NCBI GenBank assembly: GCA_021555105.2
Contig: CP134604.1
Span: 2,418,001 to 2,482,000, forward strand
Direction: 5' to 3'
Source of the DNA: Thalassospiraceae bacterium LMO-JJ14
Lineage (GTDB): Bacteria > Pseudomonadota > Alphaproteobacteria > Rhodospirillales > Casp-alpha2
DNA length: 64,000 nucleotides
Shown: positions 1 to 64,000 of the stretch, one piece after another
Layout of the letters: every line of letters begins with the position of its first letter
Position numbering within the stretch: the first letter of the stretch is position 1
The notes under the pieces: model-generated
The model's database searches: none
What the model was told of the DNA's origin: nothing
What the model saw: the letters and a program-made list of their open reading frames with translations, nothing else
Translations under genes and position numbers: made by a program

Positions 1-962
1 TGCTGACCATGTACTACTACGCCGGCACCACCAACGTCCTTGAACTGATGGCCTATGACTTCCCGATCGATGTGCAAAAGTGGATGTGGCTGGCGTTCTT
101 TGCGTCGTTCGCGGTCAAGGTGCCGATGTGGCCGGTGCATACCTGGCTGCCCGACGCCCACGTCGAAGCGCCGACCGCCGGTTCGGTTATTCTGGCCGGT
201 GTGCTGTTGAAATTCGGTGGATACGGGTTCCTGCGTTTCTCGCTGCCGATGATGCCCGAAGCAAGCCTGTATTTCACGCCGCTGATCTACACGCTTTCCA
301 TCGTCGCCGTGATCTATACCTCGCTGGTTGCGCTGGCGCAGGAAGACATGAAGAAGCTGATTGCCTATTCCTCCATCGCGCACATGGGCTTTGTGACGAT
401 CGGCACCTTCACGCTGACGACACAGGGCGTCGAAGGCGCAATTTACGTGATGCTGTCGCACGGTGTTGTTTCCGCCGCCCTGTTCCTTATCGTCGGCGTC
501 GTCTATGACCGCATCCATACCCGCGAGATTTCCGCTTACGGCGGCCTCGTCAGTCGAATGCCGGCCTATGCGCTGACCTTCATGGTCTTCGCCATGGCTT
601 CTGTCGGTCTGCCCGGCACCGGCGGGTTCGTTGGCGAGATTCTGGTTCTGGTCGGCGCCTTCAAGGCCAACTCCTGGGTTGCCGCGTTCGCAGCGACAGG
701 GGTGATCCTCGGCGCCGCCTATACGCTGTATCTATATCGCCGCATTATTTTCGGCGAATTGACCAAAGAGAATCTCATGCGCATCAAGGACATGGACCGC
801 CGCGAGATTGCCATTTTCGCACCGCTGCTGTTCATCACCATCTGGATGGGCGTCTATCCGTCGTCTTTCCTCGATTTCATGCATGTATCCGTCTCGCACC
901 TGCTTGAGCAGGTTAACACCTCACTGGCTCAGAGCGGCATGCTCGAGCTGGCTGGCCAGTAG
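1..962 (+). CDS. nuoM: NADH-quinone oxidoreductase subunit M (5' end missing)
   Basis: C-terminal roughly 318 residues of the Complex I proton-pumping membrane subunit NuoM; the reading frame is open from base 3, so the gene starts outside the window. Family signatures are visible: the antiporter-like stretch [20 protein letters not shown], then [12 protein letters not shown], and the lysine-bearing helix [16 protein letters not shown]. The remainder is hydrophobic helices typical of the family. It ends 12 bases before nuoN, as expected for the tail of a nuoA-N operon. It acts in the inner membrane, coupling NADH oxidation to proton translocation. Confidence 0.96.
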
Positions 963-974
963 GGGAGAAAGCCG

Positions 975-2447
975 ATGCCGATAGCCGAAATGCCCAATAT
1001 CGTCCCCGCACTGCCGGAATTGTTTCTGGCCGGTGTGATTATGCTGCTTTTGATGTTCGGCGTGTTCCAGAAAGGCGGGCTCAGCGACAACGACGAAGCG
1101 ACGTTCCGCATCGTTTCCATGCTGTCCATCGTCTCGTTGATTCTCGCCATCTTCCTGCTGGTGCCGGTCGCCGGCCCCCGTGTCGTGACCTTTGCCGGCA
1201 TGTTCGTCACCGACCAGTTTGCCGTCTTCTGCAAGGCGATGGTTCTGATCGCCGCCGCGCTCGGCATCATCGTTTCGCGTGATTTCATGGAACGGCACAA
1301 CGTGGCCCGCTTCGAGTTTCCGATCCTGATCGTGTTTGCCGCCCTCGGCATGCTGCTGATGATTTCGGCGAACGACCTGATCAGCCTGTATGTCGGTCTC
1401 GAGATGCAGTCACTGTCGCTGTATGTCATGGCCGCCATTCAACGCGACGATAACCGCGCCACCGAAGCCGGCCTCAAGTACTTCGTGCTGGGCGCCGTGG
1501 CATCGGGTCTTTTGCTCTACGGATCGTCCCTGGTATACGGCTTTGCCGGCACCACCAGCTTCGATGCCCTGGCGACGCTGTTCGCGACACAGGGCGAAAT
1601 TTCGACCGGCCTTGTGATCGGCATCGTCTTTATCCTCGCCGGCTTGTCGTTCAAGATTTCCGCCGTACCGTTCCACATGTGGACGCCTGACGTCTATGAA
1701 GGCGCACCGACGCCGGTCACCGCGTTCTTCGCCGTGGCGCCGAAAATCGCCGCGCTTGCGCTTCTGCTGCGCGTCATGATTGGACCGTTCGGCGATCTTC
1801 TGGTGCACTGGCAGCAGATCATTATCGTCATTTCCGTGCTCTCAATGGCGCTGGGGGCGCTCGCCGCCATCAACCAGCGCAATATCAAGCGACTGATGGC
1901 TTACAGCTCCATCGGCCATGTCGGTTATGCGCTTGTCGGCCTCGCCGCCGGGACCGAAGAGGGCGTCAAGGGCGTGTTGATCTATCTCGCGATTTATCTG
2001 GTGATGAACATAGGGACGTTCGCCGTCATCCTCTGCATGCGCCAGGGTGGGCGCATGGTGGAAGGGATCGATGATCTGGCCGGTTTAGGCAAGACTAATC
2101 CGCTTTTGGCGGCAACGCTGGTGGTGTTTATGTTCTCGCTCGCCGGGATTCCGCCGCTGGCCGGGTTCTTCGGCAAGTTATACGTATTCCTGGCCGCGAT
2201 CGAAGCTGAGCTTTTCGCTCTTGCCATTATCGGCGTTATCACCAGCGTGATCGGTGCGTTCTACTATCTGCGTATCATCAAGGTCATGTACTTCGACGAA
2301 GCCATCGATCATTTCGACACCCCGATCGGCCGTGAAATGACCTTCGTCATCAGTGTTACCTCGATCATCGTTATCCTGTTCTTTATCTATCCGGCTCCCA
2401 TACTGTCGAGCGCCGCCGCCGCAGCAGCTGCGCTTTTCGCGGGATGA
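975..2447 (+). CDS. nuoN: NADH-quinone oxidoreductase subunit N
   Basis: Complete 490-residue antiporter-like membrane subunit of Complex I, the usual length for NuoN. Visible motifs are [16 protein letters not shown], the transmembrane lysine region [25 protein letters not shown] (first part [14 protein letters not shown]), and [19 protein letters not shown]. There are about 14 hydrophobic helices. The start follows GGGGAGAAAG at the correct spacing. The stop overlaps the birA start (ATGA-type overlap), so the operon runs on beyond the nuo genes. It pumps protons together with NuoL and NuoM. Confidence 0.97.
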
Positions 2448-3229
2448 ACGAGAAACAATCGCTGCCAAGGCTTCCCACGGTCTACAACCTCGTTCAATTT
2501 GAGACCGTCGAAAGCACCATGCTGGAAGCGCGCAAGCTCGCCGAGAACGGCGAGGATGCGGCCCCCGACGGCACGCTGATCTGGGCACGCGAACAAACCG
2601 GTGGCAAGGGACGGCGTGGGAATACCTGGGACAGCCCCAAAGGCAATTTCTACTCATCCCTGATCGTTCGCCCTGACGTCCCCGCGGCACGTGCGGCGGA
2701 ACTCAGCTTCGTTACCGGTTGCGCGGTATTCGACACCGTCGGCGAGGTTTGCGACCCCGGATTCGAATGCCGTTTGAAATGGCCCAACGATATCTTGCTG
2801 AATGACGCCAAAATCGGCGGGATATTATTGGAAACCAAGGCCGATGCCGGTAAGCCTGTCGATTATGTGATCATCGGTCTTGGCGTTAATCTGAAATCGC
2901 ACCCCAAGGATACACCTTACCCGGCCACGGATTTTGTGGAACAGGGACAGGCGATTCCGGATACGGTATTTCTGGAGGCGTATGCACGCCACTTCATGGA
3001 GTGGGCGACACGTTGGGTTGAAGAGGGGTTTGAAGTTGTCCGCCATCAATGGAAATGGCGTGCGCAGGGGATCGGCAAGGAGATCACGGTACGGCTCAGT
3101 GATGAAACGCTTGAAGGCGTGTTCGAAGACATTGCCGAGGACGGCGCGCTTATGCTGAGCCAGAATGGGGAAATTCGTAAAATCGCTGCCGGTGATGTGT
3201 ACTTCACGCCTCGGAAGAAAGGGGCCTAG
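2444..3229 (+). CDS. birA: biotin--[acetyl-CoA-carboxylase] ligase
   Basis: Biotin protein ligase of 261 residues, the length of the monofunctional type: there is no N-terminal DNA-binding domain, so it probably does not repress biotin genes. The biotinyl-AMP loop [10 protein letters not shown] lies at residues 53-62, KWPNDILL at 112-119 and the ligand lysine in KIGGILLE near residue 123. It attaches biotin to AccB and other carboxylase carriers. It overlaps nuoN by four bases and coaX follows after two bases; nuoN-birA-coaX-rnj is a common alphaproteobacterial gene order. Confidence 0.95.
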
Positions 3230-3231
3230 CC

Positions 3232-4008
3232 ATGTTGCTTGCGATTGACAGTGGCAACACCAACACCGTATTTGCGGTCTTCAATGCCGATGGTGAAATC
3301 ACCGGGCAATGGCGCGCGGCGGCTAAAACCGCCAAAACGGCGGATGAACTCGCAGTATGGCTTCGCCAGTTGATGGCACTGGAAGAAATCGGCCGCGACG
3401 AGATTGACGACGTCATCATCGCCACCGTGGTCCCGGAAAATCTGTTCGACCTGAGAACGCTCAGCGAGAAATACTTTAACTGCAAAGCGCTGGTCGTCGG
3501 TGATGACAATGTCGCACTCGGGATCGAAGTGCATGTCGACCGGCCCGGCGAGGTCGGCGCCGACCGCCTGGTAAATACCGTGTCCGCGCACGAAACCTAT
3601 GGCGGGCCGCTGATCGTTGTCGATTTCGGTACCGCGACGACATTCGACGTCGTCGCCGCCGATGGCGCCTATGAGGGCGGGGTTATCGCGCCGGGCGTCA
3701 ATCTGTCACTCGAGGCCCTTCAACGGGCGGCCGCCAAGCTGCCACGCATCGATATCGGCAAACCGGCCAAGGTCATCGGGACGAACACCATTACCGCCAT
3801 GCAATCGGGTATTTATTACGGCTATGCATCCATGATCGAAGGCGTGATTACGCGCATCCGCGAAGAAAAGGGGGGCAGCGACATGACGGTTATTGCAACC
3901 GGGGGTCTCGCGAAACTGTTCACGTCCGCTTGCCCGTCCATACACAGTACGGATAACGACCTGACGCTTCGAGGTCTTTACGCCATTGCCAAGCGCAACC
4001 GCGCATGA
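3232..4008 (+). CDS. coaX: type III pantothenate kinase
   Basis: 258-residue CoaX, catalysing the first step of coenzyme A synthesis (pantothenate to 4'-phosphopantothenate). The ASKHA-fold motifs are clear: an N-terminal phosphate loop with DSGNTNT (residues 6-12), GADRLVNT (109-116) and DFGTATTFD (131-139), plus a C-terminal ATGGLAKLF stretch. This isozyme is unrelated to CoaA and is not feedback-inhibited by CoA in characterised members. The start lies two bases after birA and the end overlaps rnj by four bases, implying translational coupling. Confidence 0.96.
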   Translation: MLLAIDSGNTNTVFAVFNADGEITGQWRAAAKTAKTADELAVWLRQLMALEEIGRDEIDDVIIATVVPENLFDLRTLSEKYFNCKALVVGDDNVALGIEVHVDRPGEVGADRLVNTVSAHETYGGPLIVVDFGTATTFDVVAADGAYEGGVIAPGVNLSLEALQRAAAKLPRIDIGKPAKVIGTNTITAMQSGIYYGYASMIEGVITRIREEKGGSDMTVIATGGLAKLFTSACPSIHSTDNDLTLRGLYAIAKRNRA

Positions 4009-5663
4009 GCGACGAACTTCTTTTCCTGCCTCTCGGCGGCGCCGGCGAAATCGGCATGAACCTGAATCTGTACGGTCTGGGTAACCCGAAGGACCCGACG
4101 TGGCTGATGATCGATTTCGGCATTACCTTCGGCGACGGCAGCCCACCCGGCGTCGATTTGATCACCCCCGACCCGACATTCATCGAGCAGCGCCGAGACC
4201 GGCTGGCCGGTCTCGTGCTGACTCATGCACACGAAGATCATCTGGGCGCGGTACCTTATCTGTGGGACCGGATCCGCTGCCCGATCTATGCCACGCCGTT
4301 CACGATGGAAATCCTCAAGCGAAAACTGAGCGAAACCGATTTCGGAGACGAGGTCGAACTGCACGAAATCCCCCTCGACGGCGCTTTCAAGGTCGGGCCG
4401 TTCGATCTCGACCTGATCACGCTGACCCACTCGATCCCCGAACCCAACGGCATCGCCATCAAGACACCGCTCGGCACAGTGCTGCACACGGGTGACTGGA
4501 AATTCGACCCGGACCCGGTGATCGGCGAGGTTTCCGACGAGGCGGCGCTGGCGCGGCTCGGCGACAAGGGTGTGCTGGCCATTGTCTGCGACAGCACCAA
4601 CGTGTTCTCGCCCGGACATTCCGGCTCTGAGGCAGACCTCGCCAAGGCGTTGACGGAAATCATCGGCAATAGCATAGGCAAGGTCGCCGTTGCCTGCTTT
4701 GCAACCAATGTTGCCCGCCTGCATACCGTGGCCAAGGCGGCGGAAGCCTGCGGCCGCGATGTGGTGCTGGCCGGGCGCTCACTGCAAAGGACGACGACGG
4801 CGGCCAGGAAGTGCGGTTATCTGGACGATGTGGCGCCGTTTCTGGACGAAGACGCCGCCGGATTCATTCCCGACGACCGGCAGCTCATCATCTGCACTGG
4901 CTCGCAAGGGGAATCCCGTGCCGCACTTGCTAGGATAGCCACCAACAGTCATCCGCGCATTTCAATGGGCAAGGGCGATACGGTGATCTTCTCCAGCCGT
5001 GTCATTCCCGGCAATGAAGTCGGCATCTCGGCCATGAAGAACAATCTGGCGCGCCTCGGTGTGAAAATCGTCGAGGACAGCGATGCCCACATTCATGTTT
5101 CCGGGCATCCGAACCGCGAGGAACTGGTCGAGATGTACCAGCACGTGCGCCCGGAAATCTCGATCCCGGTACATGGTGAGCGCCGGCATCTGGAAAAGCA
5201 TGCCGAGCTGGCGCGCGAATGCCAGGTAACCCACACCATCGTCAATGAAAACGGCGGTATGATCCGGCTTGCCCCCGGTAATCCGGAAGTTGTCGACCAT
5301 GTCACGTCGGGCCGGCTTGTATATGACGGCAACCGGATGATCCCGATGCAGGGCGAAGCGATCCGCAGCCGCGTACAGGGGCTCTGGAACGGCACGGCCG
5401 TCGTTTCGCTGTGCATCGACAAGGACGGCCGTCCCGTCGGGGAAATGATGATAACCACGACAGGGATGCTGGAACCCGTCGAGGAAGACGCGGTCCTGGA
5501 TCAGGTCGCCGATGATATATACGATGCCATCGAGCGTCTTTCGAAACGAAAACGAAGCGATGACGAGGAAGTATCGGAAACGGTCAGACTGACGGCGCGC
5601 CGGTCATTTCGCCGATTGCTTGACAAAAAGCCGATCACCGATGTCCATCTTATTCGTGTTTAA
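4005..5663 (+). CDS. rnj: ribonuclease J
   Basis: 552-residue metallo-beta-lactamase/beta-CASP RNase with 5'-3' exo- and endonuclease activity in rRNA maturation and mRNA decay. The metal-binding motif THAHEDHLG places H74, H76, D78 and H79. Later motifs are LTHSIPEPNGIAI, the DSTNVFSPGHSGSE segment, VHVSGHPNREELVEM-like residues (IHVSGHPNREEL) and PVHGERRHLEKHAELA. A typical RNase J C-terminal domain follows. RNase J is widespread in alphaproteobacteria, where it coexists with RNase E. The start overlaps the end of coaX (ATGA). Confidence 0.96.
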   Translation: MSDELLFLPLGGAGEIGMNLNLYGLGNPKDPTWLMIDFGITFGDGSPPGVDLITPDPTFIEQRRDRLAGLVLTHAHEDHLGAVPYLWDRIRCPIYATPFTMEILKRKLSETDFGDEVELHEIPLDGAFKVGPFDLDLITLTHSIPEPNGIAIKTPLGTVLHTGDWKFDPDPVIGEVSDEAALARLGDKGVLAIVCDSTNVFSPGHSGSEADLAKALTEIIGNSIGKVAVACFATNVARLHTVAKAAEACGRDVVLAGRSLQRTTTAARKCGYLDDVAPFLDEDAAGFIPDDRQLIICTGSQGESRAALARIATNSHPRISMGKGDTVIFSSRVIPGNEVGISAMKNNLARLGVKIVEDSDAHIHVSGHPNREELVEMYQHVRPEISIPVHGERRHLEKHAELARECQVTHTIVNENGGMIRLAPGNPEVVDHVTSGRLVYDGNRMIPMQGEAIRSRVQGLWNGTAVVSLCIDKDGRPVGEMMITTTGMLEPVEEDAVLDQVADDIYDAIERLSKRKRSDDEEVSETVRLTARRSFRRLLDKKPITDVHLIRV

Positions 5664-5720
5664 GCTGCATTTATGATATAGTTGCGCCATAACGTTTCTT
5701 TTAAAAAGAAGGAATTAGTT

Positions 5721-6371
5721 ATGACCAATATTGTAAAATGTCACTTATGCGGAACAACTCTGCATTCAATTGATACAAAGAAATGTGCCACCTGTGGCGC
5801 TTACCAAAATAACCCTCTCCGGCAACTCCCATGGTTGACCCTAATCGGCGGTGCTTTAACGGTCTTGGCTGCGGTCGCATCTGCCGGTGCATTTGTGGTG
5901 AAGGAAGCCAAGAATATAATCAAAGAACAGAACTGGACGGACAATGTCGAACTCGTCACGATGAAAAGCAAAACGAGCTTTACACTAAGAAACGCGGGAG
6001 ACGGACGTATACATATCCATGAAATCGTCTACTACAGCCAAAAAATTGGCTACAAGCAGTCAATCCCCATTGCACAGAGTGTTGAATCTCAAAGTATCTA
6101 CAGCCACTCGACCATCGGCAAAAAATCACTCCGAACACCGCTTACGAGAGAATTGAGTATCAACGAGTTCAACGAGGGATATGAGGCTAAGGATTTTGTT
6201 TTCAATTGCGTCACCCATACTGAGGATCAGCCGAACCTTGTCCTAGCTAATATGCAAAACGTTTTTCGATATCCGACAGTTGTGGAAATTGACTTTACCT
6301 CGGAGAAGACAGGTGCCTATAAAAAAGTCCGAACAGCCTGCATTGGCTACATTCTCGGACCTTCTCACTAA
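5721..6371 (+). CDS. unknown zinc-ribbon membrane protein
   Basis: 216 residues. The start is placed at 5721 because AAGAAGGA lies just upstream; an in-frame ATG 39 bases earlier has no ribosome site. The N-terminus has a zinc-ribbon pattern, CHLC at 7-10 and CATC at 22-25. One transmembrane segment follows at about 38-60, then an apparently globular domain of about 150 residues with no motif I recognise. Its base composition is clearly more AT-rich than rnj and mce on either side, and those two are often neighbours, so this looks acquired. Resemblance to DUF-type zinc-ribbon membrane proteins is general only. No function assigned. Confidence 0.8.
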   Translation: MTNIVKCHLCGTTLHSIDTKKCATCGAYQNNPLRQLPWLTLIGGALTVLAAVASAGAFVVKEAKNIIKEQNWTDNVELVTMKSKTSFTLRNAGDGRIHIHEIVYYSQKIGYKQSIPIAQSVESQSIYSHSTIGKKSLRTPLTRELSINEFNEGYEAKDFVFNCVTHTEDQPNLVLANMQNVFRYPTVVEIDFTSEKTGAYKKVRTACIGYILGPSH

Positions 6372-6388
6372 ACCGGGTAAGAAAATTT

Positions 6389-6793
6389 ATGATAGGAAGA
6401 CTTAATCACGTGGCAATTGCCGTGCCGGATTTGGAAAAGGCCACAGCAATGTACCGCGATGTACTGGGTGCCACGGTTTCGGCCCCGGCGGACGAACCGG
6501 ATCACGGCGTCACGGTTGTTTTCGTGGAATTGCCGAACACCAAGATCGAGTTGCTGCATCCCTTGGGCGATGCTTCGCCGATCCAGGCGTTCCTGGACAA
6601 GAACCCGTCAGGCGGCATGCATCATGTGTGCTACGAGGTCGATGACATCCTTGCCGCCCGTGACCGCATGAAAGCGGAAGGCGCACGCGTACTGGGCGAC
6701 GGCGAGCCGAAGATCGGCGCCCATGGCAAACCTGTTCTGTTCCTGCATCCCAAGGATTTCTGCGGCACGCTCGTAGAGCTGGAACAAGCCTGA
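6389..6793 (+). CDS. mce: methylmalonyl-CoA epimerase
   Basis: 134-residue vicinal-oxygen-chelate fold protein. It interconverts (R)- and (S)-methylmalonyl-CoA in propionyl-CoA use. GRLNHVAIAVPDLEKA supplies the first metal histidine (H7), GGMHHVCYEVDD the second (H79), and the C-terminal TLVELEQ the glutamate (near 130). FLHPKDFCGTLVE is a familiar family stretch. Its length fits the family. It sits upstream of a DUF1467 gene, the usual alphaproteobacterial arrangement. The mutase genes are not in this window. Confidence 0.94.
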   Translation: MIGRLNHVAIAVPDLEKATAMYRDVLGATVSAPADEPDHGVTVVFVELPNTKIELLHPLGDASPIQAFLDKNPSGGMHHVCYEVDDILAARDRMKAEGARVLGDGEPKIGAHGKPVLFLHPKDFCGTLVELEQA

Positions 6794-6794
6794 T

Positions 6795-7040
6795 ATGGAT
6801 AACTGGATCACAGGAACTGCCGTTTACGTCGTCATCTGGTGGCTGGTGCTGTTCATTACGCTGCCGTTCGGGGTCAGACCGCCGAATGCTGACGAGATGG
6901 AGCCGGGGCAGGAACCGGGCGCGCCCGTCAAACCGATGATGTGGCGGAAAATTGCCGTCTGCAGCGCGATTTCGCTCGTGATCTGGTTGATATTCTACTT
7001 CGTCGCGGATGCCGGGCTTATTTCGTTTCGTCCGGACTAA
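6795..7040 (+). CDS. DUF1467 family small membrane protein
   Basis: 81 residues with two hydrophobic helices (about residues 8-26 and 53-72) separated by a Pro/Glu-rich loop. The segment VIWWLVLFITLPFGVRPP is characteristic of the DUF1467 family, found next to mce in many alphaproteobacteria. The start is one base after the mce stop. The function is unknown; the position suggests a minor inner-membrane component co-transcribed with mce. Confidence 0.85.
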   Translation: MDNWITGTAVYVVIWWLVLFITLPFGVRPPNADEMEPGQEPGAPVKPMMWRKIAVCSAISLVIWLIFYFVADAGLISFRPD

Positions 7041-7048
7041 GGTCCGAC

Positions 7049-7552
7049 ATGGACGTCACTAAGAAGACACTCGAACATATCATCGAGATAAACCGTGGCC
7101 GGATCGGGCTCGATCCGGCTGACGTTGCCGAAGACCGGCGCTTTTCCACAGCTTCAGGGGCCGATACGCGCTTATGTGTGTATGGACGCATGCGGCCAGA
7201 CGGTCCCGATGCGCATGCTCTTGAACCGCTTGCCGGAACCTGGTCAGAATGCAGTTTCCCCGGTTATCTGCAGGCGGGGGCGCAATGTACGCTCGATGAT
7301 TGTCCGGGACTTGCATGGACACTGTCACAGGCGTGGAATGATGGTTGTCTTTTAACTTCCGGATCACTGGAAACCGCCTGGGATGTGCTGGATGCGAAGG
7401 AAGGCGGGGATTACGCGCGCTTGCTGACGCCTGTTCGCATCGGCGGTGCGGAAAGCATTGCCAACATCTATGTCTCGCGTGACGCGACCGAGGCGCAGCT
7501 GCTGATGCTGGATGGCATGAACGTCCATGACGATGTCGATTTTAAATTATGA
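7049..7552 (+). CDS. gamma-glutamylcyclotransferase-like (AIG2/GGCT fold) protein
   Basis: 167 residues starting eight bases after the DUF1467 gene; the ATG is the first credible start (MDVTKKTLEH). The layout matches the GGCT/AIG2 fold: CVYGRMRPDGPDAHALEPLAG at 43-63 (first part CVYGRMRPDG) corresponds to the usual YGTLRPG loop, and LDAKEGGDYARL at 114-125 to the LDxxEGxxYxR motif, with E118 the candidate catalytic acid. Related domains act on gamma-glutamyl amines or glutathione, but the substrate cannot be read from sequence. The match is a family-level inference. A strong terminator follows. Confidence 0.6.
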   Translation: MDVTKKTLEHIIEINRGRIGLDPADVAEDRRFSTASGADTRLCVYGRMRPDGPDAHALEPLAGTWSECSFPGYLQAGAQCTLDDCPGLAWTLSQAWNDGCLLTSGSLETAWDVLDAKEGGDYARLLTPVRIGGAESIANIYVSRDATEAQLLMLDGMNVHDDVDFKL

Positions 7553-7609
7553 GGAGTCAACCGGGGCGATTGCCTGGTGATTATCGGATTATCTGAAATC
7601 AGGCCCAAA

Positions 7610-7650
7610 AAACAAAAGCAAGGCCTTTTGGCCTTGCCGTTTTTTTGTTT
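7610..7650 (+). terminator. Rho-independent terminator
   Basis: Perfect 8 bp stem GCAAGGCC (7618-7625), loop TTTT, GGCCTTGC (7630-7637), then a T-tract at 7640-7646. An A-rich arm upstream could extend the stem. It ends the nuo-birA-coaX-rnj-mce forward block. Confidence 0.9.
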
Positions 7651-7783
7651 TGGTTTCCCCCCGCACTCGGACCGTTTAGGAATAAATCCTGTTCCCGAAA
7701 GCGTGTAATTTTATAGTCGTTCCTCTTCTTCTTGTCACCCATAAACGACATAATTCTCCAGTTATTCGTACTGAAATATTAAT

Positions 7784-9073
7784 TTAGATCAGCGCGAACT
7801 TAAGGATGAATGCAACGGCAATCACATAAACCGCAACGGGGACGTCTTTACCGCGACCGGCCAACAGCTTGATTGCTGCATAACTGATGAAGCCGAGCCC
7901 GATGCCCGTAGCGATCGAGAACGTCAACGGCATGGCGATTGCCGTAATGACGGCGGGCACCACTTCGGTGATATCGTCCCAGTCAATCTCGGCCAAGCCT
8001 TGCGTCATGATACAGGCGACGAACAACAGCGCCGGTGCCGTGGCATAAGCGGGGATGGTTCCGGCCAGCGGCGACAGGAACAACGACAACAGGAACAGCA
8101 CGGCAATCGTAACTGCCGTCAGGCCCGTCCGCCCGCCGGCATTGATACCGGCGGCGCTTTCGATATAGCTGGTCGTCGTCGATGTCCCGAGTGCTGCCCC
8201 GGCGATGGTCGCTGTCGAATCCGCCAACAGGGCATTACGCAATCTCGGCAGCTTGCCGTTCGCGTCGAGAAGCTTGCCCCGGTGCGCCAGGCCGACGAGG
8301 GTGCCGGCCGTGTCGAACAGGTCGACGAACAGGAACGCAAAGACGATCGAAACCAGGCCGATGTTCAGCGCACCTGCAATATCCATCTGCATGAACGTCG
8401 GCGCCAGCGACGGCGGCATGGAAACGATACCGCCGGCGGGCGTGATGCCTATGGCAATACCGATGCCCGTGATGGCCAGAATGGCAATGATGATAGCGCC
8501 CGGTATTTTTCGTGCGAACAGGACCGCGATCAGGATAAAGCCTGCCGCCGCCAGAAGTGACGATGGGGCGCTGATGTCGCCGAGCGTCACCAGGGTTGCC
8601 GGATGATCCACGACCCAGCCCGCGTTCTTCAGCGCGATAATCGCCAAAAACAGGCCGATACCTGCGGAAATGGCGCGCTTCATACCATCGGGGATGGCGT
8701 TAATGATCCATTCGCGGATCGGCAGAACGCTCAGGATCAGAAAGATTACACCGGAAATAAATACCGCACCCAGACCGACCTGCCATGTGTAGCCCATGCC
8801 GAGGACAACACCGAAGGCGAAATACGCATTGAGTCCCATGCCGGGAGCAAGTGCGACGGGGTAATTGGCCAACACTCCCATGATCATTGTCCCGATGGCT
8901 GCCGCCAGACAGGTGGCGACGAATACAGCACCATGATCCATGCCGGCTTCCGCCAGAATCGACGGGTTGACGAACATGATGTAGGCCAGCGTCAGAAACG
9001 TCGTGACCCCGGCGATGATTTCCGTGCGGACGGACGTCCCGTTTTCGCTAAGCTTGAAATAGGAATCCAGCAT
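7784..9073 (-). CDS. NCS2-type purine permease (AzgA-like adenine/guanine/hypoxanthine transporter)
   Basis: 429 residues from the ATG at 9073, chosen because AGGGGGA precedes it; a longer frame to 9103 lacks a ribosome site. The protein opens LDSYFKLSENGTSVRTEI, then IAGVTTFLTLAYIMFVNPSI, the typical AzgA/PbuG opening, and has NYPVALAPGMGLNAYFAF and about 12-14 transmembrane helices. It likely imports purine bases by proton symport. The gene is divergent from the M24 peptidase gene. Substrate preference within adenine, guanine and hypoxanthine is not resolved. Confidence 0.88.
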   Translation of the reverse strand: MLDSYFKLSENGTSVRTEIIAGVTTFLTLAYIMFVNPSILAEAGMDHGAVFVATCLAAAIGTMIMGVLANYPVALAPGMGLNAYFAFGVVLGMGYTWQVGLGAVFISGVIFLILSVLPIREWIINAIPDGMKRAISAGIGLFLAIIALKNAGWVVDHPATLVTLGDISAPSSLLAAAGFILIAVLFARKIPGAIIIAILAITGIGIAIGITPAGGIVSMPPSLAPTFMQMDIAGALNIGLVSIVFAFLFVDLFDTAGTLVGLAHRGKLLDANGKLPRLRNALLADSTATIAGAALGTSTTTSYIESAAGINAGGRTGLTAVTIAVLFLLSLFLSPLAGTIPAYATAPALLFVACIMTQGLAEIDWDDITEVVPAVITAIAMPLTFSIATGIGLGFISYAAIKLLAGRGKDVPVAVYVIAVAFILKFALI

Positions 9074-9163
9074 TTTGTCCCCCTTGCTGATTTGAATAAT
9101 CATCCCTCAGCTATTTTTTTCTGACAAGTTATCCCGGAAACCCGCAAACGCTGGCGTGGCGCA

Positions 9164-9179
9164 CAATGCTTATGCATTG
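9164..9179. repeat. small inverted repeat between divergent genes
   Basis: CAATGC-TTAT-GCATTG lies midway in the 164-base divergent region between the permease and peptidase genes. It could be an operator for either direction. There is no T-tract, so it is not a terminator. Function is inferred from position only. Confidence 0.35.
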
Positions 9180-9237
9180 GCCTGAAGCACGATCCCGGAT
9201 AGGTTTTATAAGGACTTAGCAGGAGTTACCCGAATTG

Positions 9238-10416
9238 ATGTCCGAACAGCTGCCTGTGCCGCACCGAGGCTTTCCGCATTTCGAATACGAAGCGCGGACA
9301 GCGAACGCACAAAAAATGATGGCGGATTCGGGTCTCGCCGCCATGTTGCTGCTGACTGAACCCGAAGTCCGCTACTTCACGGGATTTCTGACACCGTTCT
9401 GGCAAAGCCCGACCCGGCCATGGTTCGTTGTCGTCCCGCTAACAGGTAAGCCTGTCGCCGTCATTCCACAGATCGGCGACGAATGCATGGCCCGCACCTG
9501 GATCGACGATATCCGTACATGGTCGTCGCCCTGTCCCGAGGACGAAGGGGTCAGTCTGCTGTCGGAAGCGCTGCACGAACTGACGGGCGGGAAGGGTGCC
9601 GTCGGCCTGCCGATGGGGCCGGAAACATCGCTCCGCATGTCGCTGAATGATTTTTACAAACTTTCGGAAATGATCGCACCGCTGCAGTTCCGGGATGCAT
9701 CGCCGATTATACAGGCCCTGCGCATGCATAAATCCGAAGCCGAAATCGACAAAATCCGCTATATCTGCGGTGTCCTTTCGGACGTATTCGAGGATTTGCC
9801 GAGGCATCTCGAAATCGGCATGCGTGAAATCGATATCTTCCGCACCTTCAAGACCCGCGCCATGGAATCCGGCGCCGACGATGTCGCTTATGTCGTCGGC
9901 GGTTTGGGTGAAGGTGGGTACGGCGATATCATCTCCCCACCGTCCGAGCGTTTAAGCACGCAGGGCGATGTGCTGATCCTCGATACCGGCGCAACCTTCG
10001 ACGGTTATTTTTGCGATTTCGACCGCAATTATGCCTTCGGCGAAACCACCGATGCGGCAAAGCGCGCGCACGAGGTCGTGTACCGCGCCACCGAAGCCGG
10101 TCTCGAAGCGGCCCGCCCCGGCAACACCTGTGCCGATCTGTTTCATGCAATGCAGCGCGTCATGGATGCAGGCGGCGCCATGGGCAACGATGTCGGCAGG
10201 CTGGGTCACGGGCTCGGCATGCAATTGACGGAATGGCCGTCGAACACACCAACGGACATGACAGTCCTGAAACCCGGCATGGTGATCACGCTGGAACCGG
10301 GCATGACCTTTGCCGAAGGAAAAGTCATGGTGCACGAGGAAAATATCGTCATCCGCGACGGTCTGGCGGAACTGCTCAGCCGTCGCGCCCCCGCCGAAAT
10401 GCCGGTGATTGGATAA
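9238..10416 (+). CDS. M24 family metallopeptidase (Xaa-Pro peptidase/creatinase fold)
   Basis: 392 residues in the two-domain pita-bread fold: a creatinase-like N-terminal domain (EVRYFTGFLTPFWQS region) and a C-terminal M24 domain. The five metal ligands appear in order: ILDTGA, FCDFDRN, LGHGLGM, TLEPGM and VHEENI. AGGAG at 9221 serves the ATG at 9238; a TTG one codon earlier is possible. M24 relatives include aminopeptidase P, creatinase and ectoine hydrolase (EutD/DoeA). The racemase-family gene six bases downstream recalls the EutD-EutA pair of ectoine degradation, but EutB, C and E are absent here, so the substrate is open. Confidence 0.85.
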   Translation: MSEQLPVPHRGFPHFEYEARTANAQKMMADSGLAAMLLLTEPEVRYFTGFLTPFWQSPTRPWFVVVPLTGKPVAVIPQIGDECMARTWIDDIRTWSSPCPEDEGVSLLSEALHELTGGKGAVGLPMGPETSLRMSLNDFYKLSEMIAPLQFRDASPIIQALRMHKSEAEIDKIRYICGVLSDVFEDLPRHLEIGMREIDIFRTFKTRAMESGADDVAYVVGGLGEGGYGDIISPPSERLSTQGDVLILDTGATFDGYFCDFDRNYAFGETTDAAKRAHEVVYRATEAGLEAARPGNTCADLFHAMQRVMDAGGAMGNDVGRLGHGLGMQLTEWPSNTPTDMTVLKPGMVITLEPGMTFAEGKVMVHEENIVIRDGLAELLSRRAPAEMPVIG

Positions 10417-10421
10417 ACGAT

Positions 10422-11168
10422 ATGCCGCTTCCTTTCGAATTACAGATCGATCGCGGGCAGGCCATGGGGCTGATTGTCCTGCAAACAGACGAACTGATGG
10501 AATTCGAACTCGGGAAGCTGTTTCTGGGTCTGGGCCTCAGGGTCTACCAGAACCGCATCCCTTGCATGCCCGAAGTGCGGCCGGAAACGCTCTCCATGAT
10601 GGGCGAAACCATGACCACCAGCGCACGCATGCTGCCCGATGAAGCAGGCATTGAAGTCATCGGTTACGGCTGTACCTCCGGCGCAACGATCCTGGGTGAA
10701 GTACGCGTCACGGAACTGATCCAGCAGGCGCATCCGAATGTTGTCGTCAGCAACCCGCTGAGCGCACTCAAGGCGGCGTGCCGGTCGCTAGGCATAAAAA
10801 GGCTCGGCCTCGTCAGCCCCTATATCGCCGAGGTGACCGATGCGTTGAAAGACGCCATTGAAGACGCCGGCATTGAAATATCGTCGTACGGCTCATTCGA
10901 GCAGGCCGAAGACAAGACTGTCGCCCGCATTTCACCGCAATCGACCCTGCGCGCCATGATCGAGATCGGTAAAGGCGACTGCGACGCCGTATTTGCATCG
11001 TGTACGAACCTGCGCGCCATGGAAATTATTCCCGAAGCGGAGGATATCCTCGGAAAACCGGTACTGTGCAGCAATCAGGTCCTGGGCTGGCATATGCTGC
11101 GTCTGGCCGGGATCGGCAGCGATCACCCGGCTGGCGGCCGTTTGTTCAAAGCCGGGCTGAATGGTTGA
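10422..11168 (+). CDS. Asp/Glu/hydantoin racemase superfamily protein (EutA/maleate isomerase-like)
   Basis: 248 residues. The two active-site cysteines typical of this superfamily are visible, C84 in GYGCTSGAT and C194 in FASCTNLRA, placed as in arylmalonate decarboxylase/maleate cis-trans isomerase-like proteins and EutA. ISNPL-type (VSNPLSALKAACRSLG) and VLCSNQVLGWHMLRL segments also fit. It starts six bases after the M24 gene, so the two are almost certainly co-transcribed and probably act on one small-molecule substrate. The reaction (isomerisation, racemisation or decarboxylation) cannot be told from sequence. Confidence 0.8.
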   Translation: MPLPFELQIDRGQAMGLIVLQTDELMEFELGKLFLGLGLRVYQNRIPCMPEVRPETLSMMGETMTTSARMLPDEAGIEVIGYGCTSGATILGEVRVTELIQQAHPNVVVSNPLSALKAACRSLGIKRLGLVSPYIAEVTDALKDAIEDAGIEISSYGSFEQAEDKTVARISPQSTLRAMIEIGKGDCDAVFASCTNLRAMEIIPEAEDILGKPVLCSNQVLGWHMLRLAGIGSDHPAGGRLFKAGLNG

Positions 11169-11283
11169 AGGGCTGCCGCCCATCGCTTACAAGAAGCAGG
11201 CCTGTCCCGCTGGGGCCTGATGCAAAATTGATTTATCCGCGTGCCCCGGTGACGGGACACGTCTCATGGAGATAGCGCAGCCG

Positions 11284-12531
11284 ATGTTTTCCGCGTTTGA
11301 ATGGATGATGGCGATGCGCTATCTGCGCGCCCGCCGCCAGGAAGGGTTCATTTCCGTCATCGCCTGGTTTTCGCTGGTCGGAATCGCGCTTGGCGTGGCG
11401 ACCCTGATCATCGTCATGTCAGTGATGAACGGGTTCCGCCAGGAACTGCTGGAACGCATCCTCGGCATCAACGGGCATCTCAGCGTCTACGGCCCCGTTG
11501 CCGGGCAAATGACGGACTATCAGCCGCTCATCGACAAGATCGTCGGCGTGGACGGTGTCGTTTCCGTCAATGCCCTGATCGAAGGCCAGGTCATGGCCTC
11601 GGCCAAGGGCGTCGCCAAGGGGGCAATCGTGCGCGGTATCCGCGCCGAGGACCTGGAAAAACGCAAGATCGTCGCCGACAACATACGGCAGGGATCGCTG
11701 AGCAACTTCAAGGGCGATAACGTCGTCATGATCGGGGCGCGTCTGGCGCAAAGCATGGGTGTGCATGTCGGCGACGATATCACCCTGATTTCACCGAAGG
11801 GCAACGTAACCGCGTTCGGCACCGTGCCGCGCATGCGCGCGTTCAAAATCGTCGGCACCTTTGAAATCGGTATGTACGAATACGATTCCGGTTTTGTCTT
11901 TATGCCGCTGGAAGCGGCGCAGATCTATTTCCGCATGCCCGAGAAGATCTCCAATCTGGAAGTCTTCCTGGATAATCCGCAGCATGCCGAGACGATCGGG
12001 CGCACCATCGCGCGCACGCTGGGCGGGCAGGGCAGTGTGCACGACTGGCAACGCGCCAACGCCAGTTTCTTCAATGCCATTCAGGTCGAACGCAACGTCA
12101 TGTTCCTGATCCTGACACTGATCATCCTGGTCGCGGCCTTCAACATCATTTCGTCGCTGATCATGCTGGTGAAGGACAAAGGCAGGGATATCGCCATCCT
12201 GCGCACCATGGGCGCGACACGCGGCATGATCATGCGCATCTTCCTGATCGCCGGGGCCAGTGTCGGTGTTATCGGCACGTTACTGGGCTTTGGCCTGGGA
12301 CTGTCGTTCGCCGCCAACATCGAAACCATCCGCCGCTGGATAGAGGGGCTGACCGGTACCGACCTGTTTGCCGCTGAAATTTATTTCCTGTCGCAACTGC
12401 CGGCTGTCGTCGATCCGACCGAGGTAACGGCCGTTGTCCTGATGGGGCTCGGCCTGTCGTTCCTGGCGACGATCTATCCGAGCTGGCGCGCGGCGCGCAT
12501 CGACCCGGCGGAGGCACTCCGTTATGAGTGA
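11284..12531 (+). CDS. lolC: lipoprotein-releasing ABC transporter permease LolC/LolE family
   Basis: 415 residues from the ATG at 11284 ([19 protein letters not shown]), the usual LolC opening, preceded by GGAG; an ATG at 11266 would add six residues. It has an N-terminal transmembrane helix, a periplasmic MacB-like core, then three C-terminal helices including [20 protein letters not shown] and the coupling segment IAILRTMGA. With LolD it extracts outer-membrane lipoproteins from the inner membrane and hands them to LolA. Only one permease gene is present, so a homodimer is likely. It overlaps lolD by eight bases. Confidence 0.93.
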
Positions 12532-13219
12532 TCACCTCAACCCCGGACCGGTGCTGGAACTCAGCGGCATCACCCGCACCTTCAAGCAGGGCAAGCGCGT
12601 GCTCGATGTCCTCAAAGGTGCCGACCTTCAGGTCGAGGCGGGCGAAGTCGTCGCTCTGGTCGGACCGTCCGGCTCGGGAAAATCGACGCTTCTGCAGATC
12701 GCCGGGCTGCTGGAGCAGCCGACGGCGGGGGATATTCTTATCGACGGTCAGTCGTGTGTCGGGCTCGGCGATGACGACCGCACCAAAATCCGCCGCTACA
12801 ACATCGGCTTTGTCTATCAGTACCACCACCTGCTGCCGGAGTTCTCGGCGATAGAAAACATCACCATCCCGCAGATCATCGCCGGGATCGACAAGTCGAC
12901 CGCGCGCAGCCGGGCCCGCGAACTGCTGGAATGGATGGGATTGACCGACCGTGGCGATCATCGGCCGGGGCAACTGTCGGGCGGCGAACAACAGCGTGTC
13001 GCAATTGCCCGCGCACTGGCGGCATCGCCGCGCGTTCTGCTGGCCGACGAGCCGACCGGCAACCTTGATCCGGAAACGGCGGACGACGTCTTCGGCGTTC
13101 TGATGCACCTGGCGCGGGGCGCCGGGCTGGCCGCACTCGTGGCGACCCACAACCCCGAGCTCGCCAAGCGCATGGACCGCATCGTCCGCGTCGAGAACGG
13201 GGTGCTGGTGGCGGGTTAA
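12524..13219 (+). CDS. lolD: lipoprotein-releasing system ATP-binding protein
   Basis: 231-residue ABC ATPase. Walker [10 protein letters not shown] is at 47-55, the Q-loop near [12 protein letters not shown], the signature LSGGEQQR at 151-158 and Walker [13 protein letters not shown] at 171-182. The [10 protein letters not shown] segment is the LolD hallmark. It starts inside the end of the permease gene. It powers lipoprotein release at the inner membrane. In relatives this pair lies directly before dnaE; here a lipoprotein gene has been placed between them. Confidence 0.95.
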
Positions 13220-13231
13220 GACAGAAAAAGT

Positions 13232-13882
13232 TTAACGTTTCGACAGTACGCGGATGAAGTCAGCGACGTTCTCTCTAATGACGTACGCGGCTACGCGTTC
13301 TTCAGCATTGCTGATCGCTTCTAGGCTATAAAATTTCAGCCGGCTCGTGTCATAGGGCTCCAGCGTCGAAGCGCTCAAAATTGCACCAACTCTGCCGAGT
13401 GTCTCTGCACGAGCTTTCTGCTTTGCTCTTTTGGCAGAGGCCCCTAGAACATCATCGCTGCTGTATCTGTTGGTGATTGTATCGTTATAGATCTCTCGTT
13501 CTGTCGAACCGTCCGTCAGTACGTATCGCAAAGCTGCTTCATATTCATCCACGAGGTACTCATCTTTAGTGCGTTCGTGACGGACAATAGTTACATCAAG
13601 CAGGAACTTCGCCGGAGATATTTCCTCATGAAGCAATTTATTTGCCCTAAACGAGCGGGTAATGCCCTGTCTCAGGTTCTGAAATTTTGCATCGGTTCCC
13701 GTATTTACATTTCGAACGGAAATTGCGCTCGCGAACCGCTCATTTGGTTCAGCCACGAAAACGCCAGGCGCTAGCATCCAGTAGCCGTATGGCTCCGTCG
13801 TCTTGCAAGAAACGATGAAGAACGGAATTAGAAAAGTTAGTAGAAGTCGATTTCTGCCAACAATCTTGCTTAAAACGTGCAA
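13232..13882 (-). CDS. unknown lipoprotein
   Basis: 216 residues with a signal peptide ending in the lipobox FIVSC (hydrophobic stretch LLLTFLIPFFIVSC, cysteine near 26). The mature part has no family I recognise; it contains a YVLTDGSTEREIYNDTITNR stretch of mixed alpha/beta character. AAGGAAG lies upstream of the start. It is reverse-oriented, clearly more AT-rich than lolD and dnaE, and ends 12 bases from the lolD stop, so it looks like a later insertion. It is likely tethered to a membrane facing the periplasm. Confidence 0.72.
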   Translation of the reverse strand: MHVLSKIVGRNRLLLTFLIPFFIVSCKTTEPYGYWMLAPGVFVAEPNERFASAISVRNVNTGTDAKFQNLRQGITRSFRANKLLHEEISPAKFLLDVTIVRHERTKDEYLVDEYEAALRYVLTDGSTEREIYNDTITNRYSSDDVLGASAKRAKQKARAETLGRVGAILSASTLEPYDTSRLKFYSLEAISNAEERVAAYVIRENVADFIRVLSKR

Positions 13883-13926
13883 TTCTTCCTTCCCAATTCC
13901 TAGAATATTGTCAGGTCAATTAGCAG

Positions 13927-13945
13927 ATTATACCGTCACTATAAT
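13927..13945. promoter_or_regulatory. overlapping divergent -10-like elements
   Basis: A perfect TATAAT on the reverse strand (13932-13927) points to the lipoprotein gene, and a perfect TATAAT on the forward strand (13940-13945) points toward dnaE. Neither has a convincing -35 box at 16-18 bases. The region is AT-rich, so chance matches are possible. Confidence 0.35.
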
Positions 13946-14004
13946 GATGTGCTACGATTCGCCAACACCTAGAATTAGCGAAGATCAAAGCACAGTTTAA
14001 GCCG

Positions 14005-14030
14005 TCATTTCCGCGAACGCGGGAATGACA
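14005..14030. repeat. REP-like palindrome
   Basis: Arms GTCATTTCCGCG and CGCGGGAATGAC with loop AA; 12 bp stem with one wobble pair. It is the same family as the elements at 17648, 51006 and 53952. It lies in the intergenic space before dnaE. Confidence 0.85.
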
Positions 14031-14054
14031 AAATGGGGATAGATGTCGTTTTGT

Positions 14055-14063
14055 TGTGGATAA
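14055..14063 (-). promoter_or_regulatory. consensus DnaA box upstream of dnaE
   Basis: TTATCCACA on the reverse strand (TGTGGATAA forward), a perfect DnaA-box consensus about 60 bases before the dnaE start. A single box may be chance; if used, it would link replicase supply to DnaA. Confidence 0.4.
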
Positions 14064-14122
14064 GTCGTTAATCAGCCCCAACATCTGGTGACTCTCGAAA
14101 AATGATGTGAGAGTATCGCATC

Positions 14123-17100
14123 ATGTCGCACGCTGATTTCGTCCACCTTCGCGCCCACAGCGCCTATTCGCTCTGCGAGGGGGCGATCCCTGTCAAAAAT
14201 CTGGTCAAGCTGGCCGCCGAAGCCGACATGCCGGCGCTGGGGCTGACCGATACCGACAATCTGTTCGGTGCACTGGAATTCTCGGCCGCCGCGCTGGACG
14301 CCGGGGTGCAGCCGATCATCGGCTGTCAGATATCGATCAAGCTGGTCGAAGATGCACAACCCGGCAACAAACCGATGTTCGAAGACGGCGCCGTGGTCGT
14401 TCTGGCGCAGACGGACGAAGGTTACCGAAACCTGCTGAAGCTGCTCAAGATCGCCTACATGGACAGCGAGGATGCGCACCGCCCCGGTATCACGCCGGGC
14501 GAGTTGACGGCCAACGCGGCAGGGTTGATTGCGCTCACCGGCGGCGCCGACGGGGCACTCGGGCGGATGATCCGCATGGGCAAGCGCGAAGAGGCGGCGG
14601 CATTCCTGGATATGCTGGTCGATGCCTTTTCCGGCCGGCTGTACATGGAAATCCAGCGCCACGGCATGCCCGAGGAAAAATTGACCGAGCCGCAGTTTAT
14701 TGACTGGGCCTATGCCCGCAATATCCCGCTGGTCGCCACCAACGAACCGTATTTCAAGGATGAAAGCTTCCATCGTGCCCATGACGCACTGTTGTGCATC
14801 AAGCAGGGCGCCGTTCTGTCCGTCGATGACCGCCACAAGCTGACCAGCGATCATTACTTCAAATCAGCGGCCGAGATGAGGGCGCTTTTCGCCGATCTGC
14901 CGGAAGCCATCGACAACACCCTGGTGATTGCCCGGCGCTGCGCCTTCACGGTCGAGAAAATCGCGCCGATCCTGCCGCCGTATGACTGCGGCGAGGGCCT
15001 GACCGAGGCCGACGAGTTGAAACGTCAGGCGCACGAAGGTCTCACCGAGCGCTTGGCCGCACACGTTTTCACCGACGATATGGACGAGGCCGCCCGCAAG
15101 AAGGCCGAAACACCGTACCGCGAGCGTCTGGATTACGAACTCGATGTCATTACCCAAATGGGGTTTCCGGGCTACTTCCTGATCGTTGCCGACTTCATCA
15201 AATGGGCCAAGGACCATGACATTCCGGTCGGTCCGGGCCGTGGTTCGGGCGCCGGTTCCGTCGTCGCGTGGTCGCTGACCATCACCGATCTCGATCCGCT
15301 GCGATGGGGCCTGCTGTTCGAGCGGTTTTTGAACCCGGAACGCGTGTCCATGCCCGACTTCGATATCGACTTCTGCCAGGAACGCCGCGACGAAGTGATC
15401 CGCTATGTGCAGCAGAAGTACGGCCGCGATCACGTCGCGCAGATCATCACGTTCGGAAAGCTGCAGGCCCGCGCCGTACTACGTCATGTCGGTCGGGTGC
15501 TCGAGATGCCGTACGGCTTCGTCGACAAAATCTGCAAGATGGTGCCGAACAACCCGGCCAACCCGGTTACGCTGGACGAAGCGATCAACAGCGAAGACGG
15601 GCTGCGCAATCTGATCCGCGAAGAACCGGACGTCCGTGAACTGGTCGAAATCGCCCGCAAGCTGGAAGGGCTTTACCACCACGCATCGACCCACGCGGCG
15701 GGTGTCGTCATCGGTGACCGGCCGCTGGAAGAGCTGATACCGGTCTACCGCGATCCGCGCTCCGATATGCCGGTGACCGGCTTCAACATGAAATTCGTGG
15801 AATCCGCCGGGCTGGTGAAGTTCGACTTTCTTGGCCTCAAGACTCTCAGCGTACTGACCAAGGCCGAGAACTTCGTGAACGCCAAGCTGAAGGATGGCGG
15901 GGAAAAGCTCGACCTGATCACCATCCCGCTGGATGATCAGAAAACCTACGACATGATCAGCCGCGGCGACACCACTGGCGTGTTCCAGTTGGAAAGTGCC
16001 GGTATGCGCGACGTGTTGCGCGGGCTGAAGCCGGATACCTTCGAAGACATCATCGCTGTCGTCGCGCTCTATCGCCCGGGCCCGATGGACAACATCCCGA
16101 GCTATATCCGCCGTAAACACGGCAAGGAAGAACCCGATTATCTGCACCCGACACTGGAACCTGTGCTGAAGGAGACCTTCGGCATCCCGATCTATCAGGA
16201 ACAGGTGATGCAGATCGCCCAGGTGCTTTCGGGCTACACGCTCGGCAGCGCCGACCTTCTGCGCCGCGCCATGGGCAAGAAGATCCAGTCGGAAATGGAT
16301 GAGCAACGGCAGATCTTCGTCGAAGGCGCCGTCGCCAAAAACGTGCCTGAAAAACAGGCCGACGATATCTTCAACGTCGTCGACAAGTTCGCCGGTTACG
16401 GCTTCAACAAATCACACGCAGCCGCCTATGCGCTGGTCGCCTATCAGACGGCGTATATGAAGGCCAATCACCCGGTCGAGTTCCTCGCCGCTTCCATGGC
16501 TTTCGATATGGGTAACACGGACAAACTGAACGTGTTCCGCCAGGAACTTGACCGCTTGCAGATTCCGCTTCTGGGACCGGACATCAATGCGTCGGAATCC
16601 TCCTTCAGCGTTGAAACGGTCAGCACCGCGGATGGTGAGAAAGACGGCGTCCGTTATGCCCTTGCCGCCGTCAAGAACGTCGGCGCGGCGGCAATGGACA
16701 CGCTGGTCCACGAGCGCATGGAGAACGGGAAATTCGCCTCGCTAAGCGACTTCGCCAACCGTATCGACCCGCACCAGATCAACAAACGCCAGCTTGAAAA
16801 CCTTGTCCGTGCCGGTGCCTTCGACCGGCTCGACAACAATCGCCGGCGTGTGCACCGGGGGATCGAAACCATCGTCGCCATCGCCGGCGCCGCGACGAAC
16901 GACCGCAACTCCAATCAGATGGGTCTTTTCGGCGGCGAAGACGCCAAACCGGAAGAAGTCCGGCTGCCGGACATCGATGACTGGCAATCCATGGACCGGC
17001 TGCGTGAAGAGTTCGATGCCGTCGGATTTTATCTGTCAGCGCACCCGCTCGATGCATACGAGCGCGTGCTGGCACGTAAACGCGTCCGTGCCTCGTCGGA

Positions 17101-17644
17101 AGTGCTCGCGGCGGGGGAAAGCGGTGCGGTGCGGCTTGCCGGCACGTTCGTTTCGAAAAAGGAAATGACATCCAAAACCGGCAAGCGGTTTGCCTTTATC
17201 TCGTTTTCGGATGCTTCGGGCGTATTCGAGGCGACGGCGTTTTCCGAGATCCTCGCGCAATATGCCGAACTGCTCAGCCCCGGCAATTCGATGATCGTCG
17301 ATTGTGCGCTGTCGTTCGACAGCGACGCGCCGCGCATGACCATCCAGCGTCTGGAAAGCATCGATGCCGCAGCCGCCGAAGCGGCCAACGCCGCCAAGGA
17401 ATTGCACCTGATCGTCGACAGCATCGATCCGCTGGCAGCACTCAGGGACGTGCTCGGCCGCGACAAGGATGCAAACGGCAACGGCAACGGCCGCAAAAAA
17501 AAGGGCAAGGTCATGGTCACCGCCAAACTGCGCGAACGCAACGAAGAGGTGATCATCAACCTCGGTGACGATTACGCGCTTTCGCACGAACTGTCGCTGG
17601 CGGTCCGTTCGCTACCCGGCATCCTCGACGTTCGGGAACTGTAA
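14123..17644 (+). CDS. dnaE: DNA polymerase III subunit alpha
   Basis: 1173 residues, the full length of replicative DnaE1. The N-terminal PHP domain opens with FVHLRAHSAYSLCEGAI. The polymerase core contains GPGRGSGAGSVVAWSL and the catalytic PDFDIDFCQ (three acidic residues with a later partner). Next come KSHAAAYALVAYQTAYMKANHP, a helix-hairpin-helix/tau-binding region, and an OB domain (RLAGTFVSKKEMTSKTGKRF region). It is the chromosomal replicase in the cytoplasm. It is preceded by a palindrome and a DnaA box, and followed by another palindrome. Confidence 0.98.
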   Translation: MSHADFVHLRAHSAYSLCEGAIPVKNLVKLAAEADMPALGLTDTDNLFGALEFSAAALDAGVQPIIGCQISIKLVEDAQPGNKPMFEDGAVVVLAQTDEGYRNLLKLLKIAYMDSEDAHRPGITPGELTANAAGLIALTGGADGALGRMIRMGKREEAAAFLDMLVDAFSGRLYMEIQRHGMPEEKLTEPQFIDWAYARNIPLVATNEPYFKDESFHRAHDALLCIKQGAVLSVDDRHKLTSDHYFKSAAEMRALFADLPEAIDNTLVIARRCAFTVEKIAPILPPYDCGEGLTEADELKRQAHEGLTERLAAHVFTDDMDEAARKKAETPYRERLDYELDVITQMGFPGYFLIVADFIKWAKDHDIPVGPGRGSGAGSVVAWSLTITDLDPLRWGLLFERFLNPERVSMPDFDIDFCQERRDEVIRYVQQKYGRDHVAQIITFGKLQARAVLRHVGRVLEMPYGFVDKICKMVPNNPANPVTLDEAINSEDGLRNLIREEPDVRELVEIARKLEGLYHHASTHAAGVVIGDRPLEELIPVYRDPRSDMPVTGFNMKFVESAGLVKFDFLGLKTLSVLTKAENFVNAKLKDGGEKLDLITIPLDDQKTYDMISRGDTTGVFQLESAGMRDVLRGLKPDTFEDIIAVVALYRPGPMDNIPSYIRRKHGKEEPDYLHPTLEPVLKETFGIPIYQEQVMQIAQVLSGYTLGSADLLRRAMGKKIQSEMDEQRQIFVEGAVAKNVPEKQADDIFNVVDKFAGYGFNKSHAAAYALVAYQTAYMKANHPVEFLAASMAFDMGNTDKLNVFRQELDRLQIPLLGPDINASESSFSVETVSTADGEKDGVRYALAAVKNVGAAAMDTLVHERMENGKFASLSDFANRIDPHQINKRQLENLVRAGAFDRLDNNRRRVHRGIETIVAIAGAATNDRNSNQMGLFGGEDAKPEEVRLPDIDDWQSMDRLREEFDAVGFYLSAHPLDAYERVLARKRVRASSEVLAAGESGAVRLAGTFVSKKEMTSKTGKRFAFISFSDASGVFEATAFSEILAQYAELLSPGNSMIVDCALSFDSDAPRMTIQRLESIDAAAAEAANAAKELHLIVDSIDPLAALRDVLGRDKDANGNGNGRKKKGKVMVTAKLRERNEEVIINLGDDYALSHELSLAVRSLPGILDVREL

Positions 17645-17647
17645 TAA

Positions 17648-17677
17648 CCGTCATCCCCACGAAAGCGGGAATGACGG
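17648..17677. repeat. REP-like palindrome after dnaE
   Basis: CCGTCATCCCCAC-GAAA-GCGGGAATGACGG: imperfect 13 bp arms, same family as the element before dnaE. It lies between the convergent dnaE and acetyltransferase genes. It may act as a weak bidirectional terminator, but there is no T-tract. Confidence 0.8.
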
Positions 17678-17686
17678 AATAGGGTA

Positions 17687-18406
17687 TTAGCGTCCCAGCG
17701 CCTTCGCCGTCAGCACCGATAACGCCTGCTTCTGCTTGCCGTTCGCATCGAAATTCGTGGGGTCGAACCACGCCTGAAAAGCTTCCTTCAACGCCGGCCA
17801 TTCGGAATCGATGATCGAAAACCACGCAGTGTCGCGGTTGCGGCCCTTGTAGATTGTGCATTGGCGGAACACACCTTCAAAGGTGAAACCCAGGCGGGCA
17901 GCGGCTGCACGTGACTTCGCGTTGGCGTTGTCGCACTTCCACTCATAGCGCCTGTATCCAAGTTCGTCGAAAACCCGCGCCATCATCAGGTACATGGCTT
18001 CCGTCGCGGCGACGGTACGCTGCAAAAGCGGCGAATAATTGATGTGACCGACCTCGATCGAACCGACCTTGGGCTCGATCCTGAGATAACTGGCGACACC
18101 GACGGCCTTGCTGCTTTGCAGATCTATGATGGCATGAAACAGCGGATCGTCGCCCATGGCGTCCTTTTCGACCCATGCCCGGTAGGCGTCCTCGGTTTCG
18201 AACGGCCCGTATCCCATGTACGTCCAGATGCGGCCTTCCTTATCGGTCATATTGGCGCTGTGAAGGTCACTGGCATGCTTCGCGGCATCCAGCGGCTCCA
18301 GACGGCAGGTGCGGCCTTGCATTGGGGCCCTGGGGGGATAATCACAGGGTTTCCAGTCGGGCAGGGGAAAACCGATCGGCTGGCCCAGTTCATTCATATT
18401 GGTCAT
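17687..18406 (-). CDS. GNAT family N-acetyltransferase (RimJ/RimL-type)
   Basis: 239 residues from the ATG at 18406, which has GGAG upstream; a further in-frame ATG at 18454 lacks one. The sequence MQGRTCRLEPLDAAKHASDL starts the acetyltransferase fold. VGVASYLRIEPKVGSIEVGHI, a long TEAMYLMMARVFDELGYRRYEWKCDNANAKSR segment (e.g. ELGYRRYEWKCDNANAKSR) and AAARLGFTFEGVFRQ follow the RimJ/RimL pattern. These enzymes transfer acetyl from acetyl-CoA to N-terminal or small-molecule amines. The acceptor is unknown. Confidence 0.85.
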   Translation of the reverse strand: MTNMNELGQPIGFPLPDWKPCDYPPRAPMQGRTCRLEPLDAAKHASDLHSANMTDKEGRIWTYMGYGPFETEDAYRAWVEKDAMGDDPLFHAIIDLQSSKAVGVASYLRIEPKVGSIEVGHINYSPLLQRTVAATEAMYLMMARVFDELGYRRYEWKCDNANAKSRAAAARLGFTFEGVFRQCTIYKGRNRDTAWFSIIDSEWPALKEAFQAWFDPTNFDANGKQKQALSVLTAKALGR

Positions 18407-18589
18407 AACGATCTCCAAAAGCTCAATTGGTTGGAAAATGCCTGTAAATCTCAATTTTAGAAAGTACCATTAGTGCGCTATCACACGCTTGATTGGCCCA
18501 TAGGCGCACCTGTTCAAACAAATTGCTACGAAAGAGAGAATTCACGCAGGCACGGCAATCGGTTAAACTATGCCTGCAAGGAGGTACGA

Positions 18590-18826
18590 ATGGGCCCGGA
18601 AAGCGCCGATATACTCAGGTTTTTGGCATTTAGCCTGGTCTGGATTTTTCCCGTAGCGCTGGTCGTCGCGGTTCTGGGCTTTGCAAGCGCCGACGCCAAG
18701 GCGCTTCGCGAGGACCCCGGCCCCAACGTTGTCGCCTTTCCGTCCCCAAAGTCCGCCGAGCCGGCCCCCCGTTTAAATTGGCTTGTTCGCTTAAAGCGGC
18801 TTGCATTCCCCGGCGCCAGCAGTTAA
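18590..18826 (+). CDS. small single-span membrane protein, unknown
   Basis: 78 residues with an excellent ribosome site (AAGGAGG at 18578) before the ATG at 18590. One transmembrane helix lies at about residues 9-31 (LRFLAFSLVWIFPVALVVAV), followed by a Pro-rich tail ending in basic residues. No family recognised. It is forward-oriented, 122 bases before rpsB, with no clear terminator in between. Real coding is supported by the ribosome site and helix rather than by homology. Confidence 0.55.
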   Translation: MGPESADILRFLAFSLVWIFPVALVVAVLGFASADAKALREDPGPNVVAFPSPKSAEPAPRLNWLVRLKRLAFPGASS

Positions 18827-18947
18827 ACCACGCGCGATTTCACACGCGGGTTTTGCGGCAGTTTATGCAAATTCATAAACAACGTCGTTCCGGTGCCGGA
18901 TTTCCGGCCACACTCGCGGAGGCTTAACCGGAGAAGGAAAAAGGCTT

Positions 18948-19835
18948 ATGGCGCTTCCCGATTTCACGATGCGTCAGCTCCTCGAAGCTGGCGTTCACTT
19001 TGGTCACAACACCCGCCGCTGGAACCCCAAGATGGCTCCGTACATCTTCGGCGACCGTAACGGTATCCACATCATCGATCTGCAACAGACCGTGCCGCTC
19101 ATGCACCAGGCGATGGTCGCTGTCCGCGACGTCGTCAAACGCAACGGCCGCGTGCTGTTCGTCGGCACCAAGCGTGCCGCGCAGTCGCGCGTTGCCGAAG
19201 CGGCCAAGCGTTGCGGTCAGTATTACGTCAACCATCGCTGGCTCGGCGGTATGCTGACCAACTGGCGGACGATTTCGAACTCGATCAAGCGTCTGAAAGA
19301 CCTTGAGAAGATGTTCGACGATCAGGCGCAAATCGAAGGTCTGACGAAAAAAGAACAGCTCATGCTGACGCGCGAGATGGAAAAGCTCGAGCGCGCACTG
19401 GGCGGCATCAAGGATATGGGCGGTCTGCCGGACATTCTGGTCATCATCGACACGACCAAGGAAGACATCGCAATCAACGAAGCCAACAAACTGGGCATTC
19501 CGGTTGTCGGCGTCATCGATTCCAATGCCGATCCGGAAGGCATCACGCACCCGATCCCGGGCAATGACGATGCAATCCGCGCCATCGGCCTGTACTGCGA
19601 TCTGATGGTCGGCTCGGTACTTGATGGCATTCAGGCTGAAATCGGCGTTGCCGGTGGCGACATCGGTGCGGCTGAAGGGCCGGCCGAAGAACTTCCGGTC
19701 GAACCGGCACCTGCGGAAGCCGTTGTCGTCGCTGAAGCGGCGCCGGCAGCTGAAGAAGCTGCTCCGGCACCGATCGAGGCCGCCGTGGAAACTGCTGCCG
19801 ATGCTCCGGCCGAAGGCGACGCCGCCAAAAGCTAA
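18948..19835 (+). CDS. rpsB: 30S ribosomal protein S2
   Basis: 295 residues, opening with the S2 signature [24 protein letters not shown] (here [20 protein letters not shown]). The conserved [13 protein letters not shown]-type segment ([15 protein letters not shown]) and [15 protein letters not shown] are present. The core ends near residue 232; a tail of about 60 residues rich in Ala, Glu and Pro follows, longer than in E. coli (241 residues). AGAAGGAAAAAGG lies upstream. It heads the rpsB-tsf-pyrH-frr translation cluster. Confidence 0.98.
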
Positions 19836-19917
19836 GGAACGCAACGGGACGGAGGCCGCTCGTGGCCTCCGCTTTCCCCTGACAAGTAAACACATTTCGG
19901 AATAACGAGGAAAAACA

Positions 19918-20844
19918 ATGGCTGAGATCACTGCAGCATTGGTTAAGGAACTGCGCGAAAAGACCGGCGCGGGCATGATGGATTGCAAAAAAGCGCTGGC
20001 CGAGAATGATGCCGATCTGGAAGCAGCCGTCGATTGGCTGCGCACCAAGGGCCTCGCCGCCGCTGCCAAGAAAGCCGGCCGTGTTGCCGCCGAAGGCCTT
20101 GTCGGCGTTCACATCGAAGGCAACAAGGGCGCCGTATGCGAAGTCAACGCTGAAACCGACTTCGTCGCCCGCAACGACGCCTTCCAGGCACTTGTCGGCA
20201 ACATCTGCAAGTTGTCCGTTGATGCCGACGACATCGAAGCCCTGAACGGCATGGCGTATCCGGGGACCGGCCGCACCGTCGCCGAGGAAATCACCCACAA
20301 CGTCGCAACCATCGGCGAAAACATGAATATTCGCCGCATTGCTTCGCTCAGCGTCGAAAAAGGCGTGCTTGCAAGCTATGTTCACAACCAGCTTGTACCG
20401 GGCCTCGGCAAGATCGCGGTTCTGGTCGCGATGGAAAGCGAAGGTGGCACGGACGGCCTTGCAGAAGTCGGCAAGCAGCTTGCGATGCACATCGCAGCAG
20501 CACGTCCACAATCGATCGGCCGTGAAGATCTGGATCAGAATGCCGTCGAACGCGAGCGACAGGTACTGATCGAACAGGCCCGCGAATCGGGCCGCCCCGA
20601 AAACATCATCGAAAAGATGGTCGAAGGCCGTTTGCGCAAGTTTTATGAGGAAGTCTGCCTGCTCGAACAGACCTTCGTCATCGACGGCGAAAGCAAACTG
20701 TCCAAGGTCGTCGAAGATGCCGGCAAGGCTGCCGGCGGTGCCGTCAAAGTCACGGGCTTCAAGCTTTTCGTGCTTGGTGAAGGCATCGAAAAGAAAGAAG
20801 AGGACTTTGCCGCTGAAGTCGCTGCTGTGGCAGGTGGCAACTAA
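19918..20844 (+). CDS. tsf: elongation factor Ts
   Basis: 308 residues. It is the nucleotide exchange factor for EF-Tu. The N-terminal module [20 protein letters not shown] is diagnostic, followed by the [10 protein letters not shown] motif at the EF-Tu contact ([13 protein letters not shown]) and two dimerisation-like subdomains. An ACGAGGAAAAAC ribosome site precedes the ATG. It follows rpsB after 82 bases, as in nearly all bacteria. Confidence 0.98.
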
Positions 20845-20928
20845 AAAGTACCGGTCCGGCGCGGTGTTTTGACAGCACCGTGCCGATTTCCGGTCGTGAC
20901 AACCGGGAACCCTGTTATACTGCGAAAT

Positions 20929-20950
20929 GGGCCGGGATTCGGCCTTTTCT
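20929..20950 (+). terminator. weak terminator or attenuator between tsf and pyrH
   Basis: Stem GGGCCG / CGGCCT with loop GGATT (20935-20939), then TTTTCTT. A -10-like TATACT at 20916-20921 lies just before it, so this could instead be the start of a pyrH leader. A second, T-free hairpin (CGGCGCGGTG...CACCGTGCCG) precedes it at about 20857-20885. Confidence 0.45.
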
Positions 20951-20998
20951 TATACATATTTCGCATACGACAGGTTTGGGTTTTAGGCAGGAGCGGGA

Positions 20999-21730
20999 AT
21001 GAGTACACCAACCAAATACAAGCGTGTACTGCTTAAACTGTCAGGCGAGGCCCTGATGGGAAGCCAGGGTTTCGGACTTGATGCCGAAACCGTTGACCGA
21101 ATTGCCGAAGAAATTAAATCCGTTCACGAAAACAGCGTTCAGGTCTGCCTTGTTATCGGCGCCGGCAACATCTTCAGGGGTGTTTCGCTGGCCGCTGCAA
21201 ATATCGAACGTACCACAGGCGATTACATGGGCATGCTTGCCACCGTGCTGAATGCACTCGCCATGCAAAGCATGCTGGAAAGCAAGGGAGTCAGCACCCG
21301 CGTTCTTTCCGCCATTCCGATGGCTTCGGTTTGCGAACCGTATATCCGCCGCCGCGCCGTCAGGCACATGGAGAAGGGCCGCGTCGTGATCTTCGCCGCC
21401 GGCACCGGCAACCCGTTTTTCACAACGGATACGGCAGCGGCATTGCGTGCCGTCGAAATGAACTGCGATGCCCTTCTGAAGGGGACACAGGTTGACGGGG
21501 TCTATTCCGCCGACCCGAAAAAAGACTCCACCGCAACGCGTTACGAGCATTTGAGCTATCAGGACGTGCTCTCTCAGGACCTGCGGGTCATGGATACCTC
21601 GGCGATCGCCCTGGCACGCGAAAACGCGGTTCCCATTTTGGTGTTTTCCATTCACAATCCGGGCGCATTCGCCGATGTTGTCGCCGGACTGGGAACGTTT
21701 ACGACAATTTCGGACAACAACGAAAAGTAA
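20999..21730 (+). CDS. pyrH: UMP kinase
   Basis: 243-residue amino-acid-kinase-fold enzyme phosphorylating UMP to UDP. Visible are [15 protein letters not shown] at the N-terminus, [10 protein letters not shown], the [14 protein letters not shown] signature and TRVLSAIPM. The late segment contains the ATP-site residues [20 protein letters not shown] (e.g. [13 protein letters not shown]). GGCAGGAGCGGGA precedes the ATG. It is usually regulated by GTP and UTP. It sits in the conserved rpsB-tsf-pyrH-frr order. Confidence 0.97.
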
Positions 21731-21741
21731 GGGAGGCGTTG

Positions 21742-22305
21742 ATGAGTGATATCAACGGCACACGTAAAGATATCGATCACCGCATGACACGGGCTGTCGA
21801 GGTTCTGCATGAAGAATTTGGCGGTCTCCGGACCGGCCGTGCATCCACCAGCCTGCTCGATCCCATTCAGGTCAACTGCTATGGCGCGAACATGCCCCTT
21901 AATCAGGTTGGCAGCGTCTCCGTCCCGGAAGCGCGAATGCTCTCCATCCAGGTCTGGGATAAAGGCAACGTCAAGGCGGTCGAAAGGGCTATTATTGACT
22001 CCGGTCTCGGCCTCAATCCCGCGGTAGACGGGACGCTCGTGCGAATCCCGATCCCGCCGCTCAGCGAAGAACGGCGCCAGGAACTGGTCAAGGTCGCCGG
22101 CAAATATGCGGAAGAAGCCAAGATTGCTGTCCGCAATGTCCGCCGCAGCGCACTGGATGACCTTAAAAAAGCCGAAAAGGACGGGGATATTCCTCAAGAT
22201 GCGCTTCATGATTATTCAGAAGAGGTGCAGGAACTCACCGACAAGCACATCGCCGATATCGACGAAGCGCTGGCCAATAAAGAGCAGGAGATCATGCAGG
22301 TCTGA
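21742..22305 (+). CDS. frr: ribosome recycling factor
   Basis: 187 residues from the ATG at 21742, served by GGGAGG at 21731. The three-helix tRNA-mimic protein contains the conserved [20 protein letters not shown] segment, [15 protein letters not shown] and [19 protein letters not shown]. With EF-G it splits post-termination ribosomes. It lies 11 bases after pyrH and two bases before uppS. Confidence 0.98.
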
Positions 22306-22307
22306 CC

Positions 22308-23045
22308 ATGAGCATTGCACCGCTCACGAAAACCGAAGATGAAACTATACCGGTCCATGTCGCAATCATCATGGACGGCAATGGTCGGTGGGCGAATGCT
22401 CGTGGAAAACCGCGTTCCATGGGTCATAAAGCAGGCGCCGAAGCCGTACGAAAAACATTAGAATCTGCTGCAGATACAGGCGTCAAGTATCTGACATTGT
22501 TCAGTTTTTCTTCTGAAAACTGGAAGCGTCCTGCAACCGAAATTGCTGATCTGATGGGGCTTCTCCGGCTTTATCTCAAAAGAGAAATCAGCAATCTTTG
22601 CGATAAGGGCGTGCGCCTCAAGGTTATCGGCGACCGCACGCGGTTGGCGGCGGATATCATTGCCGCCATTGAAGAAGCGGAAAGCCGCACAGCGCAGAAT
22701 ACCCGCATTACGCTGGTTCTCGCACTGAGCTACGGTGGGCGTGACGAACTGGTGATGGCGGCCAGGAAGCTTGCCGAACGTGCCGCTGCGGGCGACCTGA
22801 AGCCGTCGCAAATCGATGAACACACATTTGAACAAGCGCTTTACACGTATGGCATCCCCGATCCGGACCTGTTGATCAGGACCAGCGGAGAGAAGCGCAT
22901 CAGTAATTTCCTGCTATGGCAGCTCGCATATGCAGAGTTTGTCTTCATCGACAAACACTGGCCGGACTTCAACGCCGAAGATTTGGCCTCGGCAATCAAG
23001 GAGTACGGGCGACGTGAACGCCGCTTCGGCACCAGCCACAACTGA
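22308..23045 (+). CDS. uppS: (di)trans,poly-cis-undecaprenyl diphosphate synthase
   Basis: 245 residues. It condenses eight isopentenyl units onto farnesyl diphosphate to make the lipid carrier for peptidoglycan and O-antigen. VHVAIIMDGNGRWAN carries the catalytic aspartate D23. FSFSSENWKRP, ALSYGGRDELVMAARKLAE and DLLIRTSGEKRISNFLLWQLAY are all present. The end overlaps the cdsA start by 32 bases. Confidence 0.97.
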   Translation: MSIAPLTKTEDETIPVHVAIIMDGNGRWANARGKPRSMGHKAGAEAVRKTLESAADTGVKYLTLFSFSSENWKRPATEIADLMGLLRLYLKREISNLCDKGVRLKVIGDRTRLAADIIAAIEEAESRTAQNTRITLVLALSYGGRDELVMAARKLAERAAAGDLKPSQIDEHTFEQALYTYGIPDPDLLIRTSGEKRISNFLLWQLAYAEFVFIDKHWPDFNAEDLASAIKEYGRRERRFGTSHN

Positions 23046-23703
23046 GAAACGCCTTTCGGGCATGAACTTGCGCGCCGTTTCCGCTGCCGTGATGGCGGTG
23101 CCTGCGCTTGCGGCCGTATATTATGGGCCACCCTGGTTTACCGCGCTTGTTCTGGCTGCGGCCATCGCCATGGGTTGGGAATGGTCCCGCATGTGCGGTG
23201 GTAATCCAAAATGGCTGATTGCAGGTATTTTATACATCAGCATTCCATCCGGCATCCTGATCTGGCTGCGCGGCGATGTTGCGTCGGGGATGATCACGAT
23301 TTTCTGGTTATTCGCCGTTGTCTGGACGGCCGACATTGCGGCTTATATCTCCGGGCGCAGCATCGGCGGGCCGAAACTGGCACCACGTATCAGCCCCAAA
23401 AAGACCTGGGCCGGCTTTATCGGCGGCATCACGATTGCCACGCTCGTCGCAGGATCGTTCGCCGTCTATTGGGATGGATCCCCATTGTTGCTGGGCATAT
23501 GGGGTGCCGTCGTCGCAATCGCCAGTCAGGCCGGTGACTTGCTGGAAAGCGCCATAAAGCGACATTTCGGCGTCAAGGACAGTTCGACACTCATCCCCGG
23601 TCATGGCGGCGTTCTGGATCGTGTGGATGCCCTTGTTGCCGGTGCCGTCGCGATTGCCATTCTTAAATACACATTGGGACGGGATGTCATGCCATGGCTG
23701 TAA
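23014..23703 (+). CDS. cdsA: phosphatidate cytidylyltransferase
   Basis: 229 residues from a GTG at 23014 with AAGGAG at 22999; an ATG at 23062 is the alternative. It is a multi-helix membrane enzyme making CDP-diacylglycerol, precursor of all phospholipids. The C-terminal signature ISPKKTWAGFIGG, then GDLLESAIKRHFGVKDSSTLIPGHGGVLDRVD (e.g. KDSSTLIPGHGGVLDRVD), is diagnostic. It is shorter than the E. coli enzyme, as is common in this group. It overlaps uppS and dxr at both ends. Confidence 0.94.
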   Translation: MNAASAPATTEKRLSGMNLRAVSAAVMAVPALAAVYYGPPWFTALVLAAAIAMGWEWSRMCGGNPKWLIAGILYISIPSGILIWLRGDVASGMITIFWLFAVVWTADIAAYISGRSIGGPKLAPRISPKKTWAGFIGGITIATLVAGSFAVYWDGSPLLLGIWGAVVAIASQAGDLLESAIKRHFGVKDSSTLIPGHGGVLDRVDALVAGAVAIAILKYTLGRDVMPWL

Positions 23704-24890
23704 TCAGTCCATTGGCCACTGAAAGCAAGGCCCCGCGCACGGTAACCGTTCTCGGCTCCACGGGATCGGTCGGCTGTAACACTATCGATCTGATCAAACG
23801 TTCCCCCGACCGGTTTCAGGTCGACACCCTAAGCGGCAACAGCAATGTCCAGCTTTTGGCGGAACAGGCCATCGAGGTCGGCGCGAACATGGCCGTCATC
23901 GCCGACGAAACCCTTTATGAGGATCTCAAATCCGCCTTGTCCGGTAGCGGTATTGAAGCTGCAGCCGGGCGGAACGCCCTGATCGAGGCCGCTATGCGGC
24001 CAAGCGACTGGGTCATGGCGGCAATTGTCGGTGCAGCGGGCCTGGCCCCGACACTGGAAGCAGTGCGGCGGGGCGCCATTGTCGGTCTCGCGAACAAGGA
24101 ATGTCTGGTTTCTGCCGGGGAGTTTTTCTGCCGCGAGGTTGCCAGTGCAAATGCCCGGCTTATTCCCGTCGACTCAGAACACAGCGCGATCTATCAGGTA
24201 TTTGATTTCGAGCGTCCGGAACGGGTCGAGAAAATCATTCTGACGGCTTCCGGCGGTCCGTTCCGTGAGCGTTCGCTGGATACCTTGACGAAAGTGACGC
24301 CGGCAGAAGCCGTTGCGCATCCCAACTGGTCAATGGGCGCCAAGATTTCCGTCGATTCCGCGACCATGATGAACAAAGGCCTGGAGTTGATCGAGGCGTA
24401 CCACCTGTTTCCCGTCGCCGGCGAGCAGATCGAGATTCTGGTACATCCACAGTCCGTCATTCACAGCATGGTCGAATATGTCGATGCATCTGTGCTGGCG
24501 CAGCTTGGCACGCCCGACATGCGCACGCCGATCGCTTTCGCGCTGGCATGGCCGGACAGGATGGAAGCACCATCGCCGCGCCTGAAACTGGAAGATATTG
24601 CCACATTGACGTTCGAAGCCCCGGACCCGGTGCGGTTCCCGGCGCTTCGCCTGGCGCGCGAGGTCCTGAACATTGGCGGTTCCGCGCCGACGGTTCTTAA
24701 TGCCGCCAACGAAATAGCGGTGAATGCCTTCCTCAAGGGAGGGCTTGGTTTTCTCGATATCGCCGCCGTCGTCGAAGCGACACTTGAGCAAATCCCCAGA
24801 ACCAATCTGACGTCTCTGGATGATGTCTACGCAATCGATAAAGAGGCGCGACGCATCGCAAGTGAAAAAACAATAGCAAGCAGCAGATAA
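23694..24890 (+). CDS. dxr: 1-deoxy-D-xylulose 5-phosphate reductoisomerase
   Basis: 398 residues. It is the NADPH-dependent committed step of the MEP isoprenoid pathway. The nucleotide loop GSTGSVG lies at 21-27, followed by ALANKECLV-like LANKECLVSAG, the metal-site segment IPVDSEHSAIYQ, ASGGPFRE and HPNWSMGAKISVDSATMMNKG (partly cited). It overlaps cdsA by ten bases. Its product feeds the isoprenoid chain used by uppS upstream. Confidence 0.97.
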   Translation: MAVISPLATESKAPRTVTVLGSTGSVGCNTIDLIKRSPDRFQVDTLSGNSNVQLLAEQAIEVGANMAVIADETLYEDLKSALSGSGIEAAAGRNALIEAAMRPSDWVMAAIVGAAGLAPTLEAVRRGAIVGLANKECLVSAGEFFCREVASANARLIPVDSEHSAIYQVFDFERPERVEKIILTASGGPFRERSLDTLTKVTPAEAVAHPNWSMGAKISVDSATMMNKGLELIEAYHLFPVAGEQIEILVHPQSVIHSMVEYVDASVLAQLGTPDMRTPIAFALAWPDRMEAPSPRLKLEDIATLTFEAPDPVRFPALRLAREVLNIGGSAPTVLNAANEIAVNAFLKGGLGFLDIAAVVEATLEQIPRTNLTSLDDVYAIDKEARRIASEKTIASSR

Positions 24891-24978
24891 CATTGGTGTA
24901 TTTTCGTTCCGGACATTGACGGCAAGGCTTTACACCCGCATATCTGTTGCAGAAAAAATCAACAAATAAAGGCCCGCA

Positions 24979-26115
24979 ATGGATTTCGACACCCTCAACA
25001 CCGTGCTCTGGTTTCTCGTCGTCCTTTCGATCATCGTTTTCGTTCATGAATTCGGTCACTATTGGGTGGCAAGGCGCAATGGTGTCCGCGTCGAAGTGTT
25101 TTCCATCGGCTTCGGTCCGGAAATCTTCGGCTGGTTTGACAAGGCCGGCACACGCTGGCGGGTCAGCGCCGTCCCACTCGGCGGCTATGTCAAAATGTTC
25201 GGCATGGCAGAGGAAGGCGAAGCTGACAGCGCTCAAGGTTTCCTCGAAAAAGGGGCAGGTGAAGCAGCATCGAACGGCCCACACGAATTAAGCGATGAAG
25301 AGAAATCCGTTTCTTTTGCCTTCAAAACCGTCGGACAACGTGCCGCGATCGTCTTTGCAGGCCCCGCCATCAACTTTATCTTCGCCATGCTGGTACTGGC
25401 CGTTATCGCCATGTCGGTCGGCGTGCCGCAGATTCGCGTCTCCGTCGGCGAGGTCATGGCGGATTCCGCCGCCGCCACTGCCGGCATCGAAGCTGATGAC
25501 GTGCTTGTCCGCCTGAACAATGCCCAAATCGATAATCCCGGGGTTGTGCAGGAAATCGTTTCCGCCAGCCCCGGCCAGACTCTGCCGCTGACCGTTTTGC
25601 GGGGCGAGCGCGAAATAGAACTGAGTGTTACGCCACAGCCCGCAGACCAGGATGGCCTCACCGTTGGCAGACTGGGCATCCGTATGCAGGGGATCATCGG
25701 CGAGCACAAACGCCTCAATCCGTTATCCGCTGCCTGGTTTGGTGTCGAGAAAACCGTCTCCATTACCGGGCAGGCATTGAACAACATCGGCAAGCTTCTG
25801 ATCGGGCAGGGTAATTTCAAGGACCTCGGCGGACCGATCGCAATTGCGCAGATGTCAGGGCAAGCCGCCGAGCAGGGCGCACTGCAATTATTCTTTTTCA
25901 TGGCTGTGTTGTCGATCAACCTCGGGCTTATAAATCTGTTCCCGATCCCGATACTTGATGGTGGCCACCTTCTGTTCATGGGAATCGAGGCTGTTCGCGG
26001 CAAGCCGCTTGGTGATCGGGCACAAGAATACGGTTTCCGAATTGGACTGGCTTTGGTATTGATTCTCATGGTATCTGTGACTTGGAATGATATCGTTCGG
26101 ATATTGGGGCTTTGA
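24979..26115 (+). CDS. rseP: RIP metalloprotease RseP
   Basis: 378-residue site-2 protease. The zinc motif HEFGH is at residues 23-27 in the first helix. A PDZ domain follows (about 125-200; region MADSAAATAGIEADDVLVRL), and the third zinc ligand lies in NLFPIPILDGGHLLF. There are four transmembrane helices. It cleaves anti-sigma factors and signal-peptide remnants within the membrane. The stretch EKGAGEAASNGPHELSDEEK is a low-complexity loop before the second helix. It precedes bamA, as usual. Confidence 0.96.
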   Translation: MDFDTLNTVLWFLVVLSIIVFVHEFGHYWVARRNGVRVEVFSIGFGPEIFGWFDKAGTRWRVSAVPLGGYVKMFGMAEEGEADSAQGFLEKGAGEAASNGPHELSDEEKSVSFAFKTVGQRAAIVFAGPAINFIFAMLVLAVIAMSVGVPQIRVSVGEVMADSAAATAGIEADDVLVRLNNAQIDNPGVVQEIVSASPGQTLPLTVLRGEREIELSVTPQPADQDGLTVGRLGIRMQGIIGEHKRLNPLSAAWFGVEKTVSITGQALNNIGKLLIGQGNFKDLGGPIAIAQMSGQAAEQGALQLFFFMAVLSINLGLINLFPIPILDGGHLLFMGIEAVRGKPLGDRAQEYGFRIGLALVLILMVSVTWNDIVRILGL

Positions 26116-26184
26116 TAAAAGTTCTTTGAATCCGAGAGTATTAGCGCCTGAAAGCCTGTTGGCTCGGCGATTGGGGAGATAAGC

Positions 26185-28488
26185 GTGACGGGATTGGCCC
26201 GGCTTACGGCGGTTGCGTTGATGACAGCGGCCATAGGGCCGCTTTCGTCATTAACCATATCCGCATCCGCAGCCGAGACGGTTGAGATCGCACAGGCCGA
26301 CGTTATCCAGACCGTAGAAGTGCGCGGCGCACAACGCGTCGACCCCGGCACAGTGCGCTCCTATATGGTTATCCAAGAGGGCGATCCCTTCGACCCCCGG
26401 CGCATCGACCGTTCGTTGAAGAGTCTCTTTGCGACGGGTCTGTTTGCCGATATCTCGCTCAGGCGCGAGGGCAATACGCTGGTTGTGAACGTTGTCGAAA
26501 ACCCGATCATCAACCGCATCGCGATCGAGGGAAACCACGAATTCGATGCCGAAACCATTAAAACCGAAATATCGTTGCGACCGCGCGTCATCTACACCCG
26601 GACGAAAATTCAGGACGACGTCAAACGTATCCTGACACTTTATCGTCAAAGCGGTCTGTTCGCCGTCAACGTCGAGCCGAAAATCATTCAGCTCGAGCAG
26701 AACCGCGTCGACCTTGTTTTCGAAATCGCCGAAGGGGCCGAGACGGCAATCGGCAGTATTCGCTTTATCGGTAACAGGGAATTCAGTGACGGACGCCTCC
26801 GGGAAGTCATCCAAACGCGTGAGACCACATGGTGGCGTTTCTTTTCTACGGATGACGTTTACGATCCCGACCGCATGAATCTCGACCGGGAATTGCTGCG
26901 CAGATTCTATCTGGCCAACGGTTATGCCGACTTCAAGGTAAACACGGCGGTTGCGGAACTGACACCTGATAAAAAGGCGTTCTTCCTGACATTCGCGATT
27001 GAAGAGGGTGAGCGTTACCGTTTCGGCGATCTTGAAGTCGAAGCACGCCTCAAAAACCTGAATGATGAGGATCTGAAAACCGCCCTCGAAGTTGAGAGTG
27101 GCGATTGGTACAGCGCCGATGAAATCGAAAAAACCATCGACCGGTTGACGGAGCTTGTCGGTACGCTGGGGTTTGCGTTCGTGGAAATCCGGCCACGCGT
27201 TAACCGTGATCGCGAGAACAAAACCATTAACGTCAAGTATGTGGTGAACGAAGGCCCCAGGGTTTTCGTCGAACGCATCAACATCGCCGGAAACGTCCGA
27301 ACCCTCGACAAGGTGATCCGCCGCGAGTTCAGACTTGTTGAAGGCGATGCCTTTAACGCTTCAAAACTTCGCCGTTCGAAGACGCGCATCCAGAACCTTG
27401 GGTTCTTCGCAAAAGTCGATGTCGAGCAGATTGCCGGAGACGCCCCCGATAAAACCATCATCAATGTCAATGTCGAGGAAAAGCCCACGGGGCAGATCAC
27501 AATCGGCGCCGGCTTCTCATCCAGCGTCGGGGTTCTCGGCGACATCCGTTTACGGGAAACCAACTTCCTGGGCCGTGGTCAGGATGTCGGGGTTAAGTTC
27601 CAGCTTGCGGCTGCGGCTTCAGAACTGGATTTCAGCTTCACAGAGCCATATTTTCTGGATCGGGATCTTAGTGCAGGTTTCGACCTGTTTAGAACAACCC
27701 GGGACCTGCAGGATACCAGCTCGTTCGATATTAAGCGAACTGGCGGCAGACTCCGGGCCGGATATGAGATTACCGAGAATCTGTCGGAAGCCTGGCGGTA
27801 TACGGCACGGCTGACCGATATTTCTAATATTGATGACGATGCATCAAGCTTGATCAGAGCACAGGAAGGCGAGGAAACGCTCTCCGAACTCGGCCATTCC
27901 ATCGCCTATGACCGCCGCGACAGAAAGATCAAGTCGACGAAAGGCTATATCCTCAAGCTCGATACAGACCTCGCCGGTCTTGGTGGTTCGATCCGCCATG
28001 TTCGCAATACCGCAATCGCAGTGAACTATTATTCCTTGGCCGACCAATGGATTATCTCGACGCGGGGCAAAGTCGGCTATATTGCCGGCATTGGGGAAGA
28101 TGTCGTCTTATCTGAACGCTACTTCGTGGGCGGCGATGATGTGCGTGGCTTTGAAACGTCTGGTATCGGGCCGCGTGACCTTGCAACGGACGATGCTTTG
28201 GGGGGGGAATTCATGTATTCCGCTTCCCTCGCGCTATCATTCCCCTCGGGTCTGCCTGACGAACTTGGCGTTACTGGGCGGCTTTTCACGGACCTAGGCT
28301 CATCCAGCACGTTGTCACCGACGAATTCCACAACCGCCGACGAGAACTCGTTGCGCATGGGGGTCGGCGCGGGCATAACATGGGAGTCGCCTTTCGGGCC
28401 GCTTGGGGTTGATTTTGCGTACCCGGTTCTGAAAGAGGATTTCGACAGAAAAGAATATGTGCGGATTAATTTCGGCACAAAATTTTAG
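26185..28488 (+). CDS. bamA: outer membrane protein assembly factor BamA
   Basis: 767 residues from a GTG with GGGGAG upstream. The signal peptide ends near ISASAAETVEIAQA. Five POTRA domains (about 45-435) are followed by a 16-strand beta-barrel. The lid-lock motif of loop 6 is seen as VRGFETSGIGPRD, and the protein ends NFGTKF with the terminal aromatic typical of outer-membrane barrels. It folds other outer-membrane proteins. It lies between rseP and the skp homologue. Confidence 0.97.
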   Translation: MTGLARLTAVALMTAAIGPLSSLTISASAAETVEIAQADVIQTVEVRGAQRVDPGTVRSYMVIQEGDPFDPRRIDRSLKSLFATGLFADISLRREGNTLVVNVVENPIINRIAIEGNHEFDAETIKTEISLRPRVIYTRTKIQDDVKRILTLYRQSGLFAVNVEPKIIQLEQNRVDLVFEIAEGAETAIGSIRFIGNREFSDGRLREVIQTRETTWWRFFSTDDVYDPDRMNLDRELLRRFYLANGYADFKVNTAVAELTPDKKAFFLTFAIEEGERYRFGDLEVEARLKNLNDEDLKTALEVESGDWYSADEIEKTIDRLTELVGTLGFAFVEIRPRVNRDRENKTINVKYVVNEGPRVFVERINIAGNVRTLDKVIRREFRLVEGDAFNASKLRRSKTRIQNLGFFAKVDVEQIAGDAPDKTIINVNVEEKPTGQITIGAGFSSSVGVLGDIRLRETNFLGRGQDVGVKFQLAAAASELDFSFTEPYFLDRDLSAGFDLFRTTRDLQDTSSFDIKRTGGRLRAGYEITENLSEAWRYTARLTDISNIDDDASSLIRAQEGEETLSELGHSIAYDRRDRKIKSTKGYILKLDTDLAGLGGSIRHVRNTAIAVNYYSLADQWIISTRGKVGYIAGIGEDVVLSERYFVGGDDVRGFETSGIGPRDLATDDALGGEFMYSASLALSFPSGLPDELGVTGRLFTDLGSSSTLSPTNSTTADENSLRMGVGAGITWESPFGPLGVDFAYPVLKEDFDRKEYVRINFGTKF

Positions 28489-28497
28489 GAGGCAAAG

Positions 28498-29067
28498 TTG
28501 TTTTTACGCACCATAGCATTTTCGCTGATTATAGCTTTCTTTGCGTCCGTGACGCCTGCGAATTCTGTGAAGGCTCAAACACCCGTTGCAAGTGATGCTT
28601 TGTTGATCGCGGTCATTGATATCGGCAAAATCCGCCGCGATGCCGTATCGGTCAAATCGATCCGTGAACAGATCATCAATTACCAGAACAAGATCCAGGG
28701 TGAAATCCAGAACGAACAGGAAGCCTTAAGATCCGCACAACAGGAACTCGCCAAAAAACAAACGCTATTGGCACCAGAAGCATTTGCCGATGAGCGCCGC
28801 AAATTCGAGCAACGTGTAGTCGGCGTCCAGCAAATGGTTCAAGAGCGCCGCCGCGCCCTGGAAGACAGCCAGAAAAAGGCCATGTTTCAGGTTGAAAATG
28901 CATTGAATGAAGTTATCGCAAACATAGCGGAAAAAAATGATTACGACGTAATTTTGCGGTTTTCTCAGATCATTTATGTCAAAAACAAGCACGAAATTAC
29001 GGAAGAGGTTCTCAAGCAACTCGACCAGAAACTGCCGACCATTCAGGTCGACTTGCCGAAAAACTAG
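28498..29067 (+). CDS. skp: OmpH/Skp family periplasmic chaperone
   Basis: 189 residues starting at TTG 28498, chosen for the perfect AGGAGG at 28487 six bases upstream. Signal peptide FLRTIAFSLIIAFFASVTPANSVKA. The mature chain is mostly one charged helical hairpin (IINYQNKIQGEIQNEQEALR...QERRRALEDSQKKAMF), the tentacle of the trimeric Skp jellyfish fold. It escorts unfolded outer-membrane proteins to BamA, encoded directly upstream. The sequence is divergent from E. coli Skp but context makes the call firm. Confidence 0.9.
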   Translation: MFLRTIAFSLIIAFFASVTPANSVKAQTPVASDALLIAVIDIGKIRRDAVSVKSIREQIINYQNKIQGEIQNEQEALRSAQQELAKKQTLLAPEAFADERRKFEQRVVGVQQMVQERRRALEDSQKKAMFQVENALNEVIANIAEKNDYDVILRFSQIIYVKNKHEITEEVLKQLDQKLPTIQVDLPKN

Positions 29068-29072
29068 ATATA

Positions 29073-30095
29073 ATGGCTGATTCCCGGTTCTTCAGGAACG
29101 CCGGGCCGTTCAGTCTGGCGCAAATTGCCGAGACGGCCGGTGCCGAGTGCATTAATTCAAAGGATACATCGCGATTATTTCATGATGTTATGTCTTTGGA
29201 TGTGGCGACAAACGCGCATGTAAGTTTTCTCGATAATCGGAAATACACCGAGACTTTCAGAGCCTCGAAAGCCGGCGCCTGCATTATTGCACCGGATGTA
29301 GCAGACCTGGCGCCGGACAGCATGGATCTTCTGGTCACGCCCGAGCCTTATCACGCCTATGCACGGGTTGCGTCCTTGTTCTATCCGATGCCGACATCGG
29401 ATGGCCAGGTGCATGCCTCGGCCACAATCGCTGTCGACGCCCTGATCGGCGACAACGTTGAAATAGGCGCACATGCCGTGATCGGTAGTCGCGCAGAAAT
29501 AAGCGATGGTGTGATCATTGCTCCCGGCGCAGTTATTGGCAACGGCGTGCAAATCGGTGCAAACACCCGGATAGGGGCGAACGCCAATATCATGAATGCG
29601 ATGATCGGTGAAGAGACGATTATCCATGCGGGAGCAAGCATCGGTCAGGACGGTTTCGGCTTTGCAATGGGTCCAGGTGGACACGTTAAGGTTCCCCAAC
29701 TGGGTAGGGTTATTGTCGGATCGAATGTTGAAATCGGAGCCAATACAACCATCGACCGCGGCACAGGTCCGGATACGGTTATCGGTGACGGTACCAAGAT
29801 CGATAACCTTGTACAGATTGCCCACAACGTTCAGATCGGACAAAATTGCGTTATCGTCAGCTTGGCCGGGATATCCGGCAGTACGGAACTTGGCGATTTC
29901 GTGGTATTGGCAGGTCAGGTCGGTGTCGCCGGACATTTGAAAATCGGCAGCGGATCGCGGATTGCCGCACAAAGCGGGGTCATGCGAAATGTAGACCCCG
30001 GTCAGGAAATGGGCGGTAGTCCGGCAAAGCCCGTTCGCGCCTGGTTAAAGGAAGTGGCCATGATCGAGCGTTTGGCCAAGAAAAAGGGGAGCTAG
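29073..30095 (+). CDS. lpxD: UDP-3-O-(3-hydroxyacyl)glucosamine N-acyltransferase
   Basis: 340 residues. It adds the N-linked hydroxyacyl chain in lipid A synthesis. An N-terminal uridine-binding domain (about 1-105) is followed by a long left-handed beta-helix of hexapeptide repeats (for example IGDNVEIGAHAVIGSRAEI). The catalytic histidine lies in NLVQIAHNVQIGQN. A C-terminal helical tail follows. It starts five bases after the skp stop. Confidence 0.97.
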   Translation: MADSRFFRNAGPFSLAQIAETAGAECINSKDTSRLFHDVMSLDVATNAHVSFLDNRKYTETFRASKAGACIIAPDVADLAPDSMDLLVTPEPYHAYARVASLFYPMPTSDGQVHASATIAVDALIGDNVEIGAHAVIGSRAEISDGVIIAPGAVIGNGVQIGANTRIGANANIMNAMIGEETIIHAGASIGQDGFGFAMGPGGHVKVPQLGRVIVGSNVEIGANTTIDRGTGPDTVIGDGTKIDNLVQIAHNVQIGQNCVIVSLAGISGSTELGDFVVLAGQVGVAGHLKIGSGSRIAAQSGVMRNVDPGQEMGGSPAKPVRAWLKEVAMIERLAKKKGS

Positions 30096-30097
30096 GT

Positions 30098-30568
30098 ATG
30101 GACGCTGAAACGACCACTACCGGCCATGACGTGGATATCGCCGGTATCATGGAACGCATACCGCACCGATACCCGTTTCTGCTGATCGACAAGGTGCAGG
30201 ACATCGTTCCCGGCGAAAGCGCCACGGGCATCAAGAACGTGACGGTAAACGAGCCTTTTTTTCAGGGCCATTTTCCGGACCACCCGATTATGCCTGGCGT
30301 ACTGATCGTCGAAGCCATGGCGCAAACGGCGGCGATCGTCGTGATCGAAGGATTGGATAACACCGCTGCCGACAAACTCGTGTATTTCATGTCCATTGAT
30401 AACGCCCGCTTCCGCAAGCCCGTTCTGCCGGGGCATACGCTGAATCTCGAAGTCACCAAGGAACACGGGCGCGGGAAGGTATGGCGTTTCAAGGGCGTTG
30501 CCAAATCCGATGGGGCTGTGATGGCCGAAGCCGTATTCACGGCAATGATTGTCGACAAGGCTGATTAG
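30098..30568 (+). CDS. fabZ: 3-hydroxyacyl-[acyl-carrier-protein] dehydratase
   Basis: 156-residue hot-dog-fold dehydratase of fatty acid elongation. MERIPHRYPFLLIDKV and the catalytic GHFPDHPIMPGVLIVEAMAQ segment (histidine and a following glutamate) are diagnostic. The position between lpxD and lpxA is conserved and balances hydroxyacyl-ACP flow between phospholipid and lipid A. It begins two bases after lpxD. Confidence 0.98.
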   Translation: MDAETTTTGHDVDIAGIMERIPHRYPFLLIDKVQDIVPGESATGIKNVTVNEPFFQGHFPDHPIMPGVLIVEAMAQTAAIVVIEGLDNTAADKLVYFMSIDNARFRKPVLPGHTLNLEVTKEHGRGKVWRFKGVAKSDGAVMAEAVFTAMIVDKAD

Positions 30569-30577
30569 GACATAGGA

Positions 30578-31378
30578 ATGACCGATATTCACCCGACAGC
30601 TATCGTCGACCCGGCCGCGGAGATCGGCAGTGGCGTTAAGATCGGCCCGTATTCCGTGGTTGGCAAAGGTGTCCGCCTTGGTGACCGGGTCGAACTTTTG
30701 TCGCACGTTGTCGTTGCCGGAAGCACCACTATCGGTGCCGAAACCCGTATCTTTCCGTTCTCGTCCATCGGCCATCAGCCGCAGGACCTAAAATACAAGG
30801 GCGAACCGTCAACGCTTGAAATCGGTGAACGCAACGTTATTCGCGAACACGTAACGATGAACCCGGGAACGGACGGCGGCGGCTTGTTGACCAAGGTCGG
30901 TGACGACTGCCTTTTCATGGTCGGTGCCCATGTCGCCCACGACTGTCTGATCGGAAATAACGTAATCCTCGTCAACAGTGCCACACTTGGCGGGCATGTC
31001 GTCATCGAAGACTGGGCGATCATTGGCGGTCTCTCGGCTGTTCATCAGTTCGTACGTATCGGCAGACATGCCATGATCGGCGGCAAAACCGGCGTTGAAC
31101 ACGATGTCATCCCTTATGGGATTGTCACCGGCAACCGCGCCAAACTGGAAGGCCTGAACATCGTCGGATTGAAGCGCCGTGGTTTCTCGCGTGATTTGAT
31201 CCATGAGATCCGTAAGGCATACCGCATGATTTTTGCCGAAGAAGGCACGATGGCCGAGCGGCTGCAAGATGTGATTGAGGATTTCAGCGACAATGAACCT
31301 GTCATGGAAATCGTCAATTTCATCAACAGTGATTCATCTCGCCGGATCTGCCAGCCGCATATGGAAGATGCCGCATAG
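30578..31378 (+). CDS. lpxA: acyl-[acyl-carrier-protein]--UDP-N-acetylglucosamine O-acyltransferase
   Basis: 266 residues. It carries out the first step of lipid A synthesis. Hexapeptide beta-helix repeats start at the N-terminus (IHPTAIVDPAAEIGSGVKIG). Then come IGHQPQDLKYKGEPSTLEIG and the catalytic region FMVGAHVAHDCLIGNNV, followed by a C-terminal helical domain (VGLKRRGFSRDLIHEIRKAY). The last codons overlap the lpxI start by 11 bases. Confidence 0.98.
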   Translation: MTDIHPTAIVDPAAEIGSGVKIGPYSVVGKGVRLGDRVELLSHVVVAGSTTIGAETRIFPFSSIGHQPQDLKYKGEPSTLEIGERNVIREHVTMNPGTDGGGLLTKVGDDCLFMVGAHVAHDCLIGNNVILVNSATLGGHVVIEDWAIIGGLSAVHQFVRIGRHAMIGGKTGVEHDVIPYGIVTGNRAKLEGLNIVGLKRRGFSRDLIHEIRKAYRMIFAEEGTMAERLQDVIEDFSDNEPVMEIVNFINSDSSRRICQPHMEDAA

Positions 31379-32195
31379 CAAGCTCGGCATCCTCGCCGGC
31401 GGAGGCATGCTGCCGGTGCTTGTCCGCGACGCATGCCTTTCCCTTAAAAAACCTTTTCATGTGGTCGTTTTCGACGGGCAAGGGGATCCGGCGCAATTCG
31501 CCGATGACAGCCACGCCGTCATCCGCCTCGGCGCCGGCGGAGAAACGGTCAAAAATCTGAAATCCAAAGGCTGCGACACGCTGGTCATGGCCGGGTCAAT
31601 CCGCCGCCCCGGCTTGAAGGAATTGCGGCCAGACTGGTGGGGCATCAAATTCTTCGCCTCAAGCGGTGCCGCCGCCCTCGGCGACGATGGTCTTCTTGCG
31701 GCTTTGATCAAAGCCCTCGAGGGGGAAGGCTTCGGCGTTATCGGTGCCGATGAATTGTTGCCGGATTATCTGATGCCGAAAGGGATTGTCGGCAAGATCC
31801 AACCAACAGCGGCACAATCATCCGATATCGTGCTTGCCGTAAAAGCCGCGAAAGAGCTTGGCATACGCGATGCCGGACAGGCAGCCGTGGTCCGGGGCGG
31901 CGAAATCATCAGTGAAGAGCAAGCCGATGGCACGGATGCGATGCTGAAACGACTGGCCGGTCAGGGAAATGCCGGCGGCATCATGGCAAAGACGTTGAAG
32001 CCCGGTCAGGAACGCCGTGCCGATCTGCCGACCATTGGGCCGGAGACGATCATCAATGCCAAAGCCTGCGGTCTGGACGGGATTGTGATCGAAGCCGGAA
32101 ATGCCTTTCTGATCGATCGCCGGGGTACAGCCGCATTAGCCGACGAGCAAGGATTGTTTCTTGTTGGCGTTGATGCTGACGGGGTATGGCAATGA
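31368..32195 (+). CDS. lpxI: UDP-2,3-diacylglucosamine diphosphatase LpxI
   Basis: 275 residues from the ATG at 31368 inside the end of lpxA (MPHSKLGILAGGGMLPVLV). It is the DUF1009-type pyrophosphatase that replaces LpxH in alphaproteobacteria. Conserved parts are LGILAGGGMLPVLV, AGSIRRPGLKELRPDW, and near the end GPETIINAKACGLDGIVIEAG (partly cited). It hydrolyses UDP-diacylglucosamine to the lipid X monophosphate used by LpxB, whose gene overlaps its stop. Confidence 0.94.
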   Translation: MPHSKLGILAGGGMLPVLVRDACLSLKKPFHVVVFDGQGDPAQFADDSHAVIRLGAGGETVKNLKSKGCDTLVMAGSIRRPGLKELRPDWWGIKFFASSGAAALGDDGLLAALIKALEGEGFGVIGADELLPDYLMPKGIVGKIQPTAAQSSDIVLAVKAAKELGIRDAGQAAVVRGGEIISEEQADGTDAMLKRLAGQGNAGGIMAKTLKPGQERRADLPTIGPETIINAKACGLDGIVIEAGNAFLIDRRGTAALADEQGLFLVGVDADGVWQ

Positions 32196-33358
32196 GCGAG
32201 CCGCTGCATATTTTCCTGATTGCCGGTGAACCGTCGGGCGATGTCCTTGGCATGCGCCTGGTGGAAGGTATCAAGGGGTTGAGTGGGGATCGGGAAGTCC
32301 GCTTTTCCGGTGTCGGCGGACCACTGATGTCTGACAAGGGCCTTGAAAGCCTGTTTCCTATGGATGAGTTGACTATCATGGGGCTGGCCGAGGTTCTGCC
32401 ACGCATCCCGAAAATACTCGGCCGCATTCACGAAACCGCCGACGCTGTTCTGAACAGCAAACCGGATGTTGTCGTGACCATCGATGCCCCTGATTTCTGC
32501 TTTCGCGTCGCCAAACGGCTCAGGCATTCCGGCGTGCCGGTCGTGCACTATGTGGCACCATCCGTCTGGGCATGGCGGCCGGGCCGGGCCAACAAGGTCG
32601 CAAAACTCGTCGATCACGTCATGTGTCTTTTGCCGTTCGAGCCGCCGTATTTCGAACGCGCCGGGGTTGCCGCCACATTCGTCGGCCATTCGATACTTGA
32701 GAGCGGTGCCGACCGGGGGGATGGGAAAGCCTTTCGCGAACGGCACGGCATCGGATCAGACGAGCGGGTCATCCTGGCCTTGCCCGGCAGCCGTATGAGC
32801 GAGATTTCGCGCCTGATCGATATATTCGGCGAAACCATCAGCCGGGCCATATCCATTGTCGGACCCTGCCGGGTTGTGCTGCCGACACTGACAGGCATTG
32901 CCAATGAAATTCGCGTTCGCACATCGGACTGGGACAACACCCTGGTCATCGATGATCAGGCAGAGAAATACGATGCCTTTGCCGCTGCCGATGCTGCGAT
33001 CGCCGCCAGCGGTACTGTTTCGCTGGAATTGGCCATGGCCGGGGTGCCGAGCCTGATCGCCTATCGTCTGTCGCCGCTGACAGCGTTCATCGCCAAAAGG
33101 CTGATCCGGGTTAAATATGCTTCGATCGTCAATCTTATCCTCGACAAGCCCGCAATCCCTGAATTCCTGCAGGAAAACTGCACCCCCGACGCCATGGCGC
33201 CCGCGCTGGCCGACCTGCTGCGCCCCGGTGCAGGTACCGCACCCCAGCAAACCGCCGATATCGCCCGTGCTCTTGATGATCTCAAACCCGGCGATGACCT
33301 GCCATCGGTCGCCGCCGCGCGTGTTGTGTTGAACTCAGTCAAATCAGGCAGCGCATAA
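32192..33358 (+). CDS. lpxB: lipid-A-disaccharide synthase
   Basis: 388 residues; the ATG at 32192 overlaps the lpxI stop (ATGA), and an ATG two codons earlier is possible. GT-B glycosyltransferase of family 19: FLIAGEPSGDVLGMRL, DAPDFCFRVAKRLR, HYVAPSVWAWRPGRA and LPFEPPYFERAGV are diagnostic. It joins lipid X and UDP-diacylglucosamine into the disaccharide backbone at the inner face of the inner membrane. It is the last gene of the 14 kb forward run. Confidence 0.96.
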   Translation: MSEPLHIFLIAGEPSGDVLGMRLVEGIKGLSGDREVRFSGVGGPLMSDKGLESLFPMDELTIMGLAEVLPRIPKILGRIHETADAVLNSKPDVVVTIDAPDFCFRVAKRLRHSGVPVVHYVAPSVWAWRPGRANKVAKLVDHVMCLLPFEPPYFERAGVAATFVGHSILESGADRGDGKAFRERHGIGSDERVILALPGSRMSEISRLIDIFGETISRAISIVGPCRVVLPTLTGIANEIRVRTSDWDNTLVIDDQAEKYDAFAAADAAIAASGTVSLELAMAGVPSLIAYRLSPLTAFIAKRLIRVKYASIVNLILDKPAIPEFLQENCTPDAMAPALADLLRPGAGTAPQQTADIARALDDLKPGDDLPSVAAARVVLNSVKSGSA

Positions 33359-33390
33359 TAAAACGGCGCGGGATCGCTCCCGCGCCGTCG
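33355..33390 (-). terminator. terminator between convergent lpxB and gltA
   Basis: Perfect 11 bp stem ACGGCGCGGGA (33363-33373), loop TCGC... right arm TCCCGCGCCGT (33378-33388). Read on the reverse strand the right side is followed by TTTTATT, so it serves gltA; without a forward T-tract it may still slow lpxB transcription. Confidence 0.8.
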
Positions 33391-33410
33391 AAGAGTGACC
33401 TGTATTTGCG

Positions 33411-34709
33411 TTAGCGCTTGGCGATTTCGAGGTAATCGCGCTTTTCGGCACCGGTGAAGAGCTGGCGGGGACGTCCGATTTTCTGGCTCGGATCCTCGAT
33501 CATCTCGTTCCACTGGGCAATCCAGCCGACAGTACGCGCCACGGCGAACAGCGCCGTGAACATGGTCGTAGGAATCCCCATCGCTTTGAAGATGATACCC
33601 GAATAGAAATCGACGTTCGGATACAGCTTCTTCTCGATGAAGTATTCGTCCTCAAGCGCGATTTTCTCGAGCTCAAGGGCGATTTCGAGCAGCGGCTCGT
33701 CATGCACGCCGAGTGCATCAAGTACCTTGTGGCACTGGGTGCGCATGACACGCGAACGCGGATCGAAGTTCTTGTAGACACGGTGACCGAAGCCCATGAG
33801 ACGGAACGAATCTTCCTTGTCCTTGGCTTTTTCGACGAACGCGCTGACGTTCGACTTGTCGCCGATTTCTTCCAGCATGTTGAGCACCGCCTCGTTGGCC
33901 CCGCCATGTGCGGGCCCCCAAAGCGACGCAATGCCCGCCGAGATGCAGGCGAACGGATTGGCGCCCGACGAACCGGCGAGGCGGACCGTCGATGTCGAAG
34001 CGTTCTGTTCATGGTCGGCATGCAGGATCAGGATAACGTCCATGGCTCGCGCCAGGACCGGATCGATCTCATATTCCTCGCACGGGGTGGAGAACAGCAT
34101 GTGCAGGAAGTTCTCGGCATACCGCAGCTTGTTTTTCGGATACGTGTAGGGCTGGCCGAGGTTGTACTTGTATGCCAGTGCCGCAATGGTCGGCATCTTG
34201 GCGATCATGCGGTACGAAGAAATCATACGGTGCTTCGGATCGCTGATATCCAGTGAGTCGTGATAGAACGCCGACAAAGCGCCAACCATACCGCACATCA
34301 CCGCCATCGGGTGTGCATCGCGGCGGAACCCGCGCAGGAAGGTCTGCATCTGTTCATGCACCATCGTATGGTAGGTGATGTCATGCTCGAACTTGGTCTT
34401 ATCTGATTCCGTCGGCAGGTTTCCGTACAAGAGCAGATAGCAGACTTCCATAAAGTCGGAATGTTCGGCGAGCTGTTCGATCGGATAACCGCGATACAGC
34501 AAAACACCTTCGTCACCGTCGATAAAGGTGATCTTGGATTCACAGCTACCTGTCGAGGTGAACCCCGGATCGTAGGTGAAGCAGCCGGTCTGAGCATACA
34601 ATTTGCGCACATCGATCACGTCAGGACCGAGTGAACCGTGCATCACCGGCAATTCCCAGCTATCGCCACTCTGGTTATCGGTGAGGGTAAAACTTTTTTC
34701 GTTACTCAT
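33411..34709 (-). CDS. gltA: citrate synthase (type II)
   Basis: 432 residues. It condenses acetyl-CoA and oxaloacetate into citrate at the entry to the TCA cycle. [40 protein letters not shown], the active-site histidine region [27 protein letters not shown] and the C-terminal [14 protein letters not shown] segment are typical of the long NADH-sensitive hexameric type. AGGAGAG precedes the start. Its reverse orientation and position upstream of gltX follow the alphaproteobacterial order. Confidence 0.97.
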
Positions 34710-34797
34710 TCAGGTCTCTCCTCTGTTGCGTGCGGCCGGCGATCCGGTCCGCAGTCGCGCTCTTTGTTTGAGCGCGTTTTGTTGTCGCCGGTGCGTG

Positions 34798-36210
34798 TCA
34801 GTTCACGTCATCCAGCCGGGCGAGGGTTTCTTCACGGCCGAGAACGGCCATGACCTCGAATATTCCGGGGGACACCGTGGTCCCCGTCAGCGCCGCACGA
34901 AGCGGCTGCGCCACTTTGCCGAGCTTCATTTCGTGTTCATCGGCATATGCCTTGGCGGCTGCTTGGACGTTTTCTTCCGTCCATTCGTCGATATCAGCCA
35001 CACCGGCACGAAATGCGGTTAGTGTCTGCTTAGCCTCGTCGGTCAGGATTTGCGAGGCTTTTTCGTCTGGTTGGAGAGGGCGTGAAATTGCATAAAACAC
35101 TGCACTTTCAGAAAGTTCAATCAAGTTCTTAGCACGTTCCTTCAACCCATCCATACCCATTTTTACCCGAGCGGCAGCCCCTTCGGCAAGCTTTCCATCA
35201 AGCACCTCGTTGAGGCGCGCCATCACCAGATCCGTCAACCGGTCGTTATCCGTATGGCGGATATAATGGCCGTTGAGGGATTCCAGCTTCTGGAAGTCAA
35301 ACCGTGCAGCGCCACGACCGACGGCATCCAGCCCGAACCATTCGATTGCCTGCTCGGTAGAGATAATCTCTTCGTCGCCATGCGACCATGACAGACGCAT
35401 CAGATAATTTCTGAGCGCTTCGGGCAGATACCCCATGTCGCGGTATGCATCGACACCAAGCGCACCGTGGCGTTTCGACAGTTTGGCGCCATCCGGTCCG
35501 TGTATCAGCGGGATATGCGCAAATTCCGGCAGGTCCCATTCCATTGCCTTGAACAGCTGTACCTGGCGGAAGGCATTGACCAGGTGATCGTCGCCGCGAA
35601 TGACGTGCGTGATCCCCATGTCATGATCGTCGACGACGACAGCCAGCATATAGGTCGGCGTCCCGTCAGCACGCAGCAGTACCATGTCATCAAGCTGTTC
35701 GTTGGCGACTTCAACGCGGCCCTGGACCAGATCCTCGATCACCGTGGCACCCTCGATCGGCGCACGCAGGCGGATCACCGGGTCTATGCCGTGTGGCGCA
35801 TCACCGGGGTCCCGGTCGCGCCAGGTGCCGTCGTACATGCGCTTTTGCCCCTCGGCACGGGCCTTGTCGCGCATTGCCGTCAGTTCTTCAGGGCTGCAGT
35901 AGCACTTGTAGGCCATCCCCTTGTCGAGCAACTGCTGAACCACCTCCTGGTGGCGCTCGCGGCGTTCAAACTGGGAAATGGCGTCCCCATCCCAATCCAG
36001 GCCCAGCCAGCTCAGACCGTCGAAGATTGCCGCGACCGCTTCATCCGTCGAACGCGCCCGGTCCGTATCTTCGACCCTGAGCAGAAACGTACCACCATCA
36101 CCATATTGTTCATGGTGCTTTGCAAACAGCCAGTTGAAGAGCGCTGTACGGGCGCCGCCGATATGCAGAAATCCAGTCGGCGAGGGGGCGAATCGGGTAA
36201 CGACGGGCAT
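34798..36210 (-). CDS. gltX: glutamate--tRNA ligase
   Basis: 470 residues from the ATG at 36210 with AAGGAG upstream ([19 protein letters not shown]). Class I synthetase: the HIGH-like motif is LHIGGART near residue 15, and the KMSKS-like motif is [28 protein letters not shown] is a family landmark. The C-terminal anticodon-binding domain contains the late [19 protein letters not shown] stretch. Whether it discriminates tRNA-Gln cannot be told here. It starts 126 bases from comEC, divergently. Confidence 0.96.
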
Positions 36211-36336
36211 GTAATCTCCTTGAAAATTGCACCAAGGAAACGAGGCGCGGAGTGTATCTATCACAAATATCTCGCGTGTGCAGCATAAACGCGCGCAGAC
36301 ACAATTTATCGCTTAAATCCTCCCATTAATGGAAAC

Positions 36337-38487
36337 ATGGGGATCAAACAGGCGTTCGCACAGATTAAAAATGCATGGCTGGCCGAACGGCCTCAATGGG
36401 CGCTTTGGTTGCCGGTTTTCCTGGGCGCCGGGATTGCCGCTTATTTCGCCTTACCCTCAGAGCCGCCACTCGTGCTGGGGACGTTCGCAGCGGCATTCGG
36501 CACGCTGGTAACGGTGAACGTGAAAACCGATCGCTTCAGGGTTGCCGCAATAGCCCTGACGGCGTTTGCCCTTGGTTTTGCGTCGGCGCAATGGCGCACG
36601 GAAAGCGTGCGGGCACCGGTCATTTCGAAGCGAACAAAGCCGCTCGGATTGTCCGGAACGATTGAGCGGATTGAGCTTTCCGGCAGGGGCGGCAGAATCA
36701 TCGTGTCCAACCCGGCGTTCACCCGGAAAATCCGAATGCCGATACCCGAAAAAATTCGCCTGAGCTTTAAAGGCGACCGTGAAAACAGTACCGATCTGTT
36801 ACCTGGCGACCGGGTATCGCTGCGCGCCGTACTTCGCCCACCACCGCCGCCGACCATGCCCGGCGCCTTCGATTTCCAGCGCCGCGCCTGGTTTATGGGT
36901 ATCGGGGCATACGGCTTCGTGCTTGGTGATATACGGAAAACCGGGGATGCAGCACGCGCACCACCCTGGGGCATGCTTTCCGTGCAGCGGGAAATCGAAA
37001 CGCTGAGGCTTACGATCTCGACACGCGTCCATGAACTTGCACCGGATGAAAATGGCGCCGTGGCAGCAGCACTCCTCACAGGGCATCGCAGCTATATCGG
37101 CGCGGATGTCCTGCAGGTCATGCGTGACGCAGGCATTGCGCATCTGCTGGCGATTTCCGGCCTGCATATCGGCCTTGTCGCCGGTATCGTTTTCGCCGGG
37201 GTCCGGTTGCTATGTGCTGCAATCCCCTTTATCGCGCTTCGCCTCAACACCAAGAAGACCGCCGCGCTCATGGCGATCCCGGCGGCCTTTGCCTATGCGG
37301 TGCTGGCCGGGTTCACCGTGCCGACGGAGCGCGCCTTTCTGATGACCGGGCTGATGCTGGCCGGTGTTCTGATGGATCGCCGGGCGTTGAGCATGCGGAA
37401 CGTTTGCTGGGCGGCAGCGGTGATCTTGCTGTTTCGTCCCGAAAGCCTGACCGGCCCGGGGTTTCAGATGTCCTTTGCCGCGGTTACGGCATTGATCGCG
37501 ATTTATTCAGCCCTCGGCAAGCACCGCAGGAAAGCCGCAGCCAATGGCGCGGGCGGCCCTGTAGAACGGGCAGGGCGCAATCTGGGGCGTTATCTGATGG
37601 GTGTGACTCTGACCACCGTCGTTGCAAGCACGGCGACGGCACCATTTGCCGTATATCATTTTCAACACGCCGCCGCCTTTGGCCTTGTTGCCAATGCTGT
37701 GGCCGTCCCGCTGGCGGCACTCTGGGTGATGCCCTTGGGCATCGTCACGCTCTGGGCCATGCCGTTCGGGCTTGAAACCGTGCCGCTGCAAATGATGTGC
37801 ACAGGCATCGATCTGATCCTTTCAAGCGCCCGGTATCTGGCGTCGCTACCGGGGGCAACCGTCGATCTCGCGGCACCGCCGCTTTGGAGTCTCTGTATCA
37901 TGGTCCTGTCCGGGCTGTGGATGTGTCTATGGACCGGGCGATGGCGGTTGTACGCACTGCCGCTTTTGATGATCGGTTTCTGCGGTTCGGTTTTCTCTGC
38001 TCAACCCGATATCATCATCGATGGCCAGGGCCGGCTGATTGCCGTGTTGCATGAACAGGGGGCGTTTCTGACATCTTCCGGCCGTAAAGCTCGATTCGAA
38101 TCCGAAGACTGGCAGCAAAGATCAGGACACAGCGAAACGCCGCATCCCTGGCTCAGAAGTGCAGAGCACACCCAGGGGCGGCTCCGATGCGATGACAATG
38201 GATGCGTGTTCGATGTCGCCCACAAGCCGATCGCTATTTCGATGAGTGAAATAACGCTCATGGACGACTGCCGGCGGAGCTGGATGCTGGTTGCCACCAT
38301 CCCCGTCCGCGGCAAGTGCCGGCCACCGTGGGGCGTTATCGACCGCTTCGATCTGTGGCGGTACGGCACGCATAGCATCAAGTTCACGGACCGGGGGCCC
38401 GAAATCAGAACCGTCAATGGCGAGCGGGGCAGGCGGCCATGGGTCCTGAGCCATGCTCAGGACGACGGCATACGCAGAAATCAGTAA
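36337..38487 (+). CDS. comEC: ComEC/Rec2 family DNA-transport-like membrane protein
   Basis: 716 residues. An N-terminal DUF4131-type region with an OB-like part (about 1-190) is followed by the Competence domain (about 215-500) with the hallmark [20 protein letters not shown] and a [12 protein letters not shown] segment. About ten transmembrane helices are present. The C-terminal part (after about 560) has no HxHxDH-type metal site, so the usual beta-lactamase-like nuclease domain is missing or degenerate, as often in alphaproteobacteria. It may take up DNA across the inner membrane. It overlaps lexA tail-to-tail by seven bases. Confidence 0.9.
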
Positions 38488-39188
38488 TACCGGTACAGTG
38501 CCTTGAGAACGCCCTGAACCTTGACCTGATCGGGGCCGAAGATGCGGGTCTCGTAAGCGGCATTGGCGGGTTCCAGCGCAATCGACGCGCCCTTGCGGCG
38601 CAAACGCTTCAGCGTCACCTCGCCATCATCGATAAACGCGACAACAATCGCGCCGTTCTCAGCCGTTTCCGTTTCCTTGATGATCACCGTATCCCCATCG
38701 AGGATTCCTGCCTCGATCATGGAATCGCCATCGACCTCGAGCGCATAGTGATCACCGCCCGAGAGCATGGCGGCCGGCACATCGATGAATCTGTCGGGGT
38801 CGCGCAAGGCTTCGATCGGCGTTCCTGCGGCAATCCGGCCATACAAGGGCAACTGGACAGCATCGGCAGCCTCGGCGGCATGCGCGCCGACCATGCTGAA
38901 TTCGCCCTCGATAACCTTCGGTTTGAATGTCGGCGTAACCTGTTTCGGTGCAGAGGATTTCGCAGGTGTCGCATTTTCCGGCAATTTCAGAACTTCCAGG
39001 GCGCGGGCGCGATGTGCCAGACGGCGGATAAAACCGCGTTCCTCAAGCCCCGTAATCAGACGATGAATGCCCGACTTCGATTTCAGTCCGAGCGCTTCCT
39101 TCATCTCGTCGAAGGACGGCGAGACACCATGGTTCTTCAATGATTCATCGATGAACATGAGGAGTTCGTACTGTTTTCGCGTGAGCAT
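38481..39188 (-). CDS. lexA: LexA repressor
   Basis: 235-residue SOS repressor-protease. An N-terminal winged helix ([38 protein letters not shown]) binds the operator. The C-terminal S24 peptidase domain holds the catalytic serine S156 in [10 protein letters not shown] and lysine K194 in EVTLKRL; the self-cleavage region is near residues 100-110. RecA-stimulated cleavage derepresses SOS genes. Two LexA-type boxes lie about 60-100 bases upstream of its start, indicating autoregulation. The position between comEC and moeA is conserved. Confidence 0.96.
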
Positions 39189-39247
39189 ATAGCTATTCCT
39201 GACATACAGACACCCAAGATGTAGAGATCATCCAGGGATCATAAGAA

Positions 39248-39262
39248 GAACAAACAACAAAC
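39248..39262 (-). promoter_or_regulatory. probable second LexA box (one mismatch)
   Basis: Reverse strand GTTTGTTGTTTGTTC, one base off GTTC-N7-GTTC. It lies between the consensus box and the lexA start. It may be a weaker second operator or an AT-rich chance match. Confidence 0.4.
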
Positions 39263-39273
39263 AATTATCAATT

Positions 39274-39288
39274 GTTCTACTTAAGTTC
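39274..39288 (+). promoter_or_regulatory. LexA (SOS) box upstream of lexA
   Basis: GTTCTACTTAAGTTC fits the alphaproteobacterial LexA consensus GTTC-N7-GTTC exactly. It lies 86 bases upstream of the lexA start in the gap between moeA and lexA. Confidence 0.8.
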
Positions 39289-39333
39289 TCTTTTTCTGTC
39301 AACAGGGTAAATGCCGCGTTCACAGCTTCTAGG

Positions 39334-40545
39334 CTAGAATTTCGTCAGGGAAAAGCCGAGCGGCACGATTTTCACGATATCGCCGGCCTTGGCTTCAGGC
39401 GCGCCGATTTCACGCATGACCAGGCAATCGGCATCGGCGAACAGCGCCATCATGGAACTGTCCTGACGCTCGAACGGGGTCGCCGTCGGCAGGTCGCAAT
39501 CGCTCGGCGCGAGGCTGGCGCGCATGAAATCGAGTCGTTTGCCGTTGGCCTTGAGGTCGCGGCCGAGGCGGGCCGCCTGATAGAGCGGGGCGGCTGCAAT
39601 GCCGAGCATGCATTCGACGGCAGCCTTCAGGAAGATCGCCGCCGTCACGCCGGTCGACACCGGATTGCCGGGCAGACCCAGCAGGTATGTTTCACCGATA
39701 CGCCCAAAGATCAGCGGCTTTCCCGGGCGCATGGCGATCTTGTAAAAACCCAGCTCCAGCCCTTCATCGCCGAACACCGACTGTACCAGATCGTGGTCGC
39801 CGACACTGGCACCGCCCGATGTCACCAGAATATCGAAACCCGCTGCATCCCTGAGCCGTTCACGCAGGCTGTCGGGACGATCCTCGGCAATGCCGATGGA
39901 AACACCTTCCGCGCCCAGCACTTCGGCATAAGCAACCAGCGCAACGGAATTGGAACTGACGATTTGATCGGGACGTCTGGGGGCTCCCGGCATGACGATC
40001 TCGTCGCCGGTCGAAAGTACCGCAATGCGCGGTTTGCGGCGCACGCGGATCCACGTCGCCCCGGCAGCGGCGGCAAGGCCGATATCTCGGGCCGTCAGCA
40101 CGCGGCCAGCGCTCAGCAGCACTTTACCGGCAGCGAAATCCAGGCCTTCCGGTCGCACCCATTCACCTAGCACGGCGGCCTGTTTGACGATGACGGCCGA
40201 ACCGTCGGTGTCGGTGTCTTCCTGAATGACAATGCTGTCCGCGCCTTCGGGCAGTCCACCACCGGTAAAGATGCGCGCGCATTCGCCGGCACCGATCTTG
40301 CCCTCGAACGTGTGCCCGGCAGCGGCTTCGCCGATCTGCGTCAGCGCCACCGGCACGCTGGCCGCATCCTCTGCGCGAACGGCATAGCCGTCCATGGCAG
40401 AAACCGCCTGCGGCGGATGGCTGACCGTGGCGATCACATCCTCGGCTAAAACCCGCCCCAGACCATCGGTAATGAATATTTCCTCGGTGCCGAGCGGGCT
40501 GATGCCGGCGCGGATCTTGTCGAGCGCTTCTTCGATGCTCAGCAT
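39334..40545 (-). CDS. moeA: molybdopterin molybdotransferase
   Basis: 403 residues. It inserts molybdate into adenylylated molybdopterin. Visible are VSAMDGYAVRAEDA, GECARIFTGGGLPEGADSIV (IFTGGGLPEGAD), RPKIAVLSTGDEI-like RKPRIAVLSTGDEIV, the SGGASVGDHDLV loop, KIAMRPGKPLIFGRIG and LLGLPGNPVST. The first codon adjoins the moaC stop directly. With moaC upstream it forms a molybdenum-cofactor pair embedded in a trp cluster. Confidence 0.96.
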   Translation of the reverse strand: MLSIEEALDKIRAGISPLGTEEIFITDGLGRVLAEDVIATVSHPPQAVSAMDGYAVRAEDAASVPVALTQIGEAAAGHTFEGKIGAGECARIFTGGGLPEGADSIVIQEDTDTDGSAVIVKQAAVLGEWVRPEGLDFAAGKVLLSAGRVLTARDIGLAAAAGATWIRVRRKPRIAVLSTGDEIVMPGAPRRPDQIVSSNSVALVAYAEVLGAEGVSIGIAEDRPDSLRERLRDAAGFDILVTSGGASVGDHDLVQSVFGDEGLELGFYKIAMRPGKPLIFGRIGETYLLGLPGNPVSTGVTAAIFLKAAVECMLGIAAAPLYQAARLGRDLKANGKRLDFMRASLAPSDCDLPTATPFERQDSSMMALFADADCLVMREIGAPEAKAGDIVKIVPLGFSLTKF

Positions 40546-41022
40546 TTATTCGGCCTCGAACGTGCCGGACTTGCCGCCTGCTTTATGGGTCAGGCGGATA
40601 TCGGAAATTCGCATGCTCCGGTCAACGGCCTTGCACATGTCATAGACGGTAAGCGCGGCAATCGATACGGCGCTCAACGCTTCCATTTCGACGCCCGTCT
40701 GTCCCTTGAGCTTGCAGGTTGCCTCGATATCGACGGCATGGCGCTCGGGATCGCAGATCAGGTTCACCTTTACCGAGGTCAGCGCCAGCGGATGACAGAG
40801 CGGGATAAGCTCGGGCGTCTTCTTGGCCCCCATGATGCCCGCCAACTGCGCCACGGACAGAACGTCGCCTTTCTTGACGCCGCCCTGCATGATCTTGGCC
40901 AGTGTTTCGGACTGCATATAGATGCTGCCTTTGGCGCTCGCCGTGCGTTCGGTATCGGCCTTGTCGGAAACATCGACCATAACCGCGTTTCCGTCGCCAT
41001 CGATATGCGTGAATTCCGCCAT
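40546..41022 (-). CDS. moaC: cyclic pyranopterin monophosphate synthase
   Basis: 158 residues. It converts the cyclic GTP-derived intermediate made by MoaA into cyclic pyranopterin monophosphate. Diagnostic parts are FTHIDGDGNAVMVDVSDK, the IPLCHPLALTSVKVNL segment with its active-site histidine, GVEMEALSAVSIAALTVYDMCKA (e.g. GVEMEALSAVSIAALTVYD) and a C-terminal KAGGKSG. It begins immediately after trpC with no gap. Confidence 0.97.
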   Translation of the reverse strand: MAEFTHIDGDGNAVMVDVSDKADTERTASAKGSIYMQSETLAKIMQGGVKKGDVLSVAQLAGIMGAKKTPELIPLCHPLALTSVKVNLICDPERHAVDIEATCKLKGQTGVEMEALSAVSIAALTVYDMCKAVDRSMRISDIRLTHKAGGKSGTFEAE

Positions 41023-41826
41023 CTAAGCCGCCATGTCCGGGTCGAGCAGGGCGCGGGTCGCAGTCGCGACATCGTGCTCGCGCATCAGGCTTTCGCCGAT
41101 CAGGAAACAACGCGCGCCGACACGCGCCATGCGGTCAAGATCGGTGCGTTTAAACAATCCACTTTCACAGACCATGATCCGGTCGTCGGGAACCAGTTCG
41201 GAAAGTGCTTCCGTCGTCGCGATATCGACTTCCAGGGTCTTGAGATTGCGGTTGTTGATGCCGAGCAACGGCGATTTCAGCTTCAACGCCCGGTCCAGTT
41301 CCCTGGCATCATGAACTTCGACCAGCACATCCATGCCGTAATCCATGGCCGCGCCTTCGAGTTCAGCGGCCTGATCATCGGACAACGCCGCCATGATCAG
41401 CAAAATACAGTCGGCCCCCAGCGCCCGCGATTCAGCGATCTGATAGGGATCGACCATGAAGTCCTTGCGTAGCACCGGCAGCGAAACCGCGGCACGCGCC
41501 GCCAGCAGATAGCTGTCGTCGCCTTGGAAATACGGCTTGTCCGTCAGCACGCTGAGACACGCAGCGCCCCCGGTCTCATACGCCGTAGCGAGAGAAGGGG
41601 GATCGAAATCGGCACGGATCAGGCCTTTTGAGGGCGAGGCTTTCTTTAATTCGGCAATCAGTCCGTACCCGCCCGCATCCATCTTGGCCCGAAGCGCCTG
41701 CACGAACCCGCGCGTTGCCGCCTGCGCCCGCGCATCCGCCTCGACCTCGCTCAGCCCACGCACCGCTTTCGCCGCTGCAACGTGCTCGCGTTTGTCGGCA
41801 CAGATTTTCGCCAGTACGTCGCTCAT
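41023..41826 (-). CDS. trpC: indole-3-glycerol-phosphate synthase
   Basis: 267-residue TIM-barrel enzyme of tryptophan synthesis. It closes the indole ring with decarboxylation. [16 protein letters not shown] holds the catalytic lysine, followed by [50 protein letters not shown] and [14 protein letters not shown]. It is monofunctional (no fused TrpF). It is the third gene of trpG-trpD-trpC. Confidence 0.97.
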
Positions 41827-41845
41827 GGTTTATCCAAATAAAACG

Positions 41846-42862
41846 TCAGGAATTGGTGATCGCGACAAGCTTGTCCAGTGCCGCGCGGGCCGCGCCTTCG
41901 TCGATAGATTTCACAGCAAGCGCAGCACCTTCGTTCAAATCACCGGCCTTGCCGGCGACGATCAGCGACGCCGCCGCGTTCAGCACGACAATATCGCGAT
42001 AAGGACCGGGTGCGCCCGCCAAAAGCATACGCAATGCCTCGGCATTCGCATCGGGATCGCCACCCTTGAGTTCATCAGCCGTCGCCGTCGGCAACCCGGC
42101 ATCACCCGGCGTCACCTCGAATTCCGTGATTTCACCGTTCGCCAACTGGCAGACATAGCTCGTCCCGGTTGTCGTCAATTCATCGAGACCGTCTGCTCCG
42201 TGCACGACCCAAGCGGCCTCGCATCCCATGTTGGCCAATGCCTCGGTCATCGGCCGCAACCATTCTTTCGAGTACACACCGGTAAACTGGCGTTTCACAC
42301 CAGCCGGGTTCGACATCGGTCCGAGGATATTAAAGATCGTCCGCACCCCCATCTCGACGCGGACAGGGCCGACGAAGCGCATCGCGCTATGGTGGCGCGG
42401 CGCCATCAGGAAACCGATCCCGGCTTCGGCTATGGCTTTTTCAATGACCGGGAATTCCGCATCCAGATTGACGCCCAGCGACGACAATACATCGGCAGCG
42501 CCAGACTTTGACGAAAGCGCCCGGTTACCGTGCTTGGCGACAGGCACCCCGGCGCCGGCGACAACGAAGGCCGCGCCTGTGGAAATATTGAAGGTACCGG
42601 ATGCATCGCCGCCGGTGCCGACGACGTCCATCGCCCCCTCGGGGGCTTCGATGCCCGTCATCTTGGCGCGCATGGTGCGGACCGCGCCGGTAATTTCATC
42701 GACGGTTTCACCACGTACGCGGAGCGCCATCAGAAAACCGGCAATCTGCGCCGGTGTCGCTTCGCCGGACATGATAATCGCGAACGCGGCTTCGGCTTCA
42801 TCGGCGCTCAGGCTTTCGCCGGCGGCGACCTTGTTCAGGACCGGCTTCATCTCGTCGCTCAT
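41846..42862 (-). CDS. trpD: anthranilate phosphoribosyltransferase
   Basis: 338 residues. It transfers phosphoribose from PRPP to anthranilate. [28 protein letters not shown] (PRPP loop, e.g. [14 protein letters not shown]), [19 protein letters not shown], and [20 protein letters not shown] are diagnostic. The ATG overlaps the trpG stop as TGATG, implying coupling. It is not fused to TrpG. Confidence 0.97.
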
Positions 42863-43449
42863 CAGGCTGCCTCCTTACCGCGCGTCATGTCGATGAAGTT
42901 CCTGAGGATATCGTGACCGTGCTCAGAGGCGATGCTTTCCGGGTGAAACTGCACACCATGGATCGGCAGGGCCGCGTGGCGGATACCCTGTATCGCCCCA
43001 TCCTCGCTGTGAGCTATCGCAATCAATGAATTCGGCAGGGTCTCTGGATCGATGGCCAGGGAATGATATCGCGTAGCTTCGATCGGCGAGGGCAGGCCGC
43101 GGAATACGCCGGTGCCGTCGTGGGTAATTGAGGACATCTTGCCGTGCATCGGCATGGGCGCGCGGACGATGTGGCCGCCGAAAGCCTGACCAATCGCCTG
43201 AAACCCCAGGCAGACACCGAATACAGGTACAATGCGTTCCGCAGCAGCCGCTACCAGATCAAGGCAGATACCGGCTTTGTCCGGATCGCACGGACCGGGC
43301 GAAATGACGAAGCCCTCGGCCCCCATCGACATCGCTTCTTCGACGGTAATCTCGTCGTTCCGGCGCACAACGACCTCTGCGCCCAGCTCGCCCAGATAAT
43401 GCAGCAGGTTGTAAGTAAAACTGTCGTAGTTGTCGATCAGCAGAAACAT
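42862..43449 (-). CDS. trpG: anthranilate synthase component II (glutamine amidotransferase)
   Basis: 195 residues from the ATG at 43449 ([20 protein letters not shown]); longer in-frame starts are out of family. The class I amidotransferase triad is visible: the cysteine in [14 protein letters not shown] and His-x-Glu in [15 protein letters not shown]. It supplies ammonia to TrpE, encoded 2 kb away. In some relatives it doubles as PabA. It heads the trpGDC-moaC-moeA-lexA reverse run. Confidence 0.96.
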
Positions 43450-43566
43450 TGCGTGGCCCCACTTAAAACGAAGCCGAAGATTGCATCCCAGACCCGACAC
43501 GGTCAAGCCAACTCGCCCCGAAAGGGGCAAGGCAACTCAAAGCTTTAGGGCTTGTCCGGCAGAGAA

Positions 43567-44055
43567 TCAGATAGCGCGACGGCGCTCCACATGACCATGA
43601 TTCTTCAGCTGGCGGCGGCGGCGGTCGGGACCGAAGAAATCGCCGACCCGGATAAACGGCCGCGGGTTTTCGATCACGCTGCAAAGACGTGAATAGATGG
43701 TCTTGGCGGAAATCGGTTTGGCCAGGAATTCGGTCATGCCATTGTCGCGCGCAAAGCAGACATGGCGAAGTTCCGTATTGGCGGTCACGACCACAATCGG
43801 CGCATAGGGATTCGGCGTGTCCAGAGCCTGGCGAATCTGACGCAGGAAAGCCATGCCGTCGAGATCCGGAGTCCAGTCACAGAGAATGATATCCGGTTCG
43901 TTATTGCAGAAATATTTATAAGCTTCGCGGGGATCGGGGGTCGAGAAAACGGTTGCGACGCCAAACTCGGCAAACACGTCTGTCAACAGCTTGCGGACAA
44001 GCAAATGTTTCTCAAGAACCAGGATATTAAGCTGGCTAAGGTCGTACGACTTCAT
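43567..44055 (-). CDS. single-domain response regulator
   Basis: 162 residues: a CheY-like receiver (about 10-132) plus a short basic tail, no output domain recognised. The phospho-acceptor is D60 in IILCDWTPDLDG, with VVVTANTE (switch Thr) and EFLAKPIS (Lys) in place. The usual acidic pair near residue 15 is reduced to one glutamate (LVLEKH), so phosphorylation chemistry may be atypical. The tail RPFIRVGDFFGPDRRRR is of a kind also seen in alphaproteobacterial receiver proteins. No kinase is adjacent. AGGGAAGAG precedes the start. Confidence 0.85.
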   Translation of the reverse strand: MKSYDLSQLNILVLEKHLLVRKLLTDVFAEFGVATVFSTPDPREAYKYFCNNEPDIILCDWTPDLDGMAFLRQIRQALDTPNPYAPIVVVTANTELRHVCFARDNGMTEFLAKPISAKTIYSRLCSVIENPRPFIRVGDFFGPDRRRRQLKNHGHVERRRAI

Positions 44056-44236
44056 TAACTCTTCCCTTTTGGAGCGCTGTTAACGTTTCGTATACGCATC
44101 GTGCCTGACCGGAACCTGACAAAACCACTATTTTCTACATACTTAACTTCAAAAGCTGATAAATCAGACAATTGACCGTACGGCACTGGTGCTTTAGGCA
44201 ATCTTCGTTACGCACCCAAGCAACGGAAATCCTGAC

Positions 44237-45532
44237 GTGGCGCCAAAACCCGCAGAAAACCCTATATCTGGACGCGGAAAGCTCTCGGGCTGGCCACGTC
44301 CGCGCCAATCAATTGCCAAAAGGATCGGACTTAGCCCGATTCGCATGGCACTTTTGATCGTAATGGCGTTAGGTGGATTATTCGGCGGCTACTACCTCGG
44401 CAAAGAGGTCGCGCCAGCCCCCAAAACGATACCTGCGGAAAACCCGCCTGCAACGTCTCATCCCCCCGACGCAGGGCATAGTATATACGAAGAATCTCTT
44501 CCTCGCGATATCATTATTGAAAGCGGCGGGATTCTAAAGCGTATCGGGCTGCCGGAACCGGACGGCGTAATCGACCTCGGAAACGGCACCAAAAGCGCTC
44601 TCCAGCCAGAAACTGCCAAAAAACCGGACGAGACTGAGCAGCCTTCAGATAAAGGCATTTCCGCGCCGCCGTCAGAAGCTTCTCAACAACCTGTAACGGA
44701 TGATACGGCAGTCAAACAGCCGCCGCCTGTCGAAACCGCGCGCCTCCCCGATACGCGCCCGGAAGCGGCCTTACCCGCGAATATCGCGGAACTGCAACGC
44801 GCCCGCGGCGAAAGTCTCCCGGCATGGCAACGCTACGCATTGCCGGTGACGCGGAACGGCAAGCCTGCAATCGTCATTGTGATCGACGATCTAGGCCTGG
44901 ACCGTCGCCGTGCCCGGCGCATGGTGGCACTTCCAGGGCCGCTGACGCTTTCTTTCATGTCCTATGCCGAGGATCTACAGAACCAGGCCACACAGGCCCG
45001 CAAAGCCGGTCACGAGCTTATGCTGCATGTTCCGATGGAACCCGGTTCGGCAAAGATAAATCCGGGGCCGAACGTGCTGCTTAGCGGCATGCCCAGGGAC
45101 GAACTTTTAAAAAACGTCACATGGAACCTCGAACAGATGAGCGGATACGTCGGCATCAACAATCACATGGGGAGCCGCTTTACCTCAGATGCAGGCAGCA
45201 TGAAAATCGTCGTCGCCGCGCTTAAGGAGCGGGGCTATCTGTTCCTGGATTCCGTCACTTCCGGGCAATCGGTCGCCCATGAGACAGCACGGGACGGCGG
45301 CATTCCATTCGCCGTCCGCAACGTGTTTCTGGATCATGAAGACGATCTGGAAGAGATTCGCACGCAGCTTCGCCATACCGAGCAGATCGCCCGCAAGACC
45401 GGATTAGCCATTGCCATCGGCCATCCGCGCGACAACACGATCGAAGCGCTCAAATCATGGCTGCCGACCCTGAAGGAGAAGGGGTTTCAACTGGTGCCGA
45501 TTTCATCGGTTGTTCGGGTAAAGGCGGATTAA
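44237..45532 (+). CDS. divergent polysaccharide deacetylase family protein
   Basis: 431 residues from GTG 44237; an internal ATG at 44345 would remove the cytoplasmic N-terminus. One transmembrane helix (about 37-57, MALLIVMALGGLFGGYYL) anchors a Pro-rich linker (about 65-190) and a C-terminal NodB-like domain. IVIVIDDLGLDRRRARRM, ELMLHVPMEPG and VGINNHMGSRFTSD match the COG2861/YibQ type often found near cell-envelope genes. It probably acts on a periplasmic glycan; catalysis is unproven for this type. Its end overlaps trpE by four bases, tail-to-tail. Confidence 0.88.
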   Translation: MAPKPAENPISGRGKLSGWPRPRQSIAKRIGLSPIRMALLIVMALGGLFGGYYLGKEVAPAPKTIPAENPPATSHPPDAGHSIYEESLPRDIIIESGGILKRIGLPEPDGVIDLGNGTKSALQPETAKKPDETEQPSDKGISAPPSEASQQPVTDDTAVKQPPPVETARLPDTRPEAALPANIAELQRARGESLPAWQRYALPVTRNGKPAIVIVIDDLGLDRRRARRMVALPGPLTLSFMSYAEDLQNQATQARKAGHELMLHVPMEPGSAKINPGPNVLLSGMPRDELLKNVTWNLEQMSGYVGINNHMGSRFTSDAGSMKIVVAALKERGYLFLDSVTSGQSVAHETARDGGIPFAVRNVFLDHEDDLEEIRTQLRHTEQIARKTGLAIAIGHPRDNTIEALKSWLPTLKEKGFQLVPISSVVRVKAD

Positions 45533-47040
45533 CCTGAAAACTTGACCGCATCCTCGGCGGCGCGGACCAGGGCACGGGCCTTGTTGACCGATTCCTGATA
45601 TTCGAACTCGGGATCGCTGTCGGCCACAACACCGCCACCGGCCTGGATATAGAGCATGCCGTCCTTGATGACGCCTGTTCTGAGCGCAATCGCTGAATCC
45701 ATGTCGCCATTGGCACCGAAATAGCCGATACAGCCGGCATAAACCCCGCGCCGGACGGGTTCGACCTCGTCGATGATTTCCATGGCGCGGATTTTCGGCG
45801 CCCCGGATACCGTCCCCGCAGGAAAGCCCGCGAACAGGGCGTCCAGCGCATCCTTGCCTTCGGCCAGATCACCTTCGACGTTCGACGAGATATGCATCAC
45901 ATGCGAATAATATTCGATGGTGAATTGTTCCGTCGGCTGCACAGTGCCGATTTTCGCCACCCGCCCAACGTCGTTCCGCCCGAGATCGAGCAGCATCAGA
46001 TGCTCTGCCCGTTCCTTGGGATCGCTCAGCAAATCTTCCGCCAGGGCCTTGTCTTCTTCCGGGGTCGCGCCGCGTTTGCGCGTCCCGGCAAGGGGGCGCA
46101 ACGTAATCCGTCCGTCGCGTACACGGACCAGTATTTCCGGGCTGGACCCGACGACCTGAAAATCGCCGAAATTCAGGAAATACAGATACGGTGACGGATT
46201 GAGACGCCGCAACGAACGGTAAAATGCAAACGGCGGCAGCTTGAACGGGACGCTGAATCGTTGCGACGGGACAACCTGAAAGGCGTCACCGGCATTGATG
46301 TAATCGACACATGTTCTGACGGCATCGTGAAACTGCGCGCGCGTCATGTTGGACTGCGGCTCTAGCGGCACGATCTCGGCGTCATTGCTGGCACGCGGCA
46401 GGGATACCTCGCGGGCAAGGTTTTCCACCGTCGATGCGATGCGCGCTTTACCGGCCGCATAGGCTGTATCCGCATCGACGCCGTCCGCCGGCCATATCGG
46501 CGAAATGACAAACACGGAATCCTTGAGTGCGTCGAAGATCGCCATCACCGTCGGGCGCAGGAAGATACTGTCGGGCACACCGATCGTATCGGGATTGTCG
46601 TCGGGCAGGCGTTCGGCAAGGCGCACCATGTCATAGGACATATAGCCGACAAGCCCCGATGCCATCGGCGGCAGGTTCTCTTCGACGTCGAAACGGCATT
46701 CATTGACCAGCGCACGCAGCGACGCCAGTGCACCGTCTTTTTCGGCGACCGGGCAGGGCGCAAAGGCATCGGGTGCGCTCAGCGCCGTGCGGTTGATCTC
46801 GGCCCCGCCCGGAAAACAGCGCCACACCAGATCGGGATCGAACCCGATGATCGAGTAACGGCCGCGTGTCGCACCGCCTTCGACGGATTCCAGTAGAAAA
46901 CTGTTCGGCCGCTCTGCGGCCAGCTTGAGCATCGCCGAAACCGGCGTTTCAAGATCGGCAACGATCTCGGCCCACATGACCTGCGTCTCACCGTTATCGT
47001 ACTTTCGGCGGAAGCCTTCGGCATCAGGCAGAATTTTCAT
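45529..47040 (-). CDS. trpE: anthranilate synthase component I
   Basis: 503 residues. It makes anthranilate from chorismate with TrpG ammonia. The N-terminal feedback domain contains FLLESVEGGATRGRYSIIG (tryptophan-binding region with LLES). The chorismate domain has DAFQVVPSQRFSVPF, SPEILVRVRDGRITLRPLAGTRKRG (e.g. ITLRPLAGTRKRG), DLGRNDVGRVAKIG and FPAGTVSGAPKIRAMEIIDE. It follows ppiD after 14 bases and likely shares its transcript; no leader peptide is apparent. Confidence 0.97.
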   Translation of the reverse strand: MKILPDAEGFRRKYDNGETQVMWAEIVADLETPVSAMLKLAAERPNSFLLESVEGGATRGRYSIIGFDPDLVWRCFPGGAEINRTALSAPDAFAPCPVAEKDGALASLRALVNECRFDVEENLPPMASGLVGYMSYDMVRLAERLPDDNPDTIGVPDSIFLRPTVMAIFDALKDSVFVISPIWPADGVDADTAYAAGKARIASTVENLAREVSLPRASNDAEIVPLEPQSNMTRAQFHDAVRTCVDYINAGDAFQVVPSQRFSVPFKLPPFAFYRSLRRLNPSPYLYFLNFGDFQVVGSSPEILVRVRDGRITLRPLAGTRKRGATPEEDKALAEDLLSDPKERAEHLMLLDLGRNDVGRVAKIGTVQPTEQFTIEYYSHVMHISSNVEGDLAEGKDALDALFAGFPAGTVSGAPKIRAMEIIDEVEPVRRGVYAGCIGYFGANGDMDSAIALRTGVIKDGMLYIQAGGGVVADSDPEFEYQESVNKARALVRAAEDAVKFSG

Positions 47041-47054
47041 CAGCCGATCCCTGC

Positions 47055-48965
47055 TCAGAGCGGTTGGCGCGGATCGAAACGGCCCGGCTTGATAACCGCG
47101 TCGAAGACGCGCTGATTGACCGTCACGCCAAGCTCGGACCGCATGGCTTCCATAAGCTGTGCCGAAAGATCACGACCAACGTCCAGATCGAGCTGATCGT
47201 CGACTTCGTTCAGGCTCATGATGCCTTCGCCACTGGCCGGTGCGATCACGTCACGAAGGTGAACCACCGCATAATCGTTGCCGATACGCGCGATCCCGGC
47301 CTTGTTGGGCTGCAGCTTGAACATCGCTGCTATCACCGGCGCCGGCGCTTTGTCGCGTTCCGTGCGGGCGAGCGGACCCACGGTCTCGATCGAGGCCGGG
47401 ACAACGCCCGCCAATGCCGTGAAAGCCGTGCCGCCATCGACGAGTTGCGCCAGTTCCTTGGCCTGCTTTTCGGCGCTCTTGATCCGTTCAATATTTTTCC
47501 AGGCATCGACGACTTCGTCTCGCACCTGTGCCATCGGCCTGAGGGCAGGGGCGGTGATGCCGTCGACGCGCAGCATGAAAAAGCCCTTGTCGCCGGCTTC
47601 GGTCAGTTCGCTTTCGATCCCCTGTTCGGCGGCGAATGCAACCGGCAGCAGGCTGGCCAGCCCCTCCGGCACACCGGCCGCTTTTTCGCCGCCAGGCGCC
47701 TTGCCGTCACGGTCGACGGCAACGATGGTCACGGCGGGCGAACCGACGCTGGCGCCAGCTTCCTCGAGTGTTGCGCCACCGCCGATCTGGTCCTCGAAGC
47801 GGGTCGACAGATCGTACAGCGCATCGATGGCATGTTCGTGTTTGACGATTTTCGTCAGTTCGTCACGTACTTCGTCCAGGCTCTTCGTAAAGCCCTTGTC
47901 GATTTTCGTGATCTTCAGGATGTGCCAGCCGAGCGGCGATTTCACCGGCCCGGCGTACGCCCCCTCATCGATATCGAAGGCGACCTTGGCAAGATCGGGC
48001 AGCAGGCCTTCACGAGTGATCGAGCCGAGGTTGACCGCCGCCGGTTCCATTTCCGCGACTTCCGTCGCCACTTTCATGAAGTCCTGGCCTTGCAGAAGCA
48101 TTTGCGCGGCTTCATTGGCCTTGGCCTCGTCGGTCAGAACCATCTGCTGAACGGTACGCTGCTCCGGCTTGATATAGCTCTGTGCGTTGGCGTCATAAGC
48201 CGCCTGCAGTTCTTCCGGGGTCGCCGCGACATCGTCCATCAGCAATTTCGGATCAAGATGCACATAGGTGATCTTGCGGTATTCCGGCGCCGTGAAACGC
48301 TGCGACTGATCGTCATAGACCTGCTTGAGCTGCTCATCCGTCGGCATGCCCGGATCGGCCTGATCCGAAGCCATGATCATCAGCGTGTCTGCGGTGCGTT
48401 TCTCAAAACGGTAGGCGCGCAGCATCTCGGTCATTTTTTTCGGCGACGCCGGCGAATGGTCGACGGCACCGACGAGCTGGCGCAACGCAATGTCGGCGCG
48501 CACGCGTTCGATATACACCTGTTCGGGGAAGCCGCTGGCGCGCATCACTTCGTTAAAGCGGGTGCGGCTGAACTTGCCGTCGAAGCCGTGGAACGTCGCA
48601 TCATTGTGGATCGCCTGCGTGACCTGCTCGTCGGACACCAGAATGCCGAGGTCCGCAGCCTTTGAAGCCAGCGCGGCGTCGTTGATCATCCGTTGCAGCA
48701 CGGCATTGCCGATACCGAGCCCGACCAGTTGTTCCTCGGTCAGGCTGCCGCCGAAAGTCTGGCGCAGGCGCTGGGTTTCGCGGCTCAGCTCGTAATCGAA
48801 TTCCTGCGGATCGATATCGCGCTCACCGACACTGGCCACGGTCAGTTCCGACGCGCTGGTGCCGATGATGTCCTGAATACCCCAGGCGGCAAAACTGATG
48901 ATCAGGAGACCAGCCATTGCCTTGACGACGATCGATGCCGTTTTGCTTCTGATTGCTTGGAGCAT
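47055..48965 (-). CDS. ppiD: PpiD-type peptidylprolyl isomerase / SurA-N domain periplasmic foldase
   Basis: 636 residues. A single N-terminal membrane anchor (about 12-32, IVVKAMAGLLIISFAAWGI) is followed by a SurA-like N-terminal domain, a parvulin domain around 260-370 (GLLPDLAKVAFDIDEGAYAGPVKSPLGWHILKI in part) and further helical repeats. It assists folding of proteins leaving the Sec translocon. Parvulin activity may be weak, as in other PpiD. It is placed between tpiA (divergent) and trpE, a conserved order. Confidence 0.93.
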   Translation of the reverse strand: MLQAIRSKTASIVVKAMAGLLIISFAAWGIQDIIGTSASELTVASVGERDIDPQEFDYELSRETQRLRQTFGGSLTEEQLVGLGIGNAVLQRMINDAALASKAADLGILVSDEQVTQAIHNDATFHGFDGKFSRTRFNEVMRASGFPEQVYIERVRADIALRQLVGAVDHSPASPKKMTEMLRAYRFEKRTADTLMIMASDQADPGMPTDEQLKQVYDDQSQRFTAPEYRKITYVHLDPKLLMDDVAATPEELQAAYDANAQSYIKPEQRTVQQMVLTDEAKANEAAQMLLQGQDFMKVATEVAEMEPAAVNLGSITREGLLPDLAKVAFDIDEGAYAGPVKSPLGWHILKITKIDKGFTKSLDEVRDELTKIVKHEHAIDALYDLSTRFEDQIGGGATLEEAGASVGSPAVTIVAVDRDGKAPGGEKAAGVPEGLASLLPVAFAAEQGIESELTEAGDKGFFMLRVDGITAPALRPMAQVRDEVVDAWKNIERIKSAEKQAKELAQLVDGGTAFTALAGVVPASIETVGPLARTERDKAPAPVIAAMFKLQPNKAGIARIGNDYAVVHLRDVIAPASGEGIMSLNEVDDQLDLDVGRDLSAQLMEAMRSELGVTVNQRVFDAVIKPGRFDPRQPL

Positions 48966-49150
48966 GCCTATCTATTCCCAGTACTTTAGCGTTAACTTCT
49001 GACGTCCACGCGGCCGACCCTGCGGCGCCTGCATTGCGGCGGCATATTAGGGAACGGGGAAGGGGGCGGCAATAGCGCGTTGGCGAATTGAAGCCTCCCC
49101 ACCGGCGTGGTATTTAGCTCTCGCATTTTAGACATCGAAGGAAACCACAT

Positions 49151-49903
49151 ATGGCTGATCGCACGACCCTGATTGCCGGCAACTGGAAAATGAACGCCAG
49201 CAGCGAAATGGCGATAACACTGACCGACGGCCTGAACGCCTGGCCGGGGGCCGCGAACGTTGAAATGCTGATCTGTCCGCCGTTTCCCTATCTGGGGCCG
49301 GTCGGCGCGATGATTTCCGAAAGCGACATCAAACTCGGCGCGCAGACCTGCCATGCCAATGCATCCGGTGCGCACACCGGCGACGTGGCGGCGGAAATGC
49401 TGGCCGATCTCGGCTGCAGCTACGTCATCGTCGGCCATTCCGAACGCCGCGCCGATCACGGTGAAACCGATGCCGATGTCTGCGCCCAGGCCACAGCCGC
49501 ACACCGGGCGGGGCTTTGCGCCATCGTCTGTGTCGGCGAAACCGAAGCCGAGCGCGATGCCGGCAAGACCCTCGATATCGTCGGGTCTCAGGTTGCGGCT
49601 TCAATCCCCGATGGTGCAACCGCCGATAACCTCGTCGTCGCCTACGAGCCAGTCTGGGCCATCGGCACCGGCCGCACGCCGACGAATGACGAAGTGCAGG
49701 AAGTCCACGCCGCCATTCGCGCCAGCCTGAGCGCTCGTTTCGGCGAGGTGGTGGCGGGCGGTGTGCGCCTGCTTTACGGCGGCTCTATGAAGCCGTCGAA
49801 CGCCGCCGAACTGCTCGCGTTGGCGGATGTCGACGGTGGCCTGATCGGCGGCGCCAGCCTGAAAGCCGAAGACTTCACGGCGATTGCCGACGCGGCGGGC
49901 TGA
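49151..49903 (+). CDS. tpiA: triose-phosphate isomerase
   Basis: 250-residue TIM barrel. LIAGNWKMN holds the active-site Asn/Lys, VIVGHSERR the histidine and [17 protein letters not shown] the catalytic glutamate. The phosphate loop appears as [16 protein letters not shown] and [14 protein letters not shown]. It is in glycolysis and gluconeogenesis. Its usual neighbour secG is displaced 5.2 kb downstream by an accessory insert, while eno lies beyond in the same orientation. Confidence 0.98.
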
Positions 49904-49934
49904 ATACACGCCTGACCCTCTCTACAAGCAAGCT

Positions 49935-49954
49935 CGGGTTAAGCAATTAACCCG
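49935..49954. repeat. perfect hairpin after tpiA
   Basis: CGGGTTAA-GCAA-TTAACCCG, an 8 bp perfect stem with a GNRA-type loop. There is no T-tract. It sits exactly at the left edge of the accessory insert and touches the first direct repeat copy. It may be a tpiA transcript end or part of the insertion site. Confidence 0.6.
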
Positions 49955-50037
49955 CCCATCCTTGCATAGCTTCCGATGAACGAACGATTGGAGGGCAGGG
50001 GTATGCGCGTTAAACTGGCAATCATGACCGGATGGAT
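49953..50037 (+). repeat. 85 bp direct repeat, copy 1
   Basis: Matches 51174-51258 at a constant offset of 1221 bases with six mismatches by eye. It contains the ribosome site and first 11-12 codons of the secreted-protein gene at 50003. The second copy carries the same start but a stop soon after. Confidence 0.9.
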
Positions 50038-50623
50038 GACACGAACAGCATTGTGCATCGCGCTGTTGATGAGCGCGGCAGCACCGGTGCGTGCCGATGA
50101 GGCGTCGACGGGCGGCCCGGCAAATGTGCCGCCGCCGCTTTTCCAAATGCGTTTTATCTATGCTGGGGATCAAACCAAAACGACGAGCAAATGCATAGGA
50201 AATCCGATCACGCCGCTGTGTGTGGCGGATACAAAATTCGCGCGAGATTTTTTCAATAATGACGAACAACTCGGCGAGATCGCCTGGGGGCAGAAGCCCG
50301 GCATTGAGGGAATAGAGTTAGAGGGAAAGAAGTCCTCTCGTGCGCATGACATGTGTTACCAGCTAATCGGCTACTGGTACCACCATGAGGGTGACAGCAA
50401 TTTTGAAAAGAACCCAATGTATAAACCCGGCGACGTCGCGCTTCAGTTTTACATTGGCGTTGTTGTAAACGATACGTGCGACTTATTTCATTTCGACGAC
50501 ATACCATATGAGCAAGGAATGCTAATCCGCAAAGGACCCTATGGCTGGCGGATTTATAATTGGCATCACGCGATAGATTATGTTCGGCAACCGGACTGTT
50601 ATCATTGTACAGATGAAAAATGA
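50003..50623 (+). CDS. unknown secreted protein
   Basis: 206 residues from the ATG at 50003, preceded by GGAGGGCAGGGG; an earlier in-frame ATG (49976) lacks a ribosome site. Clear Sec signal peptide (MRVKLAIMTGWMTRTALCIA...) with cleavage after APVRA near residue 33. The mature domain has five cysteines, including CHC near the end (DCYHC), and aromatic-rich stretches; no family recognised. The sequence becomes notably AT-rich after about 50150. It lies in the tpiA-secG insert, and a strong hairpin follows. Confidence 0.7.
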   Translation: MRVKLAIMTGWMTRTALCIALLMSAAAPVRADEASTGGPANVPPPLFQMRFIYAGDQTKTTSKCIGNPITPLCVADTKFARDFFNNDEQLGEIAWGQKPGIEGIELEGKKSSRAHDMCYQLIGYWYHHEGDSNFEKNPMYKPGDVALQFYIGVVVNDTCDLFHFDDIPYEQGMLIRKGPYGWRIYNWHHAIDYVRQPDCYHCTDEK

Positions 50624-50654
50624 TCGGATGGCCGCCGAAATTCAATAGATCGGG

Positions 50655-50690
50655 TGTGTGTCTGGCCTTGATCGGCCAGACACACATTTA
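50655..50690 (+). terminator. hairpin after the secreted-protein gene
   Basis: Perfect 13 bp stem TGTGTGTCTGGCC (50655-50667), loop TTGATC, GGCCAGACACACA (50674-50686), followed by TTTA. The short T-run makes it a probable rather than classic terminator. Confidence 0.7.
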
Positions 50691-50702
50691 ACTCAGCTTC
50701 GT

Positions 50703-51170
50703 TTAAAAAGCCGACCCGTCCCGAAAGCGATCGAACCGCGCCGCTTCCCCTTTTGCGGTCGCTTCGTTTCTAACATCATGTTTGCGAGCATCCGCGAGGG
50801 CGTCCATCAGGCGTTTTCGCGTTACTGGGTCCGCAGCCAGTTTTTGGTAAGCACCAAAGGTCTCCGGACCGACAGGACCATCCGCCTTTACGGCACCCGG
50901 CGTCACGGTGTTGATCGCATTTTGAACGACCCTTCCGCCTTGTCCGCTTGGTCTTTGCCGAAGCTCTCAACGGATTTCCGGTCAGACTGATCGATCCCAG
51001 CCCCGGGTCTGCGCCCGGGACAAGCTTTGGCCGGGGTCCAGAGCATCCGGTGAAACTGGATTCCGGCTTGCGCCGGAATGACGGGAAGAATTTTGCAACG
51101 TCTCGTTCAGCACCTTGCCCGCCTGACCGACGCGTTTCGTCAGACCGGCATTCACGGCGTTTGCGAAAAA
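50703..51170 (-). pseudogene. decayed gene relic, paralogous to part of the 850-residue protein, with PG-binding-like fragment
   Basis: No single frame spans it. One frame (51170 down to about 51060) reads AVNAGLTKRVGQAGKVLNE followed by SSRHSG and NPVSPDALDPG, matching AVSTGLTKIVHQAGKMLDE and the same repeat-encoded peptide in the gene at 52233-54785. Another frame (about 50960 to 50703) reads GRVVQNAINTVTPGAVKADG then PVGPETFGAYQKL, similar to the DGxxGPxT motif of phage-endolysin peptidoglycan-binding domains. The relic is cut off at its 5' side by direct repeat copy 2. This 725-base gap holds no other gene I can support. Confidence 0.6.
51006..51093. repeat. composite REP-like repeat in the relic
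   Basis: Contains GGTCTGCGCCCGGGACAAGC, then GGTCCAGAGCATCCGGTGAA, then TTCCGGCTTGCGCCGGAATG. The same blocks occur, rearranged, at 53952-54044 inside the 850-residue gene. It is in the same REP family as 14005-14030 and 17648-17677. Confidence 0.8.
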
Positions 51171-51173
51171 TCT

Positions 51174-51258
51174 CGCCCATCCTTGCATAGCCTTCGATGA
51201 ACGAACCGTTGGAGGGCAGGGGTATGCGCGTTAAACTGGCAATCATGACGAGATGGAT
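51174..51258 (+). repeat. 85 bp direct repeat, copy 2 (truncated gene start)
   Basis: Repeats 49953-50037. Its ATG at 51224 would encode MRVKLAIMTRWIAWPDGSA and then a stop, so it is a dead 5' fragment of a paralogue of the secreted-protein gene. Confidence 0.85.
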
Positions 51259-51347
51259 CGCTTGGCCGGATGGTTCGGCCTGATGATGACACCCGGGAAC
51301 GCCTCAAGGGCATTTATTATTGATTGCAGAAATGTGAGAATCTAAAG

Positions 51348-52208
51348 ATGTCCGGCAAAAAAAAGATCGAGCTAGCGCCACTAGGCTTCGCAGCTGTCTT
51401 CGTGATGCTTCTTTTTACCGGCGATCTGGCGAAACTGGCAAAGCAATGGTCCATCGGCAGAACTGAGCCTGCAGACACAGTCGGCGTTTCGGCAGAGCCG
51501 GCGTCCGATAAACCCCGCGCCGCATCTGCCGACATATCTCAGCCCGCCAATCCGCCTGTCCCGGATGACGGCGGCCTTCAAGGTGGCCTGAACGATCCGG
51601 GCGCTAAGGCAGACCTGTCGGCATCTGCCGACAACTTCATGGACCCCGCTTATCTGAAGTTCCGTCCCGGTGCGGAATCCCCACGCGTTCAGGAAGCAAT
51701 GCGGTTGGATGGCGCCAAGAATTACAAATCCGCATTCGAGATATTTTCAGAGGAAGCCAAAAATGGAAATCCACACGCACAGTTCATGATGGCCAAGTAC
51801 TTTGATCATGGGATTGGCCGACCGATTAATGTTCTGGAGGCCCTCAAATGGTACAGATTGGCGGCGTCAAATGGGCATATCGTCGCACACTACAATTTGG
51901 GTGTCATGTTCCAGACAGGCGATGGCGTCCCCGACAATTATCGGGATGCAATGAAGCATTACACCGTTGCTGCTGAAGCATGTTACTTAAACGCTCAAAA
52001 TAATCTTGGAATATTGTACGCGCGGTTACCCAAAAAAATTCGCGATTACGCTCAAGCGCATATGTGGTTGGAGATTGCTATTGCATTGGGTGACAAAAAA
52101 GCAAAAGAGGTCAACGACCTGCTGCGCCATAAGGTCACGATTTATACAGAATATGAGGCAGGCGTACGAAAAGCACAGGAGTGGCTTGAGAGCCACTCCT
52201 GTGAGTAG
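51348..52208 (+). CDS. Sel1-repeat protein with N-terminal membrane anchor
   Basis: 286 residues from the ATG at 51348 (MSGKKKIELAPLG); an upstream TTG at 51324 is possible and neither has a strong ribosome site. One transmembrane segment lies near residues 11-26, then a Pro/Ala-rich linker (about 45-95), then three Sel1/TPR-like repeats at about 120-240 with signatures GNPHAQFMMAKYFDHGIG, ALKWYRLAASNGHIVAHYNL and NAQNNLGILYARLPKK. Sel1 arrays mediate protein contacts, often in envelope signalling or effector systems. AT-rich, within the tpiA-secG insert. The binding partner is unknown. Confidence 0.75.
   Translation: MSGKKKIELAPLGFAAVFVMLLFTGDLAKLAKQWSIGRTEPADTVGVSAEPASDKPRAASADISQPANPPVPDDGGLQGGLNDPGAKADLSASADNFMDPAYLKFRPGAESPRVQEAMRLDGAKNYKSAFEIFSEEAKNGNPHAQFMMAKYFDHGIGRPINVLEALKWYRLAASNGHIVAHYNLGVMFQTGDGVPDNYRDAMKHYTVAAEACYLNAQNNLGILYARLPKKIRDYAQAHMWLEIAIALGDKKAKEVNDLLRHKVTIYTEYEAGVRKAQEWLESHSCE
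52174..52203 (+). terminator. hairpin overlapping the end of the Sel1 gene
   Basis: Perfect 13 bp stem CACAGGAGTGGCT-TGAG-AGCCACTCCTGTG. It encodes the last residues of the Sel1 protein, with the TAG stop three bases beyond. There is no T-tract. It may limit read-through into the convergent gene. Confidence 0.5.
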
Positions 52209-52232
52209 TATCGCCCACAAATTTATGCAGCA

Positions 52233-54785
52233 TCAATCATCAGGGCGAATTGCTTGGTCAATCGCCTGATCGGTGCCGAAGCCGACGATGTCGCCGACAA
52301 TTCCTCTGACCCGGCTGCCGACGGCATCGCCGCCGATGGAACCGACGAAATTGGCAATGCCGAACTGAAACGCCCGTTCGATGGCGTCATGGCCGGCTTC
52401 GGGATGTTTCTCCGCCCATTCCGCAAGCGCATTTGGATCGGTGATATCGACCCCGTCGCGGCGTGCCGCAGCCATACTTTCCTTACGGAGTGCCTGTGAA
52501 AACGCGGTCGCCGCAGCAGGCGCTGCGGCAACTGCCCCCATAGCAGGGCCCTTGACGGCGCCCCCCACACCAATCGCTGCGGATGCCGCTTTGTCGATCG
52601 TATCCTCCTTGCGCCTGGCGCGCGTTTCCAGCTTTTCTTCATGCGCAGCACCTTCGTGATCTATCTCCGGATGCGGCGGACGCGGAATGCGCGCGTATTC
52701 AGCAGCGGCAGCGCGCACCTTCTGAGCGCCATCCTGCATCCGCTGACGAATGCCATCGACACGTTCGCGTGCAGCCGGCAAGGCGGCTTTTGCTGAGCGG
52801 TCACCCTTGGCGGCTTCATTCGCCAGAAAGTCGGCTTTGAATTCAGCGCCTTCCAGTTGGGCCGCATTAACGGCTAGTCCGACAAAAGCGTCTTCGTACG
52901 CCATACGATGCTTACCGCGCGCCTCGGCGTTCGCCGTGCGTTCAGCTTCTGTGGTACGCCGGTAGTAAGTGGCCGATTCCTGCTGTGCACGACGGCGGAC
53001 AGGATCGTGTGCAAGGCCGTTCAGTTCGGCCTGAATTTTTCCGGCCTCCGATTTGTCGCCACGTTGAAGCGCATCGACCATATTGTGCGCCCGGCGTCGG
53101 GCATCCGTATCAAATGCGAACCCGCGGTCCATGCTGTCACGCAGCTTTTCCAGCCGGTCCTTGTCCAGATGCTCGTCCGCTCGTTGCGCTGCCTCGATCT
53201 CGCCAAGCGCATCAAGGGCGCTCTCGATCTTGGCCTTTTGCTCGTCCGCGCCGACACCCTGTCCTTCGATCTGGTCGCCATGACCGGACGGTGCCTCGGC
53301 GTCGCCGGGTTGCACATAAGCGGCCCCCCCTTCGGTCATGGGCTGCTCGGGAATGTTCCAGATATCACCCGGCGCATCCTGCGGCGCGGACGGTTCTCCG
53401 GTGTCGGGTGCCGCGCTGTGCTGATCCATTCCTGTTTCGGCTTTCGCCTTCAGTGGCATCATCTCCGGCTTGTCCCGGTCCGGACGATACAGCAAATCAC
53501 GCTGTACATCGCCGGGCTTTTCCTGACCGGGACGGTGCAGCATGTCCCGCCGTGCGTCGTCGGGATTGTCCAGGTCTTCAAGCCGCAACACTTTCGTGCG
53601 ACGGTCAGGGAGTGACCCGTCCATCGGCTGACCGGGCAGGCGGTCGGGCGGAAACTCGGAAATGACGCCGCCCCGGAGCAGCTCTTCGAGGCGGGTGCGG
53701 TCCTCGGCCCCGATGCCCTGGGCGGTGCGGCCGAACAGCTCTTGCGCCTGTTCGGGATCGCTCGCGTGCACCTGTTCGATCATGTCGGCGACCTCGTGCA
53801 CCGCTTTCGTCCCATCCGTGTTGATCGCGTCCACGGTGAAGCGGGGGAGATCGCCGACCGTGGTGCGGCGTTTCAGCGCATCCGCCGTGCGCCGGTTGGC
53901 GGCAATGGCCGCGTCGGAGAGTGTGATGGTTTTTCCATCCGCTACGGCACCGTCATTCCGGCGAAAGCCGGGGTCCAGAGCATCCGGTGAAACTGGATTC
54001 CGGCCGGAGCCTGTCCCGGGCGCAGACCCGGGGCCGGAATGACGTGAAGAGGAATTCAACGCCTCGTCCAGCATCTTACCCGCCTGATGGACGATCTTGG
54101 TCAGGCCCGTGCTCACGGCCTGTCTGGCCTCGATGGCCTGTTTGCGTGCGTCGGTGCTGGCTTTTTGTTGCGCGGCGGCTTGCTGCTCGCGTTGGCGGCG
54201 GCGTTGCTCGGCTTCCTCGTGCCGGGCGCGGGCCTGGGCGCGTTCGGCGTCTTCGCGGGCCTTGTCCAGCCGATGACGGTCCTGCGCCTTGCGATAATCG
54301 GAGCGGGTCTCGTCGCTCAGGTCCGCTTTCACCCGGGCCTCGGCGGCGGCGACGGCATTCTGCTTGGCATCGGCACGAAGTTCGGCGTTCAGGACCGCGT
54401 CTCCGGTAGCCGGTCGCGCGGGCGTCGCGGGCTGCGCCGGTGCGGGCTTCACGAAGCCCTGACCGGCAAGACGCGAGAACGTCTGCTCCGTCGGTCCGCC
54501 CGGATTGACCAGTCCGTCGCGCTTGAGGGTGCCGTCCATGCGTTCCTGCGCACCGATGATCCCCTTGAAGAGGGTGGCGTCGGCGTGCGATTGCGGCGCT
54601 TCCATCAGGCCGTTGGCGGTCAGCGCGCTTGAGACCTTCATGACGTCGCCGGGCGCATTGGCGGCGCCCATGCCGACAGAGCCGATAAGATCGGACGTGA
54701 CGGACTTGGTGGCGGATTTAGCCGTGGATTTAGATTGCAGGTTCTGCGTCGCTGCCTGCACAGCGGCATTGTCGGTGGTTCCCAT
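52233..54785 (-). CDS. unknown 850-residue Ala-rich protein with coiled coil and repeat-derived insert
   Basis: 850 residues from the ATG at 54785 with AGAGGAG upstream. No signal peptide. Residues 53-106 (ALTANGLM... RDGLVNPGGPTEQTFSRL) resemble the DGxxxPGGPTE module of alphaproteobacterial peptidoglycan-binding-like domains. A charged coiled coil spans about 135-225. Residues 246-279 are encoded by a palindromic repeat inserted in frame. Two tandem RDxLxRPxxxKP units lie at 413-440; a second helical region spans 515-730. Glycine/alanine-rich hydrophobic stretches at 733-765 and 808-837 recall glycine-zipper segments. No family is recognised; a cell-wall or toxin-like role is only a guess. 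Confidence 0.7.
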   Translation of the reverse strand: MGTTDNAAVQAATQNLQSKSTAKSATKSVTSDLIGSVGMGAANAPGDVMKVSSALTANGLMEAPQSHADATLFKGIIGAQERMDGTLKRDGLVNPGGPTEQTFSRLAGQGFVKPAPAQPATPARPATGDAVLNAELRADAKQNAVAAAEARVKADLSDETRSDYRKAQDRHRLDKAREDAERAQARARHEEAEQRRRQREQQAAAQQKASTDARKQAIEARQAVSTGLTKIVHQAGKMLDEALNSSSRHSGPGSAPGTGSGRNPVSPDALDPGFRRNDGAVADGKTITLSDAAIAANRRTADALKRRTTVGDLPRFTVDAINTDGTKAVHEVADMIEQVHASDPEQAQELFGRTAQGIGAEDRTRLEELLRGGVISEFPPDRLPGQPMDGSLPDRRTKVLRLEDLDNPDDARRDMLHRPGQEKPGDVQRDLLYRPDRDKPEMMPLKAKAETGMDQHSAAPDTGEPSAPQDAPGDIWNIPEQPMTEGGAAYVQPGDAEAPSGHGDQIEGQGVGADEQKAKIESALDALGEIEAAQRADEHLDKDRLEKLRDSMDRGFAFDTDARRRAHNMVDALQRGDKSEAGKIQAELNGLAHDPVRRRAQQESATYYRRTTEAERTANAEARGKHRMAYEDAFVGLAVNAAQLEGAEFKADFLANEAAKGDRSAKAALPAARERVDGIRQRMQDGAQKVRAAAAEYARIPRPPHPEIDHEGAAHEEKLETRARRKEDTIDKAASAAIGVGGAVKGPAMGAVAAAPAAATAFSQALRKESMAAARRDGVDITDPNALAEWAEKHPEAGHDAIERAFQFGIANFVGSIGGDAVGSRVRGIVGDIVGFGTDQAIDQAIRPDD
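53952..54044. repeat. REP-like repeat inserted in frame within a gene
   Basis: Begins GTCATTCCGGCGAAAGCCGG and ends GGGCCGGAATGAC, forming long inverted arms around the middle blocks AGCATCCGGTGAAACTGGAT and CCTGTCCCGGGCGCAGAC. It adds about 33 codons to the 850-residue protein without a frameshift or stop. Confidence 0.85.
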
Positions 54786-54818
54786 CTGGAAACTCCTCTG
54801 ATCAAAGTTGCTGAAATG

Positions 54819-54845
54819 AAAAAGGCCGCCCGGAAGGGGCGGCCT
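54819..54845 (-). terminator. leader terminator/attenuator of the 850-residue gene
   Basis: On the reverse strand: 9 bp stem AGGCCGCCC / GGGCGGCCT (arms 54845-54837 and 54831-54823), loop of five, then TTTTT. It lies only 34 bases before the start codon at 54785, so it would cut the transcript in the leader unless bypassed. Confidence 0.65.
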
Positions 54846-54883
54846 GGATCGGAAAGAGCGGACTTCGCAGTGTCCGGACAGAT

Positions 54884-54900
54884 CCCGGACCGGGTCCGGG
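54884..54900. repeat. short perfect palindrome in the leader
   Basis: CCCGGAC-CGG-GTCCGGG, a GC-rich palindrome of the same broad REP type, between the two leader terminators. A related GGCCCGGGA block follows at about 54916. Confidence 0.6.
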
Positions 54901-54927
54901 ACGTACCCGAAGCGAGGCCCGGGATAC

Positions 54928-54967
54928 AAAAAAGCCCCGGATTGCGGACACACTTGCCCCCGGGACT
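54928..54967 (-). terminator. second leader terminator, upstream
   Basis: On the reverse strand: AGTCCCGG (54967-54960), 19-base loop, CCGGGGCT (54940-54933) and a run of six T. It lies just after the probable promoter at 54976-55004, so a very short RNA would result. Confidence 0.55.
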
Positions 54968-54975
54968 TGAATCAC

Positions 54976-55004
54976 TTTTTAAATTAAACTTATCCGCGAG
55001 TCAA
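54976..55004 (-). promoter_or_regulatory. candidate promoter for the 850-residue gene
   Basis: Reverse strand -35 TTGACT (55004-54999), 17-base spacer, -10-like TAAAAA (54981-54976). The -35 is good and the -10 poor. The stretch 54786-55166 otherwise holds only hairpins and, on the forward strand, the secG leader; no gene was seen. Confidence 0.35.
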
Positions 55005-55166
55005 CATGACAAATTCGTGCACATGGGCCATTTATGCACGACCAGGACCGTGTCGCCGGAACATTGCGGGAAGGGCCGAACGGACCCATATGAAATCCGG
55101 GCTGGTCAAAACCCGCTGGAGCCGTTAGAACACGCCCCGTTCAAAGGTTCAGGAGACGAACGCACT

Positions 55167-55511
55167 ATGGAAACGGTTGTTCTCGTCATTCATCTGATTC
55201 TCGCCATCGCATTGGTGGCGGTGATCTTGATGCAACGCTCCGAAGGCGGCGCGCTCGGCATGGGCGGCAGCGGCGGAGGCGGCGGCGGTGGCTTCATGAG
55301 CGGCCGTGCGGCAGCGGATGTCCTGACCCGAACCACCGCCATCCTGGCGACCTGTTTCATCATCACCAGCATCACTTTGGCGATCATGGCGAGCCAGGGC
55401 CGCGAATCGGGATCGATTTTGGATCAGACTCCGCCCGCATCGTCGACCCCGGTGGCACCTTCGTCGACGCCGACGGTACCGCAGCCGACCGCACCGACAC
55501 CGCAAAACTAA
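55167..55511 (+). CDS. secG: preprotein translocase subunit SecG
   Basis: 114 residues from the ATG at 55167 with AGGAG upstream. Two transmembrane helices (about 3-22 and 53-73) flank the conserved VILMQRSEGGALGMGG loop and a glycine run, then a Ser/Pro/Thr-rich tail. It assists SecYEG protein export at the inner membrane. It normally follows tpiA directly and precedes pyrG in alphaproteobacteria; the second half of that order is intact here. Confidence 0.94.
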   Translation: METVVLVIHLILAIALVAVILMQRSEGGALGMGGSGGGGGGGFMSGRAAADVLTRTTAILATCFIITSITLAIMASQGRESGSILDQTPPASSTPVAPSSTPTVPQPTAPTPQN

Positions 55512-55575
55512 TGCAAAATCAAAGCCTCAGACCCTCCGGCCCAGTTGAGCCGGGGGTGCCCCCATGCGCGTGTAA

Positions 55576-57246
<1,671 letters not shown>

Positions 57247-57294
57247 AGCAGCAAAACCCTTTCCCCAAGCGGCGTTAGGCGCTATCAGAAGCGC

Positions 57295-59452
<2,158 letters not shown>

Positions 59453-59474
59453 AAACCGACAGCACACGTTTTGG

Positions 59475-59571
59475 CCGTCATCCCAAACTTGATTTGGGAT
59501 CCATGATTAAACAAGAAAAACCCGGTCCTGCCGGGTTTTTTTGTGGGTCCTGAATCAAGTTCAGGACGACG
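59475..59571. repeat. inverted pair of REP-like elements bracketing a terminator
   Basis: CCGTCATCCCAAACTTGATT-type element at 59475-59503 and its inverted partner TGGGTCCTGAATCAAGTTCA... at 59544-59571. The two are imperfect reverse complements of each other. The eno terminator sits between them. Confidence 0.8.
59515..59543 (+). terminator. eno terminator
   Basis: AAAAACCCGG (59516-59525), loop TCCTG, CCGGGTTTTTTT (59531-59542): 10 bp stem and a strong T-tract. The A-run makes it functional in both directions. Confidence 0.9.
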
Positions 59572-59591
59572 AAAGGGTTACCCCCACAACG

Positions 59592-59616
59592 AAAAAAGCC
59601 CGCTCGTAAGCGGGCC
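59592..59616 (-). terminator. rpmB terminator
   Basis: Reverse strand GCCCGCT-TACG-AGCGGGC (59615-59598) then six T (59597-59592). It is 30 bases past the rpmB stop. Confidence 0.9.
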
Positions 59617-59645
59617 TCTTCCATCAGGTTCTTTTCGCCGAAGCG

Positions 59646-59942
59646 TTAAGCGGCAGCGGCTTTCGCCTGCGCCTGCTTGATGCGGCGCTTTGCACGAACG
59701 GCTTTCGTGCTCAGCTTCTCATCGGCGGTTTTCAGAAGGTAGGCGTCAAGTCCGCCACCATGTTCAACCGTGCGGATACCATAGGCGGTGATACGGAAGC
59801 GAAGGTTTTCACCAAGCGTTTCCGACCACAGCGAAGTGGTCTGCAAGTTCGGCAGGAAACGGCGACGCGTCTTGTTCATCGCGTGGCTCACGTTGTTGCC
59901 GGTTTGAACGGTACGACCGGTCAGTTCACAGGTCTTGGACAT
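59646..59942 (-). CDS. rpmB: 50S ribosomal protein L28
   Basis: 98 residues from the ATG at 59942 ([20 protein letters not shown]); longer frames start outside the family. [18 protein letters not shown] and [21 protein letters not shown] are the alphaproteobacterial L28 pattern, somewhat longer than the E. coli form (78 residues). The CxxT-type zinc site is reduced to one Cys at the start. It is single-gene, with its own promoter and terminator. Confidence 0.96.
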
Positions 59943-60041
59943 TGTCTCGGTCCTCAATCTCGGGCGACTTGCGCCAAATTCGTCTAAATCAAAAAATTTG
60001 GACCGCCCCATGTAGTGCACCGGCACGATCCATTGGACGGT

Positions 60042-60070
60042 CTTTTAGGGGCTTCACCCCATGCCGTCAA
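60042..60070 (-). promoter_or_regulatory. candidate rpmB promoter
   Basis: Reverse strand -35 TTGACG (60070-60065), 17-base spacer, -10 TAAAAG (60047-60042). The spacer contains GGGG-N5-CCCC, as does the cobS candidate promoter. About 100 bases precede the start. Confidence 0.4.
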
Positions 60071-60124
60071 GCGTTCCTTACAGCTTTCAGGGCCTGAAAA
60101 AGCACCGGAAACCGACAATCAGGC

Positions 60125-62017
60125 TTAATCCACAATGCGCCACGAGCCGCGCCACTCCTGCGGCGGCAGCCAGGTATCGCCCGACAGCCGTTTGGTGAGT
60201 GAATTCGCGGTTTCCTCGGTCACATCCTCGGGCACACGTTCGCGCAGGTGCGACACCGCTTTCTGCCAGAACGAATTAATGTCCTCGATACGTTTGATCA
60301 GGGTTTCCGTCGCCGCATCCGGGTCTTCGTCCGCATCGTTCAGTACCTTCCGGCCCACCAGCAGCGCTTCGCGTGCCTTGCTCCAATCCCCATCCAGATA
60401 AGCCTTAACCCCCTTGTCGAAGGCCATCAGGAAGGCCACCGGCATGGGCTGGATGTCGACCGTGTACAGGTTAAGCGGTTCCTTATGGCCAGGCATCAGA
60501 ATACGGTCGATGCGGCGGCACAGAACTCTGCGATCGGCGCTCAGGCAATCGTAAAAAGCATCACTGACAAGAATTTGCGTGCCGTACATCGCATTCAGCG
60601 ATTCCAGCCGGGACGCCAGATTGACGTTGTCCCCGATCAGCGTGGAATCAGCACGATCGTCGTCGCCGACCGGCCCGGCCACGACCAACCCCCAGTGCAG
60701 GCCGAAACGGGTGTCGAATCGCTTCCTGTTTTCCCAGCCGTCCTTGCCTTCGAAAAACTCTTCCCATACGCCGCCGGCGACTTCCAGCGCCTCGGAAAGC
60801 TTGCGCATCTCGACAGCGGCATCGAAAGCGGCGTTAGCGCTGGTGCGCGGATTCTCGTTGTTGTGAAAGTAGGCGAAGATGCCCTCGCCGAGAAACTTGT
60901 CGATATCGCCGCCGTGCCGGCTGACACCCCGGTTCATCTCGCCCAGATAAGTCTTGAGCACCGGCAGGATGTCTTTTTCCAGTTCATGCGTCATGGCCTG
61001 GAACCCGGCCACATCGGTGAACATCAATGCCACCGGCGAACGGGTAGGGATCACGCGCTCGCCCTTGGCTTCGAGAAACGCGCGACGGCTGATGAAGCGG
61101 CGCAGGTTGGAAATGATCATGCTGATGGCTTCGATCAGTGTATCGATTTCGTTCAGCTTGCGGCCTTCGCTTTCTGCTTCCTCGGCGCGGCGCTGGATGA
61201 CCGCATCGGCGTCCTCGAGCCCCGGAATTTCGCGCATCTTGGCGAGTATGACCTGATTGGCCTCGTGCAGGCGGTCCATGAATATCTTGCCGACGCGCTC
61301 GACGTTGCGTTCCGCTTTCCACCGAACCGCATAGACCATCGCCGCATAAATGATGACTTCCAGCACCGGGTCGGTGATATGAACGTAACTGCCGATCGAA
61401 AAATCGCCGAGCATACTGATCAAAAGCAGGATACCGACCGCATACCATGCATCGTCACGGCCCATCGAGGTCAGCATTTCCGCACCCAGCACGGTTTCGC
61501 GGGTGCCGACTTTCTGCACCAGACCGACCTTGGCGACGGCGCGCACGGTCCTGAGAATCCGCAGCACCCGTGGGTTGGCGATGCCGGTATTGCCGGCCAG
61601 GAACGATGCGCCGGTGGCGCCGACGGCAAGGATGTTGATCCACGCTGCGGGGGTCTTGAAATATTTCATGCCGTAAGCCAGCGCGCCGACGCAAATATCG
61701 AACATGAAGAAAATGCCCATCAGGGCTTCGACCCAGCGCGCCGCCTCGACCGACCATATCAGTTCCGTCGTGCCGCTGAGCATTTCAAGGAATGCCGCGA
61801 TGGGGGCGAAAAATACTGCCAGATAGGTGGCGGCGAGGTTCAGCCGCTCATACCCTTCGTTTTCGGCAAGCCGCAGCCAAAGGCCTTTGTCGGGTTCGGA
61901 CTGCTCTGCGGCGGCGGCAATTTCATGGCTGAGCGGAATGCGGCCGAACAGCGCATCGTAGCGATCCTGATTCAATATCGATGACGGATCGTCGTCGTTG
62001 ATGTTCTGTTCCGCCAT
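60125..62017 (-). CDS. class III adenylate/guanylate cyclase with voltage-sensor-like membrane domain
   Basis: 630 residues. The membrane domain (about 58-235) has four to six helices. Its fourth carries R150, R153, R156, R159 and K163 (PRVLRILRTVRAVAK), the every-third-residue pattern of an ion-channel S4 voltage sensor. A coiled coil follows (about 235-310). The cyclase domain (about 325-500) shows the metal Asp D335 in FTDVAGF, K374 and a Glu (E378) where the second metal Asp is usual (KFLGEGIF), T459, and the transition-state N466 and R470 in GDNVNLASRLE. K374/T459 suit ATP over GTP. A helical tail of about 130 residues ends it. The product cAMP or cGMP is not proven. Confidence 0.85.
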   Translation of the reverse strand: MAEQNINDDDPSSILNQDRYDALFGRIPLSHEIAAAAEQSEPDKGLWLRLAENEGYERLNLAATYLAVFFAPIAAFLEMLSGTTELIWSVEAARWVEALMGIFFMFDICVGALAYGMKYFKTPAAWINILAVGATGASFLAGNTGIANPRVLRILRTVRAVAKVGLVQKVGTRETVLGAEMLTSMGRDDAWYAVGILLLISMLGDFSIGSYVHITDPVLEVIIYAAMVYAVRWKAERNVERVGKIFMDRLHEANQVILAKMREIPGLEDADAVIQRRAEEAESEGRKLNEIDTLIEAISMIISNLRRFISRRAFLEAKGERVIPTRSPVALMFTDVAGFQAMTHELEKDILPVLKTYLGEMNRGVSRHGGDIDKFLGEGIFAYFHNNENPRTSANAAFDAAVEMRKLSEALEVAGGVWEEFFEGKDGWENRKRFDTRFGLHWGLVVAGPVGDDDRADSTLIGDNVNLASRLESLNAMYGTQILVSDAFYDCLSADRRVLCRRIDRILMPGHKEPLNLYTVDIQPMPVAFLMAFDKGVKAYLDGDWSKAREALLVGRKVLNDADEDPDAATETLIKRIEDINSFWQKAVSHLRERVPEDVTEETANSLTKRLSGDTWLPPQEWRGSWRIVD

Positions 62018-62181
62018 CTTCCCCTCAACTCAATCCCACCGGTATCCACGATGCCCGGTTTTACCGTCTTTATACCCTCGAAATGCCCTGAAATCCTAGT
62101 CGCACGGCCGTCGCCTGTCACGGTATCAAAATCGTTTCCGTGAAGCTTGTATCTTTATCCGAAAGAGGCACATTATCGATC

Positions 62182-62775
62182 ATGGCAAGACGCAAACAAC
62201 TTCATCCGTCCCTGGTCATGCGCGACGATGTCGCCGAGGACATTCGCTTGTGCGAATGGCCCGATTGCCAGATGAAGGCGGATCATAAAGCACCACGCTC
62301 GCGCGAGCAGTTGCGCGAATACCGTTGGTTCTGTCTTGACCACGTCCGCGAATTCAACCGCCGCTGGAACTACTTCGAAGGCATGACCGATGATGAGGTC
62401 GAAGCCGATCTCAGGCGCGATACCGTCTGGCAGCGCCCGAGCTGGCCGCTTGGCGACCGCGAGGAAACCGCTCGGGGACCAAAGGCGGGCATGGGACCAT
62501 TCGGCATCGACCCCGATTACTTCGTCGACGATTTCGGCCTGTTCAAAGAGAAAACCGCGGAAACGGGAGGCCCGCAGGCCGATGCCCCGACCCGCGTCGC
62601 ACTTGCCGTTTTCGGTATGCAGTTGCCGGTTAGCGGGGACGAGTTGAAAAGCCGCTACAAGGAGCTGGTCAAGAAACACCACCCCGACACCAACGGCGGC
62701 ACAAAAGCGGCAGAAGAGAAATTCAAGGAAATCCGCGAAGCCTATGAAACGCTCCGGCATTTTCTGGTGATATAG
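62182..62775 (+). CDS. J-domain protein (DnaJ-like co-chaperone)
   Basis: 197 residues from the ATG at 62182 (MARRKQLHPSLV); an ATG at 62140 has no ribosome site. A short N-terminal region has C24, C29, C51 and H54, a possible metal site. The C-terminal J domain (about 138-197) has YKELVKKHHPDTNGG with HPD at 167-169. It stimulates a DnaK-type ATPase. This J protein directly upstream of cobS is a common alphaproteobacterial arrangement, though a role in cobaltochelatase assembly is only inferred. Confidence 0.88.
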   Translation: MARRKQLHPSLVMRDDVAEDIRLCEWPDCQMKADHKAPRSREQLREYRWFCLDHVREFNRRWNYFEGMTDDEVEADLRRDTVWQRPSWPLGDREETARGPKAGMGPFGIDPDYFVDDFGLFKEKTAETGGPQADAPTRVALAVFGMQLPVSGDELKSRYKELVKKHHPDTNGGTKAAEEKFKEIREAYETLRHFLVI

Positions 62776-62844
62776 ATGCCAGGGCCGGGATGACGGCGGG
62801 AGAGCTGTTTCGGCAATTGTTCCGGTATCAATTTTTACGCCATT

Positions 62845-62866
62845 TTGTGCCAAAAACGGCACAAAT
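62845..62866. repeat. 22 bp inverted repeat upstream of cobS promoter
   Basis: Arms TTTGTGCC and GGCACAAA, loop AAAAAC; an 8 bp perfect stem. It ends three bases before the -35 of the candidate cobS promoter, an operator-like position. No T-tract. Confidence 0.5.
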
Positions 62867-62869
62867 CCT

Positions 62870-62898
62870 TGACGCACCGGGGGATTGCCCCTAACACC
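62870..62898 (+). promoter_or_regulatory. candidate cobS promoter
   Basis: -35 TTGACG (62870-62875), 17-base spacer, -10 TAACAC (62893-62898). About 88 bases before the cobS start; the -10 is weak. Confidence 0.4.
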
Positions 62899-62985
62899 AA
62901 GCGAACAGAATCCCTATATGGATGACGTCGAGACAATAACGCCGGTCTGCGAAAGTCGGCCGGACAGATCAACGGGAATGCGCGT

Positions 62986-63981
62986 ATGACCACTAGTCAC
63001 CAATCTCAGCCGCTTCTGATGCAAGAACCGGATATCAAACTTTCGGTCCGTCAGGTGTTCGGCATCGACAGCGATATGGAAGTGCCGGCTTTTTCCGAAG
63101 CCGACAGCCACGTTCCCGACATCGACGATGCCTACCGTTTTGACCGCGATACGACGATGGCGATTCTCGCAGGCTTTGCCTACAACCGCCGCGTCATGAT
63201 CCAGGGCTACCACGGCACCGGGAAATCGACGCACATCGAACAGGTCGCCGCGCGCCTTAACTGGCCGTGTATCCGTATCAACCTGGACAGTCACATTTCG
63301 CGTATCGACCTTGTCGGTAAGGACGCCATCGTCCTGAAAGACGGCAAGCAGGTCACCGAGTTCCGCGAAGGCATCCTGCCGTGGGCGCTGCAGAATCCGA
63401 CCGCCGTCGTGTTCGATGAATACGATGCAGGTCGTCCGGACGTGATGTTCGTGATCCAGCGCGTGCTAGAAGTCGAAGGCAAGCTGACGTTGCTCGATCA
63501 GAACCGCGTCATGCGCCCGCACAAGTATTTCCGCCTGTTCTCGACCACCAATACCATCGGTCTCGGCGATACCACCGGCCTCTATCACGGCACCCAGCAG
63601 ATCAACCAGGGTCAGATGGACCGCTGGAACATCGTCGCCACGCTGAACTACCTGCCGCACGATTCCGAAGTCGATATCGCGCTCGCCAAGTGTGATTCCT
63701 ACAATACCAAGGAAGGCCAGGATCAGATTTCAGCCATGGTCGAACTGGCAGATATGACCCGCGCCGGCTTTATGAACGGTGACATTTCCACCGTCATGTC
63801 GCCCAGGACCGTGATTACCTGGGCGCAGAACGCCGAAATCTTCAAGGATCTCGGTTATGCCTTCCGCGTCACCTTCCTGAACAAGTGCGACGAGTTGGAA
63901 CGTCCGGTGGTCGCTGAATATTACCAGCGTGCAATGGGCGTGGAATTGCCGGAATCGGCTGCTAACGCGGTCCTGCAATAA
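62986..63981 (+). CDS. cobS: cobaltochelatase subunit CobS
   Basis: 331-residue AAA+ ATPase of the aerobic cobaltochelatase CobNST, which inserts cobalt into hydrogenobyrinate a,c-diamide. Walker [10 protein letters not shown] is at 74-82, Walker B VVFDEYD at 141-147. [16 protein letters not shown]-like [19 protein letters not shown] and [20 protein letters not shown] are CobS hallmarks. The gene is complete; cobT, its usual next neighbour, would lie beyond the window end. Confidence 0.96.
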
Positions 63982-64000
63982 GGTATAGACCTTGGGTAAC

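Follow-up and report, generated by a model that had tools for sequence, protein, structure and literature searches.

Whether the membrane domains of cyclases sense voltage is a question as old as their first sequences, and it is raised by a gene in the window, by which we mean the whole stretch of 64,000 nucleotides from Thalassospiraceae bacterium LMO-JJ14 that was analysed here (source genome: a single contig of 3.89 Mb). The first-pass annotation had placed at 60125-62017 a nucleotide cyclase joined to an S4-like voltage sensor. An open reading frame is indeed present at these positions on the minus strand and codes for 630 amino acids, in which a voltage-sensor domain, a pore-less S5-S6 hairpin, transducer helices, a class III cyclase and a C-terminal tail follow one another. 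We lean towards the view that the product is a membrane-bound class III cyclase, probably cAMP-making, whose sensor is a pore-less S4-type voltage-sensor domain fused to the enzyme. The parts of the gene are as follows.

60125..62017 (-), whole gene, 630 aa; based on the open reading frame, two Pfam domains above their cut-offs and synteny
61778..61858 (-), S1, residues ~54-80; based on hydropathy and a model helix of low confidence
61655..61759 (-), S2, residues ~87-121; E97, F104 and D107 invariant, at positions of the gating-charge transfer centre
61595..61651 (-), S3, residues ~123-141; invariant N128 at the usual Asp position, based on channel alignments and conservation
61514..61573 (-), S4, residues ~149-168; ladder R150, R153, R156, R159, K163
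61460..61513 (-), S4-S5 linker, residues ~169-186; invariant VLGA..L..M, based on alignments
61409..61459 (-), S5, residues ~187-203; followed by a loop of ~14 residues without pore helix or filter
61232..61369 (-), S6 running into a cytoplasmic helix, residues ~217-262; based on the low-confidence model
61043..61156 (-), transducer or coiled-coil helix preceding the cyclase, residues ~288-325; highly conserved NLRRFIS.R.F.EAKGE
60458..61039 (-), class III cyclase domain, residues 327-520; D335, K374, E378, T459, N466 and R470, based on Pfam, the 3r5g/1wc0 alignment and conservation
60128..60457 (-), C-terminal tail, residues 521-630, ending in PPQEWRGSW; less constrained

Membrane domain, S4 ladder and missing pore

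The combination of an S4-type voltage-sensor domain with a class III cyclase and without a pore, as first proposed for this gene, is backed by profile matches, fold comparison, conservation and signs of selection. Residues 88-178 match the Pfam family Ion_trans with 27.6 bits against a curated cut-off of 25 (E 2e-6), a narrow margin that has to be counted against our preferred explanation. Two congeners also match Ion_trans (2.3e-6 and 2.2e-6), the most distant relative does so below the cut-off (E 3.4e-4), and no such match was obtained with five further class III cyclases of the genome that served as a control. When compared with solved structures, the single sequence of residues 40-206 retrieved only voltage-gated sodium channels (best E 0.0011), and a profile of residues 44-314 retrieved voltage-gated channels and one haloacid dehalogenase (best E 0.0036; dehalogenase E 2.1). 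S2-S4 could also be aligned with the genome's own four channels by profile comparison (P 1.6e-4, probability 50%). A weak match in the class-level genomes (G357, E 2e-4) is, judged by its sequence, an ordinary voltage-gated channel and thus lends further support to homology.

The full-length fold model was too poor for use (pLDDT 49), and the model of residues 44-314 is itself of low confidence (pLDDT 57), which counts against the sensor reading. In a structural comparison with the latter, all 50 of the 50 listed entries were voltage-sensor proteins, Ci-VSP included, with Z scores of 11.8-13.4 and an rmsd of mostly 2.5-3 A over ~123 residues; as a Z of 13 is within reach of helical bundles through their arrangement alone, this result is support for the fold and not proof of it. 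Foldseek, run with the same model, returned channels in the top rows and SLC9C1, another voltage-sensor protein, lower down, none of them reaching E 0.001. The annotation depended on the ladder helix being part of the membrane domain, and in this low-confidence model the helix sits inside the membrane bundle and not outside the membrane. Judged from these matches, the membrane part is homologous to four-helix voltage-sensor domains.

All five basic residues that had been read as a ladder, R150, R153, R156, R159 and K163, are present in S4. The bare ladder pattern occurs three times among the 522 six-frame ORFs of the window, where shuffles predict 1.74 matches, and shuffling residues 51-240 produced it in 20 of 20000 cases; it is therefore not rare across the window but improbable inside the membrane part of this protein, and the Ion_trans match is the stronger evidence. 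The hydropathy of S4 is 0.62, with a range of 0.02-1.35 for S4 in the genome's own channels. A survey of the family, which had been suggested along with the original reading, found the ladder arginines conserved in orthologues: R150, R153, R156, R159 and a basic residue at 163 are retained in every relative that is intact and spans S4, and a distant genome with 45% identity keeps the four arginines and has Arg at position 163. Across residues 148-166 of S4, the comparison with four congeners gave no nonsynonymous and 8-12 synonymous differences.

E97, F104 and D107 are retained in S2, where the invariant F104 and D107 lie opposite the F and E of sodium channels. The three are spaced by 7 and 3 residues, as in Kv channels, where an external acid is followed by the aromatic and acidic residues of the gating-charge transfer centre. 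The S3 aspartate, which the annotation had not been able to find, is missing, and the invariant N128 takes its position when the protein is aligned with sodium channels or with the channels of its own genome. Of the classical features of a working sensor, one is thus lacking and the others are present.

Two membrane helices follow S4, one at ~187-203 and one from residue 217, and the S5-S6 loop of ~14 residues between them is too short for a pore helix and a filter. The Ion_trans match covers only positions 32-120 of the 241 in the profile, so that the suspected absence of a channel pore loop holds. A GYG-like motif (G[YFL]G) was looked for in the whole protein and was not found, and the sole GXG after TM6 is, as read from the sequence, the GEG at 377-379 within the active-site motif of the cyclase. 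The last membrane helix runs on into conserved cytoplasmic helices, after which the cyclase begins.

Cyclase domain

Residues 327-518 match Guanylate_cyc (Pfam, E 8e-17), and the match to 3r5g reaches an E value of 1.8e-21. Alignment to CyaB (3r5g) and CyaC (1wc0) assigns D335 and E378 to the metal sites, K374 and T459 to base recognition, and N466 and R470 to the transition state; we take these roles from established knowledge of class III cyclases. The substitution of Glu for the second metal Asp, which had been noticed in the first reading of the sequence, is confirmed at E378 against both enzymes. E378 is common to the genus, and Asp is found in both outgroups. In three congeners (L007, L008 and L009), the catalytic Asn at position 466 is replaced by Thr, besides the Glu at 378. 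D335, K374, T459 and R470 are invariant, and N466 is retained in the window protein. From the Lys/Thr signature, ATP is probably the substrate and cAMP the product, and the cyclase may be slow or tuned. The 16 cyclic-nucleotide-binding domains encoded in the genome are possible receivers of cAMP.

Distribution and selection

Within the genus, the gene is intact in five of the eight members, the window genome counted, and decaying in one (G042). It is absent from G045, and no match was found in G047, a genome that is only 58% complete. The gene is divided between two contigs in the sister genus (G023), and the relative in a distant genome (G174) is interrupted by a contig end. The order CobS, DnaJ-domain gene, cyclase, L28 and eno is kept in the genus. 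In G045 (L058:4370-5438), the DnaJ-domain gene adjoins L28 with ~110 bases between them and no cyclase, a clean natural absence. The decaying copy in G042 (L018:7867-9748) has in-frame stops and two frameshifts and has lost several cyclase residues; it also carries R150W, and this Trp at the first ladder position is counted in favour of the sensor reading.

Relatives on public contigs are labelled as Rhodospirillales, Rhodospirillaceae or other proteobacterial metagenome assemblies. Among 398 phylum-level genomes no relative was found beyond the window genome, and neither these nor the 385 class-level and 317 order-level genomes held any other bacterial voltage-sensor cyclase. In a pattern scan of 84,980 species, nothing but the voltage-sensor cyclase family of the window gene came up; as the scan was built on motifs specific to this family, independent fusions could exist elsewhere. 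The family is small and alphaproteobacterial.

For the window gene against the intact congeners, dN/dS is 0-0.095 for residues 51-325 and 0.065-0.076 for the cyclase where not saturated, with looser values at the ends (N-terminus 0.20-0.61, C-terminus 0.13-0.22). S1-S6, the linker and the cyclase are thus under strong purifying constraint, and the S4 ladder is conserved within it.

Mechanism, rival readings and known systems

As a part that would feel voltage is combined with a cyclase and no pore, the cell may convert membrane voltage into a chemical signal, and cyclic nucleotide synthesis is likely to be controlled by voltage, as far as the sequence can tell. We propose that a change in membrane potential would drive S4 with its arginines past the gating centre of F104 and D107, that this motion would reach the S5/S6 hairpin and the long S6 helix by way of the S4-S5 linker, and that the transducer helices would then shift the alignment of the two cyclase domains in a dimer. 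Here we infer that S4 is mobile, that the enzyme is a dimer and that its activity would follow voltage, whichever the sign of the response. For a bacterial second-messenger enzyme that is gated directly by the membrane potential through an S4 sensor and without an ion pore, we see the chances as evenly balanced.

Counted against our preferred explanation are the Asn in place of the S3 Asp, the Glu at the second metal site and, in three congeners, the replacement of the catalytic Asn by Thr, and these same features are the starting point of two other explanations. The membrane part might derive from a voltage sensor but have lost voltage sensing, and now serve as an anchor, a dimer holder or a sensor of lipid, ligand or pH. 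The S3 acid is Asn in every member of the family, and other membrane cyclases have non-voltage anchors, for which receptor or interaction roles have been discussed (PMC12414865). A plain anchor would, however, have no need of a charged S4, and yet the helix shows no amino-acid change in the genus, and all four arginines, the basic residue at 163, F104 and D107 persist even at 45% identity; we regard a loss of sensing as a serious but rather unlikely explanation. That the cyclase is weak or inactive in the genus, so that the sensor would act on a pseudo-enzyme with, for example, nucleotide or partner binding as its output, appears improbable to us. The genus-wide E378 and the Thr at position 466 in three congeners could be read in this way, all the more as both outgroups have the canonical residues, but Glu preserves the carboxylate, D335, K374, T459 and R470 do not vary, the window protein has kept N466, and the dN/dS of the cyclase is as low as given above (0.065-0.076).

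It could also be argued that the likeness of S4 to a voltage sensor arose by chance in an ordinary multi-pass cyclase anchor that bears a basic helix, given that ~1.7 bare motifs are expected in the six-frame ORFs of the window and that confidence in the fold model is low. Since the hydropathy of S4 falls within the range of the genome's own channels, Ion_trans is matched above its cut-off and the sequence and structure matches are voltage-sensor proteins, we give this very little weight. Our preferred reading of a cyclase with a pore-less S4-type voltage sensor can be set beside several known systems. The alveolate adenylyl cyclase/ion-channel fusions (Paramecium, Tetrahymena, Plasmodium ACalpha) likewise combine six membrane helices, an S4-type sensor and a class III cyclase in one chain. 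They are described as having a K+-channel motif, with GXG after TMD6 (Weber 2004 and Schultz 1992, via PMC10651576, PMC3283738 and PMC12414865; GXG in PMC3283738). The parallel to ciliates drawn in the first-pass annotation is apt in this architecture, but the K+-channel motif described for the alveolate enzymes is missing here, where the host is bacterial and neither pore loop nor motif is present; the comparison is drawn at the level of architecture. Ci-VSP also has a pore-less voltage-sensor domain that controls a cytoplasmic enzyme (structural match 4g7y, Z 12.0), but its phosphatase follows the sensor directly, whereas the window protein has a cyclase with two extra membrane helices in between. 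The protein resembles NaChBac, NavAb and Nav1.5 in the sequence of S2-S4, the ladder and the F/acid pair, and differs from these sodium channels in the lack of a pore helix and selectivity filter, the S3 Asn for Asp and the C-terminal cyclase. It shares with CyaB and CyaC a catalytic domain with the Lys/Thr base-recognition signature, but has E378 at the second metal site and a different kind of membrane sensor.

A review from 2023 lists channels, Hv1, the voltage-sensing phosphatase, the sperm exchanger and the alveolate cyclase with a K+ pore as proteins with voltage-sensor domains (PMC10651576). According to a viewpoint from 2025, mammalian membrane cyclases have no S4 helices, and dual-function channel cyclases are apparently restricted to protozoa (PMC12414865). 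We found no report of a bacterial voltage-sensor cyclase in the open-access literature; sequence databases may hold unremarked annotations of the domain pair. To our knowledge, neither a voltage-gated second-messenger enzyme outside eukaryotes nor a pore-less voltage-sensor cyclase has been known before, and the window protein, if our reading is true, would be the first of both. It would connect the dynamics of bacterial membrane potential to a second messenger in a single protein and offer a scaffold for voltage-controlled cAMP tools. As a small bacterial protein with natural variants, a decaying copy and an absence at the same locus, it makes the voltage question directly testable.

Other roles and origins were considered and rejected. 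The same genome encodes a six-helix K+ channel with a cyclic-nucleotide-binding domain (L032:1066-2277 (-), G000:C1 ~3.848 Mb), alongside another K+ channel and two genes that resemble those of sodium channels. A partnership between L032 and the cyclase found no support, as the gene-bearing congeners match only its channel part, in shorter frames, and the version with the nucleotide-binding domain is thus not kept together with the cyclase gene. An origin from a mobile element or phage was also dismissed: the membrane part has no relatives in plasmids or viral contigs, and phage matches are confined to the linker-cyclase part. The PADLOC PycC models match each class III cyclase tried (L002-L006 included), so that a PycC match alone is no sign of Pycsar; they hit all six of the genome's cyclases and fit the other five better than the window protein, and the neighbouring genes encode CobS, a DnaJ-domain protein and L28, with no cognate effector gene adjoining. 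A role in Pycsar defence was therefore discarded. The window protein ends in PPxxWxGxW (60128-60160), and the class III cyclases L002, L003 and L005 of the genome have similar PPxxWxG tails, which are perhaps a C-terminal feature common to several of its cyclases.
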